This document shows positions 1 through 64,000 of a stretch of 64,000 nt of DNA, piece after piece. The DNA is from Pseudooceanicola lipolyticus. Its GTDB lineage: Bacteria > Pseudomonadota > Alphaproteobacteria > Rhodobacterales > Rhodobacteraceae. The translations under genes were made by a program, and so were the position numbers. Under the pieces are notes generated by a model that saw nothing but the letters and a program-made list of their open reading frames with translations, was not told the origin of the DNA and ran no database searches. Every line of letters begins with the position of its first letter. Within the stretch, counting starts at the first letter, position 1. Where the stretch lies: assembly GCF_002786325.1 (NCBI RefSeq), contig NZ_PGTB01000001.1, forward strand, positions 186,001 through 250,000, in the 5' to 3' direction.

Positions 1-635
1 TGATCACGCTCGCCATCGGCGTGGCCTTCTTCTACTTCACCCGGCAGAACTATTCCCTGTTCAACGGCTGGACCGGGTTCTCCGGTGTCCGCGCCCCTGA
101 GGTCATGGGCATCAGTCTACGTGCGCCGGCGCCGCTCTACCTGACAAGCCTCGCAGTCTCGGTGATGGCGCTGGCTCTCGTGGCGGGCTTTGTCCGCGCG
201 CCTCTGGGGCTGACCATCCAAGCGTTGCGCGACTCGCCGGGCCGGGTGCGCGCCTTGGGCATTCCGACGACACTTCCTATTGTCGCGGCCTTTGCCTTTT
301 CGGGCTTTCTGGCCGGGGCAGGGGGCATCCTCAACGTCTGGTACAACGAGCGGATCTCGTCTTTTTCGGTCGGACTGGGCCCGATCATCGACATCCTGAT
401 CATTTGCGTGATCGGCGGGCTGCGGCATCCGGCGGGGGCCTTCATTGGCGCGATCGCCTTCGTGCTGCTGGAAACCTTCGCCGTCGACCTGATTGACCGC
501 GACCGCTTTAACACCCTGATCGGTTTGGTGCTGCTGGCCATCGTCATGCTGGCGCCACACGGGCTGCAGGGCCTGGCAGCGGGGCTTGTCTCGCGCCTGC
601 GGCCCGGACCCGCCACCGCAAAAACCACGACCTGA
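1..635 (+). CDS. Branched-chain amino acid-type ABC transporter permease (LivM family), 5' partial
   Basis: Inner-membrane permease of a Liv-type importer. The reading frame is open to the left edge, so the start lies outside the window; about 210 residues are visible. The chain is a run of hydrophobic segments. A cytoplasmic loop ALRDSPGRVRALGIPTT matches the coupling loop of LivM proteins that contacts the ATPases. The C-terminus is a short basic tail (SRLRPGP). It is followed 23 nt later by the substrate-binding protein and then two ATPases, the usual Liv order, so the LivH-type partner is expected just upstream. The substrate cannot be read from the sequence; the downstream enzymes argue against simple leucine uptake. 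Confidence 0.9.
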   Translation, partial: ITLAIGVAFFYFTRQNYSLFNGWTGFSGVRAPEVMGISLRAPAPLYLTSLAVSVMALALVAGFVRAPLGLTIQALRDSPGRVRALGIPTTLPIVAAFAFSGFLAGAGGILNVWYNERISSFSVGLGPIIDILIICVIGGLRHPAGAFIGAIAFVLLETFAVDLIDRDRFNTLIGLVLLAIVMLAPHGLQGLAAGLVSRLRPGPATAKTTT

Positions 636-658
636 CTCATCAAATGGGAGGAACCAAG

Positions 659-1897
659 ATGAACAAGTTCAAGACAGCCGCCTCGATCCTGGCGCTCTGC
701 TGCCTCGCGGCGCCGGCTATGGCCGAGGACATCAAGATCGGCGTGATCTCGGTGCTCGAAGGCGCCTTCGCCGGGCCCGGCATGGACGGGGTGCGCGGCG
801 CCAAACTGGCAGTGATGGAGGCTGGCGGCGAAGTGAACGGAAACGAGATCGAGGTCATCACCATGTCCTCGGACGCCAGCCCGGACAGCGCGGTAAATGC
901 GGCGCGCAAGCTGATTGAACAGGACGGCGTCGACTTCATCGTCGGACCGCTCTCCGGCTCCGAAGGTCTGGCTCTGCGCGACCTGTCGAAATCCTACCCC
1001 GAGGTGACGTTCCTGAATGGCTCCTCGGCCTCGCAGGACACCACCCTGCGCGATGCCTCCGCGAACTTTTTCCGCTTTGGCGGCGACGGGGCGCAATGGA
1101 TGGTGGGCGTGGGTGACTATGCCTATAACGAGCTCGGCTATGAAAGCGTGGCCATCGTGGCCGAGGATTACTCTTTCCCCTACACTCAGGTGTTGGGCTT
1201 CATGGCGGAGTATTGCGAGGCCGGTGGACGCGTGCCAGAGAAGTTCTGGACGCCGATCGGAAACAAGGATTACTCCTCGGTCGTCTATTCGATCCCGCAG
1301 GATGTCGACGCCATTTTCGTGGTGCTGGGTGGGGCAGATGCGGTCAACTTCCTGACGCAGTACGCCCAGGCCGGTGGCGACAAGCCGATCATCGGCAGCT
1401 CTGTCACCATCGACCAGTCGGTGCTGGATTCCCACGGTCCGTTCAAGAATTTGCTGATCGGCGCCCCTTCCGGCACGCCCACGGTGAGCAATTTTGACGG
1501 CGCGGAATGGAAGGCTTTCACCGCGTCCTACAACGAAGCCTTCCCGGACGGCTTCTCTGCACCTTCGATCTTCGGCCACCACTATTACATGAGTGCCAAG
1601 GCCGCGATGCTGGCACTCGAGGAAGTCGGCGGTGACCTCTCGGACGGGCAGGAAGCTTTCCGCGAGGCGCTGGCCAAGCTGGAGTTCACCACCCCCACCG
1701 GGGGCACCATGCGGCTCGACGAAAACCGCAACGGCATCGTCGACAACTTCGTGACCGAGGTCTTCGAGCGTGAGGACGGCACCTTGGGCAACCGGGTGGT
1801 CAAGGTGGTGCGCGATGTCGATCAGTACCTGGGGATGGACAAGGAGGAATTCCTTGCCATGGGCCCCGTCAGCCGGGACAACCCCTCGTGCCCGTGA
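659..1897 (+). CDS. ABC transporter substrate-binding protein, Liv/amide type (Peripla_BP_6)
   Basis: Periplasmic binding protein of about 412 residues that delivers ligand to the Liv-type importer. The start at 659 (MNKFKTAASIL) is preferred over an in-frame ATG at 644, because GGGAGG lies just upstream and a signal peptide follows directly, with likely cleavage after APAMA. The mature chain opens with the family hallmark DIKIGVISVLEGAFAGPGMDG. It also has AAADLI-type ligand-lobe signatures such as VDFIVGPLSGSEGLA. The stop overlaps the start of the next gene, so translation is coupled. Ligand unknown; the family also binds amides, urea and aromatic acids. Confidence 0.9.
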   Translation: MNKFKTAASILALCCLAAPAMAEDIKIGVISVLEGAFAGPGMDGVRGAKLAVMEAGGEVNGNEIEVITMSSDASPDSAVNAARKLIEQDGVDFIVGPLSGSEGLALRDLSKSYPEVTFLNGSSASQDTTLRDASANFFRFGGDGAQWMVGVGDYAYNELGYESVAIVAEDYSFPYTQVLGFMAEYCEAGGRVPEKFWTPIGNKDYSSVVYSIPQDVDAIFVVLGGADAVNFLTQYAQAGGDKPIIGSSVTIDQSVLDSHGPFKNLLIGAPSGTPTVSNFDGAEWKAFTASYNEAFPDGFSAPSIFGHHYYMSAKAAMLALEEVGGDLSDGQEAFREALAKLEFTTPTGGTMRLDENRNGIVDNFVTEVFEREDGTLGNRVVKVVRDVDQYLGMDKEEFLAMGPVSRDNPSCP

Positions 1898-2658
1898 GAC
1901 CCGATCACACCCATCCCAATGCCCTGGAAGTCCGGGGCATTGGGCGGCGCTTCGGCGGGTTCTGGGCGGTGCAGGACGTGAGCCTCACCGTCCGCCCCGG
2001 CGAACGCCGCGCCATTCTCGGCCCAAATGGCGCGGGCAAGACCAGCCTGTTCAATGTGCTGACCGGCGATCTTGCACCCTCCGCCGGGACCATCTGCCTG
2101 TTCGGACAGGATGTGACCCGCACGCCCATTCACAAGCGCATCCGGCGCGGGCTGCGGCGAACCTATCAACACGCGCACCTCTTCGACGGGCTCACCGTGC
2201 GCGACACCTTGCTGTTGGCGGTGGCCGGGGTACAGGGCAGCTGGGCGCAGATTTGGCCGGTGCGGCAATCCGATGCCCGCCGGGCCGAGGCGGAGCGGCT
2301 GGCCGAAGTCGCCGGTGTTGAAGGGCTGCTCGACCGCGAGGTTGCCAATCTGAGCCACGGCCAGCGCCGCCAGCTCGAGATCGGCATTGCCCTGGCGGAG
2401 AACCCGCAGATCCTGTTGCTTGACGAGCCGGCGGCAGGTCTTTCGCCGGCCGAACGGCCAAAGTTGAGCGCGCTGCTCAAAGCGCTCCCGACCGATGTGG
2501 CGGTGGTGCTGATCGAACATGACATGGAGATCGCCCTGCAGACCTCCGAAAGCGTTTCGGTGCTCTATAACGGCCGCATGCTTGCCGAGGGCACGCCGGA
2601 GGCGATCATGCAAAACGAAAAGGTCCACCAGGTCTATATCGGAGGTGCCCATGGCTAG
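1888..2658 (+). CDS. ABC transporter ATP-binding protein, LivG type
   Basis: Cytoplasmic ATPase of the Liv-type importer, 256 residues. Walker A is GPNGAGKTS, the signature motif is LSHGQRRQLEIG (H in place of the usual G), and Walker B is ILLLDEPAAGLS. The H-loop is VVLIEHDME. The start is GTG at 1888 or 1894; both overlap the stop of the binding-protein gene. The end overlaps the next ATPase by 8 nt. LivG and LivF ATPases form a heterodimer in this family. Confidence 0.92.
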   Translation: MPVRPDHTHPNALEVRGIGRRFGGFWAVQDVSLTVRPGERRAILGPNGAGKTSLFNVLTGDLAPSAGTICLFGQDVTRTPIHKRIRRGLRRTYQHAHLFDGLTVRDTLLLAVAGVQGSWAQIWPVRQSDARRAEAERLAEVAGVEGLLDREVANLSHGQRRQLEIGIALAENPQILLLDEPAAGLSPAERPKLSALLKALPTDVAVVLIEHDMEIALQTSESVSVLYNGRMLAEGTPEAIMQNEKVHQVYIGGAHG

Positions 2659-3361
2659 TGACCCGCTCTTGCGCATCACCGGGCTGAACCTGAGCTACGG
2701 GTCGAGCCATGTGCTGCATGATGTGACACTGGACGTGGACGCGCGCCCGCTGGGCATTCTCGGCCGCAACGGCATGGGCAAAACCAGCCTGTGCAACGCC
2801 ATCCTGGGCCTCGCGCCGCATTTCTCAGGCAGCATCAGGCTGGGCGGCATTGAACTGACCGGGCTGACGCCCGAGCGACGCGCTCGCCTGGGCATCGGCT
2901 ATGTGCCGCAGGGCCGTCGCATCTTCCGCTCGCTGAGCGTCGAGGAGCATCTGGCCATCATGGCCCAAAAGGACGGTGACTGGAATGTCGAGCGGGTTTA
3001 CGAGACCTTCCCGCGTCTCAAGGAGCGCCGCCGCAACCTGGGCGACCGGCTGTCGGGGGGCGAGCAGCAGATGCTTGCGATTGCCCGCGCGCTGCTGCTC
3101 AATCCGCGGCTCCTGGTGTTGGACGAGCCAACCGAGGGGCTGGCGCCGGCTATCGTGTCGGACGTGGTGGCGCTGGTCCGACAGGTGGCACGCGAGGGCA
3201 TCGCGGTGTTGATGGTGGAGCAGAACCTGCACGCGGCGCTGAGCGCAGTGGAGGACGTCGCCATCATGGTCGGCGGCCAAATCGTCGAGCGGATGCCGGC
3301 GCGGGCACTGGCCGAGGATACGGCGACGCAAAAGCGGCACCTGGCGCTGGAACTGGCATGA
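2651..3361 (+). CDS. ABC transporter ATP-binding protein, LivF type
   Basis: Second ATPase of the importer, 236 residues. The start at 2651 (MASDPLLRI) has GGAGGT seven bases upstream and overlaps the livG-type gene; a longer in-frame reading to 2519 is only overlap. Walker A is GRNGMGKTS, the signature is LSGGEQQMLAIARALL, Walker B is LLVLDEPTEGLAP and the H-loop is VLMVEQN, where Q replaces His as is common in LivF. Its last bases meet a Tm-1-like gene, so the enzymes downstream are probably co-transcribed with the importer. Confidence 0.92.
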   Translation: MASDPLLRITGLNLSYGSSHVLHDVTLDVDARPLGILGRNGMGKTSLCNAILGLAPHFSGSIRLGGIELTGLTPERRARLGIGYVPQGRRIFRSLSVEEHLAIMAQKDGDWNVERVYETFPRLKERRRNLGDRLSGGEQQMLAIARALLLNPRLLVLDEPTEGLAPAIVSDVVALVRQVAREGIAVLMVEQNLHAALSAVEDVAIMVGGQIVERMPARALAEDTATQKRHLALELA

Positions 3362-3378
3362 CCGAGGGGAGGAATGGC

Positions 3379-4584
3379 ATGAAAAAGGCATATGTGGTCG
3401 GCACCGCAGATACCAAGGGGCCGGAGCTGTGCTATGTGCGCGACCTGCTGGAGCAGGCGGGCATCGCCACGGTGCTGGTCAATGTCGGAACCAAGGGCGG
3501 AGAGCAATACGCCGACGTCGCGGCGGCGGAGGTTGCGGCCTGTCACCCCGAGGGCCCGGCGGCGGTTTTCGTCAATGACCGGGGAAGGGCGGTGACCCAG
3601 ATGTCCCGTGCGCTGACTGGCTTTGTGTCCGCGCGTGACGACCTGGGCGGGATCATCGGGCTGGGCGGCTCTGGTGGGTCGGGGATCATCGCACCGGCGA
3701 TGCAGGCGCTGCCGATCGGCCTGCCCAAGGTGCTGGTTTCGACGCTCGCTTCGGGCGATGTCTCGGCCTATGTCGGAGCCTCCGACGTCAACATGTTTCA
3801 TCCGGTCACGGATGTTTCCGGGCTCAACCGCGTTTCGCGGCGCCTGTTGGGCAATGCGGCCCATGCTTTGGCCGGGATGATGGCCAACCCGGTGCCGGAG
3901 GCCGAAGCCGACAAGCCAGCGGTGGTGCTGTCGATGTTCGGTGTCACCACCCCGGCGGTGCAGGCGATCACCGCACAGCTTGAGGCGAGTTATGACTGTC
4001 TGGTGTTTCACGCCACCGGTAGCGGCGGGCGCTGTATGGAGCAGATCATCGACCAAGGCGGTCTGGCGGGGGTGCTCGACATCACGACCACCGAGGTCTG
4101 CGACCTTCTGGTCGGCGGCATGCTGAGTGCGGGTGAGGACAGGTTGGGCGCGGTGGCGCGCCACGGTCTGCCGATGGTCGGCTCTTGCGGCGCGCTTGAC
4201 ATGGTGAACTTCTGGGGGCCCGAAACGGTGCCGCCGGAGTTTGAGGGCCGCCGTTTCTATCACCACAACGCGCAGGTCACGCTGATGCGCACCACGGCGG
4301 AGGAATGCGCCGCCATCGGCGCCTGGATCGGGCGCAAATTGAATGCCTGCCACGGCCCTCTGCGCTTTCTGCTGCCGCTGCGCGGCGTCTCGGCGCTCGA
4401 TATCGAGGGGGGCGCATTTCAAGATCCCGAGGCCGATGCCGCGCTGTTCCAAGCGCTGCGGGACACGGTGCAGCAGACCGACACCCGCCGGCTCGTCGAG
4501 CTGGACCTGCATATCAACGATCCCGCCTTTGCCGAGGCGGCGGTTGCCCATTTTCACGAGATCACCACAGACGGGGGCGCATGA
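3379..4584 (+). CDS. Tm-1-like ATP-binding domain protein (UPF0261 family)
   Basis: About 401 residues, matching UPF0261/Tm-1-like proteins. The tomato Tm-1 resistance protein carries this domain at its N-terminus. The start at 3379 ([16 protein letters not shown]) has GGGGAGGA upstream; an ATG at 3358 is less likely. The opening VVGTADTKG and the glycine-rich [24 protein letters not shown] are the recognisable family segments, followed by the [12 protein letters not shown] stretch. In fungi and plants this domain is fused to the TIM-barrel domain encoded by the next gene. Here the two are separate but only 1 nt apart. Biochemical role unknown. Confidence 0.85.
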
Positions 4585-4585
4585 G

Positions 4586-5449
4586 ATGACCAAGACCGGA
4601 CGCGACGAAATACTGGCTAGGCTGCGCGCCAAACTTGCCGCCGGCGAGACTCTGGTGGGCGGCGGCGCCGGCACCGGGCTCTCTGCCAAATGCGAAGAGG
4701 CGGGCGGCATCGACTTGATCGTGATCTACAATTCCGGCCGGTACCGCATGGCCGGGCGCGGCTCCCTGGCGGGCTACATGTCCTACGGCAACGCAAATGA
4801 GATCGTGATGGAGATGGGCCGCGAGGTGCTGCCTGTCGTACGCGATACGCCGGTGCTGGCCGGGGTCAATGCCACTGATCCGTTCTGCGTGATGGACACG
4901 TTCCTGGCCGATCTCGAAAGGCTCGGCTTTGCCGGGGTGCAGAATTTTCCGACGGTGGGCATCATCGACGGCCGCTTCCGCGCTGAACTGGAGGCCACCG
5001 GCATGTCCTATGCCCAGGAAGTGGCGATGATTGCCGCGGCACATGAGCGTGGCCTTCTGACCACGCCCTATGTCTTCAGCGCCGACAATGCGCGCGATAT
5101 GGCCCGCGCTGGTGCGGATGTGATCGTTGCGCATTTCGGCCTGACCACCGGCGGCACCATAGGCGCGCAGGACACCGCGCCCGACATCGCCGGCTGCGCC
5201 GCGCTCTTCGAGGAGTGGTCCGCCGCCGCCCGCGAGGTCCGCGACGACATCATCTTCATCGCCCATGGCGGACCGCTGGCCGAGCCCGAGGATGCACAGG
5301 CCTTTCTTGATCTCTGCCCCGGCTGCCATGGCTTCTACGGTGCCTCCTCGATGGAGCGTCTGCCAACCGAACGCGCGATCACCGCGCAGACCGAAACTTT
5401 CACGCGTCTGCGCCGCGGCAACCGTGTCACCGAGGAGGCAACTGCATGA
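4586..5449 (+). CDS. Phosphoenolpyruvate hydrolase-family TIM-barrel protein
   Basis: About 287 residues of the PEP-hydrolase-like/TIM-barrel signal-transduction family, related to PEP mutase and isocitrate lyase folds. Visible segments are [41 protein letters not shown] (family core), AGVNATDPF, and [19 protein letters not shown]. It ends with ITAQTETF. The start is the second ATG after the Tm-1-like stop (MTKTGRDEI). It is the natural partner of the upstream UPF0261 protein. Substrate unproven, and the 'hydrolase' name is a family label rather than an assigned reaction. Confidence 0.85.
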
Positions 5450-5889
5450 TCAAGGCCTATGCTTCCACCATCCTCGCAGTTCCTGTCGATCGCGTCTGGG
5501 ACAGGGTGCGCAATTTCAACGGCCTGCCCGATTGGCACCCGGCGGCCACAGACTCTTGCATCGAACCTGGTCACAACGCCGGCGAGGTGGGCTGCGTGCG
5601 CAACTTCGCGCTGACCGACGGCTCGGGCCGCATTCGCGAAACCCTGTTATCGATCTCCGAGCCGGAGCGCTGTCTAAGTTACGATATGCTGCCCGGCGGG
5701 CCGCTGCCCTTCGTGGATTACGTCTCGACGATGAAATTTTCCGAGATAACCGACCGGGGCGAAACCTTTGCCCAGTGGTGGGCAGAGTTCGAGGCCGGCG
5801 ACGGCGACAGTGCGCGCTGGCACGGGTTTGTTGAGAATGAGGTTTTCCTCGGTGGTTTTCGGGCTTTGGAGGCCAGTTTCAACAATTGA
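5446..5889 (+). CDS. SRPBCC (START/polyketide cyclase-like) family protein
   Basis: Small cytoplasmic protein of 147 residues with the helix-grip pattern of SRPBCC ligand-binding proteins: [31 protein letters not shown] near the N-terminus, split by the family's long cavity, then a C-terminal helix ([14 protein letters not shown]). It overlaps the preceding gene by ATGA and is the last gene of the Liv/Tm-1 operon. It could bind or act on the imported compound or its product. No specific reaction can be assigned. Confidence 0.8.
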
Positions 5890-6120
5890 GGCGGTGGTGC
5901 GCATTACCCTTTGCCAGATCGCGGTGGGGCGGGAAGCGGCATAGCGCGCCCCGAGGTCGGCCCGAACGAGCATATTGGACATTTCGCCGTCCTCTCCAGT
6001 GCGTGGCGTTGAACATCACGACCTAGGCACATCGCAATGCCGTCGGAGGTGGGTGGCAACCGCCCCTTCTTCGTCCAGTGCCGCGAATGGATTGCGCCAA
6101 TAAACCGCTGGATTTAAATT

Positions 6121-6975
6121 CTATCGCCGGTAGTGAAAGTCGGACGGTTTCCGCCCCACCCGTCGATGGAACATCGCGGTAAAGGCCGAGGGGCTTGCAT
6201 AGCCGAGATCACCGGCAACATTCGCCACCGGTTCGCCGCGTGACAGCCGTGCCACGGCGGTCAAAATCAAGGCTTGTTGCACCCATTCAAGGAATGTCAT
6301 CCCGAGGTCGCGGCGGAACAGCCGTGTCATCGTCCGTACCGACATGTGACCGAGACGCGCCAGCGTCTCCTTGCCCAAGGTGATTGACGGATCGGTCAGG
6401 ATGGCATCGCAAACCCGACGAAGGCGCGGGTCCGACGGCATCGGAATGGCGGTATCGAGTTGCCCGCAACCGGCAAGCTCTTCATGCAATAACAACAGCA
6501 ATGCGTCGTAAAGCGGCCCCTCCTGGCGCCTCAATTGCTGGACGATAAGACGTTTGAGCAATGGCTCGAGCATATCCGAGCCCTGGAACACGGTGCAGCG
6601 GTTCGGCAGGCCGTTCAGAAAATCCGAACCCGAATAGGCCGAGAGCATACAGACCTCTTCCTGTGCCTGCGCAAGATGCATCTCGCCCGGCGGAATCCAG
6701 ATCGCGTGACCCGCGGGTACGATATAGGTCGTTCTGTCGGTCACCATCGAAATAAAGCCAGAGCGGATAAACGAGACCTGGCCGTGGCGATGACTGTGAT
6801 AATTCGAGGCGAAACCGGAGGTGTAGACGCTCTCGATCGCGAACAGCCTCTCGCTTTCCGAAGTCAACCTGGCGACGAGACGGCGGGTCTCGTCCATGGC
6901 TTCGGTGTAGAGCCGGTGCGCACCATGCACCGAAAGCATCTCGGGCGGTAGGACAGAGCGTTGATCCAGGGCCAT
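6121..6975 (-). CDS. AraC-family transcriptional regulator with cupin sensor domain
   Basis: About 284 residues. The N-terminal half is a cupin (NYHSHRHGQVSFIRSG, then IVPAGHAIWIPPGEMH), which normally senses a small molecule. The C-terminal about 100 residues hold two helix-turn-helix motifs: GKETLARLGHMSVRTMTRLF and ANVAGDLGYASPSAFTAMFH, ending with RRVGRKPSDFHYR. It lies 27 bp after the amidase stop on the same strand, so it is probably the last gene of the Dpp/amidase operon and its likely regulator. It is not next to that operon's promoter. Confidence 0.9.
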   Translation of the reverse strand: MALDQRSVLPPEMLSVHGAHRLYTEAMDETRRLVARLTSESERLFAIESVYTSGFASNYHSHRHGQVSFIRSGFISMVTDRTTYIVPAGHAIWIPPGEMHLAQAQEEVCMLSAYSGSDFLNGLPNRCTVFQGSDMLEPLLKRLIVQQLRRQEGPLYDALLLLLHEELAGCGQLDTAIPMPSDPRLRRVCDAILTDPSITLGKETLARLGHMSVRTMTRLFRRDLGMTFLEWVQQALILTAVARLSRGEPVANVAGDLGYASPSAFTAMFHRRVGRKPSDFHYRR

Positions 6976-7002
6976 AATAGTTATCTTGTTAGCATTCTGA
7001 GA

Positions 7003-8433
7003 TCAGGCAGGTTCGCTTTCTGCCTGGGGGATGGGATCGAACGGCGCGATGGGACCCATGGCGCGTTCCAGCACCGCAGCAGCTTCCAGCAGCAGGCGGT
7101 CGCCGAAGCGGTTTGCAAGCAATTGCACGCCCATCGGCGCTCCGGGCCGAGTTCCCACGGGCACGCTGATACCGGGCAACCCGATAATTGGCGTACCCGT
7201 CATCGGAGCACAGGTTCGGCGGAACCAGTCGCCATCGGCACCGGGCGAGACATCGTAATCATCAACATAGGGCTTCGCCCAGTTGGTTGCGGTCAACACC
7301 AGCGGGTATTCCTGGAAGAACACCTGCCACTGGCGCAGCAGAGTGCTTCGCCGTGCAAATTCCGCCAAAAAGCTGTCGCGGTCTGACAGGTCGGGCACAT
7401 CTTCAAGCAGCAGCGCCAGCGCCGCCTTCATTTTCGAGTCGCCATGCGTCTCCATCAAGGGGCCAAGGCCCGCACGCATTTCGTTGCCGAGGATGAGGTG
7501 CCAGTATTCGACGAGTTCTTGGAACGATGGTGGCGGCGTCTCCACGACCTCATAACCGCCATCGCGTAGCATGGCACCCGCCTGTCGTATGGCGGCGGAA
7601 ACCTCCGTATCAGCGGGACACTCTGCGGTTTCGGCCAGCATCGCCACTCGGCAGGGTGCACCGGTCAACGGATCAAATAGCCGGCCGGCGGGAACCTGCA
7701 TCACCTCGCGCGGGTCGTAGCCGCAAAGCGCCTCCATCGACAATCGAATATCCTCGACGGTGCGGGCGAGGGGCCCCTGGACTGCGGAAAGTTGCGAGAC
7801 GATCTTGCGCTCAGGTGCCGTGCCCGAGAAGGCCGGCGCAAGGCCGAGCGTCGGCCGCAAGCCGTAGACGCCATTGCAATAGGCCGGATAGCGCACCGAA
7901 CCGCCGATATCGTTGCCATGCGCCACAGCCCCGATCCCCACGGCAACCGCGGCGCCTGCCCCGCCGGACGAGCCGCCGGGCGTCAAACGCGCATCATGCG
8001 GATTGCGTGTGGCGCCATGGAGGTCGTTGTTCGTGAAGGCGCGCATCGAAAAACAAGGCGTATTGGTCCGCCCTATGATCACCGCGCCCGACGCTTTGAG
8101 ATTGCGCACCACCGAGCCATCCTGATCGGCGATCAGATCCTTATAGGCAACGACCCCGTTTGTGGTGGCACGGCCCGCGTAATCGACGTTGATCTTGATC
8201 GTGAGCGGAACACCGTGCAGCGGCCCCAAGGTACGGCCCTGCGAGCGTGCTTGATCCGCCGCCCGCGCCGCTTCCAGCGCCTCATCAGGCATGGGATCCA
8301 CCACGGCATTGATGGTTGGGTTCGCTGCGTCCATCCGCGCCAGCGCGCTTGTCGTCGCCTCGACCGAGGTTATGTCACCTGCGGCTATGGCCGTTGCCAA
8401 ACGCGAAGCGGACCAGCTCCAAAGGTCGCTCAC
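7003..8433 (-). CDS. Amidase (amidase-signature family)
   Basis: Cytoplasmic amide hydrolase of 476 residues. The Ser-cisSer-Lys triad is visible: Lys in GVPLTIKINVDYAGRATTNG, the cis-Ser in TPGGSSGGAGAAVA, and the nucleophile Ser in GNDIGGSVRYPAYCNG. The family more often has GTDIGGS; Asn replaces Thr here. The C-terminus carries GLPGISVPVGTRPGAPMGVQL, typical of the fold. Its start overlaps the upstream FMN-binding gene by ATGA. It is encoded with a peptide-type importer and an esterase, so it probably opens an amide bond in the imported compound. Confidence 0.93.
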   Translation of the reverse strand: MSDLWSWSASRLATAIAAGDITSVEATTSALARMDAANPTINAVVDPMPDEALEAARAADQARSQGRTLGPLHGVPLTIKINVDYAGRATTNGVVAYKDLIADQDGSVVRNLKASGAVIIGRTNTPCFSMRAFTNNDLHGATRNPHDARLTPGGSSGGAGAAVAVGIGAVAHGNDIGGSVRYPAYCNGVYGLRPTLGLAPAFSGTAPERKIVSQLSAVQGPLARTVEDIRLSMEALCGYDPREVMQVPAGRLFDPLTGAPCRVAMLAETAECPADTEVSAAIRQAGAMLRDGGYEVVETPPPSFQELVEYWHLILGNEMRAGLGPLMETHGDSKMKAALALLLEDVPDLSDRDSFLAEFARRSTLLRQWQVFFQEYPLVLTATNWAKPYVDDYDVSPGADGDWFRRTCAPMTGTPIIGLPGISVPVGTRPGAPMGVQLLANRFGDRLLLEAAAVLERAMGPIAPFDPIPQAESEPA

Positions 8434-9062
8434 TTTGCACTTTCCTTCATCCTGTCCAGCCTGGACATGAAACAGGCGGTCTCCGCGCCCTCTGCCCTGT
8501 TGGACAAGGCGGCGCGAACCCCGGCGCGGTCGGTATCGCTTTTGTCTTGGTTGAACTTCAGCTTGCCATCGAGCCGGGTGATATCCAGTTCCAGCCCAAC
8601 GATTGCACGCAATCGCGGCGCCGTCATCTCCTCGGGCATCTCATCAAAGCTCCACTTGGTCTCGGCTGGCTGAAACTGCCCGATAAAGCGGCGCAAGAGG
8701 GCGCGCAGCGCCTCTGGATCGCGCTCCAGCTTGACGCGGCCACGCGCGTGGATCGCGCCGTAGTTCCAGGTTGGGTACGTCAGGTGATTGTCATACCAAT
8801 CCACCGAGACGAAGGCATGCGGCCCCTGGAAGATGACCAGCACCTCGCGGTCTTCCAGTGCTTCCCAATGGGGGTTGTTGCGGGCCAGGTGCGTGACCAG
8901 TCTTCCCAGTCCCTGGCTGCCGCCGGGATCGACGAGAAAGGGCAGATGCGTCGCCAGCGGCGCGCCCATTTCGCTTGAGACCAGCGTGGCGAAACTCCAC
9001 TCCTGCATCAACCTGTGCAGCAAGGCGGTATCGGTTTCAGAATAGGCCGGGGGAGTGTACAT
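8430..9062 (-). CDS. FMN-binding negative transcriptional regulator-like protein (PaiB family)
   Basis: About 210 residues, starting MYTPPAYSETD at 9062, where ATGA overlaps the hydrolase stop; the longer in-frame N-terminus is non-coding overlap. It matches the PaiB/FMN-binding split-barrel family: SFATLVSSEMGAPLATHLPFLVD, HLARNNPHWEAL, VIFQGPHAFVSVDWYD, and YPTWNYGAIHARGRV. Bacillus PaiB is reported as a regulator of protease and sporulation genes, but most proteobacterial members are uncharacterised. A flavin-binding enzymatic role in the operon is equally possible. Confidence 0.87.
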   Translation of the reverse strand: MYTPPAYSETDTALLHRLMQEWSFATLVSSEMGAPLATHLPFLVDPGGSQGLGRLVTHLARNNPHWEALEDREVLVIFQGPHAFVSVDWYDNHLTYPTWNYGAIHARGRVKLERDPEALRALLRRFIGQFQPAETKWSFDEMPEEMTAPRLRAIVGLELDITRLDGKLKFNQDKSDTDRAGVRAALSNRAEGAETACFMSRLDRMKESAK

Positions 9063-10042
9063 CAGCCGACCCTCTCGCGCAGCCATTCGGCGGTTTCGCG
9101 GATGGCACGGCGCGACACCTTCGCAATGGACATGGCCTCAAGAAAGGAGTGCACCGTTCCGGGATAAAGCCGCGCGGTCACGTCCACCCCGGCCTCGCGC
9201 AGCGCCGCCTCGAACCCGATGTTCGAGTCGTAGAGCACGTCGCAGTCGGTCATCACCATCAGCGTCTGCGGCAGTCCCGCCTTGCTGTGCGCACGAATGG
9301 GGGAGGCCCAGGGGTGGGTGATATCTTCTGGCGTTCGCATATATTGCATCTGGAACCACACCATCATGTGGGTGGTCAAAAGGTAGGACCCGCCGCCCCA
9401 TTTCACGACCGATTCCGTGAAGATGTTCAGATCGTAAGAGCCGTAGTTCAGTATCATCCCCGCCGGCAGCACCTTGCCTTCATCGCGCCGTTTAAGGCTG
9501 GTGGCGGCGGTCAGGTTCGCCCCGGCGCTGTCACCGCCCATAGCCAATCGCGCCGGATCGAAGCCCAGTTCGTCGGCATGTTCAAACAGCCAGTCGAGCA
9601 CATCATCCAGTTCCTCCACCGGCTGTGGAAACCGGGCCTCGGGCGCGCGGGAATAGTCGACACCGATCACGATCATCTTCGCTGCTTCGGCATATTCGCG
9701 CATCAGCCGGTCATGGGTATCAACCGAGAACAGCACCCAGCCTCCGCCCGGAAGATAGAGGAAGGCGCCCTTTGCCGTGACCCCCTCGGGCCGGTGCAGG
9801 CGCATCCGAAGCTCGCCATGGCGCGTCGGGATCATCCGTTCCTCGGTGCGGGCCATAATCGGTCCACCCTCGAACCACTGGCGCCGGGTCTCCAGCGCCA
9901 GCAAACGCGCCTGCGGGGCGCTGAGCGTTTCGCGCGGCGGGTAACCGCGCCCAGCCTCCATCGAACGGCGAACGAATTCGGCGATTTCGGGGTCGAGCAC
10001 GTCAAGCGGATCTGCCGCGACGGCGGGAAGGTCGAGGGTCAT
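9062..10042 (-). CDS. Alpha/beta hydrolase (hormone-sensitive lipase-like esterase family)
   Basis: About 326 residues. The nucleophile elbow is AMGGDSAGANLTA. The acid is in TLMVMTDCDVLYDSN and the catalytic His in YPGTVHSFLEAM. The usual oxyanion-hole HGGG motif reads LPGGGW, so Pro replaces the first His. The region around VDYSRAPEARFPQPVEELDDVLDWL is typical of the HSL group. It is coupled by ATGA to both neighbours in the Dpp/amidase operon. Likely a cytoplasmic carboxylesterase for the imported substrate; chain-length preference is unknown. Confidence 0.9.
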   Translation of the reverse strand: MTLDLPAVAADPLDVLDPEIAEFVRRSMEAGRGYPPRETLSAPQARLLALETRRQWFEGGPIMARTEERMIPTRHGELRMRLHRPEGVTAKGAFLYLPGGGWVLFSVDTHDRLMREYAEAAKMIVIGVDYSRAPEARFPQPVEELDDVLDWLFEHADELGFDPARLAMGGDSAGANLTAATSLKRRDEGKVLPAGMILNYGSYDLNIFTESVVKWGGGSYLLTTHMMVWFQMQYMRTPEDITHPWASPIRAHSKAGLPQTLMVMTDCDVLYDSNIGFEAALREAGVDVTARLYPGTVHSFLEAMSIAKVSRRAIRETAEWLRERVG

Positions 10043-11688
10043 GCAATAGCTCCGTTCAGAAACTGTGACTGGTCCGGGGCGCTGCGCCCGGCAAAGAATT
10101 CGCGCCCCGGAACGGCGTCCAGCAGACGGCGCGTGTAGGGGTCTTGCGGGCGCTCAAACAGCGCCTGCGTCTCGTTCTGCTCGACGATACGACCACGGCT
10201 CATCACGACGACACGGTCGGCAATTTCGCGAGCAACACGCAGGTCGTGGGTGATGAACAGCATCGACAATCCGATCTCGGCTTTCAGCTCGGACAACAGA
10301 TCGAGGACCTGCGCCTGCACCGAAACATCGAGCGCCGAGACCGCCTCGTCGGCGATCAGAAATTCAGGCTTGAGGGCGAGGGCGCGCGCGATGCAGACGC
10401 GCTGGCGCTGGCCGCCAGAGAACTCGTGCGGAAAGCGCCCGAAGGCCTGCGGGCCAAGGCCGACGCGATCCAGCCAGCGGCGCGCCTCGGCGGTGGCCTC
10501 GTGGCGCGAGGTGCCGAAGGCCATTGGCCCGCGCACGATGCTTTCTCCCACCGGCAATCTGGGGTCGAGGCTGGCATAGGGATCCTGGAACACGATCTGC
10601 GCCCGACGCCGAAAATTGCGCAGGGCGTGGCGGTTCATATTGCGGACATTGCGACCGCAATACAGGATGGCGCCGCCGTCCGGTTCGATCAGCCGCAAGA
10701 TCATTCGGGCCAACGTGGATTTGCCCGATCCGCTTTCGCCCACGACGGCCAATGTATCGCCCCGGTCCAGCCGGCAACACACGTTCTCGGCGGCGACCAC
10801 GCGTCGTGGAGGGCTGAACATGCCCTGCCGAGTGACAAAGGTTTTTTCCAGCGCCTTGATCTCAAGCAACGGCTCAGGCGCATCTGGACGATGTCGAAAG
10901 GCCCCTTTTCCCGGCACGGCCTCCAGCAGCATCCGGGTATAGTCGCAGCGAGGCGAATGAAGGACTTCGGCAGCCGCGCCCTGTTCCACCACTTCGCCCT
11001 GTCGCAACACCACGACCCTGTCGGCGATGTCGGCGACAACGCCGATATCATGCGTGATGAACAGCACGCCCATGCCGCGTTCGCGTTGCAGCCGGCGGAT
11101 CAGGTCGAGGATCTGGCGCTGGGTCGTCACGTCAAGCGCGGTGGTCGGCTCATCCGCGATCAGCAATCGCGGGTTATTCGACAATGCCATGGCGATCATG
11201 ACGCGCTGGCGCTGCCCCCCCGAAAGCTGGAAAGGAAACGCCCCGGCCAACCGGGCCGGATCGGGCAGGCCGACCTGTTCGAACAGCTCTTGGACACGCG
11301 TGGAAATCTCTGCCTTTGGCAAGCGTAGGGTGTGGACGCGGATCGCTTCGGCGACCTGTGCACCCACCTTCTTGAGCGGGTTCAGCGCGGTGAGCGGCTC
11401 TTGGAAGATCATCGAGATCCCGGCGCCGCGCAGGCTGCGCATTCTCTCAGCGCCTGCGGTTAGAAGGTCGGCGTCCTCAAAGAGAATCCGCCCGCCATCC
11501 GCATGCACCATTGGCGGCAACAATCCCAAAAGCGCGTGGGCGATCATCGATTTGCCCGAGCCGCTTTCGCCGACAAGGCACACGATCTGGTCGGGTTCGA
11601 TATTGAAGCTCACTTTGCTGACGGCACGGGCGCGATCGGCGCCCTTGGGCAGCGCTATGGAGAGTGAATCTACGGTCAGAAGAGTCAT
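10039..11688 (-). CDS. Peptide-type ABC transporter ATP-binding protein, fused DppD-DppF
   Basis: One chain of about 549 residues with two complete nucleotide-binding domains. Domain 1 (about 1-265) has Walker A GESGSGKSMIAH, signature [15 protein letters not shown] and Walker [13 protein letters not shown]. Domain 2 (about 275-549) has GESGSGKSTLAR, FSGGQRQRVCIARAL and LIADEAVSALD, with Ala replacing Pro after the Walker B Glu. The start at 11688 (MTLLTVDSLSIAL) overlaps the permease stop by ATGA. The fusion replaces the separate DppD and DppF subunits seen in the second Dpp system at 35-37 kb. Confidence 0.95.
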   Translation of the reverse strand: MTLLTVDSLSIALPKGADRARAVSKVSFNIEPDQIVCLVGESGSGKSMIAHALLGLLPPMVHADGGRILFEDADLLTAGAERMRSLRGAGISMIFQEPLTALNPLKKVGAQVAEAIRVHTLRLPKAEISTRVQELFEQVGLPDPARLAGAFPFQLSGGQRQRVMIAMALSNNPRLLIADEPTTALDVTTQRQILDLIRRLQRERGMGVLFITHDIGVVADIADRVVVLRQGEVVEQGAAAEVLHSPRCDYTRMLLEAVPGKGAFRHRPDAPEPLLEIKALEKTFVTRQGMFSPPRRVVAAENVCCRLDRGDTLAVVGESGSGKSTLARMILRLIEPDGGAILYCGRNVRNMNRHALRNFRRRAQIVFQDPYASLDPRLPVGESIVRGPMAFGTSRHEATAEARRWLDRVGLGPQAFGRFPHEFSGGQRQRVCIARALALKPEFLIADEAVSALDVSVQAQVLDLLSELKAEIGLSMLFITHDLRVAREIADRVVVMSRGRIVEQNETQALFERPQDPYTRRLLDAVPGREFFAGRSAPDQSQFLNGAIA

Positions 11689-12515
11689 GCGCGCGAAATC
11701 CTCGGGTTCAGGGCATCGTTCAGGGCCTCCCCCACCAAATTGATCGCCACGACGGTGACCAGGATGGCGAGACCGGGAAAGACGCTCATCCACCAGGCCT
11801 GACGGATGACCGTGCGCCCCGCGCCGACCATGTAGCCCCAGCTCATGTGATTGGGATCGCCAAGACCCATGAAGGACAGGGCCGCTTCGATCAGGATCGC
11901 CGCGGCCACCGTAAGCGAGCCGGTGACGATGATCGGAGAAATCGCATTGGGCAGCACATGGCGCAGCAAGACAGACAGGCTCGATTGGCCCTGGCAACGC
12001 GCCGCCTGAACGAACTCGCGCTGCGCCACGGACTTGACCTGCGCACGTGTCAGGCGGGCCAGCGGCGGCCAACTGACCAGCCCTATGCCCAGGATGATGG
12101 TGCCGATCGAAGGCGTCATGATCGCCACCAGGAGGATCGCCAGCACGAAATTGGGGATGGTCTGGAAGATTTCGGTAACCCGCACCAGCAAGGTTTCGAT
12201 CCCGCCACCGGCAAAGCCGGCAACGGCGCCGATGCTGACCCCGATGACCAGCGCAGCGGAGGTCGCGGCAATTCCGATCAGCAGTGAAACCCGCGCACCA
12301 TGCATGACACCTGCGGCGATGTCGCGCCCCATTGTGTCCGAGCCCAGCACCATGCCCGCTTCACCCGGACGGGCAAAGGGCATCCCTGCCATGTTCCAGG
12401 GGGAGCCGGGGTAGAGCACCGGCGCCAGCGCGGCGATCGCGCAGACCCCGGCCAGCAAGATCAGACCAACGATGCCCGCCGGCCGGGTGAGGAAAGTTTT
12501 CAGAGTTTTGTTCAT
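11685..12515 (-). CDS. Peptide-type ABC transporter permease, DppC family
   Basis: Inner-membrane permease of 276 residues. It opens with a short cytoplasmic end and a first membrane segment (PAGIVGLILLAGVCAIAALAP). The periplasmic GSDTMGRDIAAGVMHGARVSL is the DppC/OppC hallmark. The EAA coupling loop is REFVQAARCQGQSSLSVLLRHVLPN. The C-terminal LVGEALNDALNPRI is also typical. It forms the heterodimeric channel with the upstream DppB-type gene, which lies 3 bp away. Confidence 0.93.
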   Translation of the reverse strand: MNKTLKTFLTRPAGIVGLILLAGVCAIAALAPVLYPGSPWNMAGMPFARPGEAGMVLGSDTMGRDIAAGVMHGARVSLLIGIAATSAALVIGVSIGAVAGFAGGGIETLLVRVTEIFQTIPNFVLAILLVAIMTPSIGTIILGIGLVSWPPLARLTRAQVKSVAQREFVQAARCQGQSSLSVLLRHVLPNAISPIIVTGSLTVAAAILIEAALSFMGLGDPNHMSWGYMVGAGRTVIRQAWWMSVFPGLAILVTVVAINLVGEALNDALNPRISRA

Positions 12516-12518
12516 CTT

Positions 12519-13496
12519 CTATCTCGCGGCCAGCCGGGGATCGACCAATCGGTGGATCAGGTCGGTCAGGAGGTTCACGGCGATCACCAGGATCGACATC
12601 ACAAGGAACAGCCCCAACAGAACCGGGTAATCCCGTGTGGTCACCGCATCGAAGGTCAGCCGACCAAGGCCGGGCCAGGAAAACACCGTTTCGACCACCA
12701 CCGCGCCACCCACCAGCGCACCGATCTGAAGGCCGGCAAAGGTGATCACCGGCAGGGCGGCGTTGCGCAACATGTGGCCGCGCAGAATGGCCCCCTCGGT
12801 AAGCCCCTTGGCGCGGGCGGTTTTTACATGGTCCTCACCGGCCACCTCGATCAGCGACGATCGCATCAGGCGCGTGTATACCGCCATGTAGATCGCCGAC
12901 AGCGTGACCGCCGGCATCAGCAGGTGCTTGGCCACATCCCAGGCATATTGCAGCGTGCCAAAGCCGGCCGCACGCATGTCGCTATAGCCATAGGCCGGCA
13001 GCCATTCGAGCTGGATCGAGAACACCAGCACCAGCATCAGACCCAGCCAGAACACCGGCGTCGCGTAAAGCAGCAATGCCACCATCGAAATCGCGATGTC
13101 CGACCATCGTCCGTGCCGCAGTCCGGCCAGCGCGCCAAAGGTCACGCCACCGATCAACGACATAAAGAACGCCGAAAGGGTCAGCAGCAAGGTTGGCCCG
13201 AGACGTTCCGCGATCAGGTCTGCCACCGCGCGACGCTGTCGGAAGGAATAGCCCAGGTCGAAGGTGACCACTTTGCCGAGATACGTGCCAAGCTGCACGA
13301 GGTAGGGTTTGTCGAGCCCGTATTCCGCGCGGGTCTGGGCGATGAACTGCTCGTCCGTGGCACCTGACTGACCCGCGATCACCGTCGCGGGATCACCCGG
13401 CGCCGCCCGCACCAGTACGAAATTGATCGTTGCGATGACGAGGATCGCGAACACGATCCCCGCCACGCGCGACAGGAGATGTCGCAGCACTTCCAT
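12519..13496 (-). CDS. Peptide-type ABC transporter permease, DppB family
   Basis: Inner-membrane permease of 325 residues. The N-terminus (LLSRVAGIVFAILVIATINFVLVR then APGDPA) and the later YGLDKPYLVQLGTYLGKVVTFDLGYSFR are DppB-type. The coupling loop is DHVKTARAKGLTEGAILRGHMLRNA, and the end LTDLIHRLVDPRLAAR is family-typical. The gene abuts the binding-protein stop, so the order is binding protein, B, C, fused ATPase. Confidence 0.93.
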   Translation of the reverse strand: MEVLRHLLSRVAGIVFAILVIATINFVLVRAAPGDPATVIAGQSGATDEQFIAQTRAEYGLDKPYLVQLGTYLGKVVTFDLGYSFRQRRAVADLIAERLGPTLLLTLSAFFMSLIGGVTFGALAGLRHGRWSDIAISMVALLLYATPVFWLGLMLVLVFSIQLEWLPAYGYSDMRAAGFGTLQYAWDVAKHLLMPAVTLSAIYMAVYTRLMRSSLIEVAGEDHVKTARAKGLTEGAILRGHMLRNAALPVITFAGLQIGALVGGAVVVETVFSWPGLGRLTFDAVTTRDYPVLLGLFLVMSILVIAVNLLTDLIHRLVDPRLAAR

Positions 13497-15082
13497 CAGC
13501 CCCAGCGCGCTTCGCCAAAGTTGCCGTTCACCCCGGTCGCCCCGGTGATCAGGTTCTGAAGACCGCTGGCATAGAGGGTTGGATAGTGTTGTTCAGTCAG
13601 CCAAAGCACCGGTACTTCATCGGTCAGGATTTTCTGCACCTCGCTGTAAAGCTGCTGGCGCTCGTCTTCCGAGGTGGAAATGGCCGCCCGGGCAAAAAGG
13701 TCGTCGACCTTCGGGTTCTCGTAGCCTTCAGTGTTGGAGAACAACACGCCTTTTCGGATGTTCGAACTGATATAGGTGCGCGCCACTCCAAGCGCCGGGT
13801 CACCAAACTGGTAAAGCATGTTGGTGGTGACATCGTAGTCCCAATTACCAACCGAGGTGCCCCAGCCCGCGACATCGGTGGACACCAGATTCACCTCGAT
13901 CCCGGCCGACTGCATGGTCTGCCGGAAATACTCGGCCGTTCGCGTCCAGACTTCGCCATAGGGCGAGACCAGGAAGTTGATCGTTGTACGGATGCCGTTG
14001 GCGTCCGGTGTCAGGCCCATGTCGTCGAGCAGCGCGATCGCCGCATCGACATCGTAGGGATAGGTCGTGACGTTCGGATCGTGGAACTTGGTGGTCGAAG
14101 CGATGGGCCCGATCGCGGGGCGGGCCAGGCCGAACATGATCCGGTCGACCACAAAATCGCGGTCGATGAGATGCATCATCGCCTTGCGGAAGCGCACGTC
14201 GTTGAACGGTTCGCGGCGCAGGTTGATATCGTACCACATCACCGGGCTGAAGAATTCATACCCCTTCGTCGTCAGTTCAAGCTCTGGCATCGCTGCGAGG
14301 CGCTGAACGTCAAAGGTTTCGATGTCGCCCCATTGTGCGACCTGGGCCTGACCGGTTTCCATCGCCACAGAGCGCGAGGCGGCGTCCGGGATGATCTGGT
14401 AGTAAATTTCGGAAAGGCCCGGCTGGCCCGGCATGTAGTAATCTTCATTGGCGGTCAGGTGAATGTGACTGCCCCGCACCCATTCGACAAATTTGAACGG
14501 GCCGGTCCCGATCGGAGTGTCGTTGGCCGGGTTATTTCTGAAATCCGTGCCTTCATAGATATGGGCGGGAACGATCGGTGCCGACGAGCTTTCGAAGGCA
14601 AGAAGAAAGGGTGCGAAAGGCGACTTGAGTGTGAAGACCACGGTCTGCGGGTCTGGCGCTTCGATGCTTTCGCAGCGTTCAAAGGTGGTGCGGGCACGGG
14701 GATGAACCTCGCGCAGGAAGACGTCGCACGAGAACACCACATCGGCGGCGCTGAACGGTGCGCCATCGTGCCATTTCACATCGTCCTGAAGAGTAAATGT
14801 ATAGGTCAGCCCGTCTTCGGAAACCGTCCAGCTTTTTGCAAGCTGTGGCTGAGGATTCAGCTCGAAATCATAGGTCAGCAGGCTTTCGTACATCTTGCCA
14901 CCAACCACGCCGGTCGGCGTCTGCTGGTTCAGCGCCAGGTTCAAGAGCGGCGGTTCGGGCTGGATGATCGCGGTCAGCCCACCATTCGACCCCTGCGCAT
15001 AGGCGACGCCATCACCGAACAGTCGGACGGCTGACAGCGCCGCGCCAGATGCAAGAAGCTTGGTGAAGTCACGTCTCTTCAT
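13496..15082 (-). CDS. ABC transporter substrate-binding protein, family 5 (peptide/nickel/opine type)
   Basis: First gene of the Dpp/amidase operon, 528 residues. The N-terminus MKRRDFTKLLASGAALSAVRLFGDGVAYAQ is a twin-arginine (Tat) signal with the RRDF motif and cleavage near AYAQ. The SBP_bac_5 body shows ESLLTYDFELNPQPQLAKSW, VKWHDGAPFSAADVVFS, PIGTGPFKFVEW and FRKAMMHLIDRDFVVD. Tat export of a family 5 binding protein implies folding before export. The ligand is unknown; the co-encoded amidase and esterase point to an amide- or ester-containing compound rather than a plain peptide. Confidence 0.93.
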   Translation of the reverse strand: MKRRDFTKLLASGAALSAVRLFGDGVAYAQGSNGGLTAIIQPEPPLLNLALNQQTPTGVVGGKMYESLLTYDFELNPQPQLAKSWTVSEDGLTYTFTLQDDVKWHDGAPFSAADVVFSCDVFLREVHPRARTTFERCESIEAPDPQTVVFTLKSPFAPFLLAFESSSAPIVPAHIYEGTDFRNNPANDTPIGTGPFKFVEWVRGSHIHLTANEDYYMPGQPGLSEIYYQIIPDAASRSVAMETGQAQVAQWGDIETFDVQRLAAMPELELTTKGYEFFSPVMWYDINLRREPFNDVRFRKAMMHLIDRDFVVDRIMFGLARPAIGPIASTTKFHDPNVTTYPYDVDAAIALLDDMGLTPDANGIRTTINFLVSPYGEVWTRTAEYFRQTMQSAGIEVNLVSTDVAGWGTSVGNWDYDVTTNMLYQFGDPALGVARTYISSNIRKGVLFSNTEGYENPKVDDLFARAAISTSEDERQQLYSEVQKILTDEVPVLWLTEQHYPTLYASGLQNLITGATGVNGNFGEARWG

Positions 15083-15365
15083 AGGAATACCCTCTCTGTT
15101 GGCGGCCCGCTGGCCGCATCATTTCTCGGGCTCTGGTGGCCCCGATGAATTCTGATGCTACGCGACGAACACCGAGACATCGTCGCGATAAGGACAAGTA
15201 ATGCTTCCGCCGGGTCTTGCGGCAAGCGCACCAAGTACAACTGGCCTAAACGCGATGCTTCTGTGCCCAGAGCCGATAATGGGCCGCCCGTTGACTGCGC
15301 ACTGTCCACCGGGATCCGGCCTGCGGCCGATCCATGGCTCGCAATAAATGACAAAGGACAGCCAG

Positions 15366-16289
15366 ATGCGCGTTGCATTGATCAACCAAGGTCCCCGGCT
15401 CGATTTTCTAGATACGCGCCTGCAAGAGGTGTTGCCCGCTGCCGAGCTGGTGCATTGGCCTGATCCGGGCGCGATGGAGGCCGAGATCGCGGTCTGTTGG
15501 AACCCCGAGCACGGAACGCTTGCGCGGATGCGCAAGCTGCGGCTGGTTCATTCCATCGGGGCCGGAGTGGACAACCTGATGGCCGATCCCGGCCTGCCGG
15601 ACGTGCCGGTCTGTCGTATTCGCGACGACGACCTAGCAGTGGCGATGGCGGAATATTGTCATTGGTCGGTGCTGTGGTTCCAGCGCGGTTTTGACCGCAT
15701 CGTTGCCCAACAAGCAGCGCGCCGCTGGGATCGTTTTGCACAACGTCCGGCCGCGGATTGCCGGGTCGGCATTCTGGGGCTGGGCAGCATTGGGCAGGTG
15801 GTGGCGAGACGTCTTGCCGATCTGGGCTATCCTGTCAGCGGCTGGTCGCGTGGCGCAAAGAGCATTCCCGGCATCACCTGTCTGCACGGAACGCAGGGCC
15901 TGCAGGCGGTGCTGGAAAACGCCGATGTGCTGATCTGCTTGCTGCCTCTCACGCCATCGACCCGCGGCCTGCTCGACCAAGCGCGGCTGTCGCAGCTGCC
16001 CAGGGGCGCCGGCCTGGTCCTGTGCTCGCGCGGAGAGCATCTTGTCGCGCCCGACCTGCTTGCCCTGATCGCGCAGGGACAGCTCGCCGGCGCCGTCCTG
16101 GATGTCTTCGAGCAAGAGCCGCTGCCGGCAGATCATCCGCTATGGGCCGAACCGCGCGTTCTTGTCACGCCGCACATGGCTGCGCTGACCAAACCCCGCC
16201 GCATTGCCGAGCAGATTGCCGAAAATATCCGGCGGCTGGATGCCCGGCTGCCATTGCTGAACCTGGTCGACCGGACGAATGGCTACTGA
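15366..16289 (+). CDS. 2-hydroxyacid dehydrogenase, GhrA type (glyoxylate/hydroxypyruvate reductase)
   Basis: About 307 residues; NAD(P)H-dependent reduction of 2-oxoacids such as glyoxylate or hydroxypyruvate is the known activity of this group. The Rossmann motif is GILGLGSIGQVVARRL. The catalytic Arg is in LCSRGEHLV, Glu in DVFEQEPLP and His in TPHMAAL. The start at 15366 (MRVALINQG) has AAGGA upstream; an ATG at 15348 would add six residues. It stands alone between two - strand operons. Its role may be removal of an oxoacid from the neighbouring catabolic pathways. Confidence 0.88.
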   Translation: MRVALINQGPRLDFLDTRLQEVLPAAELVHWPDPGAMEAEIAVCWNPEHGTLARMRKLRLVHSIGAGVDNLMADPGLPDVPVCRIRDDDLAVAMAEYCHWSVLWFQRGFDRIVAQQAARRWDRFAQRPAADCRVGILGLGSIGQVVARRLADLGYPVSGWSRGAKSIPGITCLHGTQGLQAVLENADVLICLLPLTPSTRGLLDQARLSQLPRGAGLVLCSRGEHLVAPDLLALIAQGQLAGAVLDVFEQEPLPADHPLWAEPRVLVTPHMAALTKPRRIAEQIAENIRRLDARLPLLNLVDRTNGY

Positions 16290-16577
16290 CTGGGACGGAT
16301 GTCACGACCAGCACCTTCGGCGGCGAATGCCACAGCAGTGGTGAACTACGCGCGTGAGGGCGAAAGGGCAGCATGGCTCGACGCGGCCAGAGCCAGTTTT
16401 CCACGCCTGTTCACTGTTATGCCCGTCCTCTTCGACTAAAGGGCCATCTGTATTTTGGCGCGCTGTGGGGCGGTTTTGAAACCGGCTGTAGATTCCCAAC
16501 TGCGAAGACCGGCGGCGGCCGACAGCGGATACCGTCGGAGCAAGGGGGAGAGAGCGCGAGTTCGGGAAATCCGAAGT

Positions 16578-17249
16578 CTAAAGCCCGGCCGATGCGCCCA
16601 AGGCCATGACCGCAGCCGCAGCGACCGGATCGACGACGCGGATACCGATCTCTTGCTCAAGCGCCCTGCGGCGGGGCGAAAAGCCCGCGCAGCCCAATAC
16701 AATCGCGCCGGCACCCAGGTCGCGCAGTCGGGCGCCGACTTCCAGCGTCTGTTGAAACACCTCCTCGCTTTGGCCCGCGTCTTCGGCCGACACGTTGTCC
16801 AGCGGCAGTTCCGCAGCCATGCGCGCTTCCACTCCCATTTGGCGGATGCGCAGGCGATGCCGTGCAACCGAGGCCGGGCCGAGCGCGACGATGCCAAACA
16901 AATCCGCCTGTGCCATGGCGCTTAGAATGCCGGCTTCTTGAATACCGATGACGGGCTGGCGCACCAATGTCCGGCACAGATCAACGCCTGGATCGGAAAA
17001 ACAGGCAACCACGAAGGCCGACGCATCGGGGCGCGATTGCACAATGGCTGCCACGTTCAACGCGGCTTCGGCGCTGTCTTTCATGGTTGAAATGGTGGCG
17101 GGGCCATGCGCAATTCCGATGCACTCGAACTCCGGCCCATCCATGCATCGAAACGGCGCAACGCTGCGCGCGATTTCCTCGGTTACCTTCACCGAGGAGT
17201 TTGGGTTGATGATGACAATCGGCCCTGTGCGTGCCTTGCTATCGCTCAT
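16578..17249 (-). CDS. hyuA: Hydantoin racemase (Asp/Glu/hydantoin racemase family)
   Basis: 223 residues; interconverts D- and L-5-substituted hydantoins without cofactor. The N-terminus IVIINPNSSVKVTEEI is the family signature. The two catalytic cysteines are at Cys83 (VVACFSDPGVD) and Cys187 (VLGCAGFSP), the spacing expected for hydantoin racemases. It overlaps the hydantoinase stop by ATGA, which strongly supports the substrate assignment over aspartate or glutamate. It is the last gene of the operon. The symbol follows one published usage; hyu nomenclature differs between species. Confidence 0.9.
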   Translation of the reverse strand: MSDSKARTGPIVIINPNSSVKVTEEIARSVAPFRCMDGPEFECIGIAHGPATISTMKDSAEAALNVAAIVQSRPDASAFVVACFSDPGVDLCRTLVRQPVIGIQEAGILSAMAQADLFGIVALGPASVARHRLRIRQMGVEARMAAELPLDNVSAEDAGQSEEVFQQTLEVGARLRDLGAGAIVLGCAGFSPRRRALEQEIGIRVVDPVAAAAVMALGASAGL

Positions 17250-18694
17250 ATCTGGGCTCCGAAATTCTGCGCCGGGTCGCGCTCTTTGGCAAGGTAGCCG
17301 TCACCTAGCAACCTCATCGGCGCACGGGGAACGAATTTGCCTTGCCCTTCCTTGGCGATGAGGCGGCCTTTGTGTGTAATCAAAGCGCCACGGGTCATCA
17401 CCGTTTCCGGCAGGCCGGTCAATTCCAAGCCTTCGAACGGGGTGTAGTCCATGTTGTCATGCTGATCTTGCAGGCTCATGACCCGTGTCGCCTCCGGGTC
17501 CCAGATCGCAATATCGGCATCCATGCCTGGTGCGAGGCTGCCTTTGTCGGTCATTCCGAAGGTGCGCGCGGCATTGGTGGAAGACAGGCTGACGAATTGC
17601 TGCAGGCTGATCCGGCCCTTCACGACCCCTTCGGAGAACAGGTAGGGCAGCCGCGCGGCGATACCGGGCATGCCATTGCTGATCTGCGGGTAGGGAATAT
17701 CCCGGCCCTTGATGAATTTGCCGGTTTCGTCATAGCGATACGGCGCGTGATCCGAACTGACCGAGGTGAAAGTTCCGGATTTAACATGCTGCCACAGCGC
17801 CGCTTGCGTCGCTGCGTCCCTTAGCGGTGGCGAACAGACGAACTTCGCGCCCTCCATCCCCGGCCGGTCCAAATCATCGCGCGTGAAGGCCAGATATTGC
17901 GGGCAGGTTTCGGCAAAGAGCCGTGTTCCCGCGAGGATTTCGCGCTGAACAATCGCAGCGCCGCCCGCCGTGGACACGTGCACGATGAACAGGGGCGCAT
18001 CCACCAGTTTCGCCAACGAGATGGCACGGTTGATCGCCTCTTCCTCGGCAAGCTCGGGGCGGGAAATCGCATGGTATTTCGGCGCAACCAGCCCGGCCCG
18101 GGCAAGCCGGCCATTCATCCATTTCACCATGTCGTTGTTTTCGGCATGGACCATGGTGATCGCCCCATGATCGCGCGCAACACTCAGGATATCGAGCATA
18201 CCGCCGTCGCCGATGTTCATCATGTCATAGGTCATGAACACTTTGAACGAAGTGATCCCGCGTGCAAATGCGCGCGGCAACTGGTCCTGCAAAACCGCTT
18301 CGCTCGGGTCGGTGATAATCAGGTGGTAGCTGTAGTCGATCACCGAGCGCGCGGCGCGGGCGTCATAGGTGGCAATCACATCATCTACGGATTGCCCGCG
18401 ATGCTGCGCCGCGAAGGGAATGAACGACGAGTTTCCGCCGAAAGCGGCCGCTACCGAACCGGACAGGTAGTCATCCGCGCCCATCACACCCGAAGAGCTT
18501 TCCTGCGCGATATGGGCGTGGGCCTCGATTCCGCCCGGCATGACCAACCGGCCGCCAGCATCAATGCGCGCATCCCCGCCGCTCAGGTTCTCGGCAACCG
18601 CAACGATCCGGCCGTCGCGGATACCGATATCGCCCCTGGCAACGTCGCTGCTCGTGACCAGAGTGCCACCGTGAATCACCGTGTCGAATTGCAT
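17246..18694 (-). CDS. hydA: D-hydantoinase / dihydropyrimidinase
   Basis: 482 residues of the cyclic amidohydrolase family; opens 5-substituted hydantoins (or dihydropyrimidines) to N-carbamoyl amino acids. Metal ligands: His59 and His61 (GGIEAHAHI), carbamylated Lys151 (GITSFKVFMTYD), further His in HLIITDP and FIVHVSTAGG, and the Asp in SVSSDHAPY. The last motif, with DIAIWDP, is typical of dihydropyrimidinases. Neighbouring hydantoin racemase and D-carbamoylase genes favour a D-hydantoinase role in catabolism. Confidence 0.93.
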   Translation of the reverse strand: MQFDTVIHGGTLVTSSDVARGDIGIRDGRIVAVAENLSGGDARIDAGGRLVMPGGIEAHAHIAQESSSGVMGADDYLSGSVAAAFGGNSSFIPFAAQHRGQSVDDVIATYDARAARSVIDYSYHLIITDPSEAVLQDQLPRAFARGITSFKVFMTYDMMNIGDGGMLDILSVARDHGAITMVHAENNDMVKWMNGRLARAGLVAPKYHAISRPELAEEEAINRAISLAKLVDAPLFIVHVSTAGGAAIVQREILAGTRLFAETCPQYLAFTRDDLDRPGMEGAKFVCSPPLRDAATQAALWQHVKSGTFTSVSSDHAPYRYDETGKFIKGRDIPYPQISNGMPGIAARLPYLFSEGVVKGRISLQQFVSLSSTNAARTFGMTDKGSLAPGMDADIAIWDPEATRVMSLQDQHDNMDYTPFEGLELTGLPETVMTRGALITHKGRLIAKEGQGKFVPRAPMRLLGDGYLAKERDPAQNFGAQI

Positions 18695-18715
18695 TATGGC
18701 GCTCCTTGCTGGGGG

Positions 18716-20011
18716 TCAGTCTGTGTTGCGATTCCGGCGCAGGTCGCGGGCATCGAGATGGGCATACCATTTCGTCATCACGTTTGCGGCGCGATCCGAA
18801 AACGGTTTGAACGGAACCCGCTGGAAGGGCAGATCGTCAAACGCGGTGTCGCTATCGCGCTCTTTCAGGATCTTGCGCGCCAGTTTCATGCCGAAATACA
18901 CGCTGCGCGTCACGCCCGACCCGCAATAGCCCCCGGCCAGCCAAACGCCATCCACAAAGCCCAGATGGGGGCTGTGGTCGGGAGTATAGGCGACGTTGCC
19001 AGACCAGACATGGCTTAGGCGCACATCGCTTAGCTGTGGAAAAACCCGCGTAATGGACTTCGTGAAGGCCTTGCGTTGCGCCTCCAAGGCGCCTCCGGGG
19101 TTTCCGATCCGGCCACCAAAGATGAACCTGCGCCCGTCCGGAGTGGGGCGGAACCACATGAATACACGTCCAGACTCGCCGAACATGCGCTTTTGGGGCG
19201 TCAGGTTCTCCATCAATTGCGGCGACAGTTCCTCGCTGGCGACGGCGGCGGTACGGATCGACACGATACGCCGATGCAGCGCCGGGGTGCGCCCGTCCGA
19301 ATAGGCGTTTGTTGCGACCACGACCTCTTTCGCGGTGACCGTGCCTTGCGGCGTTTGCAACATGGTTGTCGCGCCTTCGCGGCGCATGGCGGACACCGGA
19401 CAATGCGGCACGATTTGCACCTCGGCGGCCCGCACGGCCTGTGCCAATTCAACCACCAGTTTGCGTGGGTGTATCCCGCCATCGCGCTGATAGACCGCGC
19501 CGCCATGGTAAAACGTGCTGCCGATCTCCCGATGCTGCTCTGCGCGCGGCAACATCGCCACTGGCAGCCCGAGATTGCGCGACAGCCAATCCGTTTCGCG
19601 CCCCATAGCATCGTAATCGGCCAGCGTGCGCGCGCCGCGAAACCGGCCCCGCATTTGCAGATCACACTCCAGCCCGTTCCCGGCGACAAATTCCTCGAAA
19701 TAATCAAGCGCATGAATACCTTCACGCATGATCGCCAATGTCTTGGCCTCGCCGTATCGTGCAATCAGGCCAGCTGATCCAAGCTTGTGAAAGCTGGGCC
19801 CGACCATGCCGCCATTGCGAGAGGAACACCCGGATCCGATACCGCCGGCATCGAACACGACAACGTGGCGGCCGGCCCGCGCAAGATGCAGCGCGACGCT
19901 CAGGCCTGTATACCCGGCTCCGATGATCGCGATGTCCACCCGATCAGGGGCTTTCTCTGGCCGGTTCTCGGCCGGATCGCTCGCTTGCCAATATATCTGC
20001 TCAGCAGACAA
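18716..20011 (-). CDS. FAD-dependent oxidoreductase, DAO family (D-amino acid/gamma-glutamylputrescine oxidase-like)
   Basis: 431 residues. The ADP-binding motif is VDIAIIGAGYTGLSVALHLA near residue 27, followed by GGIGSGCSSRNGGMVGPS, the site near which related PuuB/OrdL-type proteins hold FAD. A C-terminal WLAGGYCGSGVTRSVYFG is the second dinucleotide motif. It lies 4 bp after the DUF1028 gene and 21 bp before hydA. In this operon it could oxidise the D-amino acid released from hydantoins, or an amine imported by the Pot-type transporter. The substrate is inferred only. Confidence 0.88.
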   Translation of the reverse strand: MSAEQIYWQASDPAENRPEKAPDRVDIAIIGAGYTGLSVALHLARAGRHVVVFDAGGIGSGCSSRNGGMVGPSFHKLGSAGLIARYGEAKTLAIMREGIHALDYFEEFVAGNGLECDLQMRGRFRGARTLADYDAMGRETDWLSRNLGLPVAMLPRAEQHREIGSTFYHGGAVYQRDGGIHPRKLVVELAQAVRAAEVQIVPHCPVSAMRREGATTMLQTPQGTVTAKEVVVATNAYSDGRTPALHRRIVSIRTAAVASEELSPQLMENLTPQKRMFGESGRVFMWFRPTPDGRRFIFGGRIGNPGGALEAQRKAFTKSITRVFPQLSDVRLSHVWSGNVAYTPDHSPHLGFVDGVWLAGGYCGSGVTRSVYFGMKLARKILKERDSDTAFDDLPFQRVPFKPFSDRAANVMTKWYAHLDARDLRRNRNTD

Positions 20012-20015
20012 GGCC

Positions 20016-20777
20016 TTAGTCCCTTAACGTCCAACTGTCGCGGTGCTGCGCCGTGGGGAACCGCGCTTGCAAGCCCAACTCTTCGATCCGTGCGATGCTG
20101 GCCTCGAACAGGCTGCGCATGACCGGAATCCCTTCTGGTGCCAGGGCGACGTCGCGCAGTATTTCGGCCCGGCCGGCATAGGCATCGACCAGCGCGCGCA
20201 GGTCCTCGACCGCCGTGCCTTCGGACATGTCGATGCGAAGGTCCATCGCATCGATCCCGTGCTCGCCGGTCACGCGTACGGCCGCGGATTTCAACGGCCC
20301 GACGATCTCACCGCCCGCGTCGCGCCCGGCTTCCAGCGCCTGCATCAGTCGCTCGCCCAGCGGCAGGTTCGGGTCACGGGCAAAGGCCTCGGCCATATGC
20401 CGTGTCACGGTCTCGTTTGCCAGGATGTTGCCAAGAGCGAGGCAGTCCGTCTCGATGCTGTGGGTATAGATCGAATACATGCGCCGCCCGTGATAGGCCG
20501 ACGCGCGGCCCTTTGCATCAAGCGCTCCGATCTGGCGCCATTCGATATCCTTGGTCGAATTGCACACCTCGGTGACGGTGTCCTGGGCGTTTTTCCCCTC
20601 GGCGAGCAAAGAGATCCCAAGATCGCCCAAACGGCTATCGGTACGGTGTTGGGACAGCACAGCCCCCTTGCCGTGCAGCAAACGCACGCAGCGCCCGCCA
20701 ACGGCAAGATCAGATGTTGTAATTGCCGCGCCAAATGCGCCAGTGCGCACGCAACGACCTATGATCGAGAAAGTCAT
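20016..20777 (-). CDS. DUF1028 domain protein (Ntn-hydrolase-like), copy 1
   Basis: 253 residues of the DUF1028 family, whose fold is thought to resemble Ntn hydrolases but whose reaction is not established. The N-terminus MTFSIIGRCVRTGAFGAAIT begins immediately with the family strand. VGGRCVRLLHGKGAVLSQHRTDSRLG and AMDLRIDMSEGTAVEDL follow. The C-terminal about 40 residues have no counterpart in the second copy at 28192. It sits between an amidohydrolase and the FAD oxidoreductase in the hydantoin operon, so a step in hydantoin or ureido-compound breakdown is likely. Confidence 0.85.
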   Translation of the reverse strand: MTFSIIGRCVRTGAFGAAITTSDLAVGGRCVRLLHGKGAVLSQHRTDSRLGDLGISLLAEGKNAQDTVTEVCNSTKDIEWRQIGALDAKGRASAYHGRRMYSIYTHSIETDCLALGNILANETVTRHMAEAFARDPNLPLGERLMQALEAGRDAGGEIVGPLKSAAVRVTGEHGIDAMDLRIDMSEGTAVEDLRALVDAYAGRAEILRDVALAPEGIPVMRSLFEASIARIEELGLQARFPTAQHRDSWTLRD

Positions 20778-20795
20778 GTTCGTTTCCCTTGATGT

Positions 20796-22163
20796 CTAGC
20801 GGGGATCGGTTGCCGGCAAAGGCACATCCCGTTCTTCGGCGCCAAAACGCTGCCACATGGCGTCGGTCGCTTGTTGGGCCTCGATGACCGCAGCGCGTTC
20901 GTCTATCGTGGTCAGAACGCCGTCCCGCATCAAAAACCGACCGTTTACCATCGTGTCCGTCACCGTGCCGGGGTGACCGTAATGCACAATGTTCGACACC
21001 AGCGAAACGCGAGGGTTCAAGGCGGGGGCATATAGGTTGAACATCGCCAGATCGGCCTTTTGTCCCACCGCGATGCTGCCAATGTCGGGCCGGTCCAGCG
21101 CCTTGGCGGCGTTCAGCGTGGCATAGTTGAACACCTGCCCCGGTGTCGGCGTGACCGATCGCTGATAGGCGCCGCGATGCAAGGTCAGCCCCAGTTTCAT
21201 CGCGTGGAACATGTCCTCGGTCATGTTGTCGGTGCCCAGAACGATCTTGACGCCGTGATCGAGAATGGCGCGCATTGGCAAGGGGTGCGGCCCCTTGGCC
21301 GACATCGACGACGGGCAATGCCCCAGCCACGTGCCGGTTTCCGCCAGTCGCGCCACATCGCTTTCGTTGCAGAACGTCCAATGCACCGCGATCAGGTCAT
21401 CGCCGAGGAAATCATTCTGGTCGAGATACTCGGTCGAGGTGCAGCCATGCAGCGCCTCGACCTGTTCTTTCTCGCTGATGATCTGGCTCAGATGCACGGT
21501 GCGGCGCAAACCGTGCTTGCGCGCCAGATCCTTCAATTGCCCGAGCATCCAGGGGCTGCAATTGTCGGGCGCATGGGCAGAGATCATGACGCGCACGCGG
21601 TCATCCTCGGCACCGTGAAACCGCTCGATCAGGGCTTCGGTGCGGTCAAGGAAGGTCTGCCCGAACGCCCGGTCAAAGCGATAGGTCCCGCTGCCCACCT
21701 CGGTTGTGACCGCATCGGCGCAGCTTTCCGCGAGCCAGAGCCGCAGGCCACTGTCGATCATCGCCGGCGCGTAATCTGCCACGTGGCGCAGCGGATCGAC
21801 CAGCGTCGTCGTGCCCGACCGAATTGCCTCGGCACAGGCCAGACGCGCAATTGCTGCGCGTTCACCCGGTTCCAGCAGGTAGGAGGCAGGTACCATATAC
21901 TGGTAAACAAGATTGCCTTCGATATCCTCGACCGTGCCACGCAGCACCAACAGAACCGAATGGGTATGGGCGTTGATCAGCCCTGGCGACACCAGCTTAT
22001 CGGACATATCGAGCGGTTCGAAGGCCTCGAACTCGCTGCCATCAAGCGTTGCAGGCAAAGCGACGATGCGGCTGCCCTCGATGGCGATATGGCCGCGCCG
22101 CACCTGGGGCAACCCGCTATCATGGCTGATATAGGTCGCGTTTTTCAGAAGCAGACGGGTCAT
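20796..22163 (-). CDS. Amidohydrolase family protein (cytosine/SAH deaminase, TrzN-like group)
   Basis: 455 residues; metal-dependent hydrolase or deaminase. Ligands are visible as LINAHTHSV (first metal site), SAHAPDNCSP, VHLSQIISEKEQVE, VHWTFCNESD and GTDNMTEDMFHAMK. This Asp-terminated pattern fits the subtype I deaminase/chlorohydrolase branch rather than hydantoinases. The C-terminus (GQKADLAMFNL) rebuilds the small beta-sandwich. It overlaps the permease stop by ATGA. It may deaminate or dechlorinate a heterocyclic substrate imported by the adjacent transporter. Confidence 0.88.
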   Translation of the reverse strand: MTRLLLKNATYISHDSGLPQVRRGHIAIEGSRIVALPATLDGSEFEAFEPLDMSDKLVSPGLINAHTHSVLLVLRGTVEDIEGNLVYQYMVPASYLLEPGERAAIARLACAEAIRSGTTTLVDPLRHVADYAPAMIDSGLRLWLAESCADAVTTEVGSGTYRFDRAFGQTFLDRTEALIERFHGAEDDRVRVMISAHAPDNCSPWMLGQLKDLARKHGLRRTVHLSQIISEKEQVEALHGCTSTEYLDQNDFLGDDLIAVHWTFCNESDVARLAETGTWLGHCPSSMSAKGPHPLPMRAILDHGVKIVLGTDNMTEDMFHAMKLGLTLHRGAYQRSVTPTPGQVFNYATLNAAKALDRPDIGSIAVGQKADLAMFNLYAPALNPRVSLVSNIVHYGHPGTVTDTMVNGRFLMRDGVLTTIDERAAVIEAQQATDAMWQRFGAEERDVPLPATDPR

Positions 22164-22936
22164 GATCTCCGCAGAACTCCAATGCCCGTGGCGATGAGCG
22201 TCAGGGCGATCAGCAGGGTCGCGACGGCGGCGATCGTGGGGTCGATATTGTCTTGAATGCCTTCCCAGATCATCTTGGGCAGGGTCTGCACATTGCGCAC
22301 GGTAATGAACAATACTCCCACAATCTCATCGAAGCTGACGATGAATGCAAAGATGAACCCCGAGGCGATACCTGGCCGGGCGGCAGGCACGACCACCGCC
22401 CAAACCGTTTGCATGACCGAGGCCCCAAGGCTCCGCGCGGCCCGTGGAAGGTTGCGGTCCAGATTGCTCAGCGCCGCAAAGACGGAGATCGACACATAGG
22501 GCAGCGCCAGCAACGTATGTGCCAGGATGACGCCGAAATGTGTATCGATCAGACCAAGCGTGACCCAAAACCGGTAGAACCCCAGCGACTGCACCACCGG
22601 CGGCACGAGGATTGGCGTGATCAGGATCCAGCGCGCGATCATCGCCGCCCGGTCCGAAAGGAACCAGCATCCGATGGCGAAGGCTGTGCCCAGAACCGAG
22701 GCGCAGGTCGCAACCACCAGCCCGACCCAGACACTTGTCCACGTAGCGCGCAACCATTCGGGATCGGAGAAGTAGTTGGTGTAGTGTTGAAGCGACAACG
22801 ACTCTTTCGGCAGGCCGATGTAGCTCGTATCAGTGAACGAAATCGGCAGTACGACGAGGATCGGCAAGACCAGAAACGCAATTACCAACCACGCGCCTGT
22901 CTGAAAGAAGATCCGGAAAGCAGAGCTTTGCATCAC
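22160..22936 (-). CDS. ABC transporter permease, PotC family
   Basis: 258 residues with six predicted membrane segments. The coupling loop LPRAARSLGASVMQTVWAVVVP is PotC-like, as is the GFIFAFIVSFDEI segment. It overlaps the PotB-type permease by ATGA and precedes the amidohydrolase. It is the second channel half of the polyamine-type importer. Confidence 0.92.
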   Translation of the reverse strand: MMQSSAFRIFFQTGAWLVIAFLVLPILVVLPISFTDTSYIGLPKESLSLQHYTNYFSDPEWLRATWTSVWVGLVVATCASVLGTAFAIGCWFLSDRAAMIARWILITPILVPPVVQSLGFYRFWVTLGLIDTHFGVILAHTLLALPYVSISVFAALSNLDRNLPRAARSLGASVMQTVWAVVVPAARPGIASGFIFAFIVSFDEIVGVLFITVRNVQTLPKMIWEGIQDNIDPTIAAVATLLIALTLIATGIGVLRRS

Positions 22937-23775
22937 TTACGCTCCAATAGGGTGGCTCGCAGGTTCACGAACCGTGCCGAGACCAGGAGGACGAGGGCGG
23001 TCGCGACGAGCAGTGCAACCGACAGGGCCGAGCCCAATCCCCAGTTCAGGAATTCCTGAATTTGGTAGGTGATGTATTCGGAAATCATCAGGACACGCCC
23101 ACCGCCCAGCAACGCGGGTGTCACGAAGAAGCCCAGTGAAAGCACGAAGACCAGCAGCGCGCCGGAGAGCACGCCAGGCAAGGTCTGGGGGAAATACACC
23201 TGCCGGAAACTGGTCCATTCGCTGGCCCCGAGGCTGCGCGCGGCTTGGACATAAATTCCCGAGATGCCCCGCATATTCGTCAGCATGGGCAACACTGCAA
23301 AAGGCAGCATCACGTGGATCATCGCGATCAGCACACCCAGTTCGTTGTGCATCAGGCGGAGCGGCCTTTCGATCAGTTCGGCATTGATCAGCGCGTCATT
23401 CACGAGACCCGAACGGCCGAGCAGGACGATCCAGCTGAACGACCGGATAAGCACCGAAACCCAGAACGGCAAGATCACCAGCGCCACCATAAGGGGGGTC
23501 AGGCGCGTGGCGAAATTGCTGATCGCATAGGCCACGATATAGCCCAGGATCAGGCACCCCAAGGTGGTAATGGCGGCGACGCGGAAGGTGATGACGAAAC
23601 TGGTCTTCACCGCGTTGGAACCAGCCATCTTGACGAAGTTGTCAACCCCGGCTTGCGGCTCGGTAAAGGCGATCTCCCAGATGCCCAGCACGGGCAGAAT
23701 GTAGAAGATCACCATGATCGACAATGCCGGCAGAACCAGCATCCAGTAGCTGGTCTTCTCGTTGACCCCTGGCAT
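22933..23775 (-). CDS. ABC transporter permease, PotB family
   Basis: 280 residues, membrane channel half. The N-terminus WMLVLPALSIMVIFYILPVLGIW is the first membrane helix. The coupling loop is VQAARSLGASEWTSFRQVYFPQTLPG, and the helix FVLSLGFFVTPALLGGGR is a PotB/AgaB-type signature. It is separated from the binding-protein gene by 74 bp that holds a strong hairpin, probably setting a lower expression level than the binding protein. Confidence 0.92.
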   Translation of the reverse strand: MPGVNEKTSYWMLVLPALSIMVIFYILPVLGIWEIAFTEPQAGVDNFVKMAGSNAVKTSFVITFRVAAITTLGCLILGYIVAYAISNFATRLTPLMVALVILPFWVSVLIRSFSWIVLLGRSGLVNDALINAELIERPLRLMHNELGVLIAMIHVMLPFAVLPMLTNMRGISGIYVQAARSLGASEWTSFRQVYFPQTLPGVLSGALLVFVLSLGFFVTPALLGGGRVLMISEYITYQIQEFLNWGLGSALSVALLVATALVLLVSARFVNLRATLLERK

Positions 23776-23811
23776 TCCGCCCCCTGTTGGTTTTGAAACT
23801 TCAATGGGTTA

Positions 23812-23837
23812 GCGGGCCCACCACCTGGCGGGCCCGC
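23812..23837 (-). terminator. Intra-operon hairpin between binding-protein and permease genes
   Basis: Perfect 8-bp inverted repeat GCGGGCCC (23812-23819) and GGGCCCGC (23830-23837) around a 10-nt loop, in the gap after the Pot-type binding-protein stop. There is no T-run on the - strand after it, so it is better read as an mRNA-stabilising or partial attenuation hairpin than a full terminator. Such structures commonly keep binding protein in excess over permeases. Confidence 0.6.
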
Positions 23838-23849
23838 CTTGAACCGGGA

Positions 23850-24983
23850 TCAGTTGATCAGCGCGTCCACGTACATTTCTTCGGCAGAAACTTGGTTCTT
23901 CGCGTACCATTCATCGTTGTAGATGATCTGCGTCGCCAGGTTCTCGGGGCTCGACGGATTATAAGGCGCGAGCTCGGCCGGAACCAACTCTGCCGCAGCC
24001 GGGTTGATCGGGCCGGAACCGATTTTTTCGAGCCATTCCACTTGCAGTTCCGGCTTCTGGCCGTGCGCGATGAACTTCATCACCTCGTCCTTACCCGCCG
24101 GGTTGCCCTTGGGCACGACCCAGATACCCGGTGCGATCACGCCGCCGTTGAAGCTGACATTGAAACTGCCGGGTTCCATCTGATCCTTCAGAAGGTGCGC
24201 ACGGGTCGACCAGATATTGCCAATCGCCACCTCTTCCTGAAGGAACAGGTTCTGGCTGTCGCTGCCCGATCCCCAGACGATGATGTTCTCGCGCAACTCG
24301 CGGAACTTGGCGATTGAGGCCTTGATGCCGTCTTCGGTGCTCAAAGCGTCATAGACTTCTGCCAGTGGCACGCCGAGGGCTTGGGTTGCGCTTTCAAGCT
24401 GACCGCGCACCGATTTACGGAAGGTCCGCATGCCCGGGAAATCCTTGACGTTCCAGACATCTTCCCACGTCTGCGGGATATTGCCGCCAAGCATCTTGGG
24501 GTTTGTGGCTAGCACGTAGGAATAGACGTAGTTGCCGACACCATTGTTATAGGCGGTGCCTTCCAGAACCTTGGATTTGTCGACGATGCTGTAATCGATC
24601 GCTTCGGTCATGCCCTGCTGTTCGAGGATGATCGCAGAGCCGGCGCCGCTGTCGCACAAATCCCAGACCACCGCGCCGCTTTCGACCATGGCGCGGATCT
24701 TGCCCGCCGACGGGCCGGAGCCGTCAACCGTCACCTTGATCCCGGTTTCGGCGGTATAGGTGTCGCACAGCACTTCCTGCAGAACGTCTTTGGCGGCTCC
24801 ACCCCAGTTCACGACGATGATTTCCGAGGTCGCGGCCATTGCGCGCTGGCCGAATGCGGGCAGAACGCCCAGAGCGCCCATCGCGGCGATGAAACCGCGC
24901 CGGGTCAGGCGGCCTTGCTTGTAACGCTCGACCGCAACTTCGGCGATATCGCGCTTGGCTTCAAAATCAGTGGTGTCAGTCAT
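23850..24983 (-). CDS. ABC transporter substrate-binding protein, polyamine/PotD-like family
   Basis: About 377 residues. The start at 24983 (MTDTTDFEAKRD) has AAGGAG seven bases upstream; a longer in-frame reading lacks support. The signal is a Tat type, with a 25-residue leader before LTRRGFIAAMGALGVLPAFG and cleavage near AMAA. The body shows IIVVNWGGAAKDVLQEVLCDTY, VVWDLCDSGAGSAI and PQTWEDVWNVKDFPGMR, as in PotD/PotF relatives. Ligand unknown; given the operon, hydantoins or ureido compounds are candidates. Confidence 0.92.
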   Translation of the reverse strand: MTDTTDFEAKRDIAEVAVERYKQGRLTRRGFIAAMGALGVLPAFGQRAMAATSEIIVVNWGGAAKDVLQEVLCDTYTAETGIKVTVDGSGPSAGKIRAMVESGAVVWDLCDSGAGSAIILEQQGMTEAIDYSIVDKSKVLEGTAYNNGVGNYVYSYVLATNPKMLGGNIPQTWEDVWNVKDFPGMRTFRKSVRGQLESATQALGVPLAEVYDALSTEDGIKASIAKFRELRENIIVWGSGSDSQNLFLQEEVAIGNIWSTRAHLLKDQMEPGSFNVSFNGGVIAPGIWVVPKGNPAGKDEVMKFIAHGQKPELQVEWLEKIGSGPINPAAAELVPAELAPYNPSSPENLATQIIYNDEWYAKNQVSAEEMYVDALIN

Positions 24984-25029
24984 GTACGTTCTCCTTGTCA
25001 TGGGGTGGGGTGACCTTTTCTTCTTCCGG

Positions 25030-26109
25030 TCACTCTTGGTTAAGCGGGGCCAGCACGACGGGCGCGTCTGCATCCCAGCCGATGCTGACCTCTAGTCCGG
25101 GGGTGGGGATGATGTCGGTTTTCCAAGTGGGGCGTGAGATCAAAAACTCTTCGCCACTCTTGCGCGTCACCATCACCTGGCAACGTTCGCCAAGATAGCT
25201 TACCTGCTTGACCGTCGCCGGAACGAACTCTTCGCCGGGCAAACCCAGGCGCAACCGCTCAGGTCGAAGCGCAAGGGTGATCGTCTCACCCTGACGGCAG
25301 GGCTCTTGCGTTGTCAGATCGAAAACCGCGCCCTCCGACTCGCATTGGCAGGAGGTGCCGCTTGCGGACAGGACAGCCGCTTCCAGAAAGTTGGACTTGC
25401 CCAGAAAGTCGGCCACAAACCGGTTGCGCGGCTGGTCATAGAGCGCATTGGGGCCGCCCTCCTGCTGGATCGCCCCATCTTTGAGGATGACGATCCGGTC
25501 AGACATGGACAGCGCCTCATCCTGGTCGTGGGTGACGTAAATGAAGGTCACGCCCAGTTTCTGATGCAGGTCTTTCAGCTCCCACTGCAAATCGGCGCGC
25601 AACTTCTTGTCGAGCGCCGACAAGGGTTCGTCCAGCAACAGAATTTGCGGGTCAAACGACATCGCCCGCGCCAGCGCGATGCGCTGCTGCTGTCCGCCGG
25701 ACAACTGGCTTGGCATCCGGTCGGCAAAGGCGCTCATTTGCACCATCTCCAGTGCCTCGCCGACGCGCTTCTTGATCTCGGCGGCAGGGCGTTTGCGAAT
25801 TTTGAGCGGGAAGCCGACATTCTCGCGCACGGTCATGGTGGGAAACAGCGCATAGCCCTGGAACACCATGCCGAAATCGCGATGCTCGGGCGGTTTGCCC
25901 GTGATGTCGGTGGAGCGCAGCGCCAGCCGTCCCTCATCCAGGGTAATAAAGCCCGCAATCGCACTCAGCAGCGTGGTCTTGCCCGAACCGGACGGCCCCA
26001 GAAGGGTCAGGAACTCGCCCTCGGCAACATCCAGATTCACCCCATCGAGGGCGTTGACGGAGCCATATCGCTTTACCGCGTTCTTGATGGAAAGGATCGG
26101 TTCATTCAT
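25030..26109 (-). CDS. ABC transporter ATP-binding protein, PotA family
   Basis: 359 residues. Walker A is GPSGSGKTTLL, the signature LSGGQQQRIALARAM, Walker B ILLLDEPLSALD, and the H-loop YVTHDQDEA. A TOBE-like C-terminal domain follows (LRPERLRLGLPGEEFVPATVK). It is the first gene of the hydantoin operon. The 120 bp upstream, extending into the lysR stop, hold a bipartite element shared with the carbamoylase promoter. Confidence 0.93.
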   Translation of the reverse strand: MNEPILSIKNAVKRYGSVNALDGVNLDVAEGEFLTLLGPSGSGKTTLLSAIAGFITLDEGRLALRSTDITGKPPEHRDFGMVFQGYALFPTMTVRENVGFPLKIRKRPAAEIKKRVGEALEMVQMSAFADRMPSQLSGGQQQRIALARAMSFDPQILLLDEPLSALDKKLRADLQWELKDLHQKLGVTFIYVTHDQDEALSMSDRIVILKDGAIQQEGGPNALYDQPRNRFVADFLGKSNFLEAAVLSASGTSCQCESEGAVFDLTTQEPCRQGETITLALRPERLRLGLPGEEFVPATVKQVSYLGERCQVMVTRKSGEEFLISRPTWKTDIIPTPGLEVSIGWDADAPVVLAPLNQE

Positions 26110-26195
26110 CAGACAGGATCACCCGCTTTGCTCTCGTCGGTGGCGGCGAAACTGCCGCTTGGCTCCGAGCAGGTGAGCATGGCGGGAGTACATAT

Positions 26196-26237
26196 TGAAA
26201 TAAAAAATACACCCTCGTCTATATCTTCAAATTATAG
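26196..26237 (-). promoter_or_regulatory. Predicted LysR operator/promoter of the hydantoin transport operon
   Basis: On the - strand the block reads CTATAA (26237-26232), 23 nt, then ATTTTTTATTTCA (26208-26196). The same two words with the same 23-nt gap lie at 27163-27204 on the + strand before the carbamoylase gene. Within the left half, ATAA-N7-ATAT (26235-26221) gives a T-N11-A LysR box. The left end overlaps the lysR stop codon. The ATG of the potA-type gene is 87 nt beyond the right half. The sequence identity is seen directly; binding by the LysR protein is inferred. Confidence 0.65.
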
Positions 26238-27161
26238 CCTGGCCGCGTCCACGGCCTCTCCGGAGCCCGACTCATCATGCGACTTCAGGTAGTCCGCCAG
26301 GAAATGCTGAAACTGCATTGTCAGGTTGGTGGTGGGGAACATGTTCGACGTAAGTCCATATAATTTCAAAGGCAATGACGGTTTCGTCGGCCGTACGGCT
26401 ATGTCGCCCCCGTTGGATCCGATCACCGCAAAGCTATCAACCAGGGCGACCCCCAACCCATTCCGCACCATCTCCAATGCGGTTGCAGTGTGGCGCACTT
26501 CGCAGAAATAACGCCGCTCCAATCCGCGCTCGGAAAACATCGCATCGATCATCTGCCCTAATGGTGTGCGGGATGCGTAAGAAATGTGCGAAACGTGATT
26601 GAGGCTCGAGATCGAAACAACCTCCTGCAACGCCAAGACATGATCGGCCGAGCAGACACACATAAGCTGCCCGTTGGCGATTTCCCGAACAGAAACAGCG
26701 GAATGGCGCGGCGGCGTGATCGAAAGCCCCAAGTCGACCCGGCCGCTGCCCAGCTTGCGGATGATCTCGTCCTGGCTGCCCAGTTCGATTGAAAGCTGTA
26801 GCTTCGGGCGGGCCTTGATGAATTGTCCCAGAACCCGCGGCAGAACCCCATGTCCAACCGATGGAGTGGCGATGATGCTCAGCCGTCCAATCGTGCCACC
26901 ACGCAATTCGTCGATGATGTTGGCAATCCGGTTTTGCTGCATAAACAAGTGCTGCGCCTCCTGCGCAATATGCAGCGCCTCCTTCGTCGGTGTCAGACGG
27001 CCGTGCTCGCGCATGAACAACGGGAAGCCGATCAGATCTTCAGTATGTCGGATCATGTTGCTGATCGCCGGCTGACTGACAGAGAGCAATTCAGCGGCGC
27101 GGGCAGTGGTTCCCACCTCGATCACGGTGGACAGTACTTCGAGTTGGCGCGCGCTGATCAT
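26232..27161 (-). CDS. LysR-family transcriptional regulator of the hydantoin locus
   Basis: About 309 residues. The start at 27161 (MISARQLEVLSTVIEVG) places the helix-turn-helix correctly (TARAAELLSVSQPAISNMIRHTE). The upstream in-frame extension lies in the promoter. The substrate-binding domain follows with LSIIATPSVGHGVLPRVLG and LGLSITPPRH. It is encoded between the two hydantoin transcription units and divergent from the carbamoylase, the classic LysR arrangement. It probably responds to a hydantoin or N-carbamoyl amino acid. Confidence 0.92.
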   Translation of the reverse strand: MISARQLEVLSTVIEVGTTARAAELLSVSQPAISNMIRHTEDLIGFPLFMREHGRLTPTKEALHIAQEAQHLFMQQNRIANIIDELRGGTIGRLSIIATPSVGHGVLPRVLGQFIKARPKLQLSIELGSQDEIIRKLGSGRVDLGLSITPPRHSAVSVREIANGQLMCVCSADHVLALQEVVSISSLNHVSHISYASRTPLGQMIDAMFSERGLERRYFCEVRHTATALEMVRNGLGVALVDSFAVIGSNGGDIAVRPTKPSLPLKLYGLTSNMFPTTNLTMQFQHFLADYLKSHDESGSGEAVDAARL

Positions 27162-27162
27162 T

Positions 27163-27204
27163 CTATAACTCCCGATTATTCCAGTAGGCCCATTTTTTAT
27201 TTCA
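27163..27204 (+). promoter_or_regulatory. Predicted LysR operator/promoter of the carbamoylase unit
   Basis: CTATAA (27163-27168), 23 nt, then ATTTTTTATTTCA (27192-27204), identical in both words and spacing to the element before the potA-type gene. ATAA-N7-TTAT (27165-27179) is a dyad with T-N11-A form. Its centre is about 26 bp from the centre of the second word, similar to the recognition and activation sites of LysR promoters. It lies 2 bp upstream of the lysR start and 56 bp upstream of the carbamoylase ATG, so it could serve both genes. Confidence 0.65.
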
Positions 27205-27259
27205 TACTGATGCACTCACTGGCTAGCAAGGAGGCAACGCACTAGTTCTGGAGGGTCGA

Positions 27260-28195
27260 ATGAGCAGGAAAGAGGTGTTTGCCGTTGCGCAAATGGGGCC
27301 GGTACATCTGGCCGATACGCGGCAGCAGGTTGTCAGCCGCCTGATCGAAATGCTGCGTGAGGCACATGCCAGAGGCGCTGGCTGGGTCACCTTTCCGGAA
27401 CTGGCGCTGACCACGTTTTTCCCCCGCTATGTCTATGACTCCCCAGAAGAATATGATGTGTTCTTCGAAACAGGTCTGCCCTCTCCCGCGATGGTGCCGC
27501 TGTTTGAAACGGCCAAGGATCTCGGCGTTGGCTTTTACCTCGGCTATGCGGAAAAGATCACCGAAGACGGCGTAACCCACCGCTTCAATACCTCGGTTTT
27601 GGTCGGTCCAGATGGCAGCATCCTGGGCAAATATCGCAAAATCCATTTGCCTGGCACCAAAGACCCGATTGGGGATCTGGAATTCGAACATCTCGAAAAG
27701 CGCTATTTCGAAGTCGGCGATTTAGGGTTTCCCACCTTCGCCACGCCCTCGGGGCGATTTGGCATGTGCATCTGCAACGACCGACGTTGGCCGGAAACCT
27801 TCCGCGTTATGGCGCTGCGCGGGGCGGAGGTGTTTATGCTCGGCTACAACACTCCGACGCGGAACATCCACCACCCCGAACCGGCCCATCTGCGCGACTT
27901 CCACAACCGGCTCAGCCTGGAATCCGCCGCCTATCAAAACGGCGCCTGGGTCATGGCCGCCGCGAAATGCGGCGCAGAAGACGGCTTTGCGATGATCGGC
28001 GGGTCTGCCATCATCGCCCCGACCGGTGAAACCGTGGCGCGCGCGGCTTCCGAGGATGACGAGGTCATCACCCACAATTGCGATTTGGACTTTGGCGCCT
28101 ATATCCGCCGGTCGGTCTTCGACTTTGCCCGCCACCGCCGAATCGAACATTACGGCCCGATTACTGAACAAACCGGCGTGGAGATTCCCTCGTGA
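27260..28195 (+). CDS. N-carbamoyl-D-amino acid hydrolase (D-carbamoylase)
   Basis: 311 residues of the carbon-nitrogen hydrolase (nitrilase) superfamily; releases a D-amino acid, CO2 and ammonia from N-carbamoyl-D-amino acids. The triad is at canonical positions: Glu47 (WVTFPELALTTFF), Lys127 (GKYRKIHLPG) and Cys172 (MCICNDRRWPE). The segment YNTPTRN and the Arg-rich DRRWPET are typical of D-carbamoylases. RBS GGAGGG precedes the ATG. It is divergent from lysR and couples by ATGA to a DUF1028 gene. It completes the racemase/hydantoinase pathway. Confidence 0.94.
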   Translation: MSRKEVFAVAQMGPVHLADTRQQVVSRLIEMLREAHARGAGWVTFPELALTTFFPRYVYDSPEEYDVFFETGLPSPAMVPLFETAKDLGVGFYLGYAEKITEDGVTHRFNTSVLVGPDGSILGKYRKIHLPGTKDPIGDLEFEHLEKRYFEVGDLGFPTFATPSGRFGMCICNDRRWPETFRVMALRGAEVFMLGYNTPTRNIHHPEPAHLRDFHNRLSLESAAYQNGAWVMAAAKCGAEDGFAMIGGSAIIAPTGETVARAASEDDEVITHNCDLDFGAYIRRSVFDFARHRRIEHYGPITEQTGVEIPS

Positions 28196-28860
28196 CCTTT
28201 TCACTCGCGGGACGCGATCCGCAAACTCGAGAAATCGGGTTTGCGGTCGCGACTTCTTCGGTCTGCGTCGGTGGACGGGTTGGCGCGCTCACCGAAGGCT
28301 GCGTTGTGTTTTCACAATGCCGAACCGATCCGCGTCTGCACCGCCCCGGACTGCGTTGTTGGGAAGAAAGCCAGGACGCGACGGCTGCGATGGAAGCGAT
28401 GCAGCAGGCTGCAACCGCCCTGCATTGGCGTCAACTCGGTGTCTTCCCCGCCACCGGTGCAGGTTTGCACTTCACCGGCAGCTCATGTCTCGGCGTGGCG
28501 GGCGGTTTAATCGGCGAGAACAGCCTGGCGTTGGGAAATTTTCTGGGCTCGGAAGATGTGTTGCCCGCGATGGTCAACGGTTTCGAGACTGCCAAAGGCA
28601 GCCTTGCAAATCGGCTCGTCGCAGGGATGCTGGCCGGGCAAGCCGCAGGCGGGGAGCGCGATCCACTACAATCGGCATCCATGGCGGTTCTTGGCGATGC
28701 GGGTCTGAAGGATGTCGATCTGCGGATCGATGATTCCAGCACCCCTTTGGAAGATCTGAGCCGCATGCTGGCAGAATGGCTCCCAAAGGCCGCTGCGTAC
28801 CGCGTGCGCGCGCTCGATCCCGACGCGGCACCCTCTTCCTCCAGCATCGAACACGGCTGA
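28192..28860 (+). CDS. DUF1028 domain protein, copy 2
   Basis: 222 residues, paralogous to the protein encoded at 20016-20777. Shared blocks are MTFSLAGRDPQTREIGFAVAT, VGGRVGALTEGCVVFSQCRTD, the middle GLIGENSLALGNFL (compare DCLALGNILAN) and KDVDLRIDDSSTPLEDL. It lacks about 30 C-terminal residues of copy 1. It overlaps the D-carbamoylase stop by ATGA. Having one DUF1028 gene in each hydantoin transcription unit argues that the two form a heteromer or catalyse related steps. Confidence 0.85.
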   Translation: MTFSLAGRDPQTREIGFAVATSSVCVGGRVGALTEGCVVFSQCRTDPRLHRPGLRCWEESQDATAAMEAMQQAATALHWRQLGVFPATGAGLHFTGSSCLGVAGGLIGENSLALGNFLGSEDVLPAMVNGFETAKGSLANRLVAGMLAGQAAGGERDPLQSASMAVLGDAGLKDVDLRIDDSSTPLEDLSRMLAEWLPKAAAYRVRALDPDAAPSSSSIEHG

Positions 28861-28873
28861 CCCCAAGTCGCGG

Positions 28874-28999
28874 ATCAGGGCGGCGTTGCAGGATCTCCTC
28901 CAGAGCCACGCCATCCAAATCGATCGCCCGCCAGAGCCGCAAGGACCGGCCGGCGATTTTCTCCTGTACTTCATCCAGATGCCGGACATCGCCGGGCAA
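28874..28999 (-). mobile_element. Degraded IS6-family transposase fragment
   Basis: A - strand reading over about 42 codons gives LPGDVRHLDEVQEKIAGRS then LRLWRAIDLDGVALEEILQRRPD. This matches the DDE-domain core of IS6-family transposases (GDxWHLDEV..I.G...LWRAVD.DG..L.E..Q.RR), including the first catalytic Asp of HLDEV. The frame has no start of its own and loses similarity on both sides. It lies in the convergent gap between the DUF1028 and M20 genes. No intact IS end or terminal repeat was found. It marks a past insertion, presumably when the locus was assembled. Confidence 0.7.
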
Positions 29000-29098
29000 A
29001 GCACAAAACGTTGGCGGCTGTGGTGACCACGCGGTCAACAAGGCCCGCAAACTGGGGTGGGTTGCTGGCATCAGCCCACGCCAGCAACCACCGGCAGA

Positions 29099-30304
29099 TC
29101 AGACGGAAACATCCAGTTCGGCGCGGACGATTTCGCTCCAGAATTTCACGCCGACGGGGATCACGTCGTCGTTGAAGTTGTATTTCGGGGTATGGACCAT
29201 GTGCACCGAACCATCCGGTGCGGCGCCGTTGCCGATCCACGAGAAGGTGCCGGGTACGACTCGCATCATCTCCGAGAAATCCTCGCCCCCGGTGGATTGC
29301 GGGATATCCGAGATCACGTTGGCGTCGCCCACCGTGGCCGCGGCGGCGGCGGCGGCCACTGCGGTCTGTTCAAGCTCGTTGGTCACGCCATGGGTCTTGT
29401 GCCAATAGCTGACCTCGGCCTTGCAGCCCTGCATCGCGGCGCAGGCCTCGGCGATCTCGGTAATGCGGCGTTTGACGGTCTCGTTGATCTCGGGCTTGAA
29501 GGTCCGGGCGATGCCGGCCACCAGGAATTCCGCCGGCATCACGTTGGGCGAGGTGACGACACCGGACGAGACATGTCCCACCGAGATCACCGCGGTATCC
29601 GCCGACGGGATGTTGCGGCTGATGACGCTGTGCACCATCGCCAGGAAATTGCCTCCGGCCACCGTCACGTCGGTGGCCTTGTAGGCCCAGCCGCCGCCAT
29701 GGCCGCCGGTGCCGACAAACTTGACCTGCCACCACGACCCCGAGGCCAGCAACGGGCCGGGGCGACAGCCGATCTTGCCGACCGGCATGCCGGGCCGGTT
29801 GTGCAGGCCGTAGACCGCATCGCAGGGGTATTTCTCGAACAGGCCGTCCTCGACCATTTTGCGGGCCCCGCCACAGCCTTCCTCGCCCGGTTGGAAGATC
29901 AGCACGACGGTGCCGGCAAAGTCGCGGGTTTCTGCCAGGTAGCGCGCCGCACCCAGCAGCATCGTGGTGTGGCCGTCATGGCCGCAGGCATGCATGATGC
30001 CATCGTTCCGCGAGGCATAGTCGACGCCGGTTTCCTCGATGATCGGCAGGGCATCCAGATCGGCACGCAGGCCGATGGTCTTCTGCCCCGGCCGCTTGCC
30101 GCGAATGATGCCGACGACGCCGGTTCCGGCCATGCCGACATCGGTTTCGATCCCCCATTCCTGCAACTTGTCTGCGACAAGTTTCGAGGTGCGATACTCT
30201 TTCAGGCCGAGCTCGGGATGGGCGTGGATATCGCGGCGAATGGCGACCAGTTCGTCGAGGTAAGGCGCGATATGCTGTGCCGCGTCGGGGCTGCTTGCGG
30301 TCAT
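29099..30304 (-). CDS. M20-family amidohydrolase (hippurate hydrolase-like)
   Basis: About 401 residues; hydrolyses N-acyl amino acids. Start MTASSPDAAQHI at 30304, overlapping the aminotransferase stop; the longer in-frame extension is out-of-frame overlap of that gene. Metal-site motifs are MHACGHDGHTTMLLGAA, PGEEGCGGARKMVEDG and YGLHNRPGMPVG, and the C-terminal STGGEDFSEMM is the last ligand segment. HPELGLKEYRT is the family N-terminal mark. Likely cuts an N-acylated amino acid brought in by the divergent Dpp-type system. Confidence 0.92.
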   Translation of the reverse strand: MTASSPDAAQHIAPYLDELVAIRRDIHAHPELGLKEYRTSKLVADKLQEWGIETDVGMAGTGVVGIIRGKRPGQKTIGLRADLDALPIIEETGVDYASRNDGIMHACGHDGHTTMLLGAARYLAETRDFAGTVVLIFQPGEEGCGGARKMVEDGLFEKYPCDAVYGLHNRPGMPVGKIGCRPGPLLASGSWWQVKFVGTGGHGGGWAYKATDVTVAGGNFLAMVHSVISRNIPSADTAVISVGHVSSGVVTSPNVMPAEFLVAGIARTFKPEINETVKRRITEIAEACAAMQGCKAEVSYWHKTHGVTNELEQTAVAAAAAAATVGDANVISDIPQSTGGEDFSEMMRVVPGTFSWIGNGAAPDGSVHMVHTPKYNFNDDVIPVGVKFWSEIVRAELDVSV

Positions 30305-31422
30305 GTCAATTCCTTCATTGCTTGGCTGAAACGCGAGATATCCTCGCGCGAATTGTAGAAGAACGGCGAGGCGCGCAGATATTCGCCCTTGGCGGCGACG
30401 TGGATGCCGCGCCGGTCCAGCGCCTGTTTCAGCGCGTCGGCGTTGCCCACGCGCATGGTGGCCACCCCGGCACGTGCGCCGGGCGGGGCCACCAGCGGCA
30501 GGCCGATCGCCTCCATTTCGTCGGCGAGGCATTGCACCAGGTGGGCGGTGCGCGCATGCACCAAGTCCCATCCGATGGTGCCACCCATGATCTCTATTGC
30601 GCATTCAAGGGCATAGAGGCTGGAATAGTTCAGGTGGGCGTATTCATAGCTTTGATCGGCCAGGCGGTTGCGATAGCCGCGCACACCCGGATGCATCTGC
30701 GCCCGCGCTGTGGGTCGCAGCACCGCGATGCCGACGCCGAAGCCGGACAGCAACCATTTGAATGTGCCCGAGACGTAAACATCGACCTGCCCCAGATCGG
30801 CAGGCGTCGCCCCCAGTGCGTGGATGCCATCGACCACAAACAAGGTGCCATTGGCGCGGCAGGCCCGCCCGATCCGGTCAAGATCGATTCGGGTGCCGCG
30901 CACGGAGTGTACATGCGAGGCCGTCAGCACGCGGGTGCGGGGGGTCAGGGCGGCGATCAGCGCCTCGGTACGCTCGGCCTCGTCCGCCACATGGAAAGGG
31001 CGCAGGGCTGCGCCCGCGCGAACGGCGCTTTGCCAAGCCTGGGTGATCGAGGCGAAGTCGTCTTCGGCAAAGGCAACCTCGTCGCCGGGGTGCCAGGTCA
31101 GGCTTTGGCTGACCGTGTTCAGCGCCTCGGTGGTGCCGGACAGGAACTCGATCTCGGTGGCGGGCACGCCCAGCAAAAGCGCCAGGGTCGCGCGGAGGTG
31201 GTTGGCCCGATCCAACCAATGATCCATCAGGCGATAGCCGATCCGCGACGGGTCGGCGCATTCGTAGAAGCTGGCCACGCGACGGCCCTGACCACAAGGC
31301 GACACTCCACCACTGCCGGTATCCAGATAGCAGCAGCCGGACAGGGCCGGAAACAAGTCGCGACAGACGTCAGGCGCGTCGTCCGCAAACGCTGGATTCC
31401 CTGTAATCCCTTCTATAGTCAT
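30301..31422 (-). CDS. Aminotransferase class V-fold PLP enzyme (isopenicillin N epimerase-like)
   Basis: About 373 residues, start MTIEGITGNPAF at 31422. PLP contacts are visible: SGTTEALNTV binds the cofactor phosphate, VVDGIHALGATP holds the Asp/His pair, and the Schiff-base Lys is in YVSGTFKWLLSGFG. C-terminal GVRGYRNRL and YLRASPFFYNSREDI complete the fold. The class covers epimerases, desulfurases and serine-type aminotransferases; the sequence does not decide the substrate. Coupled to the M20 gene and divergent from a Dpp-type importer. Confidence 0.88.
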   Translation of the reverse strand: MTIEGITGNPAFADDAPDVCRDLFPALSGCCYLDTGSGGVSPCGQGRRVASFYECADPSRIGYRLMDHWLDRANHLRATLALLLGVPATEIEFLSGTTEALNTVSQSLTWHPGDEVAFAEDDFASITQAWQSAVRAGAALRPFHVADEAERTEALIAALTPRTRVLTASHVHSVRGTRIDLDRIGRACRANGTLFVVDGIHALGATPADLGQVDVYVSGTFKWLLSGFGVGIAVLRPTARAQMHPGVRGYRNRLADQSYEYAHLNYSSLYALECAIEIMGGTIGWDLVHARTAHLVQCLADEMEAIGLPLVAPPGARAGVATMRVGNADALKQALDRRGIHVAAKGEYLRASPFFYNSREDISRFSQAMKELT

Positions 31423-31551
31423 TTGTTTTCTTGGCCCTGCGAAAGCGGAGGCATTGTGCCGTGTCACTTTTCTCAGCATTTCGCGCGAAGCTTGGACGCG
31501 TCAAGTCAATATGTATTTAAATATGAAAAAAGCTCCAATATTGCTTGACTT

Positions 31552-31564
31552 GCATATCTTATGC
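31552..31564 (+). promoter_or_regulatory. Dyad in the divergent promoter of the second Dpp operon
   Basis: GCATA-TCT-TATGC, a perfect 5-bp dyad with T-N11-A-like spacing, lies in an AT-rich stretch (about 31500-31565) between the aminotransferase and the Dpp binding-protein gene. It is a candidate operator for the LysR protein encoded at the far end of the Dpp operon. Only one copy is seen, so the assignment is weak. Confidence 0.35.
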
Positions 31565-31623
31565 TGCCGTTCTGGGCGCCAGGTCAGACACAAAGGACCG
31601 TTTCCAAGCAGCTGGAGGGTGAC

Positions 31624-33414
31624 ATGAAAGAACGCGAAATTCGGGGCCTGATCGAACAGGTCCGATCTGGAGAAATAAGCCGTCGGAGCTTTGTCCGCGG
31701 CATGATGTCGGTCGGTCTGACCGCGCCGATGGCGGGCATGATGCTGGCCCATAGCGGTGTCGCCCATGCGCAGCCGACGAGCGGCTACAAACCCACGCAG
31801 GCGGGTGGCGGCGGCACGCTGAAGGTGCTGCAATGGCAATCCGCGACCATGCTGAACCCGCATCTCGCGGTGGGGCTGGCTGACCAGCATTCCTCGTCGG
31901 CGTTTTACGAGCCGCTGGCCAGCTGGGATGAGGATGGCAATCTGGTGCCGATCCTTGCCGCCGAGGTGCCGACGCTGGAAAACGGCGGTCTGTCCGAAGA
32001 CGGGCTGACGGTGACCTGGAAGGTGAAGCAGGGCGTGACCTGGCACGATGGCGCGCCGTTCACGGTCGATGACTGCCTGTTCACCGCCGAGTTCCTGGCC
32101 GATCCCGAGGTCTCGGCCAGCACGATCAAAAGTTACCAGGGTCTGACCTTCGAACGGCTGGACGATTTCAGCTTCCGCCTGACGTTCCCCAAGCCCACAC
32201 CGTTCTGGGCCGACCCGTTTGTCGGTATCGCCGGCGCCATCCTGCCCAAGCACCTGTTCTCGGAATACAAAGGCGTCGCCGCGCGCGAGGCACCGATGAA
32301 TATGAAGCCCATCGGCACCGGCCCCTATATCGTCCGCGAATTTGTGCCCGGCGACCTGGTTCTGGCCGATGCCAACCCGAACTATCACGAACCCAACCGC
32401 CCCTATTTCGACGCGCTTGAAATCAAGGGCGGCGGCGACGCGGTCTCGGCGGCGCGGGCGGTGTTGCAGACCGGCGATTATGATTTCACTTGGAATCTGT
32501 CGATCGGCGACGACATCCTGACCAGCCTGTCCGAGGGTGGCGCCGGCGAACCGGTGATCGTGGCCAGCGCGCTGATCGAGTTCATCTCGCTCAACCACAC
32601 CGACCCGCGCACCGAGGTCGACGGCGAATATTCCAGCGTGGCAACCGAACACCCGGCCTTCAAGGACAAGGCGGTGCGGCAGGCGCTGTCCTACCTGGTG
32701 GATCGCAAGTCGATCGGCGATTTCATCTATGGTCAGGCCGGGGTTGAAACCGGCAACTTTCTCGTCGGCCCGCCTCGGTATGTTTCCGAGAACACCAACT
32801 GGGAGTTCAACATCCAGAAGGCCATCGACACGCTGGAGGCGGCCGGTTGGTCTGCTGGCGCCGGCGGCGTGCGCGAGAAGGACGGCGTGAAGCTTAGCTT
32901 CCTCTACCAGACCTCGACCAACCCGCAACGGCAGAAGACCCAGGCGGTCGTCAAGCAAGCCTGCGCCGAGGCCGGGATCGAGCTGGAGCTGAAGGCCATC
33001 GCCGGATCGATCTATTTCTCCTCGGACCCGGGCAATCCGGACACCTTTACCCGCTTTATGGCGGATATGGAGGAATATGCCTCACCCATGCAGCAGCCCG
33101 ACCCGGGCAACCTGATGTACAACTATCACTCGTCGCAGGTGCCGACAAAGGCCAACAATTATCTGCTGCGCAACGTGCCGCGTTATCGGAACCCGGAGTA
33201 TGACGCGCTGTGGGAACAGTCGGCGGTCGAACTGGACCCGGTCAAGCGGGCCGAGCAGCTGATCGCACTGAACGATTTGCTGGTGGGTGACGTGGCCGTG
33301 GTGCCAGTGGTTGCGCGGCAGTTCGTGGCCGGCAAGAACCTGGCACTGGTCGCTCCGACCACCGCCTGGGCCGGGTTCCTGTCGCTGGTCAAGGACTGGT
33401 ATATTGATGCCTGA
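31624..33414 (+). CDS. ABC transporter substrate-binding protein, family 5 (second Dpp system)
   Basis: About 596 residues. The start at 31624 (MKEREIRGLIEQV) has GGAGG seven bases upstream. A twin-arginine signal SRRSFVRGMMSVGLTAPMAG follows, with cleavage near AHAQ, so export is by Tat. The SBP_bac_5 body shows PHLAVGLADQHSSSAFYEPL, GVTWHDGAPFTVDDCLF, IGTGPYIVREFVPGD and VRQALSYLVDRKSI. It heads an operon with two permeases and two ATPases. Confidence 0.93.
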   Translation: MKEREIRGLIEQVRSGEISRRSFVRGMMSVGLTAPMAGMMLAHSGVAHAQPTSGYKPTQAGGGGTLKVLQWQSATMLNPHLAVGLADQHSSSAFYEPLASWDEDGNLVPILAAEVPTLENGGLSEDGLTVTWKVKQGVTWHDGAPFTVDDCLFTAEFLADPEVSASTIKSYQGLTFERLDDFSFRLTFPKPTPFWADPFVGIAGAILPKHLFSEYKGVAAREAPMNMKPIGTGPYIVREFVPGDLVLADANPNYHEPNRPYFDALEIKGGGDAVSAARAVLQTGDYDFTWNLSIGDDILTSLSEGGAGEPVIVASALIEFISLNHTDPRTEVDGEYSSVATEHPAFKDKAVRQALSYLVDRKSIGDFIYGQAGVETGNFLVGPPRYVSENTNWEFNIQKAIDTLEAAGWSAGAGGVREKDGVKLSFLYQTSTNPQRQKTQAVVKQACAEAGIELELKAIAGSIYFSSDPGNPDTFTRFMADMEEYASPMQQPDPGNLMYNYHSSQVPTKANNYLLRNVPRYRNPEYDALWEQSAVELDPVKRAEQLIALNDLLVGDVAVVPVVARQFVAGKNLALVAPTTAWAGFLSLVKDWYIDA

Positions 33415-33453
33415 CCAAGGGCATTCCCTGTTGCGCGGTGCTTGGATCGGGCC

Positions 33454-34413
33454 ATGACGCGTTTCCTGCTAAGGCGTCTGGCCACCGCCGCCATCAGCAT
33501 TCTGGGTGTCAGCATCGTGATCTTCACGGTGCTTGCACTCGCGCCTGGTGATGTCTTCAACGAGATGGCGTCGAATGCCGCCATCCCGCCCGAGGTGATC
33601 GAGTCCCTACGCGAGCAATACGGGCTGAATGACCCGGTCTTGCAGCGCTATTTCAGCTGGCTGATCGCGATGTTGCGTGGCGACTGGGGTTTCTCGTTCA
33701 TCAGCCGGGTCGATGTCAGCACGCTGGTCCTGCAAAGGCTTCCGGCGACACTGCTGGTGGTGGGGCTGGCGCAGATCCTGGCGCTGGCCATCGCGCTGCC
33801 CGCCGGCACCTATTCGGCGATGCGACCCTATACCCTGTTCGACCAGGTGGTCAGCACCTTGACCTTTGTGGGCTTTTCGCTGCCGACCTTCTTTTCGGGC
33901 ATGCTGTTCATCCTGCTGTTCAGCGTGACGCTGGGCTGGCTGCCGTTCATCTATCGGTCCGATCTCGAGGCCACGGGGCTTGCGTGGGTCTGGGCGCAGT
34001 TTCGACAGTCAATCATGCCGATCACCGTGCTGGCATTGTTCCAGGCGGCCTCCTGGACGCGCTATGTCCGCTCGGCGGTGCTGGACGTGATCCAGCTGGA
34101 TTACGTCACCACGGCGCGGTCCAAGGGACTGCCGGACCGGGTGATCGTGGTCAAGCATGTGCTGCGCAATGCGCTGATCCCGGTCGTAACCATGGTCGCG
34201 CTGGAAATTCCAATCGTCTTCGGGGGCGCCATCGTGACCGAGCAGATCTTTCGGATCCCCGGCATCGGCTCGCTGCTGATCTCGTCGATCATGGCGAATG
34301 ACACCCCGGTCATCATGGCCATCGCCTTCGTTCTGTCGGTTCTGGTGATCCTGTTCAACCTGGTCGCCGACCTTCTTTACCGCCTGCTGGACCCGAGGAT
34401 TGCCACCCGATGA
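33454..34413 (+). CDS. Peptide-type ABC transporter permease, DppB family (second system)
   Basis: About 319 residues. The ATG at 33454 (MTRFLLRRLATAAISI) is preferred to TTG at 33442. DppB marks: ALAPGDVFNEMAS, REQYGLNDPVLQRYFSWL, the coupling loop DYVTTARSKGLPDRVIVVKHVLRNA, and C-terminal VADLLYRLLDPRIATR. Overlaps the DppC-type gene by ATGA. Confidence 0.93.
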   Translation: MTRFLLRRLATAAISILGVSIVIFTVLALAPGDVFNEMASNAAIPPEVIESLREQYGLNDPVLQRYFSWLIAMLRGDWGFSFISRVDVSTLVLQRLPATLLVVGLAQILALAIALPAGTYSAMRPYTLFDQVVSTLTFVGFSLPTFFSGMLFILLFSVTLGWLPFIYRSDLEATGLAWVWAQFRQSIMPITVLALFQAASWTRYVRSAVLDVIQLDYVTTARSKGLPDRVIVVKHVLRNALIPVVTMVALEIPIVFGGAIVTEQIFRIPGIGSLLISSIMANDTPVIMAIAFVLSVLVILFNLVADLLYRLLDPRIATR

Positions 34414-35327
34414 GCAGCACAGAATCCCTGTCTTCCGCGAAACGCGCGGTGCGCACCACCCCCGCAGCCGAAGCTTGGCGGCGGTTCCGGCGCCACCGGT
34501 TGGCCGTGGTCGGACTGGTGCTGCTGTCCTCGATCGTTTTGGCGGTGATCATCGGCCCTTTCCTGTGGACCACCCGGTTCAACGAGATCGATTTCTTCGC
34601 CACGATGAAGGGCCCGTCGCTCGCGCATCCCTTCGGCACCGACGACCTCGGGCAGGACATCTTGGCCGGGGTTCTTTATGGCGGGCGGATCTCTCTTGCG
34701 GTCGGTATCGCGGCAATGCTGGTGGCGCTGACGCTGGGCACGCTGATCGGCGCCATCGCCGGCATGTCGCGCGGGCCGGTGGACACGGTCTTGATGTGGG
34801 TGACCGACCTGTTCCTGTCGCTGCCGAACCTGCCGGTGCTGCTGCTGATCATCTACCTGTTCCGCGACTCGCTGACCGCGGCAATCGGGCCCGAGCTTGG
34901 GGTTTTTGTGCTGGTGGTGGTCGTCGTCGGCGGCTTCCGCTGGATGCCGGTGGCGCGTCTGGTACGGGCGCAGTTCATGACCATCCGCGAACGGGAGTTC
35001 GTCGAGGCCGCGCGCGCGCTCGGCGCCTCGGTGCCGCGACAGGTGGGGCGGCACATCCTGCCCAATGCCCTGGGGCCGGTGATCGTGGCCGGGACGATCT
35101 CGATCGCCGAGGCGATCATCGCGGAATCGACGCTGTCCTTCCTCGGCCTCGGCTTTCCGCCGGACACCCCCACATGGGGCCGGATCCTGTTCGATGCCAA
35201 GGACTATCTCAGTCTGGCGCCGCACTGGGCGGTGTTCCCCGGCATCGCCATCTTCGTATCGGTGCTGTCGATCAACTTCATCGGCGACGGGTTGCGCGAT
35301 GCGCTGGACCCGCGAAAGGTGCGCTGA
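34410..35327 (+). CDS. Peptide-type ABC transporter permease, DppC family (second system)
   Basis: 305 residues. DppC marks: HPFGTDDLGQDILAGVLYGGRISL, the coupling loop REFVEAARALGASVPRQVGRHILPN, and C-terminal FIGDGLRDALDPRKVR. It has a 40-residue cytoplasmic N-terminus before the first membrane helix. It is 2 bp from the first ATPase gene. Confidence 0.93.
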   Translation: MSSTESLSSAKRAVRTTPAAEAWRRFRRHRLAVVGLVLLSSIVLAVIIGPFLWTTRFNEIDFFATMKGPSLAHPFGTDDLGQDILAGVLYGGRISLAVGIAAMLVALTLGTLIGAIAGMSRGPVDTVLMWVTDLFLSLPNLPVLLLIIYLFRDSLTAAIGPELGVFVLVVVVVGGFRWMPVARLVRAQFMTIREREFVEAARALGASVPRQVGRHILPNALGPVIVAGTISIAEAIIAESTLSFLGLGFPPDTPTWGRILFDAKDYLSLAPHWAVFPGIAIFVSVLSINFIGDGLRDALDPRKVR

Positions 35328-35329
35328 CC

Positions 35330-36322
35330 ATGTCTTCCCCCTTGTTGGAAATCCGCGGGCTGCGAACCGAGTTCGCCACCGATCAGGGCACCGTCGCCTC
35401 GGTCGAGGATGTGTCGATCACCGTCAACACCGGCGAAACCGTGGCGCTGGTGGGCGAGTCAGGCAGCGGCAAGACCGTCACCGCGCATTCGATTCTGCAA
35501 CTGATCCCGATGCCTCCCGGCCGCATCGCCGCCGGACAGATCCTGTGGAAAGGGACCGACCTGGTGGGGCTGAAGAAGGCCCAGTTGAACAGGGTTCGCG
35601 CCAAGGAAATCGCCGTGGTGTTCCAGGAGCCGATGACCTCGCTCAACCCGGTCTATTCGGTCGGTGAGCAGATCGCGGAATCGGTGCGCTTGCATGATCG
35701 CCTGTCACGCAGCGGCGCGCGCAAGCGGGCCATCGAGATGCTGGAGATGGTGCGCATACCCAATGCCGCGCGGCGGGTGGATGATTACCCGCATCAATTC
35801 TCGGGCGGGATGCGACAGCGGGTGATGATCGCCATGGCGCTGGCCTGCAACCCGCAGCTTCTGATCGCGGATGAACCGACGACGGCGTTGGACGTGACCA
35901 TCCAGGCGCAGATCCTCGACCTCTTGCAGGACATCAAGGAACAGATGGGGATGGCGGTTCTGCTGATCACCCATGACATGGGCGTGGTTGCCGAGACCGC
36001 GCAGAAGGTTGTGGTGATGTATGCGGGCCGGGTGGTCGAAGAGGCCACGGTGGAGCAACTATTCGATCATCCGCGCCACCCCTATACGCAGGGGCTGATC
36101 CGCTCGATCCCGCAGATCTACAAGCCGGGTGAGCGCAAGAAACGGCTAACAACCTTGCCGGGCGTCGTGCCGTCGCCGCTGAACCCGCCGCCGGGCTGCC
36201 GCTTTGCGCCGCGCTGCCCGGTCAGCAGCGACGCCTGCCGCACTTCACCTCCGGCGCTCGTCGAAGGCCCGGCGGGCCACAAGGTGGCCTGCATCCATCA
36301 ACCCGAGGAGACCGCCGCATGA
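35330..36322 (+). CDS. Peptide-type ABC transporter ATP-binding protein, DppD family
   Basis: About 330 residues. Start [15 protein letters not shown] at 35330. Walker [13 protein letters not shown], signature [15 protein letters not shown], Walker [14 protein letters not shown]-loop LLITHDMG. The oligopeptide C-terminal extension has the Cys-rich [16 protein letters not shown], which binds an iron-sulfur cluster in related DppD proteins. Overlaps the DppF-type gene by ATGA. Confidence 0.94.
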
Positions 36323-37284
36323 CGCCGCCCCTTCTGCAAGCAAGCAACCTTCGCAAAACCTTTCCGGTAAAGGGCGGGGCGCGTGGCCAGGTGATCCATG
36401 CGGTGGATGGGGTCAGCTTTGACATCGCCAAGGGCGAGACGTTCGGTGTCGTCGGCGAATCCGGCTGCGGCAAATCCACCACCGGGCGCTGCATCCTGCG
36501 GTTGATCGAACCGACCGACGGCCAGGTCACCTTCGAGGGGCGCGACGTCATCGCCATGGACAAAGCCGACCTGCAAGCCATGCGGCGCGAAATGCAGATC
36601 ATCTTCCAGGATCCTTTCGCCTCGCTCAATCCGCGGATGACGGTTGGCGCGATCATCGGCGAGGCATTGCAGATCCACGGGTTGGCCGGCAAAGCAAAGC
36701 AGCAACGCGAAAGGGTCGCGCACCTGCTGGACGTGGTGGGGCTGAATGGCGACCATATGCAGCGTTTTCCACACGAGTTCTCGGGGGGGCAGCGACAGCG
36801 CATCGGCATCGCCCGCGCCCTGGCGGTTGAGCCCAAGTTGGTGATTTGTGATGAACCGGTTTCAGCGCTGGACGTGTCGATTCAGGCGCAGGTGGTGAAC
36901 CTGCTGGAAGATCTGCAGGAAGAATTCGGCCTGACCTATATGTTCATCGCGCACGATCTGTCGGTGGTACAACATATCTCAACCCGCGTGGCGGTGATGT
37001 ATCTTGGCCGGGTGGTCGAGATCGCCTCGACCGATCAGCTGTATTCCGACCCACGGCACCCCTATACCGAGACGCTTCTCGAAGCGATCCCGCGGCCTGA
37101 CCCGCGCCGCAGGCGCAAGCGGGTGCAGGTGGCGGGGGACTTGCCGAACCCGATCGATCCGCCAACGGGCTGCCATTTCCACACCCGCTGCCCGATCCGC
37201 AAACTGCCGCTCTGCGCAACCAGCCGGCCCGAGCTGAAGACCGGTCCCGATGGCCGCGCGGTAGCCTGCCACTTGCGCGGCTAG
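36319..37284 (+). CDS. Peptide-type ABC transporter ATP-binding protein, DppF family
   Basis: 321 residues. Walker A GESGCGKSTTGR, signature FSGGQRQRIGIARAL, Walker B LVICDEPVSALD, H-loop FIAHDLS. C-terminal GCHFHTRCPIRKLPLC is the DppF Cys motif. It forms the heterodimer with the DppD-type subunit; contrast the single fused ATPase of the first Dpp system in this window. Last gene of the operon. Confidence 0.94.
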   Translation: MTPPLLQASNLRKTFPVKGGARGQVIHAVDGVSFDIAKGETFGVVGESGCGKSTTGRCILRLIEPTDGQVTFEGRDVIAMDKADLQAMRREMQIIFQDPFASLNPRMTVGAIIGEALQIHGLAGKAKQQRERVAHLLDVVGLNGDHMQRFPHEFSGGQRQRIGIARALAVEPKLVICDEPVSALDVSIQAQVVNLLEDLQEEFGLTYMFIAHDLSVVQHISTRVAVMYLGRVVEIASTDQLYSDPRHPYTETLLEAIPRPDPRRRRKRVQVAGDLPNPIDPPTGCHFHTRCPIRKLPLCATSRPELKTGPDGRAVACHLRG

Positions 37285-37286
37285 GC

Positions 37287-37312
37287 CGGCGACAATTTAC
37301 CAAGTGTCGCCG
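37287..37312. terminator. Candidate bidirectional terminator hairpin
   Basis: Perfect 8-bp inverted repeat CGGCGACA (37287-37294) and TGTCGCCG (37305-37312) with a 10-nt loop, between the convergent DppF-type and LysR genes. The right arm lies inside the final codons of lysR. The T-tract after it is poor on both strands, so efficiency is uncertain. Its position between convergent stop codons supports a terminator role. Confidence 0.6.
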
Positions 37313-38184
37313 TTGTAATGCTGGATGAACAGCCGGGCGGTGCTGCTGAGCGGCTGCGTGCCGTGGATCAGGGCAATTTCCAGTTCGGCCCTGGGTTCGT
37401 CGACTTCGATGTAATGCACCCGGTCATTGATGAGTGTGGCCAACGACTTGGGCACCAGCGACACCCCCAGCCCCTGCGCCACCAGCGTGACCACGGTGGG
37501 CCAATGTTGGATATGGAAATCGGGTTCGACGGTGACACCGGCGTTTGCCAGGCTGGAGATGATCCGGTCGTGAAAGCTGATTGCGTGTTCCCGTGAAAAC
37601 ACGATCACCCGCTCGCCCGCCAGTTCCGGCAGCTTGATCCGCCCACGCCCGGCCAGCCGGTGGTCTCGCGGCAAGCAGCAGACCAGTCTTTCGGTTTCCA
37701 GCACATGTTGGGTCACGGTGTCGGGCACCTGCACCGAATGGATGAAGCCCAGGTCGATTTCGCCGGTCTGTACGGCCTCGATCTGTTTGGTGGTGTTCAT
37801 CTCGCGCAGGATCAGCCGGATTCCGGGATAGGCTTCCTGGAAAGCCTTCAGCGCAACGGGGAACCGCCGATACAGCATGGCCGACACAAAGGCGATCGAT
37901 ACCTCACCTGCAAAGCCGGTGGCGGCTTGGGCAGAGATCGCCTTGGCCGAATCCAGCAATCCAAGAATACGCTTGGCATGTTCCGCAAAGATCGCCCCCG
38001 CCTGCGTCAGCCGCACCGGCTTGCCGGCCCGGTCCATCAGCGAAAAGCCCAGGTCCTTTTCCAACTGCTTGATGCTGAGGCTTAGCGGAGGCTGCGACAT
38101 GCCGAGCCGCTCGGCGGCGCGACCGAAATGCAGTTCCTCGGAAAGCACCGCGAAATACTCAAGCTGTCGAAGGGAAATGGCCAC
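37297..38184 (-). CDS. LysR-family transcriptional regulator (second)
   Basis: About 295 residues from a GTG at 38184 (MAISLRQLEYFAVLSEELH), which has AGAGG upstream and gives the standard LysR N-terminus. The frame stays open to 38325, but that extension looks non-coding. The helix-turn-helix is HFGRAAERLGMSQPPLSLSIKQLE. The effector domain shows LGFIHSVQVPDTVTQ and GERVIVFSRE. It is convergent with the second Dpp operon and may control it or the divergent M20/aminotransferase pair. Confidence 0.88.
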   Translation of the reverse strand: MAISLRQLEYFAVLSEELHFGRAAERLGMSQPPLSLSIKQLEKDLGFSLMDRAGKPVRLTQAGAIFAEHAKRILGLLDSAKAISAQAATGFAGEVSIAFVSAMLYRRFPVALKAFQEAYPGIRLILREMNTTKQIEAVQTGEIDLGFIHSVQVPDTVTQHVLETERLVCCLPRDHRLAGRGRIKLPELAGERVIVFSREHAISFHDRIISSLANAGVTVEPDFHIQHWPTVVTLVAQGLGVSLVPKSLATLINDRVHYIEVDEPRAELEIALIHGTQPLSSTARLFIQHYNGDTW

Positions 38185-38590
38185 CGGAAACCTCTTGCTG
38201 GATTGCGCGGCGATTGCCACGTGATTGCCGCGACTGTGCCGGGCGCGCACGATCAAGTCCACACTTGCAACAGGGTGTTCTCGCGCATTCTCCGATAGCT
38301 CGGGGCGCTCGCATGATCCTGTCATATCTAAATAAGAATGATCAAACAGACGCCGGGTGGCGACTGCATGTTGTCGCGCCGATGAAACATATCGCCCGCA
38401 TGGCGCTCAATCAAAAAAACCGTAGGCCTTTTAACCGGCTCCCCGGCGCAAGCTCTGCCCCTATAGGCTGAGGAAATGCCCATCCCCCGCCCGAATATCA
38501 CCTACATTGTTTTTCGTCGCAGCGCCTGCGCCGCCGACCCGGGAGCAATAAAACCGGGGCTCAAAGAACGTGCAGCGACAACGCCGTGCT
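38185..38590. other. Intergenic region between LysR and giant RTX gene
   Basis: About 400 bp with no convincing gene. It holds the lysR leader (to about 38325) and the 3' flank of the RTX gene. A weak 5-bp stem near 38521-38535 (CGCAG/CTGCG) has no T-run on the RTX strand, so I do not call it a terminator. No tRNA or repeat was recognised. Confidence 0.6.
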
Positions 38591-41500
38591 TCACACAAAA
38601 TCCAAATCGGCTTTGGTCAGGTCTGCCAACGACACATCTTGCAACAGGATCGTGTTTTCGCCGTCGCCGCCGCGATCATAGAGCACACCCTCCGGTGTAT
38701 CCTCAGATGCGCGCTTGAAAGCTTTGAACGTTCGGGCCTCACCGCTTGACGCGAATAGCCTCAGCACATCCACGCCCGCGTCGAAATCGGTGATCCTGTC
38801 CTGGCCGAACGTCTCGGCAAAGGCAAAGGCATCCCGGCCGGCACCACCGGTCAACACGTCGTTTCCGGCGCCGCCGGCAAGGAAATCCGCTCCCTTGCCG
38901 CCGTTCATCCGGTCGTTTCCGGCAAGCCCCAATAGCACATTGTCGGCGTCCGAACCTATGATCTGGTTGGCGCTGTTGTTGCCGGTGCCAAATTCCGCAG
39001 TGCCTTCGAGCGTCAGGTTCTCGACATGGACGCCAAGGTTAAAGTCGGAAGTGGCGAGGACCAGGTCGGTCCCGCCGCCCTGGTCCTCGAACACCTGGTC
39101 GCGCGCATCGTCGACCCGATAGGTGTCGTTGCCGGCGCCGCCTCTCAGCTCGTCGGCGCCGCTTCCGCCGTCGATATCGTCCTGGCCTGCGCCGCCAAAC
39201 AGGATGTCATTGCCGCCGCCGCCCTTGATGGAGTCGTTGCCCGCGCCGCCATGGAAGATATTGGCCCCGCGGTCGCCGATCAGCCTGTCGTTCTGCGACG
39301 AGCCCATGGCGCCTTCGATCCCATCGAACGTGTCGCCCTTGGCATCGCCTGTGTTGGCCGAGGCATCGGCAAGGTTCACGGTGACCTTTTCTTTGGCACC
39401 GGCGTAGCTGGCGAGATCGGTGCCGTCGCCCCCTCGGAGCGTGTCTGCCCCTGCGCCGCCTTCCAGCGTGTCGTCGCCGCCGGCGCCAACCAGCCGGTCA
39501 TCGCCCTTGCCACCGTCAAGCAGGTTGCCCAGCCCGTCGCCTCTGAGCGTGTCGTCATGATCCGACCCGGTGACGTATTCGATACTGTCATAGCTGTCGC
39601 CCACGGCCTCGCCACCTTCGCCGGTGCCCAGGGCGAGATCGACCGTCACCGCGGAATTCGAACCGGTGTAGCTCGCGGTGTCCATGCCTTCGCCACCCTC
39701 GAGCACATCGGCCCCTTTGCCACCATCAAGGATGTCGTCGCCCAAGCTGCCCGCCAACCGGTCATTGCCAACCTTGCCAAAAAGCTGGTCGTCGCCGCTG
39801 AGGCCCTCCAGCGTATTGTCCTCGTCGTCGCCGGTGAGCACGTCGTTTTTAAGCGTGCCGACGATATTCTCGATGTTGGTCAGATTGGCGAGGGTCTTGC
39901 CGCCGGTGGTCTGTGCGGTGTCCTTGCTCAGATCAACCTTGATCGCCTTGTCGAATTTCGCAAAAACGCCCGTGTCGGAGCCGCCGCCGCCATTCCAGGT
40001 GTCGCGCCCGTCATCATAGGTGAGAATGTCGTCGCCGCCTTTGGCGATCACCAGATCATCGCCTTTGCCGCCCGCCAGAATATTGACACCCTCGTTGCCC
40101 ATCAGACGGTCATCAAAGCGCGAACCGATGGCGTTTTCCACGTCCAGCTCGGGCAGGCGCAAGAGTTTGCGCTGGGTGCCCTGATCAAAGCTCTTCTTGC
40201 CGCCGGTCGTTGCGGCATGGGTCGCATTGCCCAGATCCACATCAACCGCCGCGCGAAAGGCACCGAAATCGACCGTGTCGCTGTCTTCTCCGCCCGAGAC
40301 CGTATCGATACCCGAGGTGTAGATGATCAGATCCGCGCCGCCGCCGGTGAACACCCGGTCGCGCCCTTTGCCACCCACCAGCACATTTGCCTCGTCATTG
40401 CCGAGCAGCGTGTCATTGAAGCTGGTGCCGAGAAGCCATTCCACATTCTCGACCGTGTCGTCGCCATCGCCATGTTCGAGGCTGGCCAGAACCGCACGTT
40501 TCTCGCCGGAATAGTCGAGGATGTCCGAACCGTCGCCGCCGTCGATCGTGTCGCGTCCGGCGCCGATCCGGCCGATAATCGTGTCGTCGCCTTGATCGCC
40601 ATTCAGCTCGTCATTGTCGCGGGTCTTGCCGCCGTCGAGCAGATCATCCCCCTTGCCGCCATGCAGCCGGTTGGCCGCGGCATTCCCTGTCAGGATGTCG
40701 TCGTAATCGGTGCCACGGACATCCTCGACGCTGGAAATGGCCACGATATCGCGCAGCGTCTTCTCCGGCGCTTTGGTGCCATCCCCGGTTTTGGCATCGT
40801 CGCCGGAGGCGAGATTCACCAGGACCGAGGCGGTGAACCGGCTGAAGTCCAACGTATCCCGCCCGCCCTTGGCGTCGAAATCGTCATGGCCGCCGATGTA
40901 GAAATAGTGATCGCCATTGCCGGAGCCGCCGACCTTGTCGTCGCCCTGGCCGCCGACATAAGCTTCGATGTTGCGGTAAGTGTCCTCGCCAACCTCCTGG
41001 CCGGTGGCCTCGTTCTGGTTGAGGTTGAAGGTGACGCCCTTGGTGGTGCGCTCATACGAGACAATATCGAAGCCTTCGCCGCCATCGTAGCGGTCGGTGC
41101 CGCCGCCATCGCCGAGGAAAGTGTCGTCGCCTTTGTTGCCAAAGGCTCGATCGTCGCCGTCGCCGCCGATCAAAAGGTCATGGCCTTCGCCGCCAATGAG
41201 TTCGTCATTGCCGGTGCCGCCATCAAGCTCGTCATCGCCCGCACGGCCATCGAGCCGGTCGCTCGCGCCGCCGCCCAGGAAGACATCGCCGTTGTCGCTG
41301 CCAAACATGCGGTCGGCGAAACTGGTGCCCTTGAACGTTCTGATGCCGAAAAAGGTATCGCGGTTGCCGAAGGTGTCGGTGCCGAATTCGTCCTCCTCGT
41401 CGCGGAGGTCGACCACCACGCCGGCCGCACCCGTCTCGCGGCTGTAATCCACCATGTCCCGACCGCCGCCGCCATAGAACTCGTCGGCGCCTTTGCCGCC

Positions 41501-44500
41501 CACGAGAGTGTCGTCGCCAGTAAACCCGTCCAGACGGTTGAAGAGGGCGTTGCCGATGATAAGGTCGTCGCCCTGGCTGCCGTAGACGTCTTCGAAACCC
41601 GAGGTCTTGGCGATCTTCGCCTCGGCGCTTTTGGTATCGGCGGGGGCGAAGCTGGCGTTTTTGGTGCCGTTCAAGTCGACCAGCAAGGTGCCGTCGAGCG
41701 CGCTGAAATCGGCCAGATCGCGGCCCTGTCCGCCCGTCATGATGTCGACGCCGCCAGAATAGCGGAGCGTGTCGTTCCCGGCACCGCCCAACAGCCGGTC
41801 ATTGCCCGCACCACCGTCCAGGACGTCATCCTCGGAGCCGCCTTTCAGCGTATCGGCCCCGTCGCCGCCGAGCAGCCGGTCATTGCCCGCACCGCCAACA
41901 AGGTTGTCCTTTCCCGCATCGCCGGCGAGCTGGTCGTCATCCGCACCGCCATCGAGTTCATCGTCGCCCTCGCCACCAATCAGCGTGTCGGCGCCGGCGC
42001 GACCCATCAGGTCGTCATTGCCCTCGTCGCCGTTCAGCGAATTGTTGTGGCTGTCGCCCATCAGGGCGTCGTTGAAGGTGGTGCCGAGGACGCGCTCGAT
42101 TGAAACGAGGTAATCCTCGCGGCCGCCGCCCACCTTGGCGACAAAATTGGCCAGATCGAGCCGGAGCTTGGCTGTCGCGTCGATGAACGACACCGCGTCC
42201 TCGCCGCTGCCGCCATCGAAGAGATCGCCGCCACCCGTGGCCGCGAAGAAATCATCGCCGCCAAAGCCTCGGAAGAGATCCGCCTTGGGGGTGCCGTTGG
42301 TGGGCCGGTCGTCGCCGGACGTGCCAAACGCGGTGATCCCACGCGCGGGTGCGCCCGGGCTCACCGCGCCGAGCCCGGAGAAATCGCGTTTGCCCGCGCC
42401 ATCGGTTGTCACGAAGGTGAAGTTGTGGCCGATGTTCGGGTCATCCGCGAAATAGTCGATGATGCGGAGCGTGTTGCCCTCGGCCGCGATGAGCAGATCG
42501 ATGCCGTCCAGCGCGAAGCTCAGCTCGGACCGGGCATAGGCGCTGAAGACGACCCGTGTATTGGCGGCGGTCTCGCCATAGATCACGTCCTGGCCGAAGC
42601 CCGCGTCGAAGGCGTAGATATCGGCGCCGAGGCCGCCGGCCATAAAGTCGTTGCCGGCAAGGCCGATCAGGGCGTCGTCGCCGCCGCCGCCGAAGAGCGC
42701 GCTTTGCAACGAGCCGCCGATCAGGACGTCATTGCCTTCGCTGGCCGAGATCAGGGTTTCTTCGACATTGCTGAAGCGGATGGAATTCTTGCCATGGGAC
42801 AGCTCCGTCGTGACACCGGCCAAATCGTAGAAATCGCGGATCTCGTCGGTGGTGAGGGCATCCGAAATCATCGACAGCTCGGTCCCGAGCGCGGCCCCAT
42901 CCCCATCGAAGATCGAGAGCTTCAACTGGGTCGAGCGGCTGTTGACGCTGAGCACGTCGGAGGCTCCGGCACCACCGTCAAAGACATCCCGGCCGCCGGT
43001 GTGTTCGAAGAAATCGTTGCCGCCCTGGCCGAGAACCATGTCGTCGCCAAGCCCGCCCGAGACCCAATCGTCGCCCGCGCCGCCTTGGACCGTGTCGACC
43101 TTGTCGCCGCCGATGACCCTGTCGTCGCCCGCCCCCAAGAGCAGGTGGAACCGCTCGAAATCGGCGATGCGGGTTCCCTGGCCAATCTCATAGCCTTCGC
43201 CAGAAGCGGAGAAGGCATCGAAGAACAGGTTTTCCTCGAAGGCCCGGAGATCGGCGACAAAGAGATCTTCGTCACCCGCGCGCTCGCCGCCCACATAGGC
43301 CACGCCGTTCTGGTAGACGATGACCTCGTCATAATCATGGGTGCCGGCGATATCCACGCTCTCCATCTCGGAATAGGTCACGTGACGGAGCGAGCGGTCC
43401 TCGCGGTTTCGCGGGTTGCCGGGCGTGGAGTTGTAGTACTTCCAGGTATCCGCCGTCAGTGAATTCTCGGCAAGTTCCTGGAGCACTTCGCGGTTGGAAT
43501 CGGTCCAGGCCTGGCCCCGGCGGCTTGAGAGGATGTCGTCGCCGTTCTCGTCGATCAGCACCACACGGCTGTGCCCCGAGCCGCCATTGATGATCAGGTT
43601 GTCCTGCTCGGGTCCACCATCGCGATTGGTGCCACCGTAGATATAGTCCTTACCCTGGCTGTCCCAGAACAGCTGGTCATTGCCATCGCCGCCATCGAGA
43701 TAGTCATTGCCGCCGCCGCCCGACAGGATGTCATCGCCGCCGCCACCCAAGAGCACATCTGTCCGGGTTCCGCCCGAGAGCACATCGGAGGCGAGCCCGC
43801 CCGCGATCAGGAGCTGTTCGATGCCGGCAATGAAGACGCCGTTATCAAGCAGAAAGCCCTTGTCGGCGGCGGAGCCGAGCTCGGGCGCGACGATCTCGAC
43901 ACCGGTGCGCTGGAACCGGATATCGGCGAAAAAGACATCCTTGTCCTTGCCATCCAGCCGCTCGCCCGCGTCGTAGATCGAGCCGCCCTGATAGACCATC
44001 AGGTCATTGGAAAAATCGGTGCCCTTCATGTTCACCGCCTCGATATTGTCGAAGCGGATGATCGGATCCCCGTTCGCCTGGATGCCGAAACTGTCAGCCA
44101 TACGACCGAGCGTCAGAAGCTCCTGCGTCTTGTCATGGGCGAAACGCGGGTCATCAAATCCGGCAGCACCGACGGTATCCAGAACCTTGCCGTCGGCATC
44201 GTAATAGAGCATGCGATAGCCGGTTTCTTCCACCAGTTCCCGCTCGGTGCCGTCAATCGGAGAGTCGAAATTTCCGACGTAGAGCGTGTCGAAGCCCGCG
44301 CCGCCATCGAGCACATCATCGCCATTGGCGCGCCACAGGATCACATCGTCACCGGCGCCGCCAAAGATCTTATCGGGGGCGAGGTCGAACCCGCCATAAA
44401 GAAAATCGTTGCCCAGCCCGCCGTGGATATAGTCGGCAAAGCCGCCGCCCGCGATCACGTCGGAGACCTTGGTGCCCTTCATCCAGATCCGCTCGAACCC

Positions 44501-47437
44501 GGTAATGACCGTCTCGCCGAAATACGAGACCTGCGCATCGGCCCAGAACTGAATACCGCCGCGGTCGCCGGTATAGAGGTCAATCTCGGTGAAATCGGCG
44601 GCGAAGGTATCGCGCCCGGCGCCACCCTCGTAGCGGCTGCCATTCATGAAAAGGACAAGGTCGTTGCCGTTCCCGGTGCCGCCCGGGTCGCCGGTCGGGC
44701 CGAGGGCGGTGTTGTAGACGCTCACATATTCCACGTCTTTCGAGATCTCGATCCGGCTGCCATCTGTGCCGCTTGTGACCAGATAGTGGGATTTTGACCG
44801 GGTGTCGGGGTCGCCGAAGACCCCGAAATTGTCGACATAGTCATCGTTGAACCCGTCGACGAGCGTACCGAGATTGTCGAGGCTGGCATCCGCCCCGAGC
44901 CCGCGGCCGCCGAAGAGATACCCGGCCGTGCCGGACGTGGTTTCGGTGAAGAGATCATAGCGCAGGCCCAGATTGCCCGAGCGGATAAAGAGGCTGTCGG
45001 CGCCTTCGCCGCCGAAGATATAGTCGGTGGCCCGCGCCCCCGTGAACCGCGAGGCGCCCAGCTCCACAATCACCGAATCCCGGCCCGCGCCGAGGCGCAC
45101 ATGATCATCGGCGCGGTCGATCGGTGCGCCGGACCCGCCCGGCACGAAGTAGTTCAGCCGCACGATATCGTCGCCCGCGCCGGTATCGAAATAATCGCTG
45201 CGCTTGCCGCCCACGAGATAGTCATCGCCGCGCCCGGTCTTGAGAACCGCTGCCTCGACATTCTTGACCGTCAGCTCATGGCCATCTTTCATCGCGATGG
45301 TGACACCGCCCATGGTGCTGTTGTCGCCATCGTTTTCGAGCCGGATCGCTTCGGCCAGATCCCAACGGATATCCCGGGCGACAAAGCTCAGATCGGCGAT
45401 GAAGACGTCATAATCGGTGTTCTTGAGGTTCTGCCCGCCATCGAAATACCCGTCGGATTCACCGGTGAAATGATAATAGAGCACGTCGCCCGCATCATTG
45501 CCGATCACATCGATCGTGCGGTTCGTCTGAACGAATTTGCCGTTGTAATTGTACTGTATCGTTGTGAAGAACGTGTCGATCAGCGCCAACTGTTCCAGCA
45601 CCGGATCATCATGCGCGACCGGGCCCAGCACCTCGACATAATCGCCAATGGCGCTGTCAAAGCTGACGCCCGAGACGGTGATCGGGGCGTCCAGGATCGG
45701 GGCGCCGTTCTGATCGGTGGGCCGTGGCCCGATCAGAACCCGGCTGCCGTCGAGATAGAGATCCGCGAGACTGCCAAACAGCACCCGCACGTCATAGGCC
45801 GCTGTCCAGCCGAACAGGACCGGACGGGGTTGCTGGGTGAACCGAACCTCCAGATCGTCGGGAATGGTTTCGGGCTCGAGGATATACCCGGTGGTGTCAT
45901 ACTCCTCAAAGAGCGCCTCGAGCTGTTCGTAAGACGCCTCGAAATAGTCGATGACGTCATCCTCGAAGCGCGGAATCTCCGGATCCCAATCGGTTGGTGC
46001 CAGACGGTCCTCGACCCAGAAGACCTCGTAGGTGTCGGTTTCCAGGTTGAACTTGTGCCCAGGGATCGAGAAACTCTCGGTGAAGGTGGTCCCAAGCGTC
46101 TTGCCGGGCTCGTTCTGGATAAATTTCTCCGAAAAGATCGGCCCGAAATCGAACTCGAGAAAGTCGGGCACAACCGAACCACCAAAGCGCCCCTGCAGGA
46201 TGTCGACCTGGAAATAGCTGCCGCCCGTAAAGCTGACCTCGTGGTCGAACCGTGCCTCATCCACCGAGAAGGTGGCATCGATCTGCGCGGTGCCGAACCC
46301 CTTGGCCGGCGACAGAAGATAGAGCTTCTCTCCCAGCTTGCCGGTGGTCGTGAGATCGTCGGTCGGGTCATTCGGCGTGCCGTGATCCGAGACCAGCCGG
46401 ATATCGATATTCGGGATCCTGGTGCCCGCGCGGTTCAGATCGACCGCAAGCGTCTCTTTCACTCCCAGGGTCAGGATCTGCGACAGGTCCACAACCTTGA
46501 TCAACACGTCCAGTCCCCGGCCGATCGAGAACTCCTTGTCGAGGAAGACGGTGTTTTTCAGAATCGCCGCGGCCTTCTGAATCCGGGGGTCTGGAATCTC
46601 TCTCAGGATCGTTGTGATGAACCGGTCGACATCGATGCTCCAATGCAGAAAATCCAGGTCGGAGACACCCAGGGCCTCGGCCCGCGCGGTTCCGTTGGTG
46701 GACCCGAACAGGTTTGCACCTTGCGGGGCCTGAAACGAGAGTTCGCCCAAGGACTTGAGAAGTTCGCTCGCCCTGGGGCTGATTGTCTGGATCGCCCGCC
46801 CGTCGGCAAAGCCGATATCGAAAACATAGGGATCCTCGAAAGCCGTGCGGCTGAGGATCGTGTTCGAGAGGCCGAGTGCCTTGAGATCCTTCTCAAAATT
46901 GACGCCGAAGAACCGAATGTCGGGGAAATCGAAATTGTCGATCCCGCCGGGGATGGGCCCGTAGAAGCCCGCGTCCCGGATCCCGGCGGCGAGCGCGGCC
47001 TCGAGGTCGATCCCCGCCTCGGCCACTGGATCGGGGGCCTGGTCCGGAGTTCGCCCGAAACCCACCGTCGAGATTGTGCTGCGCGTGACGTCGAAATCGG
47101 TGAAATCGAACTCCATCACCGCGCCAACGGGGAGCTGGCCCGGCACGCGCTCGGGCGTGATCACCGCGTTGGGCAGGCCCACATTGATCTCGAGGTCATA
47201 CTCGGCCTCAAAGGTCCCGGTGGTCCCGACATTGGCCCACACCTCAAAGCCGAAGAACGCGTCCAGATACAGGGTGCCCGAGATGTCGGTGTTCAGCGCC
47301 GAAACTCCAACCTTCTTCGACTGGCTGAGATCGGCAACCAAGCTTTTGTCGGTTGTGATAAATCGCGAACTGGTATTGCCCGTCGGGTAGAGATCGCCAT
47401 TCGTTTTGAAGGTGAGTGACGTGTTTTGTCGTGCCAT
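38591..47437 (-). CDS. Giant RTX (calcium-binding haemolysin-type repeat) secreted protein
   Basis: About 2,948 residues. The start at 47437 (MARQNTSLTFKTNGDLY) follows GGGGGGAGCA; there is no N-terminal signal, as expected for type I secretion. Residues 1 to about 640 form a unique domain without glycine-rich repeats. About 640-1560 mixes a recurring non-RTX module with short RTX blocks. From there to about 2900 it is nearly continuous GGxGxDxLxG nonapeptides, broken by VDL-type strands (e.g. VTVNLADASANTGDAKGD). The C-terminus TDFDAGVDVLRLFASS then DVSLADLTKADLDFV is the usual RTX-exporter tail. No catalytic motif was recognised. An adhesin or surface-layer-like role is possible, but function is unknown. 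No HlyB/HlyD exporter is in the window. Confidence 0.92.
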   Translation of the reverse strand: MARQNTSLTFKTNGDLYPTGNTSSRFITTDKSLVADLSQSKKVGVSALNTDISGTLYLDAFFGFEVWANVGTTGTFEAEYDLEINVGLPNAVITPERVPGQLPVGAVMEFDFTDFDVTRSTISTVGFGRTPDQAPDPVAEAGIDLEAALAAGIRDAGFYGPIPGGIDNFDFPDIRFFGVNFEKDLKALGLSNTILSRTAFEDPYVFDIGFADGRAIQTISPRASELLKSLGELSFQAPQGANLFGSTNGTARAEALGVSDLDFLHWSIDVDRFITTILREIPDPRIQKAAAILKNTVFLDKEFSIGRGLDVLIKVVDLSQILTLGVKETLAVDLNRAGTRIPNIDIRLVSDHGTPNDPTDDLTTTGKLGEKLYLLSPAKGFGTAQIDATFSVDEARFDHEVSFTGGSYFQVDILQGRFGGSVVPDFLEFDFGPIFSEKFIQNEPGKTLGTTFTESFSIPGHKFNLETDTYEVFWVEDRLAPTDWDPEIPRFEDDVIDYFEASYEQLEALFEEYDTTGYILEPETIPDDLEVRFTQQPRPVLFGWTAAYDVRVLFGSLADLYLDGSRVLIGPRPTDQNGAPILDAPITVSGVSFDSAIGDYVEVLGPVAHDDPVLEQLALIDTFFTTIQYNYNGKFVQTNRTIDVIGNDAGDVLYYHFTGESDGYFDGGQNLKNTDYDVFIADLSFVARDIRWDLAEAIRLENDGDNSTMGGVTIAMKDGHELTVKNVEAAVLKTGRGDDYLVGGKRSDYFDTGAGDDIVRLNYFVPGGSGAPIDRADDHVRLGAGRDSVIVELGASRFTGARATDYIFGGEGADSLFIRSGNLGLRYDLFTETTSGTAGYLFGGRGLGADASLDNLGTLVDGFNDDYVDNFGVFGDPDTRSKSHYLVTSGTDGSRIEISKDVEYVSVYNTALGPTGDPGGTGNGNDLVLFMNGSRYEGGAGRDTFAADFTEIDLYTGDRGGIQFWADAQVSYFGETVITGFERIWMKGTKVSDVIAGGGFADYIHGGLGNDFLYGGFDLAPDKIFGGAGDDVILWRANGDDVLDGGAGFDTLYVGNFDSPIDGTERELVEETGYRMLYYDADGKVLDTVGAAGFDDPRFAHDKTQELLTLGRMADSFGIQANGDPIIRFDNIEAVNMKGTDFSNDLMVYQGGSIYDAGERLDGKDKDVFFADIRFQRTGVEIVAPELGSAADKGFLLDNGVFIAGIEQLLIAGGLASDVLSGGTRTDVLLGGGGDDILSGGGGNDYLDGGDGNDQLFWDSQGKDYIYGGTNRDGGPEQDNLIINGGSGHSRVVLIDENGDDILSSRRGQAWTDSNREVLQELAENSLTADTWKYYNSTPGNPRNREDRSLRHVTYSEMESVDIAGTHDYDEVIVYQNGVAYVGGERAGDEDLFVADLRAFEENLFFDAFSASGEGYEIGQGTRIADFERFHLLLGAGDDRVIGGDKVDTVQGGAGDDWVSGGLGDDMVLGQGGNDFFEHTGGRDVFDGGAGASDVLSVNSRSTQLKLSIFDGDGAALGTELSMISDALTTDEIRDFYDLAGVTTELSHGKNSIRFSNVEETLISASEGNDVLIGGSLQSALFGGGGDDALIGLAGNDFMAGGLGADIYAFDAGFGQDVIYGETAANTRVVFSAYARSELSFALDGIDLLIAAEGNTLRIIDYFADDPNIGHNFTFVTTDGAGKRDFSGLGAVSPGAPARGITAFGTSGDDRPTNGTPKADLFRGFGGDDFFAATGGGDLFDGGSGEDAVSFIDATAKLRLDLANFVAKVGGGREDYLVSIERVLGTTFNDALMGDSHNNSLNGDEGNDDLMGRAGADTLIGGEGDDELDGGADDDQLAGDAGKDNLVGGAGNDRLLGGDGADTLKGGSEDDVLDGGAGNDRLLGGAGNDTLRYSGGVDIMTGGQGRDLADFSALDGTLLVDLNGTKNASFAPADTKSAEAKIAKTSGFEDVYGSQGDDLIIGNALFNRLDGFTGDDTLVGGKGADEFYGGGGRDMVDYSRETGAAGVVVDLRDEEDEFGTDTFGNRDTFFGIRTFKGTSFADRMFGSDNGDVFLGGGASDRLDGRAGDDELDGGTGNDELIGGEGHDLLIGGDGDDRAFGNKGDDTFLGDGGGTDRYDGGEGFDIVSYERTTKGVTFNLNQNEATGQEVGEDTYRNIEAYVGGQGDDKVGGSGNGDHYFYIGGHDDFDAKGGRDTLDFSRFTASVLVNLASGDDAKTGDGTKAPEKTLRDIVAISSVEDVRGTDYDDILTGNAAANRLHGGKGDDLLDGGKTRDNDELNGDQGDDTIIGRIGAGRDTIDGGDGSDILDYSGEKRAVLASLEHGDGDDTVENVEWLLGTSFNDTLLGNDEANVLVGGKGRDRVFTGGGADLIIYTSGIDTVSGGEDSDTVDFGAFRAAVDVDLGNATHAATTGGKKSFDQGTQRKLLRLPELDVENAIGSRFDDRLMGNEGVNILAGGKGDDLVIAKGGDDILTYDDGRDTWNGGGGSDTGVFAKFDKAIKVDLSKDTAQTTGGKTLANLTNIENIVGTLKNDVLTGDDEDNTLEGLSGDDQLFGKVGNDRLAGSLGDDILDGGKGADVLEGGEGMDTASYTGSNSAVTVDLALGTGEGGEAVGDSYDSIEYVTGSDHDDTLRGDGLGNLLDGGKGDDRLVGAGGDDTLEGGAGADTLRGGDGTDLASYAGAKEKVTVNLADASANTGDAKGDTFDGIEGAMGSSQNDRLIGDRGANIFHGGAGNDSIKGGGGNDILFGGAGQDDIDGGSGADELRGGAGNDTYRVDDARDQVFEDQGGGTDLVLATSDFNLGVHVENLTLEGTAEFGTGNNSANQIIGSDADNVLLGLAGNDRMNGGKGADFLAGGAGNDVLTGGAGRDAFAFAETFGQDRITDFDAGVDVLRLFASSGEARTFKAFKRASEDTPEGVLYDRGGDGENTILLQDVSLADLTKADLDFV
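38700..42740 (-). repeat. RTX nonapeptide array of the giant protein
   Basis: Near-continuous tandem GGxGxDxLx coding repeats, seen as runs such as GGAGNDRLLGGDGADTLKGG. Each roll binds Ca2+ in known RTX proteins. About a dozen blocks end with a beta-strand motif of the type VDL..G...GGD..GDT...IE...GS..DD.L.G. The DNA repeats are diverged by codon use, not identical spacers, so this is not a CRISPR array. Confidence 0.85.
42740..45530 (-). repeat. Interspersed non-RTX module repeated within the giant protein
   Basis: Two linked motifs recur. Motif A (strand, DxDG, helix, then a xRFxNxE-like strand): YYDADGKVLDT to IRFDNIEAVNMKG (44225-44020), VLIDENGDDILSS to YSEMESVDIAG (43575-43348), SIFDGDGAALGTE to IRFSNVEETLISAS (42930-42745). 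Motif B (VYxxGxxYxxGE...D.F.ADL): MVYQGGSIYDAGERLDGKDK (about 44010-43917), IVYQNGVAYVGGERAGDED (43335-43237), VLYYHFTGESDGYFDGGQ (about 45485-45380), and LVLFMNGSRYEGGAGRDTF (44670-44583). I do not recognise a named domain. Confidence 0.7.
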
Positions 47438-47804
47438 TGCTCCCCCCCCGGGCGGTGGGCAGAAGGCGCGAAATAGAGATGTAAACGCGGAAACTTTTAC
47501 AGTCTGCCTGACTGACCTTGGCAGCCCGTGGCAAAAAAGCAACGACTTTCTGAAAACTTGTCAGGCCTCAGTCGGGTTGCGACTGAGCGAAAATTCTCCC
47601 CCGGACTCTCCGGTTCGGTCGGGAAAACAGAGGCGCAGCAAGCTTGCCTGAACCGGGTTCCTCGTCTAGCGTTCTCATTGTGTTGGGATAATGCGGCCGC
47701 CAAGGCCGATCCGGCAGAGCTGAGACCGCCGCAACTTTTGGTGGTTCGAGCATCGCTTACAGCCCCCAATCCGATCCGGCCACGGGCCGGAGCTTGGAGG
47801 GGGC
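47438..47804. promoter_or_regulatory. Divergent promoter region of the two RTX genes
   Basis: 367 bp between the divergent RTX starts. Two perfect hairpins stand out. The first is CTCAGTCG (47567-47574) with CGACTGAG (47580-47587) and a 5-nt loop. The second is CCGGCC (47776-47781) with GGCCGG (47785-47790), which sits just 5' of the Shine-Dalgarno GGAGGGGG of the + strand gene and may limit its translation. A GATAAT box at 47687-47692 has no good -35 at the right distance. No gene is apparent. Confidence 0.5.
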
Positions 47805-50800
47805 ATGACGTTCCGTCTGTTTTTTTCGGCCGACACTGGCAGTGACGGGTTTGAGCCGTACATCTCTGACGGCACCGCCCTGGGTACGTTCCAAGTCGTC
47901 GATCTGAACCCAGGTGCCGGCGATGGCATCTTCCAGTTTTTGCCCGGCCCCGACGGCCCGGCCCCCTTCATGGTGTTCTACGGCACCGACGGCTCGGATG
48001 GTGGCGAGCCCTACGTCTCGGACGGAACGGCTCAGGGCACTTTCCGCCTGGCCGACATCAACCCCGGCGCCGGCGACAGTGAGGCCTGGATCCGGAATTT
48101 CTTCTATGACGATGGCCGGGTCTATTTCGCCGCGCGGGATGCAAATGCCGGATCGGGCAGGGGGCTTGAGCTTTACGTCACCGATGGCACCTCTCTGGGC
48201 ACACGGCGGCTGACCGATCTGAATACGGGCCCGGGCGATGCCTCGCCCTCGGTTATCGGAGCCATTGACGGCAAGATCCTCTTCGACGCCAGCGACGGGA
48301 CCAACACCAATCTCTATGCCTATGATCCGGCAACCGATGCCGTCACAACGCTGGACACCGGCCTGGCCTCGCAGGGGCGCCGGGGGATCGAATTCAATGG
48401 CGCGTTCCTCTTTGCGGCCAATGACGGTGTCGACGGCAGCGAGCTCTGGACCACCGACGGCACCGCCGCTGGCACCCAATTGCTCAAGGATATCAACACG
48501 TCCGGGGGATCGTTTCCCAGTGCTTTTGTCGAATTCAACGGCGAAGTCTATTTCGTCGCCGATGACGGGACCACGGGCCAAGAGCTCTGGAAGACCGACG
48601 GCACCACCGGGGGAACTGTCCTCGTTTCGGACATCTTCGCGGGCGCGGGTTCGAGCAATATCTCGTCGATGCGGGTTATCGGCGACAATATTCTCTTCGC
48701 CGCACGGGACAGCCTCGGTAATTCCGAGCTCTGGAAGGTCGCCAGCAACGGCACCGTTTCGTTGGTCAAGGATATCCGCGCGGGCGGAAGCAGCAGCCCC
48801 AGCGGCATGACCGAGATCGGGGCGACCGGAACCGCCGTGTTCTCGGCCACCGACGACACCAACGGGCAAGAGCTCTGGATCACCGACGGGACAACGGCTG
48901 GCACGCAGCTTTTGAAGGACATTAATCCTGGCGGGACGGGTGGGAGCGTCTTCAACTTCCACAAGGTCAACGACCTGGTTTTCTTCACCGCCAATGATGG
49001 GACCAATGGCAGAGAGCTATGGGTGACCGACGGGACCGAGGCCGGCACCGAGATGGTCGAAGACCTGACCCCCGGCGCGGCGGGCACAAACTTCGACGTG
49101 TTTGCGATCCAGGACATCAACGGCGCCCCCGGGACACCGACCCTGGATGCCAACACGATCTCGGAAACCGCGGAGGTGGACACCGTTGTCGGCACCGTCT
49201 CGGCCGTGGATCCGGACAATGACAGCCTGAGCTTCACCCTGACGGAGGATGCCGGCGGGCGGTTCCGCATCGGCTCGAACGGCAAGATCCGGGTGGACGG
49301 GGCGCTCGATTTCGAGACCAACCAGACCCATCAGGTCACCGTCCGCGCGACCGATCCCGATGGCTTGTTCTCGGAGCGGACCTTTACGCTCCAGGTGCTC
49401 GACGAGAACGAAGAGCCGGTGATCGGGGCGCTCTCGAATGCGAGTGTCGCCGAGCGGTCGGCCAAGGGCACCGATGTGGGCACGGTCGCCGTCACCGACC
49501 CTCAGGGCGATGACCTGACCTATGAGCTGACCGACGATGCGGGCGGGCGGTTCCGGATAACCCAGACCGGGGTGATCAAGGTCGACGGAGCGCTCGATTT
49601 CGAGGCGAATGCAAGCCATGACGTCACCGTCCGGGTCACCGACACTGACGGTTTCATCGACACCGAGACCTTCACCATTTCGGTAACGGATGTGGCCGAA
49701 GATCCGGTCATTGGGACTCTCTCGAACAAGACGGTGGACGAGGGCGCGGCGAACGGCACCGATGTGGGCACGGTTTCGGCGACGGATCCTCAGGACGAAG
49801 ATCTGACCTTCGCGCTGACCGATGACGCCGGCGGGCGGTTCCGGATCAACCAGAACGGAGTGATCAAGGTCGACGGCACGCTCGATCACGAAACCGATGC
49901 CAGCCACAATGTGACCGTCCGGGTGACGGATGAGGAAGGCAATACCGACAGCAAGAGTTTCTCGATCACCGTGGGCGATGTGGACGAGGATCCAGAGTTT
50001 AATCTGCTTTTCTCGGCGTCGGTGAAAGAGGACATCCCGGTTGGCAGCGTGGTGGGCACCGTCGGCGCCGTGGATCCCGAGGGCGGCGCGATCACCTATG
50101 CGCTCACCGATGATGCCGGCGGCCGGTTCCGCATCAGCGCGACGGGTGTGGTCCGCGTCAAGGACATGCTCGATTTCGAGACGAACAGAAACCACACGAT
50201 CACCATCGAAGCGCGCGATACCGCGGGGAACCGCGACACCACCTCAACCACGATCGCCGTTCTCGACGTCGATGATCTGCCGGTTCTCGACGCGGTTTCG
50301 GTCTTCGTGACGCCGGAAAATATGCCGGCTGGCGCCGTCGTGGCGACCCTTCAGGCCTCGGACCCCCAGGGCGAGACGGTGACTTTCACGCTCGCCAACA
50401 ATACCAGCCGGTTTGCGATCAACCAGTCCGGGGAAATCCGGCTGGTGGGCAGTCTCGATTACGAAACGGACAGCAGCCACCGGATCAGGGTGCAGCTGAC
50501 CGACCCCACCGGCAACAAGGTGACCGAGAGTATCACCATCCCGGTCTCGGATGCGGCCGAACCGACCGAGGGGCACGATGTGCTGGCGGGCACCTTCCTG
50601 GGTGACCGGATCGATGCGCTTGGCGGCAATGATGTGGTCCGGGGTTTTGCGGCGAACGACGTTCTGATCGGTAACAAGGGCGATGATCAGCTGTTCGGTC
50701 AGGCCGGGAATGATAGCCTTGAGGGCGGCAAAGGCAACGATCTGCTGGTGGGCGGCATTGGCGCTGACGAGATCGACGGTGGCGCCGGCAATGATACGGT

Positions 50801-52736
50801 TTCCTTCACCGACGCCCAGTCTCGGGTAATCGCGGATCTCTCGAATACCAATCCCAACGGCGGCGAGGCGACGGGCGACATTTACCGCAATGTCGAGGCC
50901 CTTCTCGGCTCAAATTTCAGCGACATCTTCGGCGGCGATGCCGGCAAGAACCGGATCCTCGGATTTGCCGGCAATGATGCGATCGACGGGCGCGACGGCA
51001 AGGACACGATCCTGGGCGGTGCCGGCAATGACAGCCTGTATGGTGGCAAGGGTGATGACGCGCTCGAAGGCGGCGCCGGGCAGGACGAGCTGCATGGCGG
51101 CGAGGGCGATGACCGTCTGGACGGGAGCGCCGGGATCGACCAGCTTTTTGGCGGGACCGGGAACGACACGCTCTTCTACACCGTTGGTGACACGATCGAC
51201 GGCCAGGCCGGGAATGACCAGCTGGTATTCTCTGGTTCCGGAGTCAACGTCGATCTCACGCAGAAGACGGCCGGGACCATTCGATCTGTCGAGTCGATCC
51301 TGGGCACCGCTGGCAATGATGAGATCACCGATGATGATGCGGCGCGCACGATCCAGGGCGCGAACGGCAATGACACGCTTGATGGCCAGGGCGGTGACGA
51401 CATCCTGCTGGGCGGCAAGGGGAAGGACAGGCTGATCGGCGGTGCTGGCAACGACGAGATCTCCGGCGACGCGGGCAAGGACCGGATCGCGGCAGGGCTG
51501 GGGAATGACATCATCACCCTGGGCCTGGATGGCGACCGGATCGATGGCGGCGACGGGATCGATACGCTGGATGCCAGCGGCGTGTCCGCGAAAACCTATA
51601 TCGATCTCAAGGAACAGGCTGCCGGTGTCGACGGCAAGCGGAGTTCCGAGAGCGTCAGTGCGATCGAGAATGTCATCGGTTCGGATCAGGCTGACCGGAT
51701 TTTTGGCAGCGACGGAGCCAACCGGATCGAGGGTGGGGCGGGCAACGATATCATTCACGGCCTCGGCGGCGACGATGTGATCGATGGCGGCACCGGACGG
51801 GACGAGTTGATCGGTGGCAAGGGGGATGACACCGTCCTGATCCGAGGCGACGAGAAAAGCGCGGATGGCGACAAGGGCACCGATACCTTGAGCGGTGCCA
51901 AGGCGGAAAGAGCGCTGAAGATCGACCACGAAAACGGCATCTATCGCGGCGATGATACGGTCAAAATGACAGGTTTCGAGCGGTTCGTCGGCAGCCGGTT
52001 TGATGACACGATAACCGGCAAGCAAGAATTCGACGATCACATCGCCGGGGGCCGCGGTGCCGACAAGATCGATGGCCTGAGCGGCCTCGACACCGCCGAT
52101 TATTCGGCGTCCTCCAAAGGCGTCGATGTCGATCTGGGACGGAAAACCCAAAAGGGCGGTGATGCCGCGGGCGACAGGCTTACCTCGATCGAGAACCTCG
52201 TTGGCTCGGCCGGGAATGACACGCTCTCCGGCGGATCGGACAATACTGCCAATATGATCGATGGCGGCGCCGGAAACGACCGGATCTCTGGCGGCAAGGG
52301 CGACGACACCTTGTCAGGCGGGCTTGGCAAGGACCGGCTCGACGGCCGCGCCTCCGGCGACGACCGCATGAACGGAGGTGACGGTGCCGACGTTCTGCTG
52401 GCGAAAGATGGGCTTGACCGGATGTTCGGCGACGGTGGGAACGATACGCTGATCTTCGGCGCAGGCGACGGCGACGCGGCCGATATCGGCACCGGCGGTG
52501 CCGGCTCGGACACCTTCGTGATCCGCAAGGGGTCGGATGCCGAAATCACTGATTTCACCGAGGTTGACCGCCTCGATTTGTCCGATTTTGGTTTTGCCAG
52601 CACCGAGGGCGTACGGGCCCTCACCATCGACACGCCTTTCGGGCTGTTCATCAACCTGCTCGAGTTCGACACGCAAGTGGTTTATCTCCGCGGCTATGAC
52701 CTCGAGAGTTTAACCGACGCGACGCTGATACTCTAA
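47805..52736 (+). CDS. Multidomain RTX secreted protein with ELW-TDGT, cadherin-like and RTX repeats
   Basis: 1,643 residues; ATG at 47805 after GGAGGGGG, no signal peptide. Residues 1 to about 430: eight degenerate copies of G.ELW.TDGT..GT.L..DI..G, probably a beta-propeller-like fold. About 438-920: five cadherin-like modules of about 95 residues (DAGGRFRI..G.I.VDG.LDFE....H.VTVR..D..G). About 924-1560: RTX nonapeptides with VDL strands. The C-terminus (DAEITDFTEVDRLDLSDFG then YLRGYDLESLTDATLIL) fits type I secretion. The cadherin plus RTX plan is common in large biofilm or adhesion proteins. Divergent from the giant RTX gene, and both may use one exporter outside the window. Confidence 0.92.
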   Translation: MTFRLFFSADTGSDGFEPYISDGTALGTFQVVDLNPGAGDGIFQFLPGPDGPAPFMVFYGTDGSDGGEPYVSDGTAQGTFRLADINPGAGDSEAWIRNFFYDDGRVYFAARDANAGSGRGLELYVTDGTSLGTRRLTDLNTGPGDASPSVIGAIDGKILFDASDGTNTNLYAYDPATDAVTTLDTGLASQGRRGIEFNGAFLFAANDGVDGSELWTTDGTAAGTQLLKDINTSGGSFPSAFVEFNGEVYFVADDGTTGQELWKTDGTTGGTVLVSDIFAGAGSSNISSMRVIGDNILFAARDSLGNSELWKVASNGTVSLVKDIRAGGSSSPSGMTEIGATGTAVFSATDDTNGQELWITDGTTAGTQLLKDINPGGTGGSVFNFHKVNDLVFFTANDGTNGRELWVTDGTEAGTEMVEDLTPGAAGTNFDVFAIQDINGAPGTPTLDANTISETAEVDTVVGTVSAVDPDNDSLSFTLTEDAGGRFRIGSNGKIRVDGALDFETNQTHQVTVRATDPDGLFSERTFTLQVLDENEEPVIGALSNASVAERSAKGTDVGTVAVTDPQGDDLTYELTDDAGGRFRITQTGVIKVDGALDFEANASHDVTVRVTDTDGFIDTETFTISVTDVAEDPVIGTLSNKTVDEGAANGTDVGTVSATDPQDEDLTFALTDDAGGRFRINQNGVIKVDGTLDHETDASHNVTVRVTDEEGNTDSKSFSITVGDVDEDPEFNLLFSASVKEDIPVGSVVGTVGAVDPEGGAITYALTDDAGGRFRISATGVVRVKDMLDFETNRNHTITIEARDTAGNRDTTSTTIAVLDVDDLPVLDAVSVFVTPENMPAGAVVATLQASDPQGETVTFTLANNTSRFAINQSGEIRLVGSLDYETDSSHRIRVQLTDPTGNKVTESITIPVSDAAEPTEGHDVLAGTFLGDRIDALGGNDVVRGFAANDVLIGNKGDDQLFGQAGNDSLEGGKGNDLLVGGIGADEIDGGAGNDTVSFTDAQSRVIADLSNTNPNGGEATGDIYRNVEALLGSNFSDIFGGDAGKNRILGFAGNDAIDGRDGKDTILGGAGNDSLYGGKGDDALEGGAGQDELHGGEGDDRLDGSAGIDQLFGGTGNDTLFYTVGDTIDGQAGNDQLVFSGSGVNVDLTQKTAGTIRSVESILGTAGNDEITDDDAARTIQGANGNDTLDGQGGDDILLGGKGKDRLIGGAGNDEISGDAGKDRIAAGLGNDIITLGLDGDRIDGGDGIDTLDASGVSAKTYIDLKEQAAGVDGKRSSESVSAIENVIGSDQADRIFGSDGANRIEGGAGNDIIHGLGGDDVIDGGTGRDELIGGKGDDTVLIRGDEKSADGDKGTDTLSGAKAERALKIDHENGIYRGDDTVKMTGFERFVGSRFDDTITGKQEFDDHIAGGRGADKIDGLSGLDTADYSASSKGVDVDLGRKTQKGGDAAGDRLTSIENLVGSAGNDTLSGGSDNTANMIDGGAGNDRISGGKGDDTLSGGLGKDRLDGRASGDDRMNGGDGADVLLAKDGLDRMFGDGGNDTLIFGAGDGDAADIGTGGAGSDTFVIRKGSDAEITDFTEVDRLDLSDFGFASTEGVRALTIDTPFGLFINLLEFDTQVVYLRGYDLESLTDATLIL
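47870..49080 (+). repeat. Eight ELW/TDGT repeats
   Basis: Copies include GFEPYISDGTALGTFQVVDL, GGEPYVSDGTAQGTFRLADI, GLELYVTDGTSLGTRRLTDL, GSELWTTDGTAAGTQLLKDI, GQELWKTDGTTGGTVLVSDI, NSELWKVASNGTVSLVKDI, GQELWITDGTTAGTQLLKDI and GRELWVTDGTEAGTEMVEDL. The spacing of about 45-50 residues fits one propeller blade each; the blade count is inference. Confidence 0.8.
49120..50575 (+). repeat. Five cadherin-like modules
   Basis: Five tandem units of about 285 bp. The first four keep DAGGRFRI (FTLTEDAGGRFRIGSNGKIR and three others) and D..DFE...H..T......D, with Ca-binding-type acidic turns (AVDPDNDSL, VTDPQGDDL, ATDPQDEDL, AVDPEGGA). The fifth (NTSRFAINQSGEIR) is diverged and lacks DAGG. Confidence 0.8.
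50576..52490 (+). repeat. RTX nonapeptide array of the second protein
   Basis: Runs such as GNKGDDQLFGQAGNDSLEGG and GGAGNDEISGDAGKDRIAAG with interspersed VDL-type strands (VIADLSNTNPNGGEATGD, VNVDLTQKTAG, VDVDLGRKTQKGGDAAGD). Same repeat plan as the giant neighbour, suggesting shared ancestry and export. Confidence 0.85.
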
Positions 52737-53068
52737 GCCGGGCCAAATATCTGCGTTCAGGGCGAATTATGCTCCGCTCTTCGAGCGTCTGCCCGACCAT
52801 ACCGGCACGCGCGGGGAAGGGCGGTCTCAAAGCTTTCCCCTGACCAAGCCAGCTCACTTTCGCTGCGGCACGCGCGGGCAGCGATGTCGGCCACGCGACA
52901 AGAACTTTGCCGCTTCTCCTGGTCAGGCGACAGTGAATGCGGCAGAGCCGCGTCAGCGAAGCGCAGTCCTTTGGCATCCGGAAGGAACAGCAGGCGGGCA
53001 CTGGCGCCAAGATTCTGTGCCGCTGGCGTGGCCCAAGCGTTGGCACCCCCACCCTGCGCTACGATATC
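52737..53068. other. Intergenic region between the RTX gene and the cyclase gene
   Basis: About 330 bp between convergent stops. A short CGCTC/GAGCG stem (52777-52789) follows the RTX gene without a T-run. Several overlapping frames are open but none has family resemblance or a good ribosome site. Nothing further is seen. Confidence 0.6.
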
Positions 53069-54280
53069 TCAAGCCGTATACAGGTCCATCGTGCCTATGT
53101 TCTTTGCGCGGACCACGAACCGCTTGCCGAACCTGCGCGTTTCAAGCGCGTCCAACTCGCGCCGGAATTCCGGGCTGATCCGGATGTCACCCAATGGCGG
53201 CTGGCCATCAATCACGTCGTCAGAATGGGCCTGTTCCAGGCGCGCTGCCTTGTTCACCTCAGGCCCGATCAACGTAAACTGGTGCCGCGTGGCCGAGCCG
53301 AAATCACCGCTGATGACCGGCCCGATATGCAACCCGATGCGCAGAGCCAACTGCACGTTCCCTACCGATATGTTGGCGACGTTTTCAGCGGCTTGTTCAG
53401 CCGCTCGGGCGGCAGCGGCGCACACCTTCCGCGTATCCTCGCCCGGGTTCGAGAGAACCCAGAAGGCCATGAGACCATCTCCGATGAATTTGTCGATATG
53501 GCCTCCGCAATCGAGAATTGGTTCGGTTTGCGCATTGAAGAAACGTTGAACGATATCTGCAATGCGTTCTGGTGGGGATTTCAGAATGTATTTGCTGAAG
53601 TTTACGACATCGGAAAACCAGATGACCGTTCGCTCGACCAGGTAATCGGCCTGATGGTCGCCTCCTGATTGCAGACGCCGGCTCAGCGCATATTGGCTGG
53701 TATAGGCGTGCAGGATCCGGGTGTCATCCGCCAGTTGCCGCCCGAGTGTCGCGGTTTTGCGAGAGGCGTTGCGAAGCTTGATCGAGATGATCTTGGCGAT
53801 ATTCCGCCAGATCACACCAGCCTCCGGGTGCGCTTCGAGTCTGGCCTTGTCGATAACCAGAACCTCGACATTGCTTTCGGCGGCGACGAGGCCATAGACC
53901 CGCTGATAGCCGTTGCCGACGAGGTGTTGTTCTCCGACGACCTCGTTGCGGCGTCGTACAAACAGCGTCTGATCCTGCAGCTTTACCGCGATGGCACCGC
54001 TGACGATAACCCAGAGGCAATCCGCCGGATCGCCGGGCCGGCAAATCGTTTCGCCTTCTACGTACCGGTATGGTCGCGGGTCCAGGAGGCTCGCATCTTG
54101 GACGTCATCGACCAGACCGCTCAGCTGAAGGGCCTCTTCATAGTCGGCCTGGAGAGGTGCAGTACTTGCAAGAGATGGCGCCTTTTTCACGCTTCCCCCA
54201 AATGCAAATCGGACAGAAGTCGGGCATGCAGGGCTCAATTTATCACAGCTTTGCGGTCCGGTTGCATTGATCTGGATCAT
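53069..54280 (-). CDS. Cyclic nucleotide-binding domain / class III adenylate-guanylate cyclase
   Basis: About 403 residues from ATG at 54280. Residues about 58-165 are a Crp/CNB-like domain (YRYVEGETICRPGDPADCLWVIVSGAIAVKL). About 217-396 are a class III cyclase: first metal Asp224 in VIWFSDVVNFSKYI, second Asp268 in GHIDKFIGDGLMAFW, and the transition-state Asn/Arg in FTLIGPEVNKAARLE. The start is uncertain. A GTG at 54301 gives seven more residues. A GTG at 54190 with GGGGGA upstream removes about 30 residues that look non-globular and overlap an FNR-type box. The CNB domain likely senses a ligand that tunes cyclic-nucleotide synthesis. Confidence 0.85.
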   Translation of the reverse strand: MIQINATGPQSCDKLSPACPTSVRFAFGGSVKKAPSLASTAPLQADYEEALQLSGLVDDVQDASLLDPRPYRYVEGETICRPGDPADCLWVIVSGAIAVKLQDQTLFVRRRNEVVGEQHLVGNGYQRVYGLVAAESNVEVLVIDKARLEAHPEAGVIWRNIAKIISIKLRNASRKTATLGRQLADDTRILHAYTSQYALSRRLQSGGDHQADYLVERTVIWFSDVVNFSKYILKSPPERIADIVQRFFNAQTEPILDCGGHIDKFIGDGLMAFWVLSNPGEDTRKVCAAAARAAEQAAENVANISVGNVQLALRIGLHIGPVISGDFGSATRHQFTLIGPEVNKAARLEQAHSDDVIDGQPPLGDIRISPEFRRELDALETRRFGKRFVVRAKNIGTMDLYTA

Positions 54281-54315
54281 GGAGCGCCGTTCGATGCGCA
54301 CCTAGCCTGGGACGC
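54267..54315 (+). promoter_or_regulatory. FNR/Dnr-type box and predicted class II promoter of the cytochrome c gene
   Basis: TTGATCTGGATCAT (54267-54280) matches the FNR consensus TTGATNNNNATCAA with one mismatch at the last base. If its centre (54273.5) is at -41.5, the start site is 54315 and the -10 hexamer falls exactly on TAGCCT (54303-54308), of the TAnnnT form. The cytochrome ATG is at 54370. A GATAAA hexamer (54244-54239) is also correctly placed for the opposite strand, toward the cyclase. Confidence 0.55.
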
Positions 54316-54369
54316 GGCGCCTTGCCGCGGATGAGCAGCCGGGTCAGGCAACGGTAGAGGAGCCTTTCG

Positions 54370-54873
54370 ATGACATGTCGCAGACCAGAAGCCGCTGAGC
54401 CGTTGCCGCGCTCCGGGGGCAGGGCAGCTTGGCAACGGGCCGACGCCGGCCAATCTAACCCGGCCGGGACCCAGGCCCGGCGTTTTGTAGCCACCCTGGC
54501 GGTACTCGCCCTCATATCCGCCTGCAGCCTTGAAGACACGATGCCGGCGCCGGCGGAAGGCGAACGCTACTTTGCGCAGAACTGTACCGCGTGCCATGGG
54601 CCATCCGGGGCAGGGGGCGGCACGATCGGCCTGCGCTCGGCCCCGGATCTCACAGGCATTTCCACCCGCGCTGGCGGCAATTTTCCACGGGCGCAGGTGT
54701 TGTCTCAGATCGATGGCTATAGCCGCGGCAAATCACCTGCCCACGTGATGCCGGAATTCGGAAGCTTGCTGAAAGGGGAGTTGGTGCCGGTTGAGGTTGA
54801 CGGTGTGCTGACCCCCACGCCGCGCCCTCTGGCGGCACTGTTGGCCTATCTGGAGGCGATCCAGGTCGAGTGA
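54370..54873 (+). CDS. c-type cytochrome, predicted lipoprotein
   Basis: 167 residues. A 38-residue basic N-terminus precedes a membrane segment FVATLAVLALISAC with a lipobox Cys52. The single haem motif is NCTACHG (Cys72, Cys75, His76), and Met127 in HVMPEFG is the likely distal ligand. The C-terminal LAALLAYLEAIQ is a typical terminal helix. A periplasmic, lipid-anchored electron carrier. The unusually long n-region may mean the true start is internal, but no better codon is obvious. An FNR-type box lies upstream, consistent with low-oxygen expression. Confidence 0.85.
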   Translation: MTCRRPEAAEPLPRSGGRAAWQRADAGQSNPAGTQARRFVATLAVLALISACSLEDTMPAPAEGERYFAQNCTACHGPSGAGGGTIGLRSAPDLTGISTRAGGNFPRAQVLSQIDGYSRGKSPAHVMPEFGSLLKGELVPVEVDGVLTPTPRPLAALLAYLEAIQVE

Positions 54874-54962
54874 GCTGACATCGGTTGGTGGCACGGCGCG
54901 GTGGCCAGACTGCCACTCTTGCAGAGGGGTGCAGCGATGCCCTGTCCAGCCAGGATTGAGCC

Positions 54963-55688
54963 ATGACACAACCCGGCGCACTTGAACACGGACACAGCCC
55001 GGAAGAGGTGCACAAACGCCTGCGCGAGGCGGGAGGTTCCGCGCATCTCAAGGACTTCGTCTATGGCTCGATCGATGGCACGGTCACAACCTTCGCCATC
55101 GTTGCCGGGGTCGAGGGCGCCGGGCTCCCCTATTCCGTCATCGTGGCCCTGGGCCTCGCCAACGTCTTTGCGGATGGCTTTTCCATGGCCGCCGGCAACT
55201 ATACCGGCACCAAGGCCGAACTCGACAATCGGCGTCGGCTTGCCGAAGTGGAAAGCCGGCATATCCGCCTGGTGCCGGAAGGCGAACGCGAGGAATTGCG
55301 CCAGATCCTTGAACGCATCGGGTTGCACGGCCCGGTGCTGGGCGATGCCGTCAGGATGATTGCGGCGAACAAGGGCAAATGGGTGCGGCTGATGCTGACC
55401 GAGGAATATGGGCTGCCGGCCGCCCGCCCGCGTCCGATGCGGTCTGCGCTGGCGACCTTTGCCGCCTTTGTCGCCGCCGGGGTCTTTCCGTTGATGCCTT
55501 ATATTCTGAGCCTTTCGGCGGCCTTCGCGGCGTCGATCGGGACCACGGCACTTGTCTTTGCGGTGATCGGCGCGTGCAAAAGCCGGTGGGCGCAGGTGCC
55601 GATGTGGAAATCCGCGCTCGAGACACTGGTGATCGGGGGCAGCGCGGCGGCGATTGCCTATGGGGTCGGCGCCATGTTCCACCCCTAG
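54963..55688 (+). CDS. VIT1/CCC1-family iron/manganese transporter
   Basis: 241 residues, five predicted membrane helices. The N-terminal FVYGSIDGTVTTFAIVAGVEGAG and GLANVFADGFSMAAGNY are the VIT family core, with the Asp and Met residues that line the metal path in plant VIT1. The cytoplasmic metal-binding helices follow (ESRHIRLVPEGEREELRQILE). C-terminal helices FAAFVAAGVFPLMPYIL and TTALVFAVIGACKSRW complete it. Likely moves Fe2+ or Mn2+ out of the cytoplasm. It is 89 bp downstream of the cytochrome gene and may be co-transcribed. Confidence 0.9.
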   Translation: MTQPGALEHGHSPEEVHKRLREAGGSAHLKDFVYGSIDGTVTTFAIVAGVEGAGLPYSVIVALGLANVFADGFSMAAGNYTGTKAELDNRRRLAEVESRHIRLVPEGEREELRQILERIGLHGPVLGDAVRMIAANKGKWVRLMLTEEYGLPAARPRPMRSALATFAAFVAAGVFPLMPYILSLSAAFAASIGTTALVFAVIGACKSRWAQVPMWKSALETLVIGGSAAAIAYGVGAMFHP

Positions 55689-55767
55689 CGCGCCTGGTGC
55701 GCATTCCCTGCATCACCAACACTTGTTTGAACGGTGGCAGACGGCGCCGTTTCGCGCTTGCAACCGC

Positions 55768-57009
55768 TTAGAGAAAGCTGGTGCCCCATAGCAGCACGCT
55801 GGTTAAAACGCCAAGAACCGGTACCAGCCGGGGCACGCGGAAAAAATCGCCGCCCGGATCACCGGCCTGTTTCAACCGCAGCAGCGCCGCGTTCACCAGC
55901 ACGAAGACAAACAGCACGATCTGCGCAGTGCGTTCGGCCAGCGCTTCGATGGGCAGCGCCAAGGCCAGCAGCACGGTGATCAGGCATACCGCAACCGTGG
56001 CGACCGCCGGGGTCTGGGTTCTGCGGGAGACCATCGCCAGGACCGCCGGAAGATGCTGGCGGTCGGCCAGACCGTACAGCACGCGCGAGGCCATGATCAT
56101 CTGGATCAGCACGCCGTTGACGGTGGCCACGATCGCGACGACGGCAAAGACCTGTTGCATCCTGCCGCTGGCGCTGTCGAAGACCAGCAGCAGCGGCGCG
56201 GAAGAGGTGGCCAGGGTTTCGATCGGAACCGCGACCAGCACCGCGGCGGTGGTGGCGACATAGAGGATCGCGGCCAGCGCCAGGGTCCACAGGATCGCGC
56301 GCGGCAGGGTGTGAGCCGGATCCTTCACCTCTTCGGCGACATTGGCCATATCCTCGAAACCGACAAAGGCGAAGAAGGCCAGCAGCGAAGCGGCGCCGAT
56401 CCCGATCCAATGCGGGCCCTGCAGCGGCGGCAGCATCTCGGCCAGCTCAAATCCCTGTGGCGGGGCCACGAAGAAGCCCCAGAGGATCACCAGGATCAGG
56501 CCCGAGATCTCGATCACGGTGATGATCGCCGCCACCGTGACCGACTGGGCGATGCCCCAGAGCGCGATCAGCCCCATGATGCCGACAACCAGCACCGTGA
56601 GGACCTCCTGCGGCACCAGGGTGAGATCATGCAGATAGCCGGCGGCCCCGATCGCAACCGCCGCGGCCGACACCATGCCCGACAGCGCCACGGCCAGGCC
56701 CACCAGCGTGGCCAGCCATCCCGCCCCGAACCCGGCTTCGACATAGGCGGCCTCGCCGGCGCTGACCGGATGGCGCGTGGAAAGCTCGGCATAGGAAAAC
56801 GCCGTGAAGGCCACGACAACGGCGGCAAGAAGGAATGAGACCGGGGCAAAGGGCCCGGCCTGGGCCGCCGTCGCGCCGACCAGCACATAGATGCCGGCCC
56901 CAACCGTCACCCCCAACCCGTAGAGCGTCAAAAGCGGTGTGTTCAGCGCCCGGCGCAGACGTTCGGGGCGCGGCGCGAGCTGGTCGGTCGTGAGTTGGCC
57001 TGTCTGCAT
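55768..57009 (-). CDS. APC-family amino acid permease
   Basis: 413 residues with about 12 membrane segments. The N-terminal TLYGLGVTVGAGIYVLVGATA is the APC substrate-binding helix-1 motif, followed by SYAELSTRHPVSAGEAAYVE. GFEDMANVAEEVKDPAHTLPRAI is the helix-6/8 signature of the cationic amino acid transporter (CAT/YfnA) branch. Its upstream region carries an FNR-type box. Substrate not determined. Confidence 0.9.
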   Translation of the reverse strand: MQTGQLTTDQLAPRPERLRRALNTPLLTLYGLGVTVGAGIYVLVGATAAQAGPFAPVSFLLAAVVVAFTAFSYAELSTRHPVSAGEAAYVEAGFGAGWLATLVGLAVALSGMVSAAAVAIGAAGYLHDLTLVPQEVLTVLVVGIMGLIALWGIAQSVTVAAIITVIEISGLILVILWGFFVAPPQGFELAEMLPPLQGPHWIGIGAASLLAFFAFVGFEDMANVAEEVKDPAHTLPRAILWTLALAAILYVATTAAVLVAVPIETLATSSAPLLLVFDSASGRMQQVFAVVAIVATVNGVLIQMIMASRVLYGLADRQHLPAVLAMVSRRTQTPAVATVAVCLITVLLALALPIEALAERTAQIVLFVFVLVNAALLRLKQAGDPGGDFFRVPRLVPVLGVLTSVLLWGTSFL

Positions 57010-57043
57010 TGGATCTCATGCTCCGCGCGGTTCCGTCCTCGAC

Positions 57044-57092
57044 GCTTTACAGTCTAGAACGGGATGCGACGGTTGCAGATGACCTGGATCAA
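57044..57092 (-). promoter_or_regulatory. FNR-type box and predicted class II promoter of the APC permease
   Basis: On the - strand TTGATCCAGGTCAT (57092-57079) has one mismatch to TTGAYNNNNRTCAA. Placing its centre (57085.5) at -41.5 gives a start site at 57044 and a -10 hexamer TAGACT (57056-57051), four of six bases of TATAAT. The permease ATG is 35 nt downstream. Confidence 0.55.
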
Positions 57093-57133
57093 ACGCCTGG
57101 CATAGGCTGTCACAGCCGGAACCTCCCGGCGCC

Positions 57134-57182
57134 TTGATCCCCATCAAGGCTCGGTCCTCGAAAATGTGCTATTTTCGGCGGC
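57134..57182 (+). promoter_or_regulatory. FNR box and predicted class II promoter of the NTF2-like gene
   Basis: TTGATCCCCATCAA (57134-57147) is a perfect FNR consensus. The extended -10 TGCTATTTT (hexamer 57170-57175) puts the start site at 57182 and the box centre exactly at -41.5, the class II activation position. A 7-bp dyad CGAAAAT/ATTTTCG (57159-57165, 57171-57177) overlaps the -10. The predicted leader is 19 nt and contains AGGAAGAGGAGAGG. Confidence 0.75.
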
Positions 57183-57200
57183 AGGAAGAGGAGAGGTCAG

Positions 57201-57578
57201 ATGGAAGAACTCGTCAAGATCGGCCGGGCCTTCGTTGAGGCGATGCAGAACCGTCGCGGGATTGCACATGTCGACGAACTTTATGCCGAAGCCGCCGAGT
57301 CGGTCGAAGCGGTTGTGCCACCCGGGCGGGACGTGCGCGTTGCCAAGGGCCGCGACGCGATCAGGGCCAAGCGCGAAGACTGGGTGGCCACCCATGACAT
57401 CCACAAGCTGGTGGCCGACGGGCCCTATGTGCATCCGCCCAACCGGTTCGCCGTGCGCCTCGAAGCCGAGGTGACCCAGAATGCGTCCGGCCGCAAACTG
57501 CACCTGCGCGAAATCGCGATTTACTCGGTCCAGGACGGTAAAATCGTGCGCGAGGAATTCTTCATGTTGCCGAGCTAG
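57201..57578 (+). CDS. Nuclear transport factor 2-like (SnoaL-type) protein
   Basis: 125 residues in the NTF2/SnoaL-like alpha+beta cone fold: an N-terminal helix (MEELVKIGRAFVEAMQNRRG), LYAEAAESVEAVVPPG, and the C-terminal strand pair (LHLREIAIYSVQDGKIVREEFFM) typical of the family. No catalytic residues can be assigned. Strong ribosome site and a perfect FNR box upstream imply expression under oxygen limitation. Confidence 0.8.
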   Translation: MEELVKIGRAFVEAMQNRRGIAHVDELYAEAAESVEAVVPPGRDVRVAKGRDAIRAKREDWVATHDIHKLVADGPYVHPPNRFAVRLEAEVTQNASGRKLHLREIAIYSVQDGKIVREEFFMLPS

Positions 57579-57847
57579 GTGTTCAGTCCCGGCACGAAAG
57601 CGGCTCGCGACAATGTCGGCGCAGCGCCCGCAGGATACCCTTGTGCGGAAAGCGGTGCGGCTTGAACAAATTGCGTCGGGCCGTCGCTCACTCCTCGGCT
57701 TGGGGCAACGAGGCCTGTAACATCCCAACGCTTGATGCACCGGACCCCGACGGACAAGGCGCACGGCAAGGCAGGGGGCTGACCGGCGCGCAAGACCGCC
57801 GGCAAACACACCCTGTGACACGCGGCCCGCGATGAAAAAGCGTCGTC

Positions 57848-58588
57848 CTAGAGCCGGAGACTGCGGGCCAGCACGAAGGCATCCTCGGCGAGCATTTTCA
57901 CGTGGTCCTTCATCGCCCGTGCGGCGGCATCCGCATCGCCCTCCAACAGTGCTTCGGCCAGCAGTTCATGCTCTTGCTCGGCGGTCTGCTTGCGTTCCGC
58001 GCGGAAGGTGATGAAGCGCCGGTAGGGGGCCAGGCGTTTGTTCAGAAGGATGATCTGATCGCGCAGCGCGCGGTTCTCGGCGGCGATGTGGATCGCCTCG
58101 TGAAAGGCATCGTTGCACTCGATGTAGGCATCGGCATCATCGTGGCGCCCCGCCTCGCGGCACGCATCGTGGGTCTGCTGGATGCGCCTGCGGTCATGCT
58201 CGCTCATGCGCTCGCAGGCCAGCCGCGCGGCTACCGCTTCCATCTCGCCGACAAGTTCAAACAGGTCGAAGATCTCGCTCACGGTCGGCCGTGCGACGAT
58301 GGCGCCGAGTCTAGGCTCGATGGTGACGAGACCGCTCGCACCCAGCAGGCGCAGCGCCTCGCGCACCGGGGTGCGGGACACCTCGAAACGCTTACCCAGC
58401 ATCTGCTCGTCAAGCCGCTGGCCTGGGGCAAGTTCGCCTTGAACGATCTCGTCCTCAAGCGCGGCGGCAATTTCCTCGGCGCGGGTTGCAGGCCGTTGGG
58501 GCGCGGCGGGGACGGGCACGACGTTGGCCGCGGAGGGCTCCACCGCGCTTTCAACAGAATCGTCTTTCTCACGTAGTTGCTCTACCAA
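57848..58588 (-). CDS. GntR-family transcriptional regulator, FadR/FCD subfamily
   Basis: About 246-258 residues. No ATG is available near the 5' end. TTG at 58588 follows AGGAGG closely; TTG at 58624 with AGGAAGAG is the alternative. The winged helix is QMLGKRFEVSRTPVREALRLL with GASGLVTIEPRLGAIV. The FCD effector domain carries the metal-ligand pattern ECNDAFHEAIHIAAENRAL and HELLAEALLEGDADAAARAMKDHV. Divergent from the SDR/ALDH/NMT1 operon and probably its repressor. Confidence 0.88.
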   Translation of the reverse strand: MVEQLREKDDSVESAVEPSAANVVPVPAAPQRPATRAEEIAAALEDEIVQGELAPGQRLDEQMLGKRFEVSRTPVREALRLLGASGLVTIEPRLGAIVARPTVSEIFDLFELVGEMEAVAARLACERMSEHDRRRIQQTHDACREAGRHDDADAYIECNDAFHEAIHIAAENRALRDQIILLNKRLAPYRRFITFRAERKQTAEQEHELLAEALLEGDADAAARAMKDHVKMLAEDAFVLARSLRL

Positions 58589-58638
58589 ACTTCCTCCTAC
58601 GCGCCCTTTTTGCTGAAATCCCAAGCGCTCTTCCTGAA

Positions 58639-58702
58639 TTATTGATCAATAAATGTGCACCAATGGCACAGATCAGGAAGATTGTACGATTCCATGTATA
58701 CA
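58639..58702. promoter_or_regulatory. Palindromes in the divergent gntR/SDR promoter
   Basis: Two perfect palindromes: TTATTGATCAATAA (58639-58652), and TGTATACA (58695-58702). The second matches the core of operators commonly bound by FCD-type GntR regulators. They lie between the regulator and the SDR start, so they are candidate operators; binding is inferred. Confidence 0.55.
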
Positions 58703-58798
58703 CAGCGCGTGCAGCGTGTCGACTTACTCCTCAATAACTGAAGAACGCTGCGCCGCATAGCATTTCGCGAGAGGCGCAGCACCAAACGAGGATTTCCC

Positions 58799-59581
58799 AT
58801 GGATCTCGAGCTTCGCGACAAGCGCGTTCTCATCACCGGAGCATCGCAGGGCATCGGCGAAGGCATTGCCGAAGTCTTTGCCGAAGAAGGGGCAATCCTG
58901 CACCTGACCGCCCGCAGCGCCGACAAGCTGGAGGCCATCGCGGACCGTCTGCGCAAGGCTCATGGCACCGAAGTGTCCGTCTACCCGATGGACCTGACCG
59001 GCGGAGCCGCGCCGATCGCGCTGGCAGAACAGGTGGGCGAAATCGACATTCTCATCAACAACGCGGGCGTCATTCCCGGCGGCAACCTTTGGTCGACCGA
59101 TGATGCCGCCTGGCGTGAGAACTGGGACTTGAAGGTGTTTGGCTATATCAACATGTGCCGTGTCTTCTATGAGAAGATGAAGCGTGCCGGCGGTGGTGTC
59201 ATCATCAACGATATCGGCAACGCAGGTGAGAATTTCGACCCCGATTACATCGCGGGCACCACGGGCAATGCCAGCCTCATGGCCTTCACCAAGGCGCTGG
59301 GTGGCCGGGCGCTGGACGACAACATCCGCGTGGTCGGCGTGAACCCGGGCCCAGTGGACACCGGCCGGATCTACAAGCTCCTCAAGCGCCGCGCCATCGA
59401 CTGGTACGGCGACGAGAGCCGCTGGGAAGAACTGCTTAACACCTATCCGCTCAAGCGCCCTGCAAAGGTGCGCGAGATTGCCGACCTGATGGCGTTCCTG
59501 GCCTCCGATCGTTCGGGCTACACCACCGGCGCGATATTCACCGTCGATGGCGGTATCACCTCCCGGGCCTCGATCATCTGA
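58799..59581 (+). CDS. SDR-family protein with non-canonical active site
   Basis: 260 residues of the short-chain dehydrogenase fold. The nucleotide motif is VLITGASQGIGEGIAEV, and the DILINNAGVIPGG and RVVGVNPGPVDTGRI motifs are present. The active site is unusual. Tyr150 is kept (DYIAGTTGNA), but the residue four later is Thr154 instead of Lys, and the position for the catalytic Ser is Asn137 (IINDIGNAG). As I recall, one annotated SDR subgroup shares this pattern. It may bind NAD(P) with altered chemistry. First gene of an operon; its stop overlaps the ALDH start. Confidence 0.87.
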   Translation: MDLELRDKRVLITGASQGIGEGIAEVFAEEGAILHLTARSADKLEAIADRLRKAHGTEVSVYPMDLTGGAAPIALAEQVGEIDILINNAGVIPGGNLWSTDDAAWRENWDLKVFGYINMCRVFYEKMKRAGGGVIINDIGNAGENFDPDYIAGTTGNASLMAFTKALGGRALDDNIRVVGVNPGPVDTGRIYKLLKRRAIDWYGDESRWEELLNTYPLKRPAKVREIADLMAFLASDRSGYTTGAIFTVDGGITSRASII

Positions 59582-61110
59582 TGACCGGTACCGTCGGCAC
59601 TTTCCGCCCCATCCTGGATCCAGCGCCCGCTCAAGCCTTTCCGCTGCACTATGGCGGCTGCTGGCGAGATGGCGTTTCTGGTGCACGCCGCGCGGTGCGC
59701 CGCCCGGCCACCGGGGCCGAGGGCTGGAGCGTGGCCGAGGCCGCGGCCGAGGATGTCGACGCGGCCTGCGCCTCTGCGGCCAACTCCTTTCCCGACTGGG
59801 CCGCGCTCGACAGTGACGAGCGTGGCCGTCTTCTTTTGGCGCTGGCGGGGATCCTGCGGGAGCGGATGTCGGACCTCGCGGCACTGGAAGCGGCCGTCAC
59901 CGGCCGACCGATCCGCGAGATGCGCGCCCAGATGGGCCGCATCCCCGAGTGGTTGGAATATTTTGCCGGCATCGCGCAAGGCCTGGAAGGGGGTTCGAAC
60001 CAAGTGAAGGGTGGGTTTCTGACCTATACCCGGTACCGCCCCTACGGCGTCTGTGCGTTGCTGACGCCTTGGAACCATCCGATCCTCATCCTGGTCAAGA
60101 AGCTTGCCGCGGCGCTTGCCGCTGGCAACACGGTGGTGGTGAAACCCTCGGAGTTGGCTCCTGTCACGCCGCTCTTTCTGGCGGAATGGGCCAAAGAGGC
60201 CGGCTTTCCGGACGGCGTCATCAATGTCGTCACCGGGGGCGCCGAAGCCGGGGCCGCGCTGGTGGCCAACGCGCATGTCGCCCATATCGACCTGACCGGC
60301 GGCACCAAAACCGGCAAGATCGTCGCCAAGGCCGCGGCCGAGCGCCTGGTACCCTGCACGCTGGAACTGGGCGGCAAGACCCCCGTTGTGATTTTCGACA
60401 GCGCCGAGCTGGACGAGGCCGTTGCCGGTGCGCTGTTTGCGGGCTTCGTGGCGGCGGGCCAAACCTGTGTGTCGGGAAGCCGTTTCCTGGTGCAGCGCGG
60501 GGTCTACGACGCCTTCGTCGAAAAGCTCGCCGACCGGGTGAAGGCCCTTAGACAGGGCAACCCGGCACTGGTCGAAACCGACATCGGCCCGGTGATCTCT
60601 GCCGCCGCGCGTGACCGTTGCTTGGGCTTCATCGAAGAGGCGAAAGCCACCGAGGCGCGGTTGGTGGCGGGCGGTGTGCTGCCCGATCTGCCCGCAGATA
60701 TAAACGGCGGGTTTTTCGTCCCGCCCACGGTTTTCGCCGACGTCGCGCCCGACAACACGCTCTTTCGGGACGAAATCTTCGGCCCGGTGGTCTCAATCAC
60801 GCCCTTCGACACTGAAGAGGAGGCGGTGCAGCTTGCCAATGACGGTCCCTACGCGCTCGGCGCCTCGGTTTGGACCCGAAATATCCTGTTGGCACATCGC
60901 GTGGTTGGTCGGCTCAGGGCAGGCGTCGTCTGGATCAACGACCACCACAAGAACGACCCGCGCTCGATCTGGGGCGGTTCGGGCGCGAGCGGCTATGGCC
61001 ACGAAAACGGCTGGGACGCTCTGAAGGGCTATCTCGTCAAGGGTTCGGTCACCGTCCGCACCACCGACGAGTTCGGCGACTGGTTCGCCGGAGGCAGTCG
61101 CTATGGTTGA
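59581..61110 (+). CDS. Aldehyde dehydrogenase (NAD(P)+-dependent)
   Basis: 509 residues. Oxyanion Asn165 (LLTPWNHPIL), catalytic Glu262 (CTLELGGKTPVV) and Cys296 (AAGQTCVSGSR) are all present. The cofactor loop is VVVKPSELAPVTP, and HIDLTGGTKTGK is the second nucleotide motif. The C-terminal NDHHKNDPRSIWGGSGASGYG is ALDH-typical. Oxidises an aldehyde to the acid. With the SDR it could process an alcohol or aldehyde delivered by the adjacent importer. Confidence 0.93.
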   Translation: MTGTVGTFRPILDPAPAQAFPLHYGGCWRDGVSGARRAVRRPATGAEGWSVAEAAAEDVDAACASAANSFPDWAALDSDERGRLLLALAGILRERMSDLAALEAAVTGRPIREMRAQMGRIPEWLEYFAGIAQGLEGGSNQVKGGFLTYTRYRPYGVCALLTPWNHPILILVKKLAAALAAGNTVVVKPSELAPVTPLFLAEWAKEAGFPDGVINVVTGGAEAGAALVANAHVAHIDLTGGTKTGKIVAKAAAERLVPCTLELGGKTPVVIFDSAELDEAVAGALFAGFVAAGQTCVSGSRFLVQRGVYDAFVEKLADRVKALRQGNPALVETDIGPVISAAARDRCLGFIEEAKATEARLVAGGVLPDLPADINGGFFVPPTVFADVAPDNTLFRDEIFGPVVSITPFDTEEEAVQLANDGPYALGASVWTRNILLAHRVVGRLRAGVVWINDHHKNDPRSIWGGSGASGYGHENGWDALKGYLVKGSVTVRTTDEFGDWFAGGSRYG

Positions 61111-61885
61111 CGAGCTTTCCGCCGAGATCCGGGACCTGTCGCTGGTTTACAAGGGCCGGCACCAGAACGTGACCGCGCTCTCCGAGGTGAGCCTCAGCAT
61201 GGAACAGGGCGAGTTCGTCTCGCTCATCGGGCCCTCGGGCTGCGGCAAGTCTACGCTGCTTCGGGTCCTCGGCGACCTGCTTTCGCCGAGCGGCGGCACG
61301 GTGACCATCAAGGGCCGTACTCCGCGGGCCGAGCGGCTCGATCGGCGCATCGGCTTTGTCTTTCAGGAAGCCGCGCTACTCGAATGGCGCTCGGTGCTTG
61401 ACAACATCGCCCTGCCGCTCGAGCTGCACGGAGCCCCGCGCAAGCTGCGAGAGGCCAAGGCGCGCGAACTGATCGAGCTGGTGGGGCTCACCGGCTTCGA
61501 GGCCGCATGGCCCCGTCAGCTTTCTGGGGGTATGCGCCAACGTGCCGCGATTGCCCGCGCGCTCTCGACCGAGCCTGACCTGCTGTTGCTCGACGAGCCC
61601 TTCGGCGCACTCGATCAGATCACCCGCGACCGGCTCAACATGGAGCTCGCGCGCATCCACGAGGTCACTGGCGTGTCTGTCGTGCTGGTGACCCACTCGA
61701 TCCGCGAGGCGGTCCTGCTCTCCGATCGCATCGTCGTCATGACCCCGCGACCGGGCCGCATCGAGCGCATCCTCGACGACCCTCTGCCACGACCGCGAAG
61801 CCTTGGGACCCGACTTCTGCCCGAATACGAGGATCTCGTTCGCAACGGCAGCCGGGAGCTCGAAAAGGGCTATGCCAATGTCTGA
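61103..61885 (+). CDS. ABC transporter ATP-binding protein, nitrate/sulfonate/taurine (SsuB) type
   Basis: 260 residues. Walker A GPSGCGKSTLLR, signature LSGGMRQRAAIARAL, Walker B LLLLDEPFGALD, H-loop LVTHSIREA. Ends with the SsuB-type VMTPRPGRI. It overlaps the ALDH stop and the permease start, so the importer and enzymes form one transcript. Confidence 0.93.
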   Translation: MVDELSAEIRDLSLVYKGRHQNVTALSEVSLSMEQGEFVSLIGPSGCGKSTLLRVLGDLLSPSGGTVTIKGRTPRAERLDRRIGFVFQEAALLEWRSVLDNIALPLELHGAPRKLREAKARELIELVGLTGFEAAWPRQLSGGMRQRAAIARALSTEPDLLLLDEPFGALDQITRDRLNMELARIHEVTGVSVVLVTHSIREAVLLSDRIVVMTPRPGRIERILDDPLPRPRSLGTRLLPEYEDLVRNGSRELEKGYANV

Positions 61886-62705
61886 CAGCGCGCTTTCAAT
61901 CCCTGCCGCCCGATCCGGCGCGCCGCTCTCGCACAGGTTGCTCGACATCGGCGAGCGCAGTTGGCCGGCCGTCCTGATCCTCGTGCTCCTGATCGCCGGC
62001 TGGGAATGGGCCTGCACGGCGCTGAACATCAAGCCTTACATCTTGCCCGCACCCTCGGCGATCCTGACCGCGGCGCTGAACGACGTGCCGGGACTGTCGC
62101 GCCATGCAGGCATTACCGCGTGGGAGGCTTTTGCCGGCTTTGTCATCGGCTCTGCGCTCGGGGCAGTTCTGGGCACGGCCTTTGCCTATTCACGCTTTCT
62201 TGCCCGCGGTTTTCTGCCCTTCATCATCGCGGCGAACACCATCCCCGTGGTGGCCATCGCGCCCATCATCATCATCTGGTTCGGCCATGGCATCGGCTCG
62301 AAAATTGCTGTCACCGCCTTTCTTTCGTTCTTCCCGCTGGCGCTGAATATGATGAAAGGGCTGCAGAGCTATGACCGCACCGTCGCGGATGTGTTTCACA
62401 TCGCAGCGGCCTCCCCCCTTCAGTCCTTCTTCAAGATGCGCTTGCCCTCGGCCATGCCCTACGTCTTCGTGGGCCTGAAACTCAATGTCACCTTCTCGGT
62501 CATCGGCGCCATCGTCGCCGAGTTCGTGCAGGCTGACCGGGGCCTGGGCTTCGTCATCATGACGACCTACCGCACCATGGCGATGCCGAAGCTCTGGGCG
62601 GCGATGCTGCTCTCGGCGCTTATGGGCATCCTGTTCTTCCTCCTCGTCGCGATGCTCGAGCGGATCTTCGTCCCCTGGCATGCCTCGATGTCCACCGATC
62701 CATGA
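61878..62705 (+). CDS. ABC transporter permease, SsuC/TauC family
   Basis: About 275 residues; start MSDSALSIPAARSG at 61878 with AAGGG eight bases upstream. Six membrane segments. The coupling loop is VFHIAAASPLQSFFKMRLPSAMPY, and the family segment IPVVAIAPIIIIWFGHG is clear. C-terminal AMPKLWAAMLLSALMGILFF is also SsuC-like. Substrate class follows the NMT1-like binding protein. Confidence 0.92.
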   Translation: MSDSALSIPAARSGAPLSHRLLDIGERSWPAVLILVLLIAGWEWACTALNIKPYILPAPSAILTAALNDVPGLSRHAGITAWEAFAGFVIGSALGAVLGTAFAYSRFLARGFLPFIIAANTIPVVAIAPIIIIWFGHGIGSKIAVTAFLSFFPLALNMMKGLQSYDRTVADVFHIAAASPLQSFFKMRLPSAMPYVFVGLKLNVTFSVIGAIVAEFVQADRGLGFVIMTTYRTMAMPKLWAAMLLSALMGILFFLLVAMLERIFVPWHASMSTDP

Positions 62706-62708
62706 AGA

Positions 62709-62725
62709 CCGGGGAACAACCCCGG
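62709..62725 (+). promoter_or_regulatory. Hairpin before the NMT1-type binding-protein gene
   Basis: CCGGGG (62709-62714), loop AACAA, CCCCGG (62720-62725): a perfect 6-bp stem in the 46-nt gap between permease and binding protein. No T-run, so likely an mRNA processing or stability element. Confidence 0.55.
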
Positions 62726-62751
62726 CCGATCTTACCCAACAAGAGAGAACG

Positions 62752-63744
62752 ATGATGAAAAAGACACTGATCTACGGGCTTGCGCTGGCTGCCGCGCCCC
62801 TCGTGGTACAGGCCGACTCCATGCGGCTCGAATGGGTTATGCAGGGTCAGTTCGCCGGCCCCATCATGGCGCTGGAGAACGGCTGGTACGACGAGGCCGG
62901 CATTGAGATGGAACTGCGCCCCGCCGGCCCTGATATCAAGCCCGCCGTCATGGTGGCAACCGAGGTCGACACCTACGGTATCGGTCATCCCAACCAGATC
63001 ATCTCGGCACGCGCCAACGGTGTTCCGCTGGTGATGGTCAGCCAATGGGGACAGAAGGCTGCCAGCACCTACATCGCCCGCAAGGACGCGGGCATCGAAC
63101 AGCTTGAGGACATTGCCGGTCGCTCGGTGGGCCTTTGGTTCGGCGGTGACGAGCACGAGTTCCTCGCCATGCTCAACAACGCGGGCATCGCGCAGTCCGA
63201 CGTCGACGTGGTGAGCCAGGGCTACGACATTATCTCGTGGCTCAACGGCGACTACGAGGTCATGCAGGTCACCCGTTACAACGAGCTTCAGCTGGTCTAC
63301 GACAACGGCTTCGCGCCAGAGGATCTCGTGTTCTTCGAACCGGGCGACTACGATGCCGCGTTGATTTCAGGCGGTCTCTTCACCACCGAGGAGCAGATCG
63401 CCGAGCATCCAGAGGCTGTGCAGCACGCAGTGAACGCCTCGCTGCGCGGTTGGCAGGCGGCCTTTGCCGATCCCGCCGCTGCCGCCGAAATCATGGTCAA
63501 GTACAACTCCGAACTCGACGTCGAGTTTCAGACCCGTCAGATCGAGGCGATGAAGGACATCGCCTGCGCGGGCCCGACGCTCGACGGCAAATTCGGCAGC
63601 ACCGATCCCGCCGACTACGAGACCGCGCAGACCATCTTGCTGGGCGCCAAGCTGATCGACAGCGAGATCGATCTGTCCCAGGCCTTCACCAACCAGTTCG
63701 TCGACGCCGCGCCTGCCGAGTTCCGCGAGATCGCCTGCAACTGA
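62752..63744 (+). CDS. ABC transporter substrate-binding protein, NMT1/THI5-like
   Basis: About 330 residues. Signal peptide MMKKTLIYGLALAAAPLVVQA with cleavage before DSMRLEW. The NMT1-like core is visible in WVMQGQFAGPIMALENGWYD, AGIEMELRPAGPDIKP, TYGIGHPNQIISARANG and SVGLWFGGDEHEF. NMT1/THI5-like proteins bind pyrimidine precursors, sulfonates or aromatic acids. The mature protein contains few Cys. It is flanked by hairpins on both sides. Confidence 0.9.
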   Translation: MMKKTLIYGLALAAAPLVVQADSMRLEWVMQGQFAGPIMALENGWYDEAGIEMELRPAGPDIKPAVMVATEVDTYGIGHPNQIISARANGVPLVMVSQWGQKAASTYIARKDAGIEQLEDIAGRSVGLWFGGDEHEFLAMLNNAGIAQSDVDVVSQGYDIISWLNGDYEVMQVTRYNELQLVYDNGFAPEDLVFFEPGDYDAALISGGLFTTEEQIAEHPEAVQHAVNASLRGWQAAFADPAAAAEIMVKYNSELDVEFQTRQIEAMKDIACAGPTLDGKFGSTDPADYETAQTILLGAKLIDSEIDLSQAFTNQFVDAAPAEFREIACN

Positions 63745-63752
63745 TCTGAGAT

Positions 63753-63774
63753 CGGGCCGCACACCCGCGGCCCG
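63753..63774 (+). terminator. Hairpin after the NMT1-type binding-protein gene
   Basis: CGGGCCGC (63753-63760), loop ACACCC, GCGGCCCG (63767-63774): a perfect 8-bp stem directly after the stop. No T-run follows, and another gene of the same strand begins at 63793, so it is probably a stabilising or partial terminator hairpin. Confidence 0.6.
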
Positions 63775-63792
63775 CCCCCCACGGAGACTGAC

Positions 63793-64000
63793 ATGAGAGA
63801 GATCCGCATCCGCCTTCTCTGGCACAAGCAGGCCCAGTTCGCGGGCTACCTGCTGGCTGAAGAGCTGGGCCTTGGCAACGATGCCGGGGTTCAGATCGTC
63901 TGCGAGGGGCTGGATTTCTCCTGCAAGCACGTGAACGCGGTGCTGACCGGCCAAACCGAGATGTGCGTGGCGAGCCCTGCGCACCTGTTGGAATCCACGG
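63793..64000 (+). CDS. NMT1-like binding-protein homologue without signal peptide, 3' partial
   Basis: 69 codons are visible to the window edge. The ATG at 63793 (MREIRIRLLWHKQAQFAGYL) starts directly with the first strand of the NMT1 fold (compare MRLEWVMQGQFAGPIMALEN in the preceding gene). There is no signal peptide or lipobox. Further match: TEMCVASPAHLLEST. It may be a cytoplasmic ligand-binding homologue, or a second binding protein whose true start differs. No good upstream start with a leader was found. Confidence 0.8.
   Translation, partial: MREIRIRLLWHKQAQFAGYLLAEELGLGNDAGVQIVCEGLDFSCKHVNAVLTGQTEMCVASPAHLLEST

Follow-up and report, generated by a model that had tools for sequence, protein, structure and literature searches.

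The locus studied here raises the question of why two divergent gene runs of a hydantoin-type pathway in Pseudooceanicola lipolyticus, which start on either side of a LysR-type regulator gene, carry the same two-part DNA element in front of them, and whether the regulator encoded between them is the protein that reads it. The window, by which we mean the whole stretch of 64,000 nucleotides that was analysed, holds the following genes at this place:

26232 to 27161, minus strand: LysR-type transcriptional regulator (PF00126 and PF03466 above cut-off)
27260 to 28195, plus strand: carbon-nitrogen hydrolase, closest to N-carbamoyl-D-amino acid amidohydrolases (PF00795; PDB 1fo6, E 5e-109)
28192 to 28860, plus strand: DUF1028 protein, overlapping the carbamoylase stop (PF06267)
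25030 to 26109, minus strand: PotA-type ABC transporter ATPase, first gene of the left run (TIGR01187, 369 bits, cut-off 355.6)
23850 to 25073, minus strand: extracellular solute-binding protein, start codon unsure (PF13416)
22933 to 23775, minus strand: ABC permease (PF00528)
22160 to 22936, minus strand: ABC permease (PF00528)
20796 to 22163, minus strand: amidohydrolase, TRZ/ATZ-like (PF01979)
20016 to 20777, minus strand: second DUF1028 protein (PF06267)
18716 to 20011, minus strand: FAD-dependent oxidoreductase, DAO family (PF01266)
17246 to 18694, minus strand: D-hydantoinase/dihydropyrimidinase (TIGR02033, 497 bits, cut-off 393; NF009941, 730 bits, cut-off 647)

The pathway is labelled hydantoin-type because the D-hydantoinase lies above two NCBIfam cut-offs and the carbamoylase is closest to solved D-carbamoylases. 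The best PDB matches of the latter (27260 to 28195) were D-carbamoylases, and no NCBIfam model stood above its cut-off among the matches listed, as was also the case for the amidohydrolase (20796 to 22163). From the gene set, creatinine or N-methylhydantoin may be considered as the substrate; among the matches listed, no paper on these compounds dealt with a LysR regulator. It was also observed that the two DUF1028 proteins (28192 to 28860 and 20016 to 20777) fall one in each gene run.

Two copies of one element around the LysR gene

An earlier note on this DNA had described CTATAA followed, after 23 nucleotides, by ATTTTTTATTTCA in front of both the potA-type and the carbamoylase gene. Both words, the spacing, the strands and the coordinates (26237 to 26196, minus strand, and 27163 to 27204, plus strand) proved exact. 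The LysR gene was said to lie exactly between the copies, and it does, because the left CTATAA consists of the final sense codon and the stop of the LysR reading frame (26232 to 27161, minus strand, ATG at 27161), and the right CTATAA lies beyond its ATG, between this ATG and a Shine-Dalgarno-like GGGAG. One base separates the right element from the LysR start codon, and the right dyad covers the Shine-Dalgarno-like region. Both elements point outward, to the potA-type gene (ATG 26109) and to the carbamoylase gene (ATG 27260), and consist of these parts:

26196 to 26237, minus strand: left (D) copy of the 42-bp element, upstream of the potA-type gene, overlapping the last two LysR codons
26221 to 26235, minus strand: left dyad ATAATTTGAAGATAT, ATAA-N7-ATAT with T-N11-A, proposed primary LysR site
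26196 to 26208, minus strand: left distal word ATTTTTTATTTCA, proposed secondary (activation) site
27163 to 27204, plus strand: right (U) copy of the 42-bp element, upstream of the carbamoylase gene
27165 to 27179, plus strand: right dyad ATAACTCCCGATTAT, ATAA-N7-TTAT with T-N11-A, proposed primary LysR site
27192 to 27204, plus strand: right distal word ATTTTTTATTTCA, proposed secondary (activation) site
27219 to 27228, plus strand: conserved block, CTGGCTAGCA in the window and TGTCTAGC in many relatives, U columns 57 to 64
26171 to 26181, minus strand: conserved block CATGCTCACCT, D columns 56 to 66 from the element start, partly conserved

No third copy was found in the window at up to three mismatches, and none in the genome beyond these two at up to two; at up to three, the whole genome gave one extra match, with three mismatches, on another contig. 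The PWM scan also detected no further copies in the window, the next best position scoring 0.1. This score belongs to the AT-rich intergenic stretch at 31500 to 31560, before a family-5 solute-binding protein gene, which is not a copy.

With reference to the window alone, chance might have placed shared words in two AT-rich intergenic spots. As controls, 20 sequences were generated from a first-order Markov model of the window, and 13-mers that recur with a 6-mer at the same distance upstream were counted. The controls gave 0 to 10 such repeats, about four on average, and the real window 90, overlapping words being counted apart. As the controls give similar coincidences, the coincidence inside the window was dropped as proof; being weak evidence by itself, it made a comparison across genomes necessary. 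A terminator or an ordinary sigma-70 promoter behind the words was also considered and rejected, the one promoter-like and the one terminator-like match both lying inside LysR, away from the words, and at shuffle level.

Conservation of the element and its place beside pathway genes

Of the 395 family genomes, 12 have a match to the LysR protein at E 1e-50 or better, and a scan of contigs yielded 70 LysR relatives, of which 33 (L016 to L048) are 56 to 90% identical. These 33 loci, the window and L008, L011 and L014 make up the 37 loci compared; both LysR flanks were scored at all of them, and the PWM was trained on these flanks. The element was detected without gaps in 68 of the 74 flanks (36/37 on the 5' side and 32/37 on the 3' side), counts to be read with the loci being related by descent and some of them nearly duplicates (L022/L023 and L027/L028). 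All six misses occur where the usual target gene does not adjoin LysR: the L030 5' flank has no carbamoylase upstream, and in the 3' flanks of L032, L044, L045, L046 and L047 the transporter operon is turned round. The earlier note had said that absence of the words from loci with the same gene order would refute it. Its reading came through this check, both copies being present in all 31 loci in which LysR stands between carbamoylase or DUF1028 on one side and potA on the other. Here the element copies scored at least 22.5 and everything else at most 12.2, and a PWM made without the window's own sites gave them 50.9 and 48.1, with the next best window position at 0.0. The right-hand DUF1028 gene is present at 30 of the 37 loci, some loci being incomplete.

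The 68 sites from the 37 loci give the 42-bp consensus [AT]ATAAY-N6-TTAT-N17-T[AT]ATTTC. Columns 2 to 5 (ATAA) are kept in 66 to 68 of the 68 sites and columns 14 to 16 (TAT) in all 68, column 13 being T in 60; T34, A36, T37, T38 and T39 each occur in 67 or 68 sites, column 40 is C in 59, and columns 30 to 33 are A/T-degenerate. T3 and A15, found in every site, form an invariant T-N11-A, as in LysR-type operators, and the distal word lacks this symmetry. The distance from the right half of the dyad to the distal T[AT]AT is 21 bp, equal to two helical turns, and the mean information content is 1.0 bit per column inside the element versus 0.18 to 0.40 in the flanks. With regard to the claim that the words themselves are conserved, the T-N11-A dyad is kept (68/68), but CTATAA is not the unit; what is conserved is ATAA-N7-TTAT together with T[AT]ATTTC. 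Some copies deviate: the L032 5' copy has one extra base between the two parts, the 3' copies of L027 and L028 (ATTATTTTC) fit the consensus loosely, and the 3' copy at L030, next to LysR, departs from the pattern at more than two positions and scores 34.2 with the PWM. The sole pattern match at up to two mismatches in the genome of L030 (G409), in an AT-rich stretch, scored 14.7 and was taken as chance.

These columns bear on a reading in which LysR would bind the dyad alone and the T-rich distal word, needed by both promoters, would serve them as an UP element or A-tract, either read by the polymerase or acting by way of DNA bending. The A/T degeneracy of columns 30 to 33 and the position of the word, where the promoter should begin, agree with it. 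However, a single base at columns 34 and 36 to 39 in 67 or 68 of 68 sites, with C at column 40 in 59, is very specific for an UP element, and a sister LysR clade, described below, has an ATTCGA ending at the same spacing, so that we hold this reading to be unlikely.

The place of the element relative to LysR varies. The LysR stop codon falls inside the dyad in 14 of the 32 D flanks, as in the window, and in the remaining 18 the element begins somewhere between 23 bases before the stop and 12 bases after it; because of this variation (-23 to +12), the element is not explained by coding constraint. At the 36 U sites, it starts from 2 bases inside the aligned LysR start codon to 8 beyond. Recent duplication, which the earlier note had discounted, is indeed not the cause of the shared words, as identity at the 23 variable columns is hardly higher between the copies within a genome (0.396, 31 loci) than between genomes (0.365, 930 pairs).

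Copies away from LysR, which were not used to build the PWM, also occur. The pattern ATAAY-N6-TTAT-N16-TTWATTTC, searched in 34 genomes with up to two mismatches, gave 81 matches, compared with 8 when the pattern was reversed. Each of the five genomes in which the transporter operon is turned round has a second copy, with zero mismatches, upstream of potA at its other place (L140, L141, L143, L144 and L145), with 114 to 155 bp from element start to potA match. Further copies precede a hydantoinase gene in two Rhodovibrionaceae assemblies (scores 24.3 and 18.5), and one of these two (L045) has a copy before a DUF1028 gene 2.7 kb from LysR (score 38.8), while the copy at its LysR start is kept though no pathway gene directly follows. 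Aliishimia ponticola has an extra locus on a separate contig (L146, 1 to 6353) with its own copy at 307 to 348 (score 47.8). This locus is apparently reduced, consisting of potA, a binding protein, a permease match (first 53 residues only) and then a hydantoinase.

Since relatives keep the element beside the pathway genes even where these lie elsewhere, it is very probably the landing site of the regulator. Conservation in 68 of 74 flanks and a copy before potA in 5/5 turned-round operons also leave practically no probability to chance, which the roughly four similar coincidences per Markov control had allowed.

Co-occurrence with this LysR and the sister clade

Among the 395 family genomes, the exact pattern was found in 11 of the 12 with this LysR versus 1 of the 383 without it (Fisher p 1.8e-19, p values being nominal because the loci are related by descent). 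The informative part is the near absence in genomes lacking the regulator, as the pattern drew on sites that came partly from the 12. At up to one mismatch the figures are 11/12 and 11/383, the latter close to the reversed-pattern control (17/395 genomes). The twelfth genome with this LysR (G318) has no exact match, and its positions match L036, whose two copies have two mismatches. The sole exact match without this LysR (G009, L160), counted against specificity, lies beside an unrelated LysR-like reading frame; the reading frame on its other side we tentatively take, from its motifs, to be a Rieske-type oxygenase. This match may have arisen by chance or may serve another LysR with a site of this kind.

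The carbamoylase search gave matches in 52 genomes. Close orthologues (81 to 100%) had the element at the locus in 12 of 12 cases, and paralogues elsewhere in none of the 18 loci read (of 54 paralogue matches), no score exceeding 15.9. Just outside the window, on contig C111 of the same genome (G000), lie another carbamoylase paralogue, 51% identical, and a LysR gene that is more distantly related (168446 to 169363 and 173428 to 174288), about 12 to 18 kb left of the window start (C111:186001), and no element was found in the flanks of that LysR gene. That another pathway regulator binds the element, with LysR acting elsewhere, is very improbable, as the exact pattern is almost absent from genomes without this LysR, the dyad has the form of a T-N11-A box, and carbamoylase paralogues away from this LysR are without the element (0/18).

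Twelve LysR loci (L049 to L060), 30 to 36% identical to the window LysR, were treated separately. In L049 to L053 the LysR gene is bracketed by two elements of unchanged spacing, their distal word ending in ATTCGA instead of ATTTCA (AATCGA in the L052 5' copy) and the right half of the dyad being degenerate on the 5' side. L049 to L051 have a carbamoylase homologue (52 to 53%) upstream of LysR, as in the window clade. The LysR proteins of L049 to L053 and L055 form a supported clade (100/100) separate from the 37 window-type proteins (100/100), with L055 as a long branch in the tree. No bracketing pair of elements was found at L055 or L056; L054 has loose variants on both sides, L057 to L059 have a copy on the 5' side whose word resembles TTTTTATAGCC, and the copy of L060 is weak and lies further upstream. 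Some more distant LysR genes (for example L214, L215, L220 and L224) have a similar 5' dyad, varied in its right half, with AATTCGATTTGAC or a close variant, the word of L220 reading AATGAATTTGAC. On these comparisons, the distribution suggests that the two-part operator arose before the window clade did.

We tentatively consider an address code, possible although doubtful, in which the dyad would be shared and a clade-specific distal word (ATTTCA or ATTCGA) would be read base by base by the second dimer, thereby choosing the paralogue that fires. If this is true, the secondary site, usually thought degenerate, would be the specificity determinant. The recognition-helix stretch SQPA[IV]SNM is common to both LysR clades, an agreement that is partly built in because it was one of the two scan patterns that found the relatives. 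Against a strict code, the hydantoinase promoters of the two Rhodovibrionaceae assemblies (L141, 5426 to 5467, and L143, 1863 to 1904) combine the dyad with a distal word ending in TATTCGA, although the LysR proteins found in these assemblies are window-type or more distant and none is clearly of the sister clade.

Proposed regulation and comparison with known systems

We consider it likely, with good confidence, that each copy is an operator-promoter module of the LysR encoded between them, one serving the carbamoylase/DUF1028 operon and the other the transporter/hydantoinase operon; perhaps the operators serve LysR itself too. The distal word's want of T-N11-A symmetry and the deviating copies of L032, L027 and L028 count against it. 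The modules themselves, their spacing and conservation, their co-occurrence with this LysR and their position before the same targets in differing arrangements are observations; we infer a mechanism that covers binding, tetramer geometry, activation, self-repression, inducer and operon extent. One LysR dimer would bind the T-N11-A dyad ATAA-N7-TTAT as the primary site, and the second dimer of the same tetramer would read the distal T[AT]ATTTC word, 21 bp past the right half of the dyad. This word would adjoin or overlie the -35 region, and RNA polymerase would be recruited when a pathway compound is bound, a hydantoin or N-carbamoyl amino acid being our first guess for the inducer. The right module would drive carbamoylase-DUF1028, and the left module the run of transporter, amidohydrolase, DUF1028, oxidoreductase and hydantoinase genes. 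As the right dyad lies directly against the start codon of LysR, binding there should hold LysR itself down. L045, which keeps the element at the LysR start without a directly following pathway gene, counts for such self-regulation, and L030, which keeps LysR without an element at its start, counts against it.

Downstream of the element, conserved blocks near column 45 and at columns 57 to 66 probably belong to the core promoters, the latter block reading TGTCTAGC on the carbamoylase side and ATGnTC...CT on the potA side. The right-side block (27219 to 27228) may be the -10 region of the carbamoylase promoter or an other-strand part of the LysR promoter, and the left-side block (26171 to 26181) may be the -10 region of the potA promoter. 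If the blocks at columns 57 to 66 are -10 regions, the dyad would be centred at roughly -60 to -65 relative to the start of the target. A sigma-70 consensus scan found no sigma-70-like promoter at either element, which fits, as weak evidence, activator-dependent promoters. According to the excerpt of PMC4834489, LysR-type proteins have a T-N11-A primary site near -65 and a secondary site that reaches past -35 and is called non-conserved, and most of them repress themselves and activate a divergent target.

The bracketing itself might be functional if the two operators work chiefly as a pair, joined by a DNA loop with the LysR gene inside it. Such a loop has a parallel in the LysR-type ThnR, which loops between its sites in the part of PMC4834489 that deals with them, and in the 31 loci the centre-to-centre distance is held at 917 to 944 bp with some helical coherence (R 0.38 at 10.5 bp and 0.43 at 10.0). 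However, this narrow spacing counts against the loop because the length of the LysR gene sets it, and five genomes have the two copies kilobases apart. Helical phasing was rejected as support, as unrelated periods score equal or higher (0.48 at 4.55). A loop has little probability.

The kind of system is known; its new points are the regulon itself, the bracketing of the regulator gene by operators, and a secondary site that is conserved and clade-linked. The last of these, judged by sequence comparison, is the most interesting feature of the putative operator, being unusually conserved. The proposal offers a testable regulon (regulator, operator and target operons) for a hydantoin-type pathway with two DUF1028 proteins in alphaproteobacteria. 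Its operator can be used to find more pathway genes and already points to the second transporter-hydantoinase locus in Aliishimia. The clade-linked secondary site would be a clean system for studying how a LysR tetramer reads a second site, a question that degenerate sequences usually obscure. Among the matches listed, which comprised titles or abstract openings with subscription journals thinly covered, no paper dealt with a LysR regulator of a hydantoin cluster of this sort.

As in hydantoin utilisation clusters with a D-hydantoinase and a D-carbamoylase, a D-hydantoinase and a D-carbamoylase-like gene are both present here; the window adds a PotABCD-like transporter, two DUF1028 proteins, a TRZ/ATZ-like amidohydrolase and a DAO-type oxidoreductase. 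With the LysR-type operators outlined in the excerpt of PMC4834489, the window shares the T-N11-A dyad, the divergent target gene and a site at the regulator's own start, and likewise has a second element, a putative secondary site, between the dyad and the presumed promoter. The secondary contacts are termed non-conserved in that excerpt, whereas the word hardly varies among the 68 copies of the window clade and takes a different form in the sister LysR clade. Compared with the operators outlined there, the window also has a second full operator at the 3' end of the regulator, for the transporter operon. The ThnR tetralin regulon, as far as the same excerpt of PMC4834489 presents it, is alike in that one LysR-type protein acts on several promoters sharing a primary site. 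ThnR differs, in that account, by its need for ThnY and by activating its own gene, where the LysR of the window is proposed to repress itself. The two ThnR promoters studied are also divergent and close to each other, whereas the two of the window lie at opposite ends of the regulator gene.
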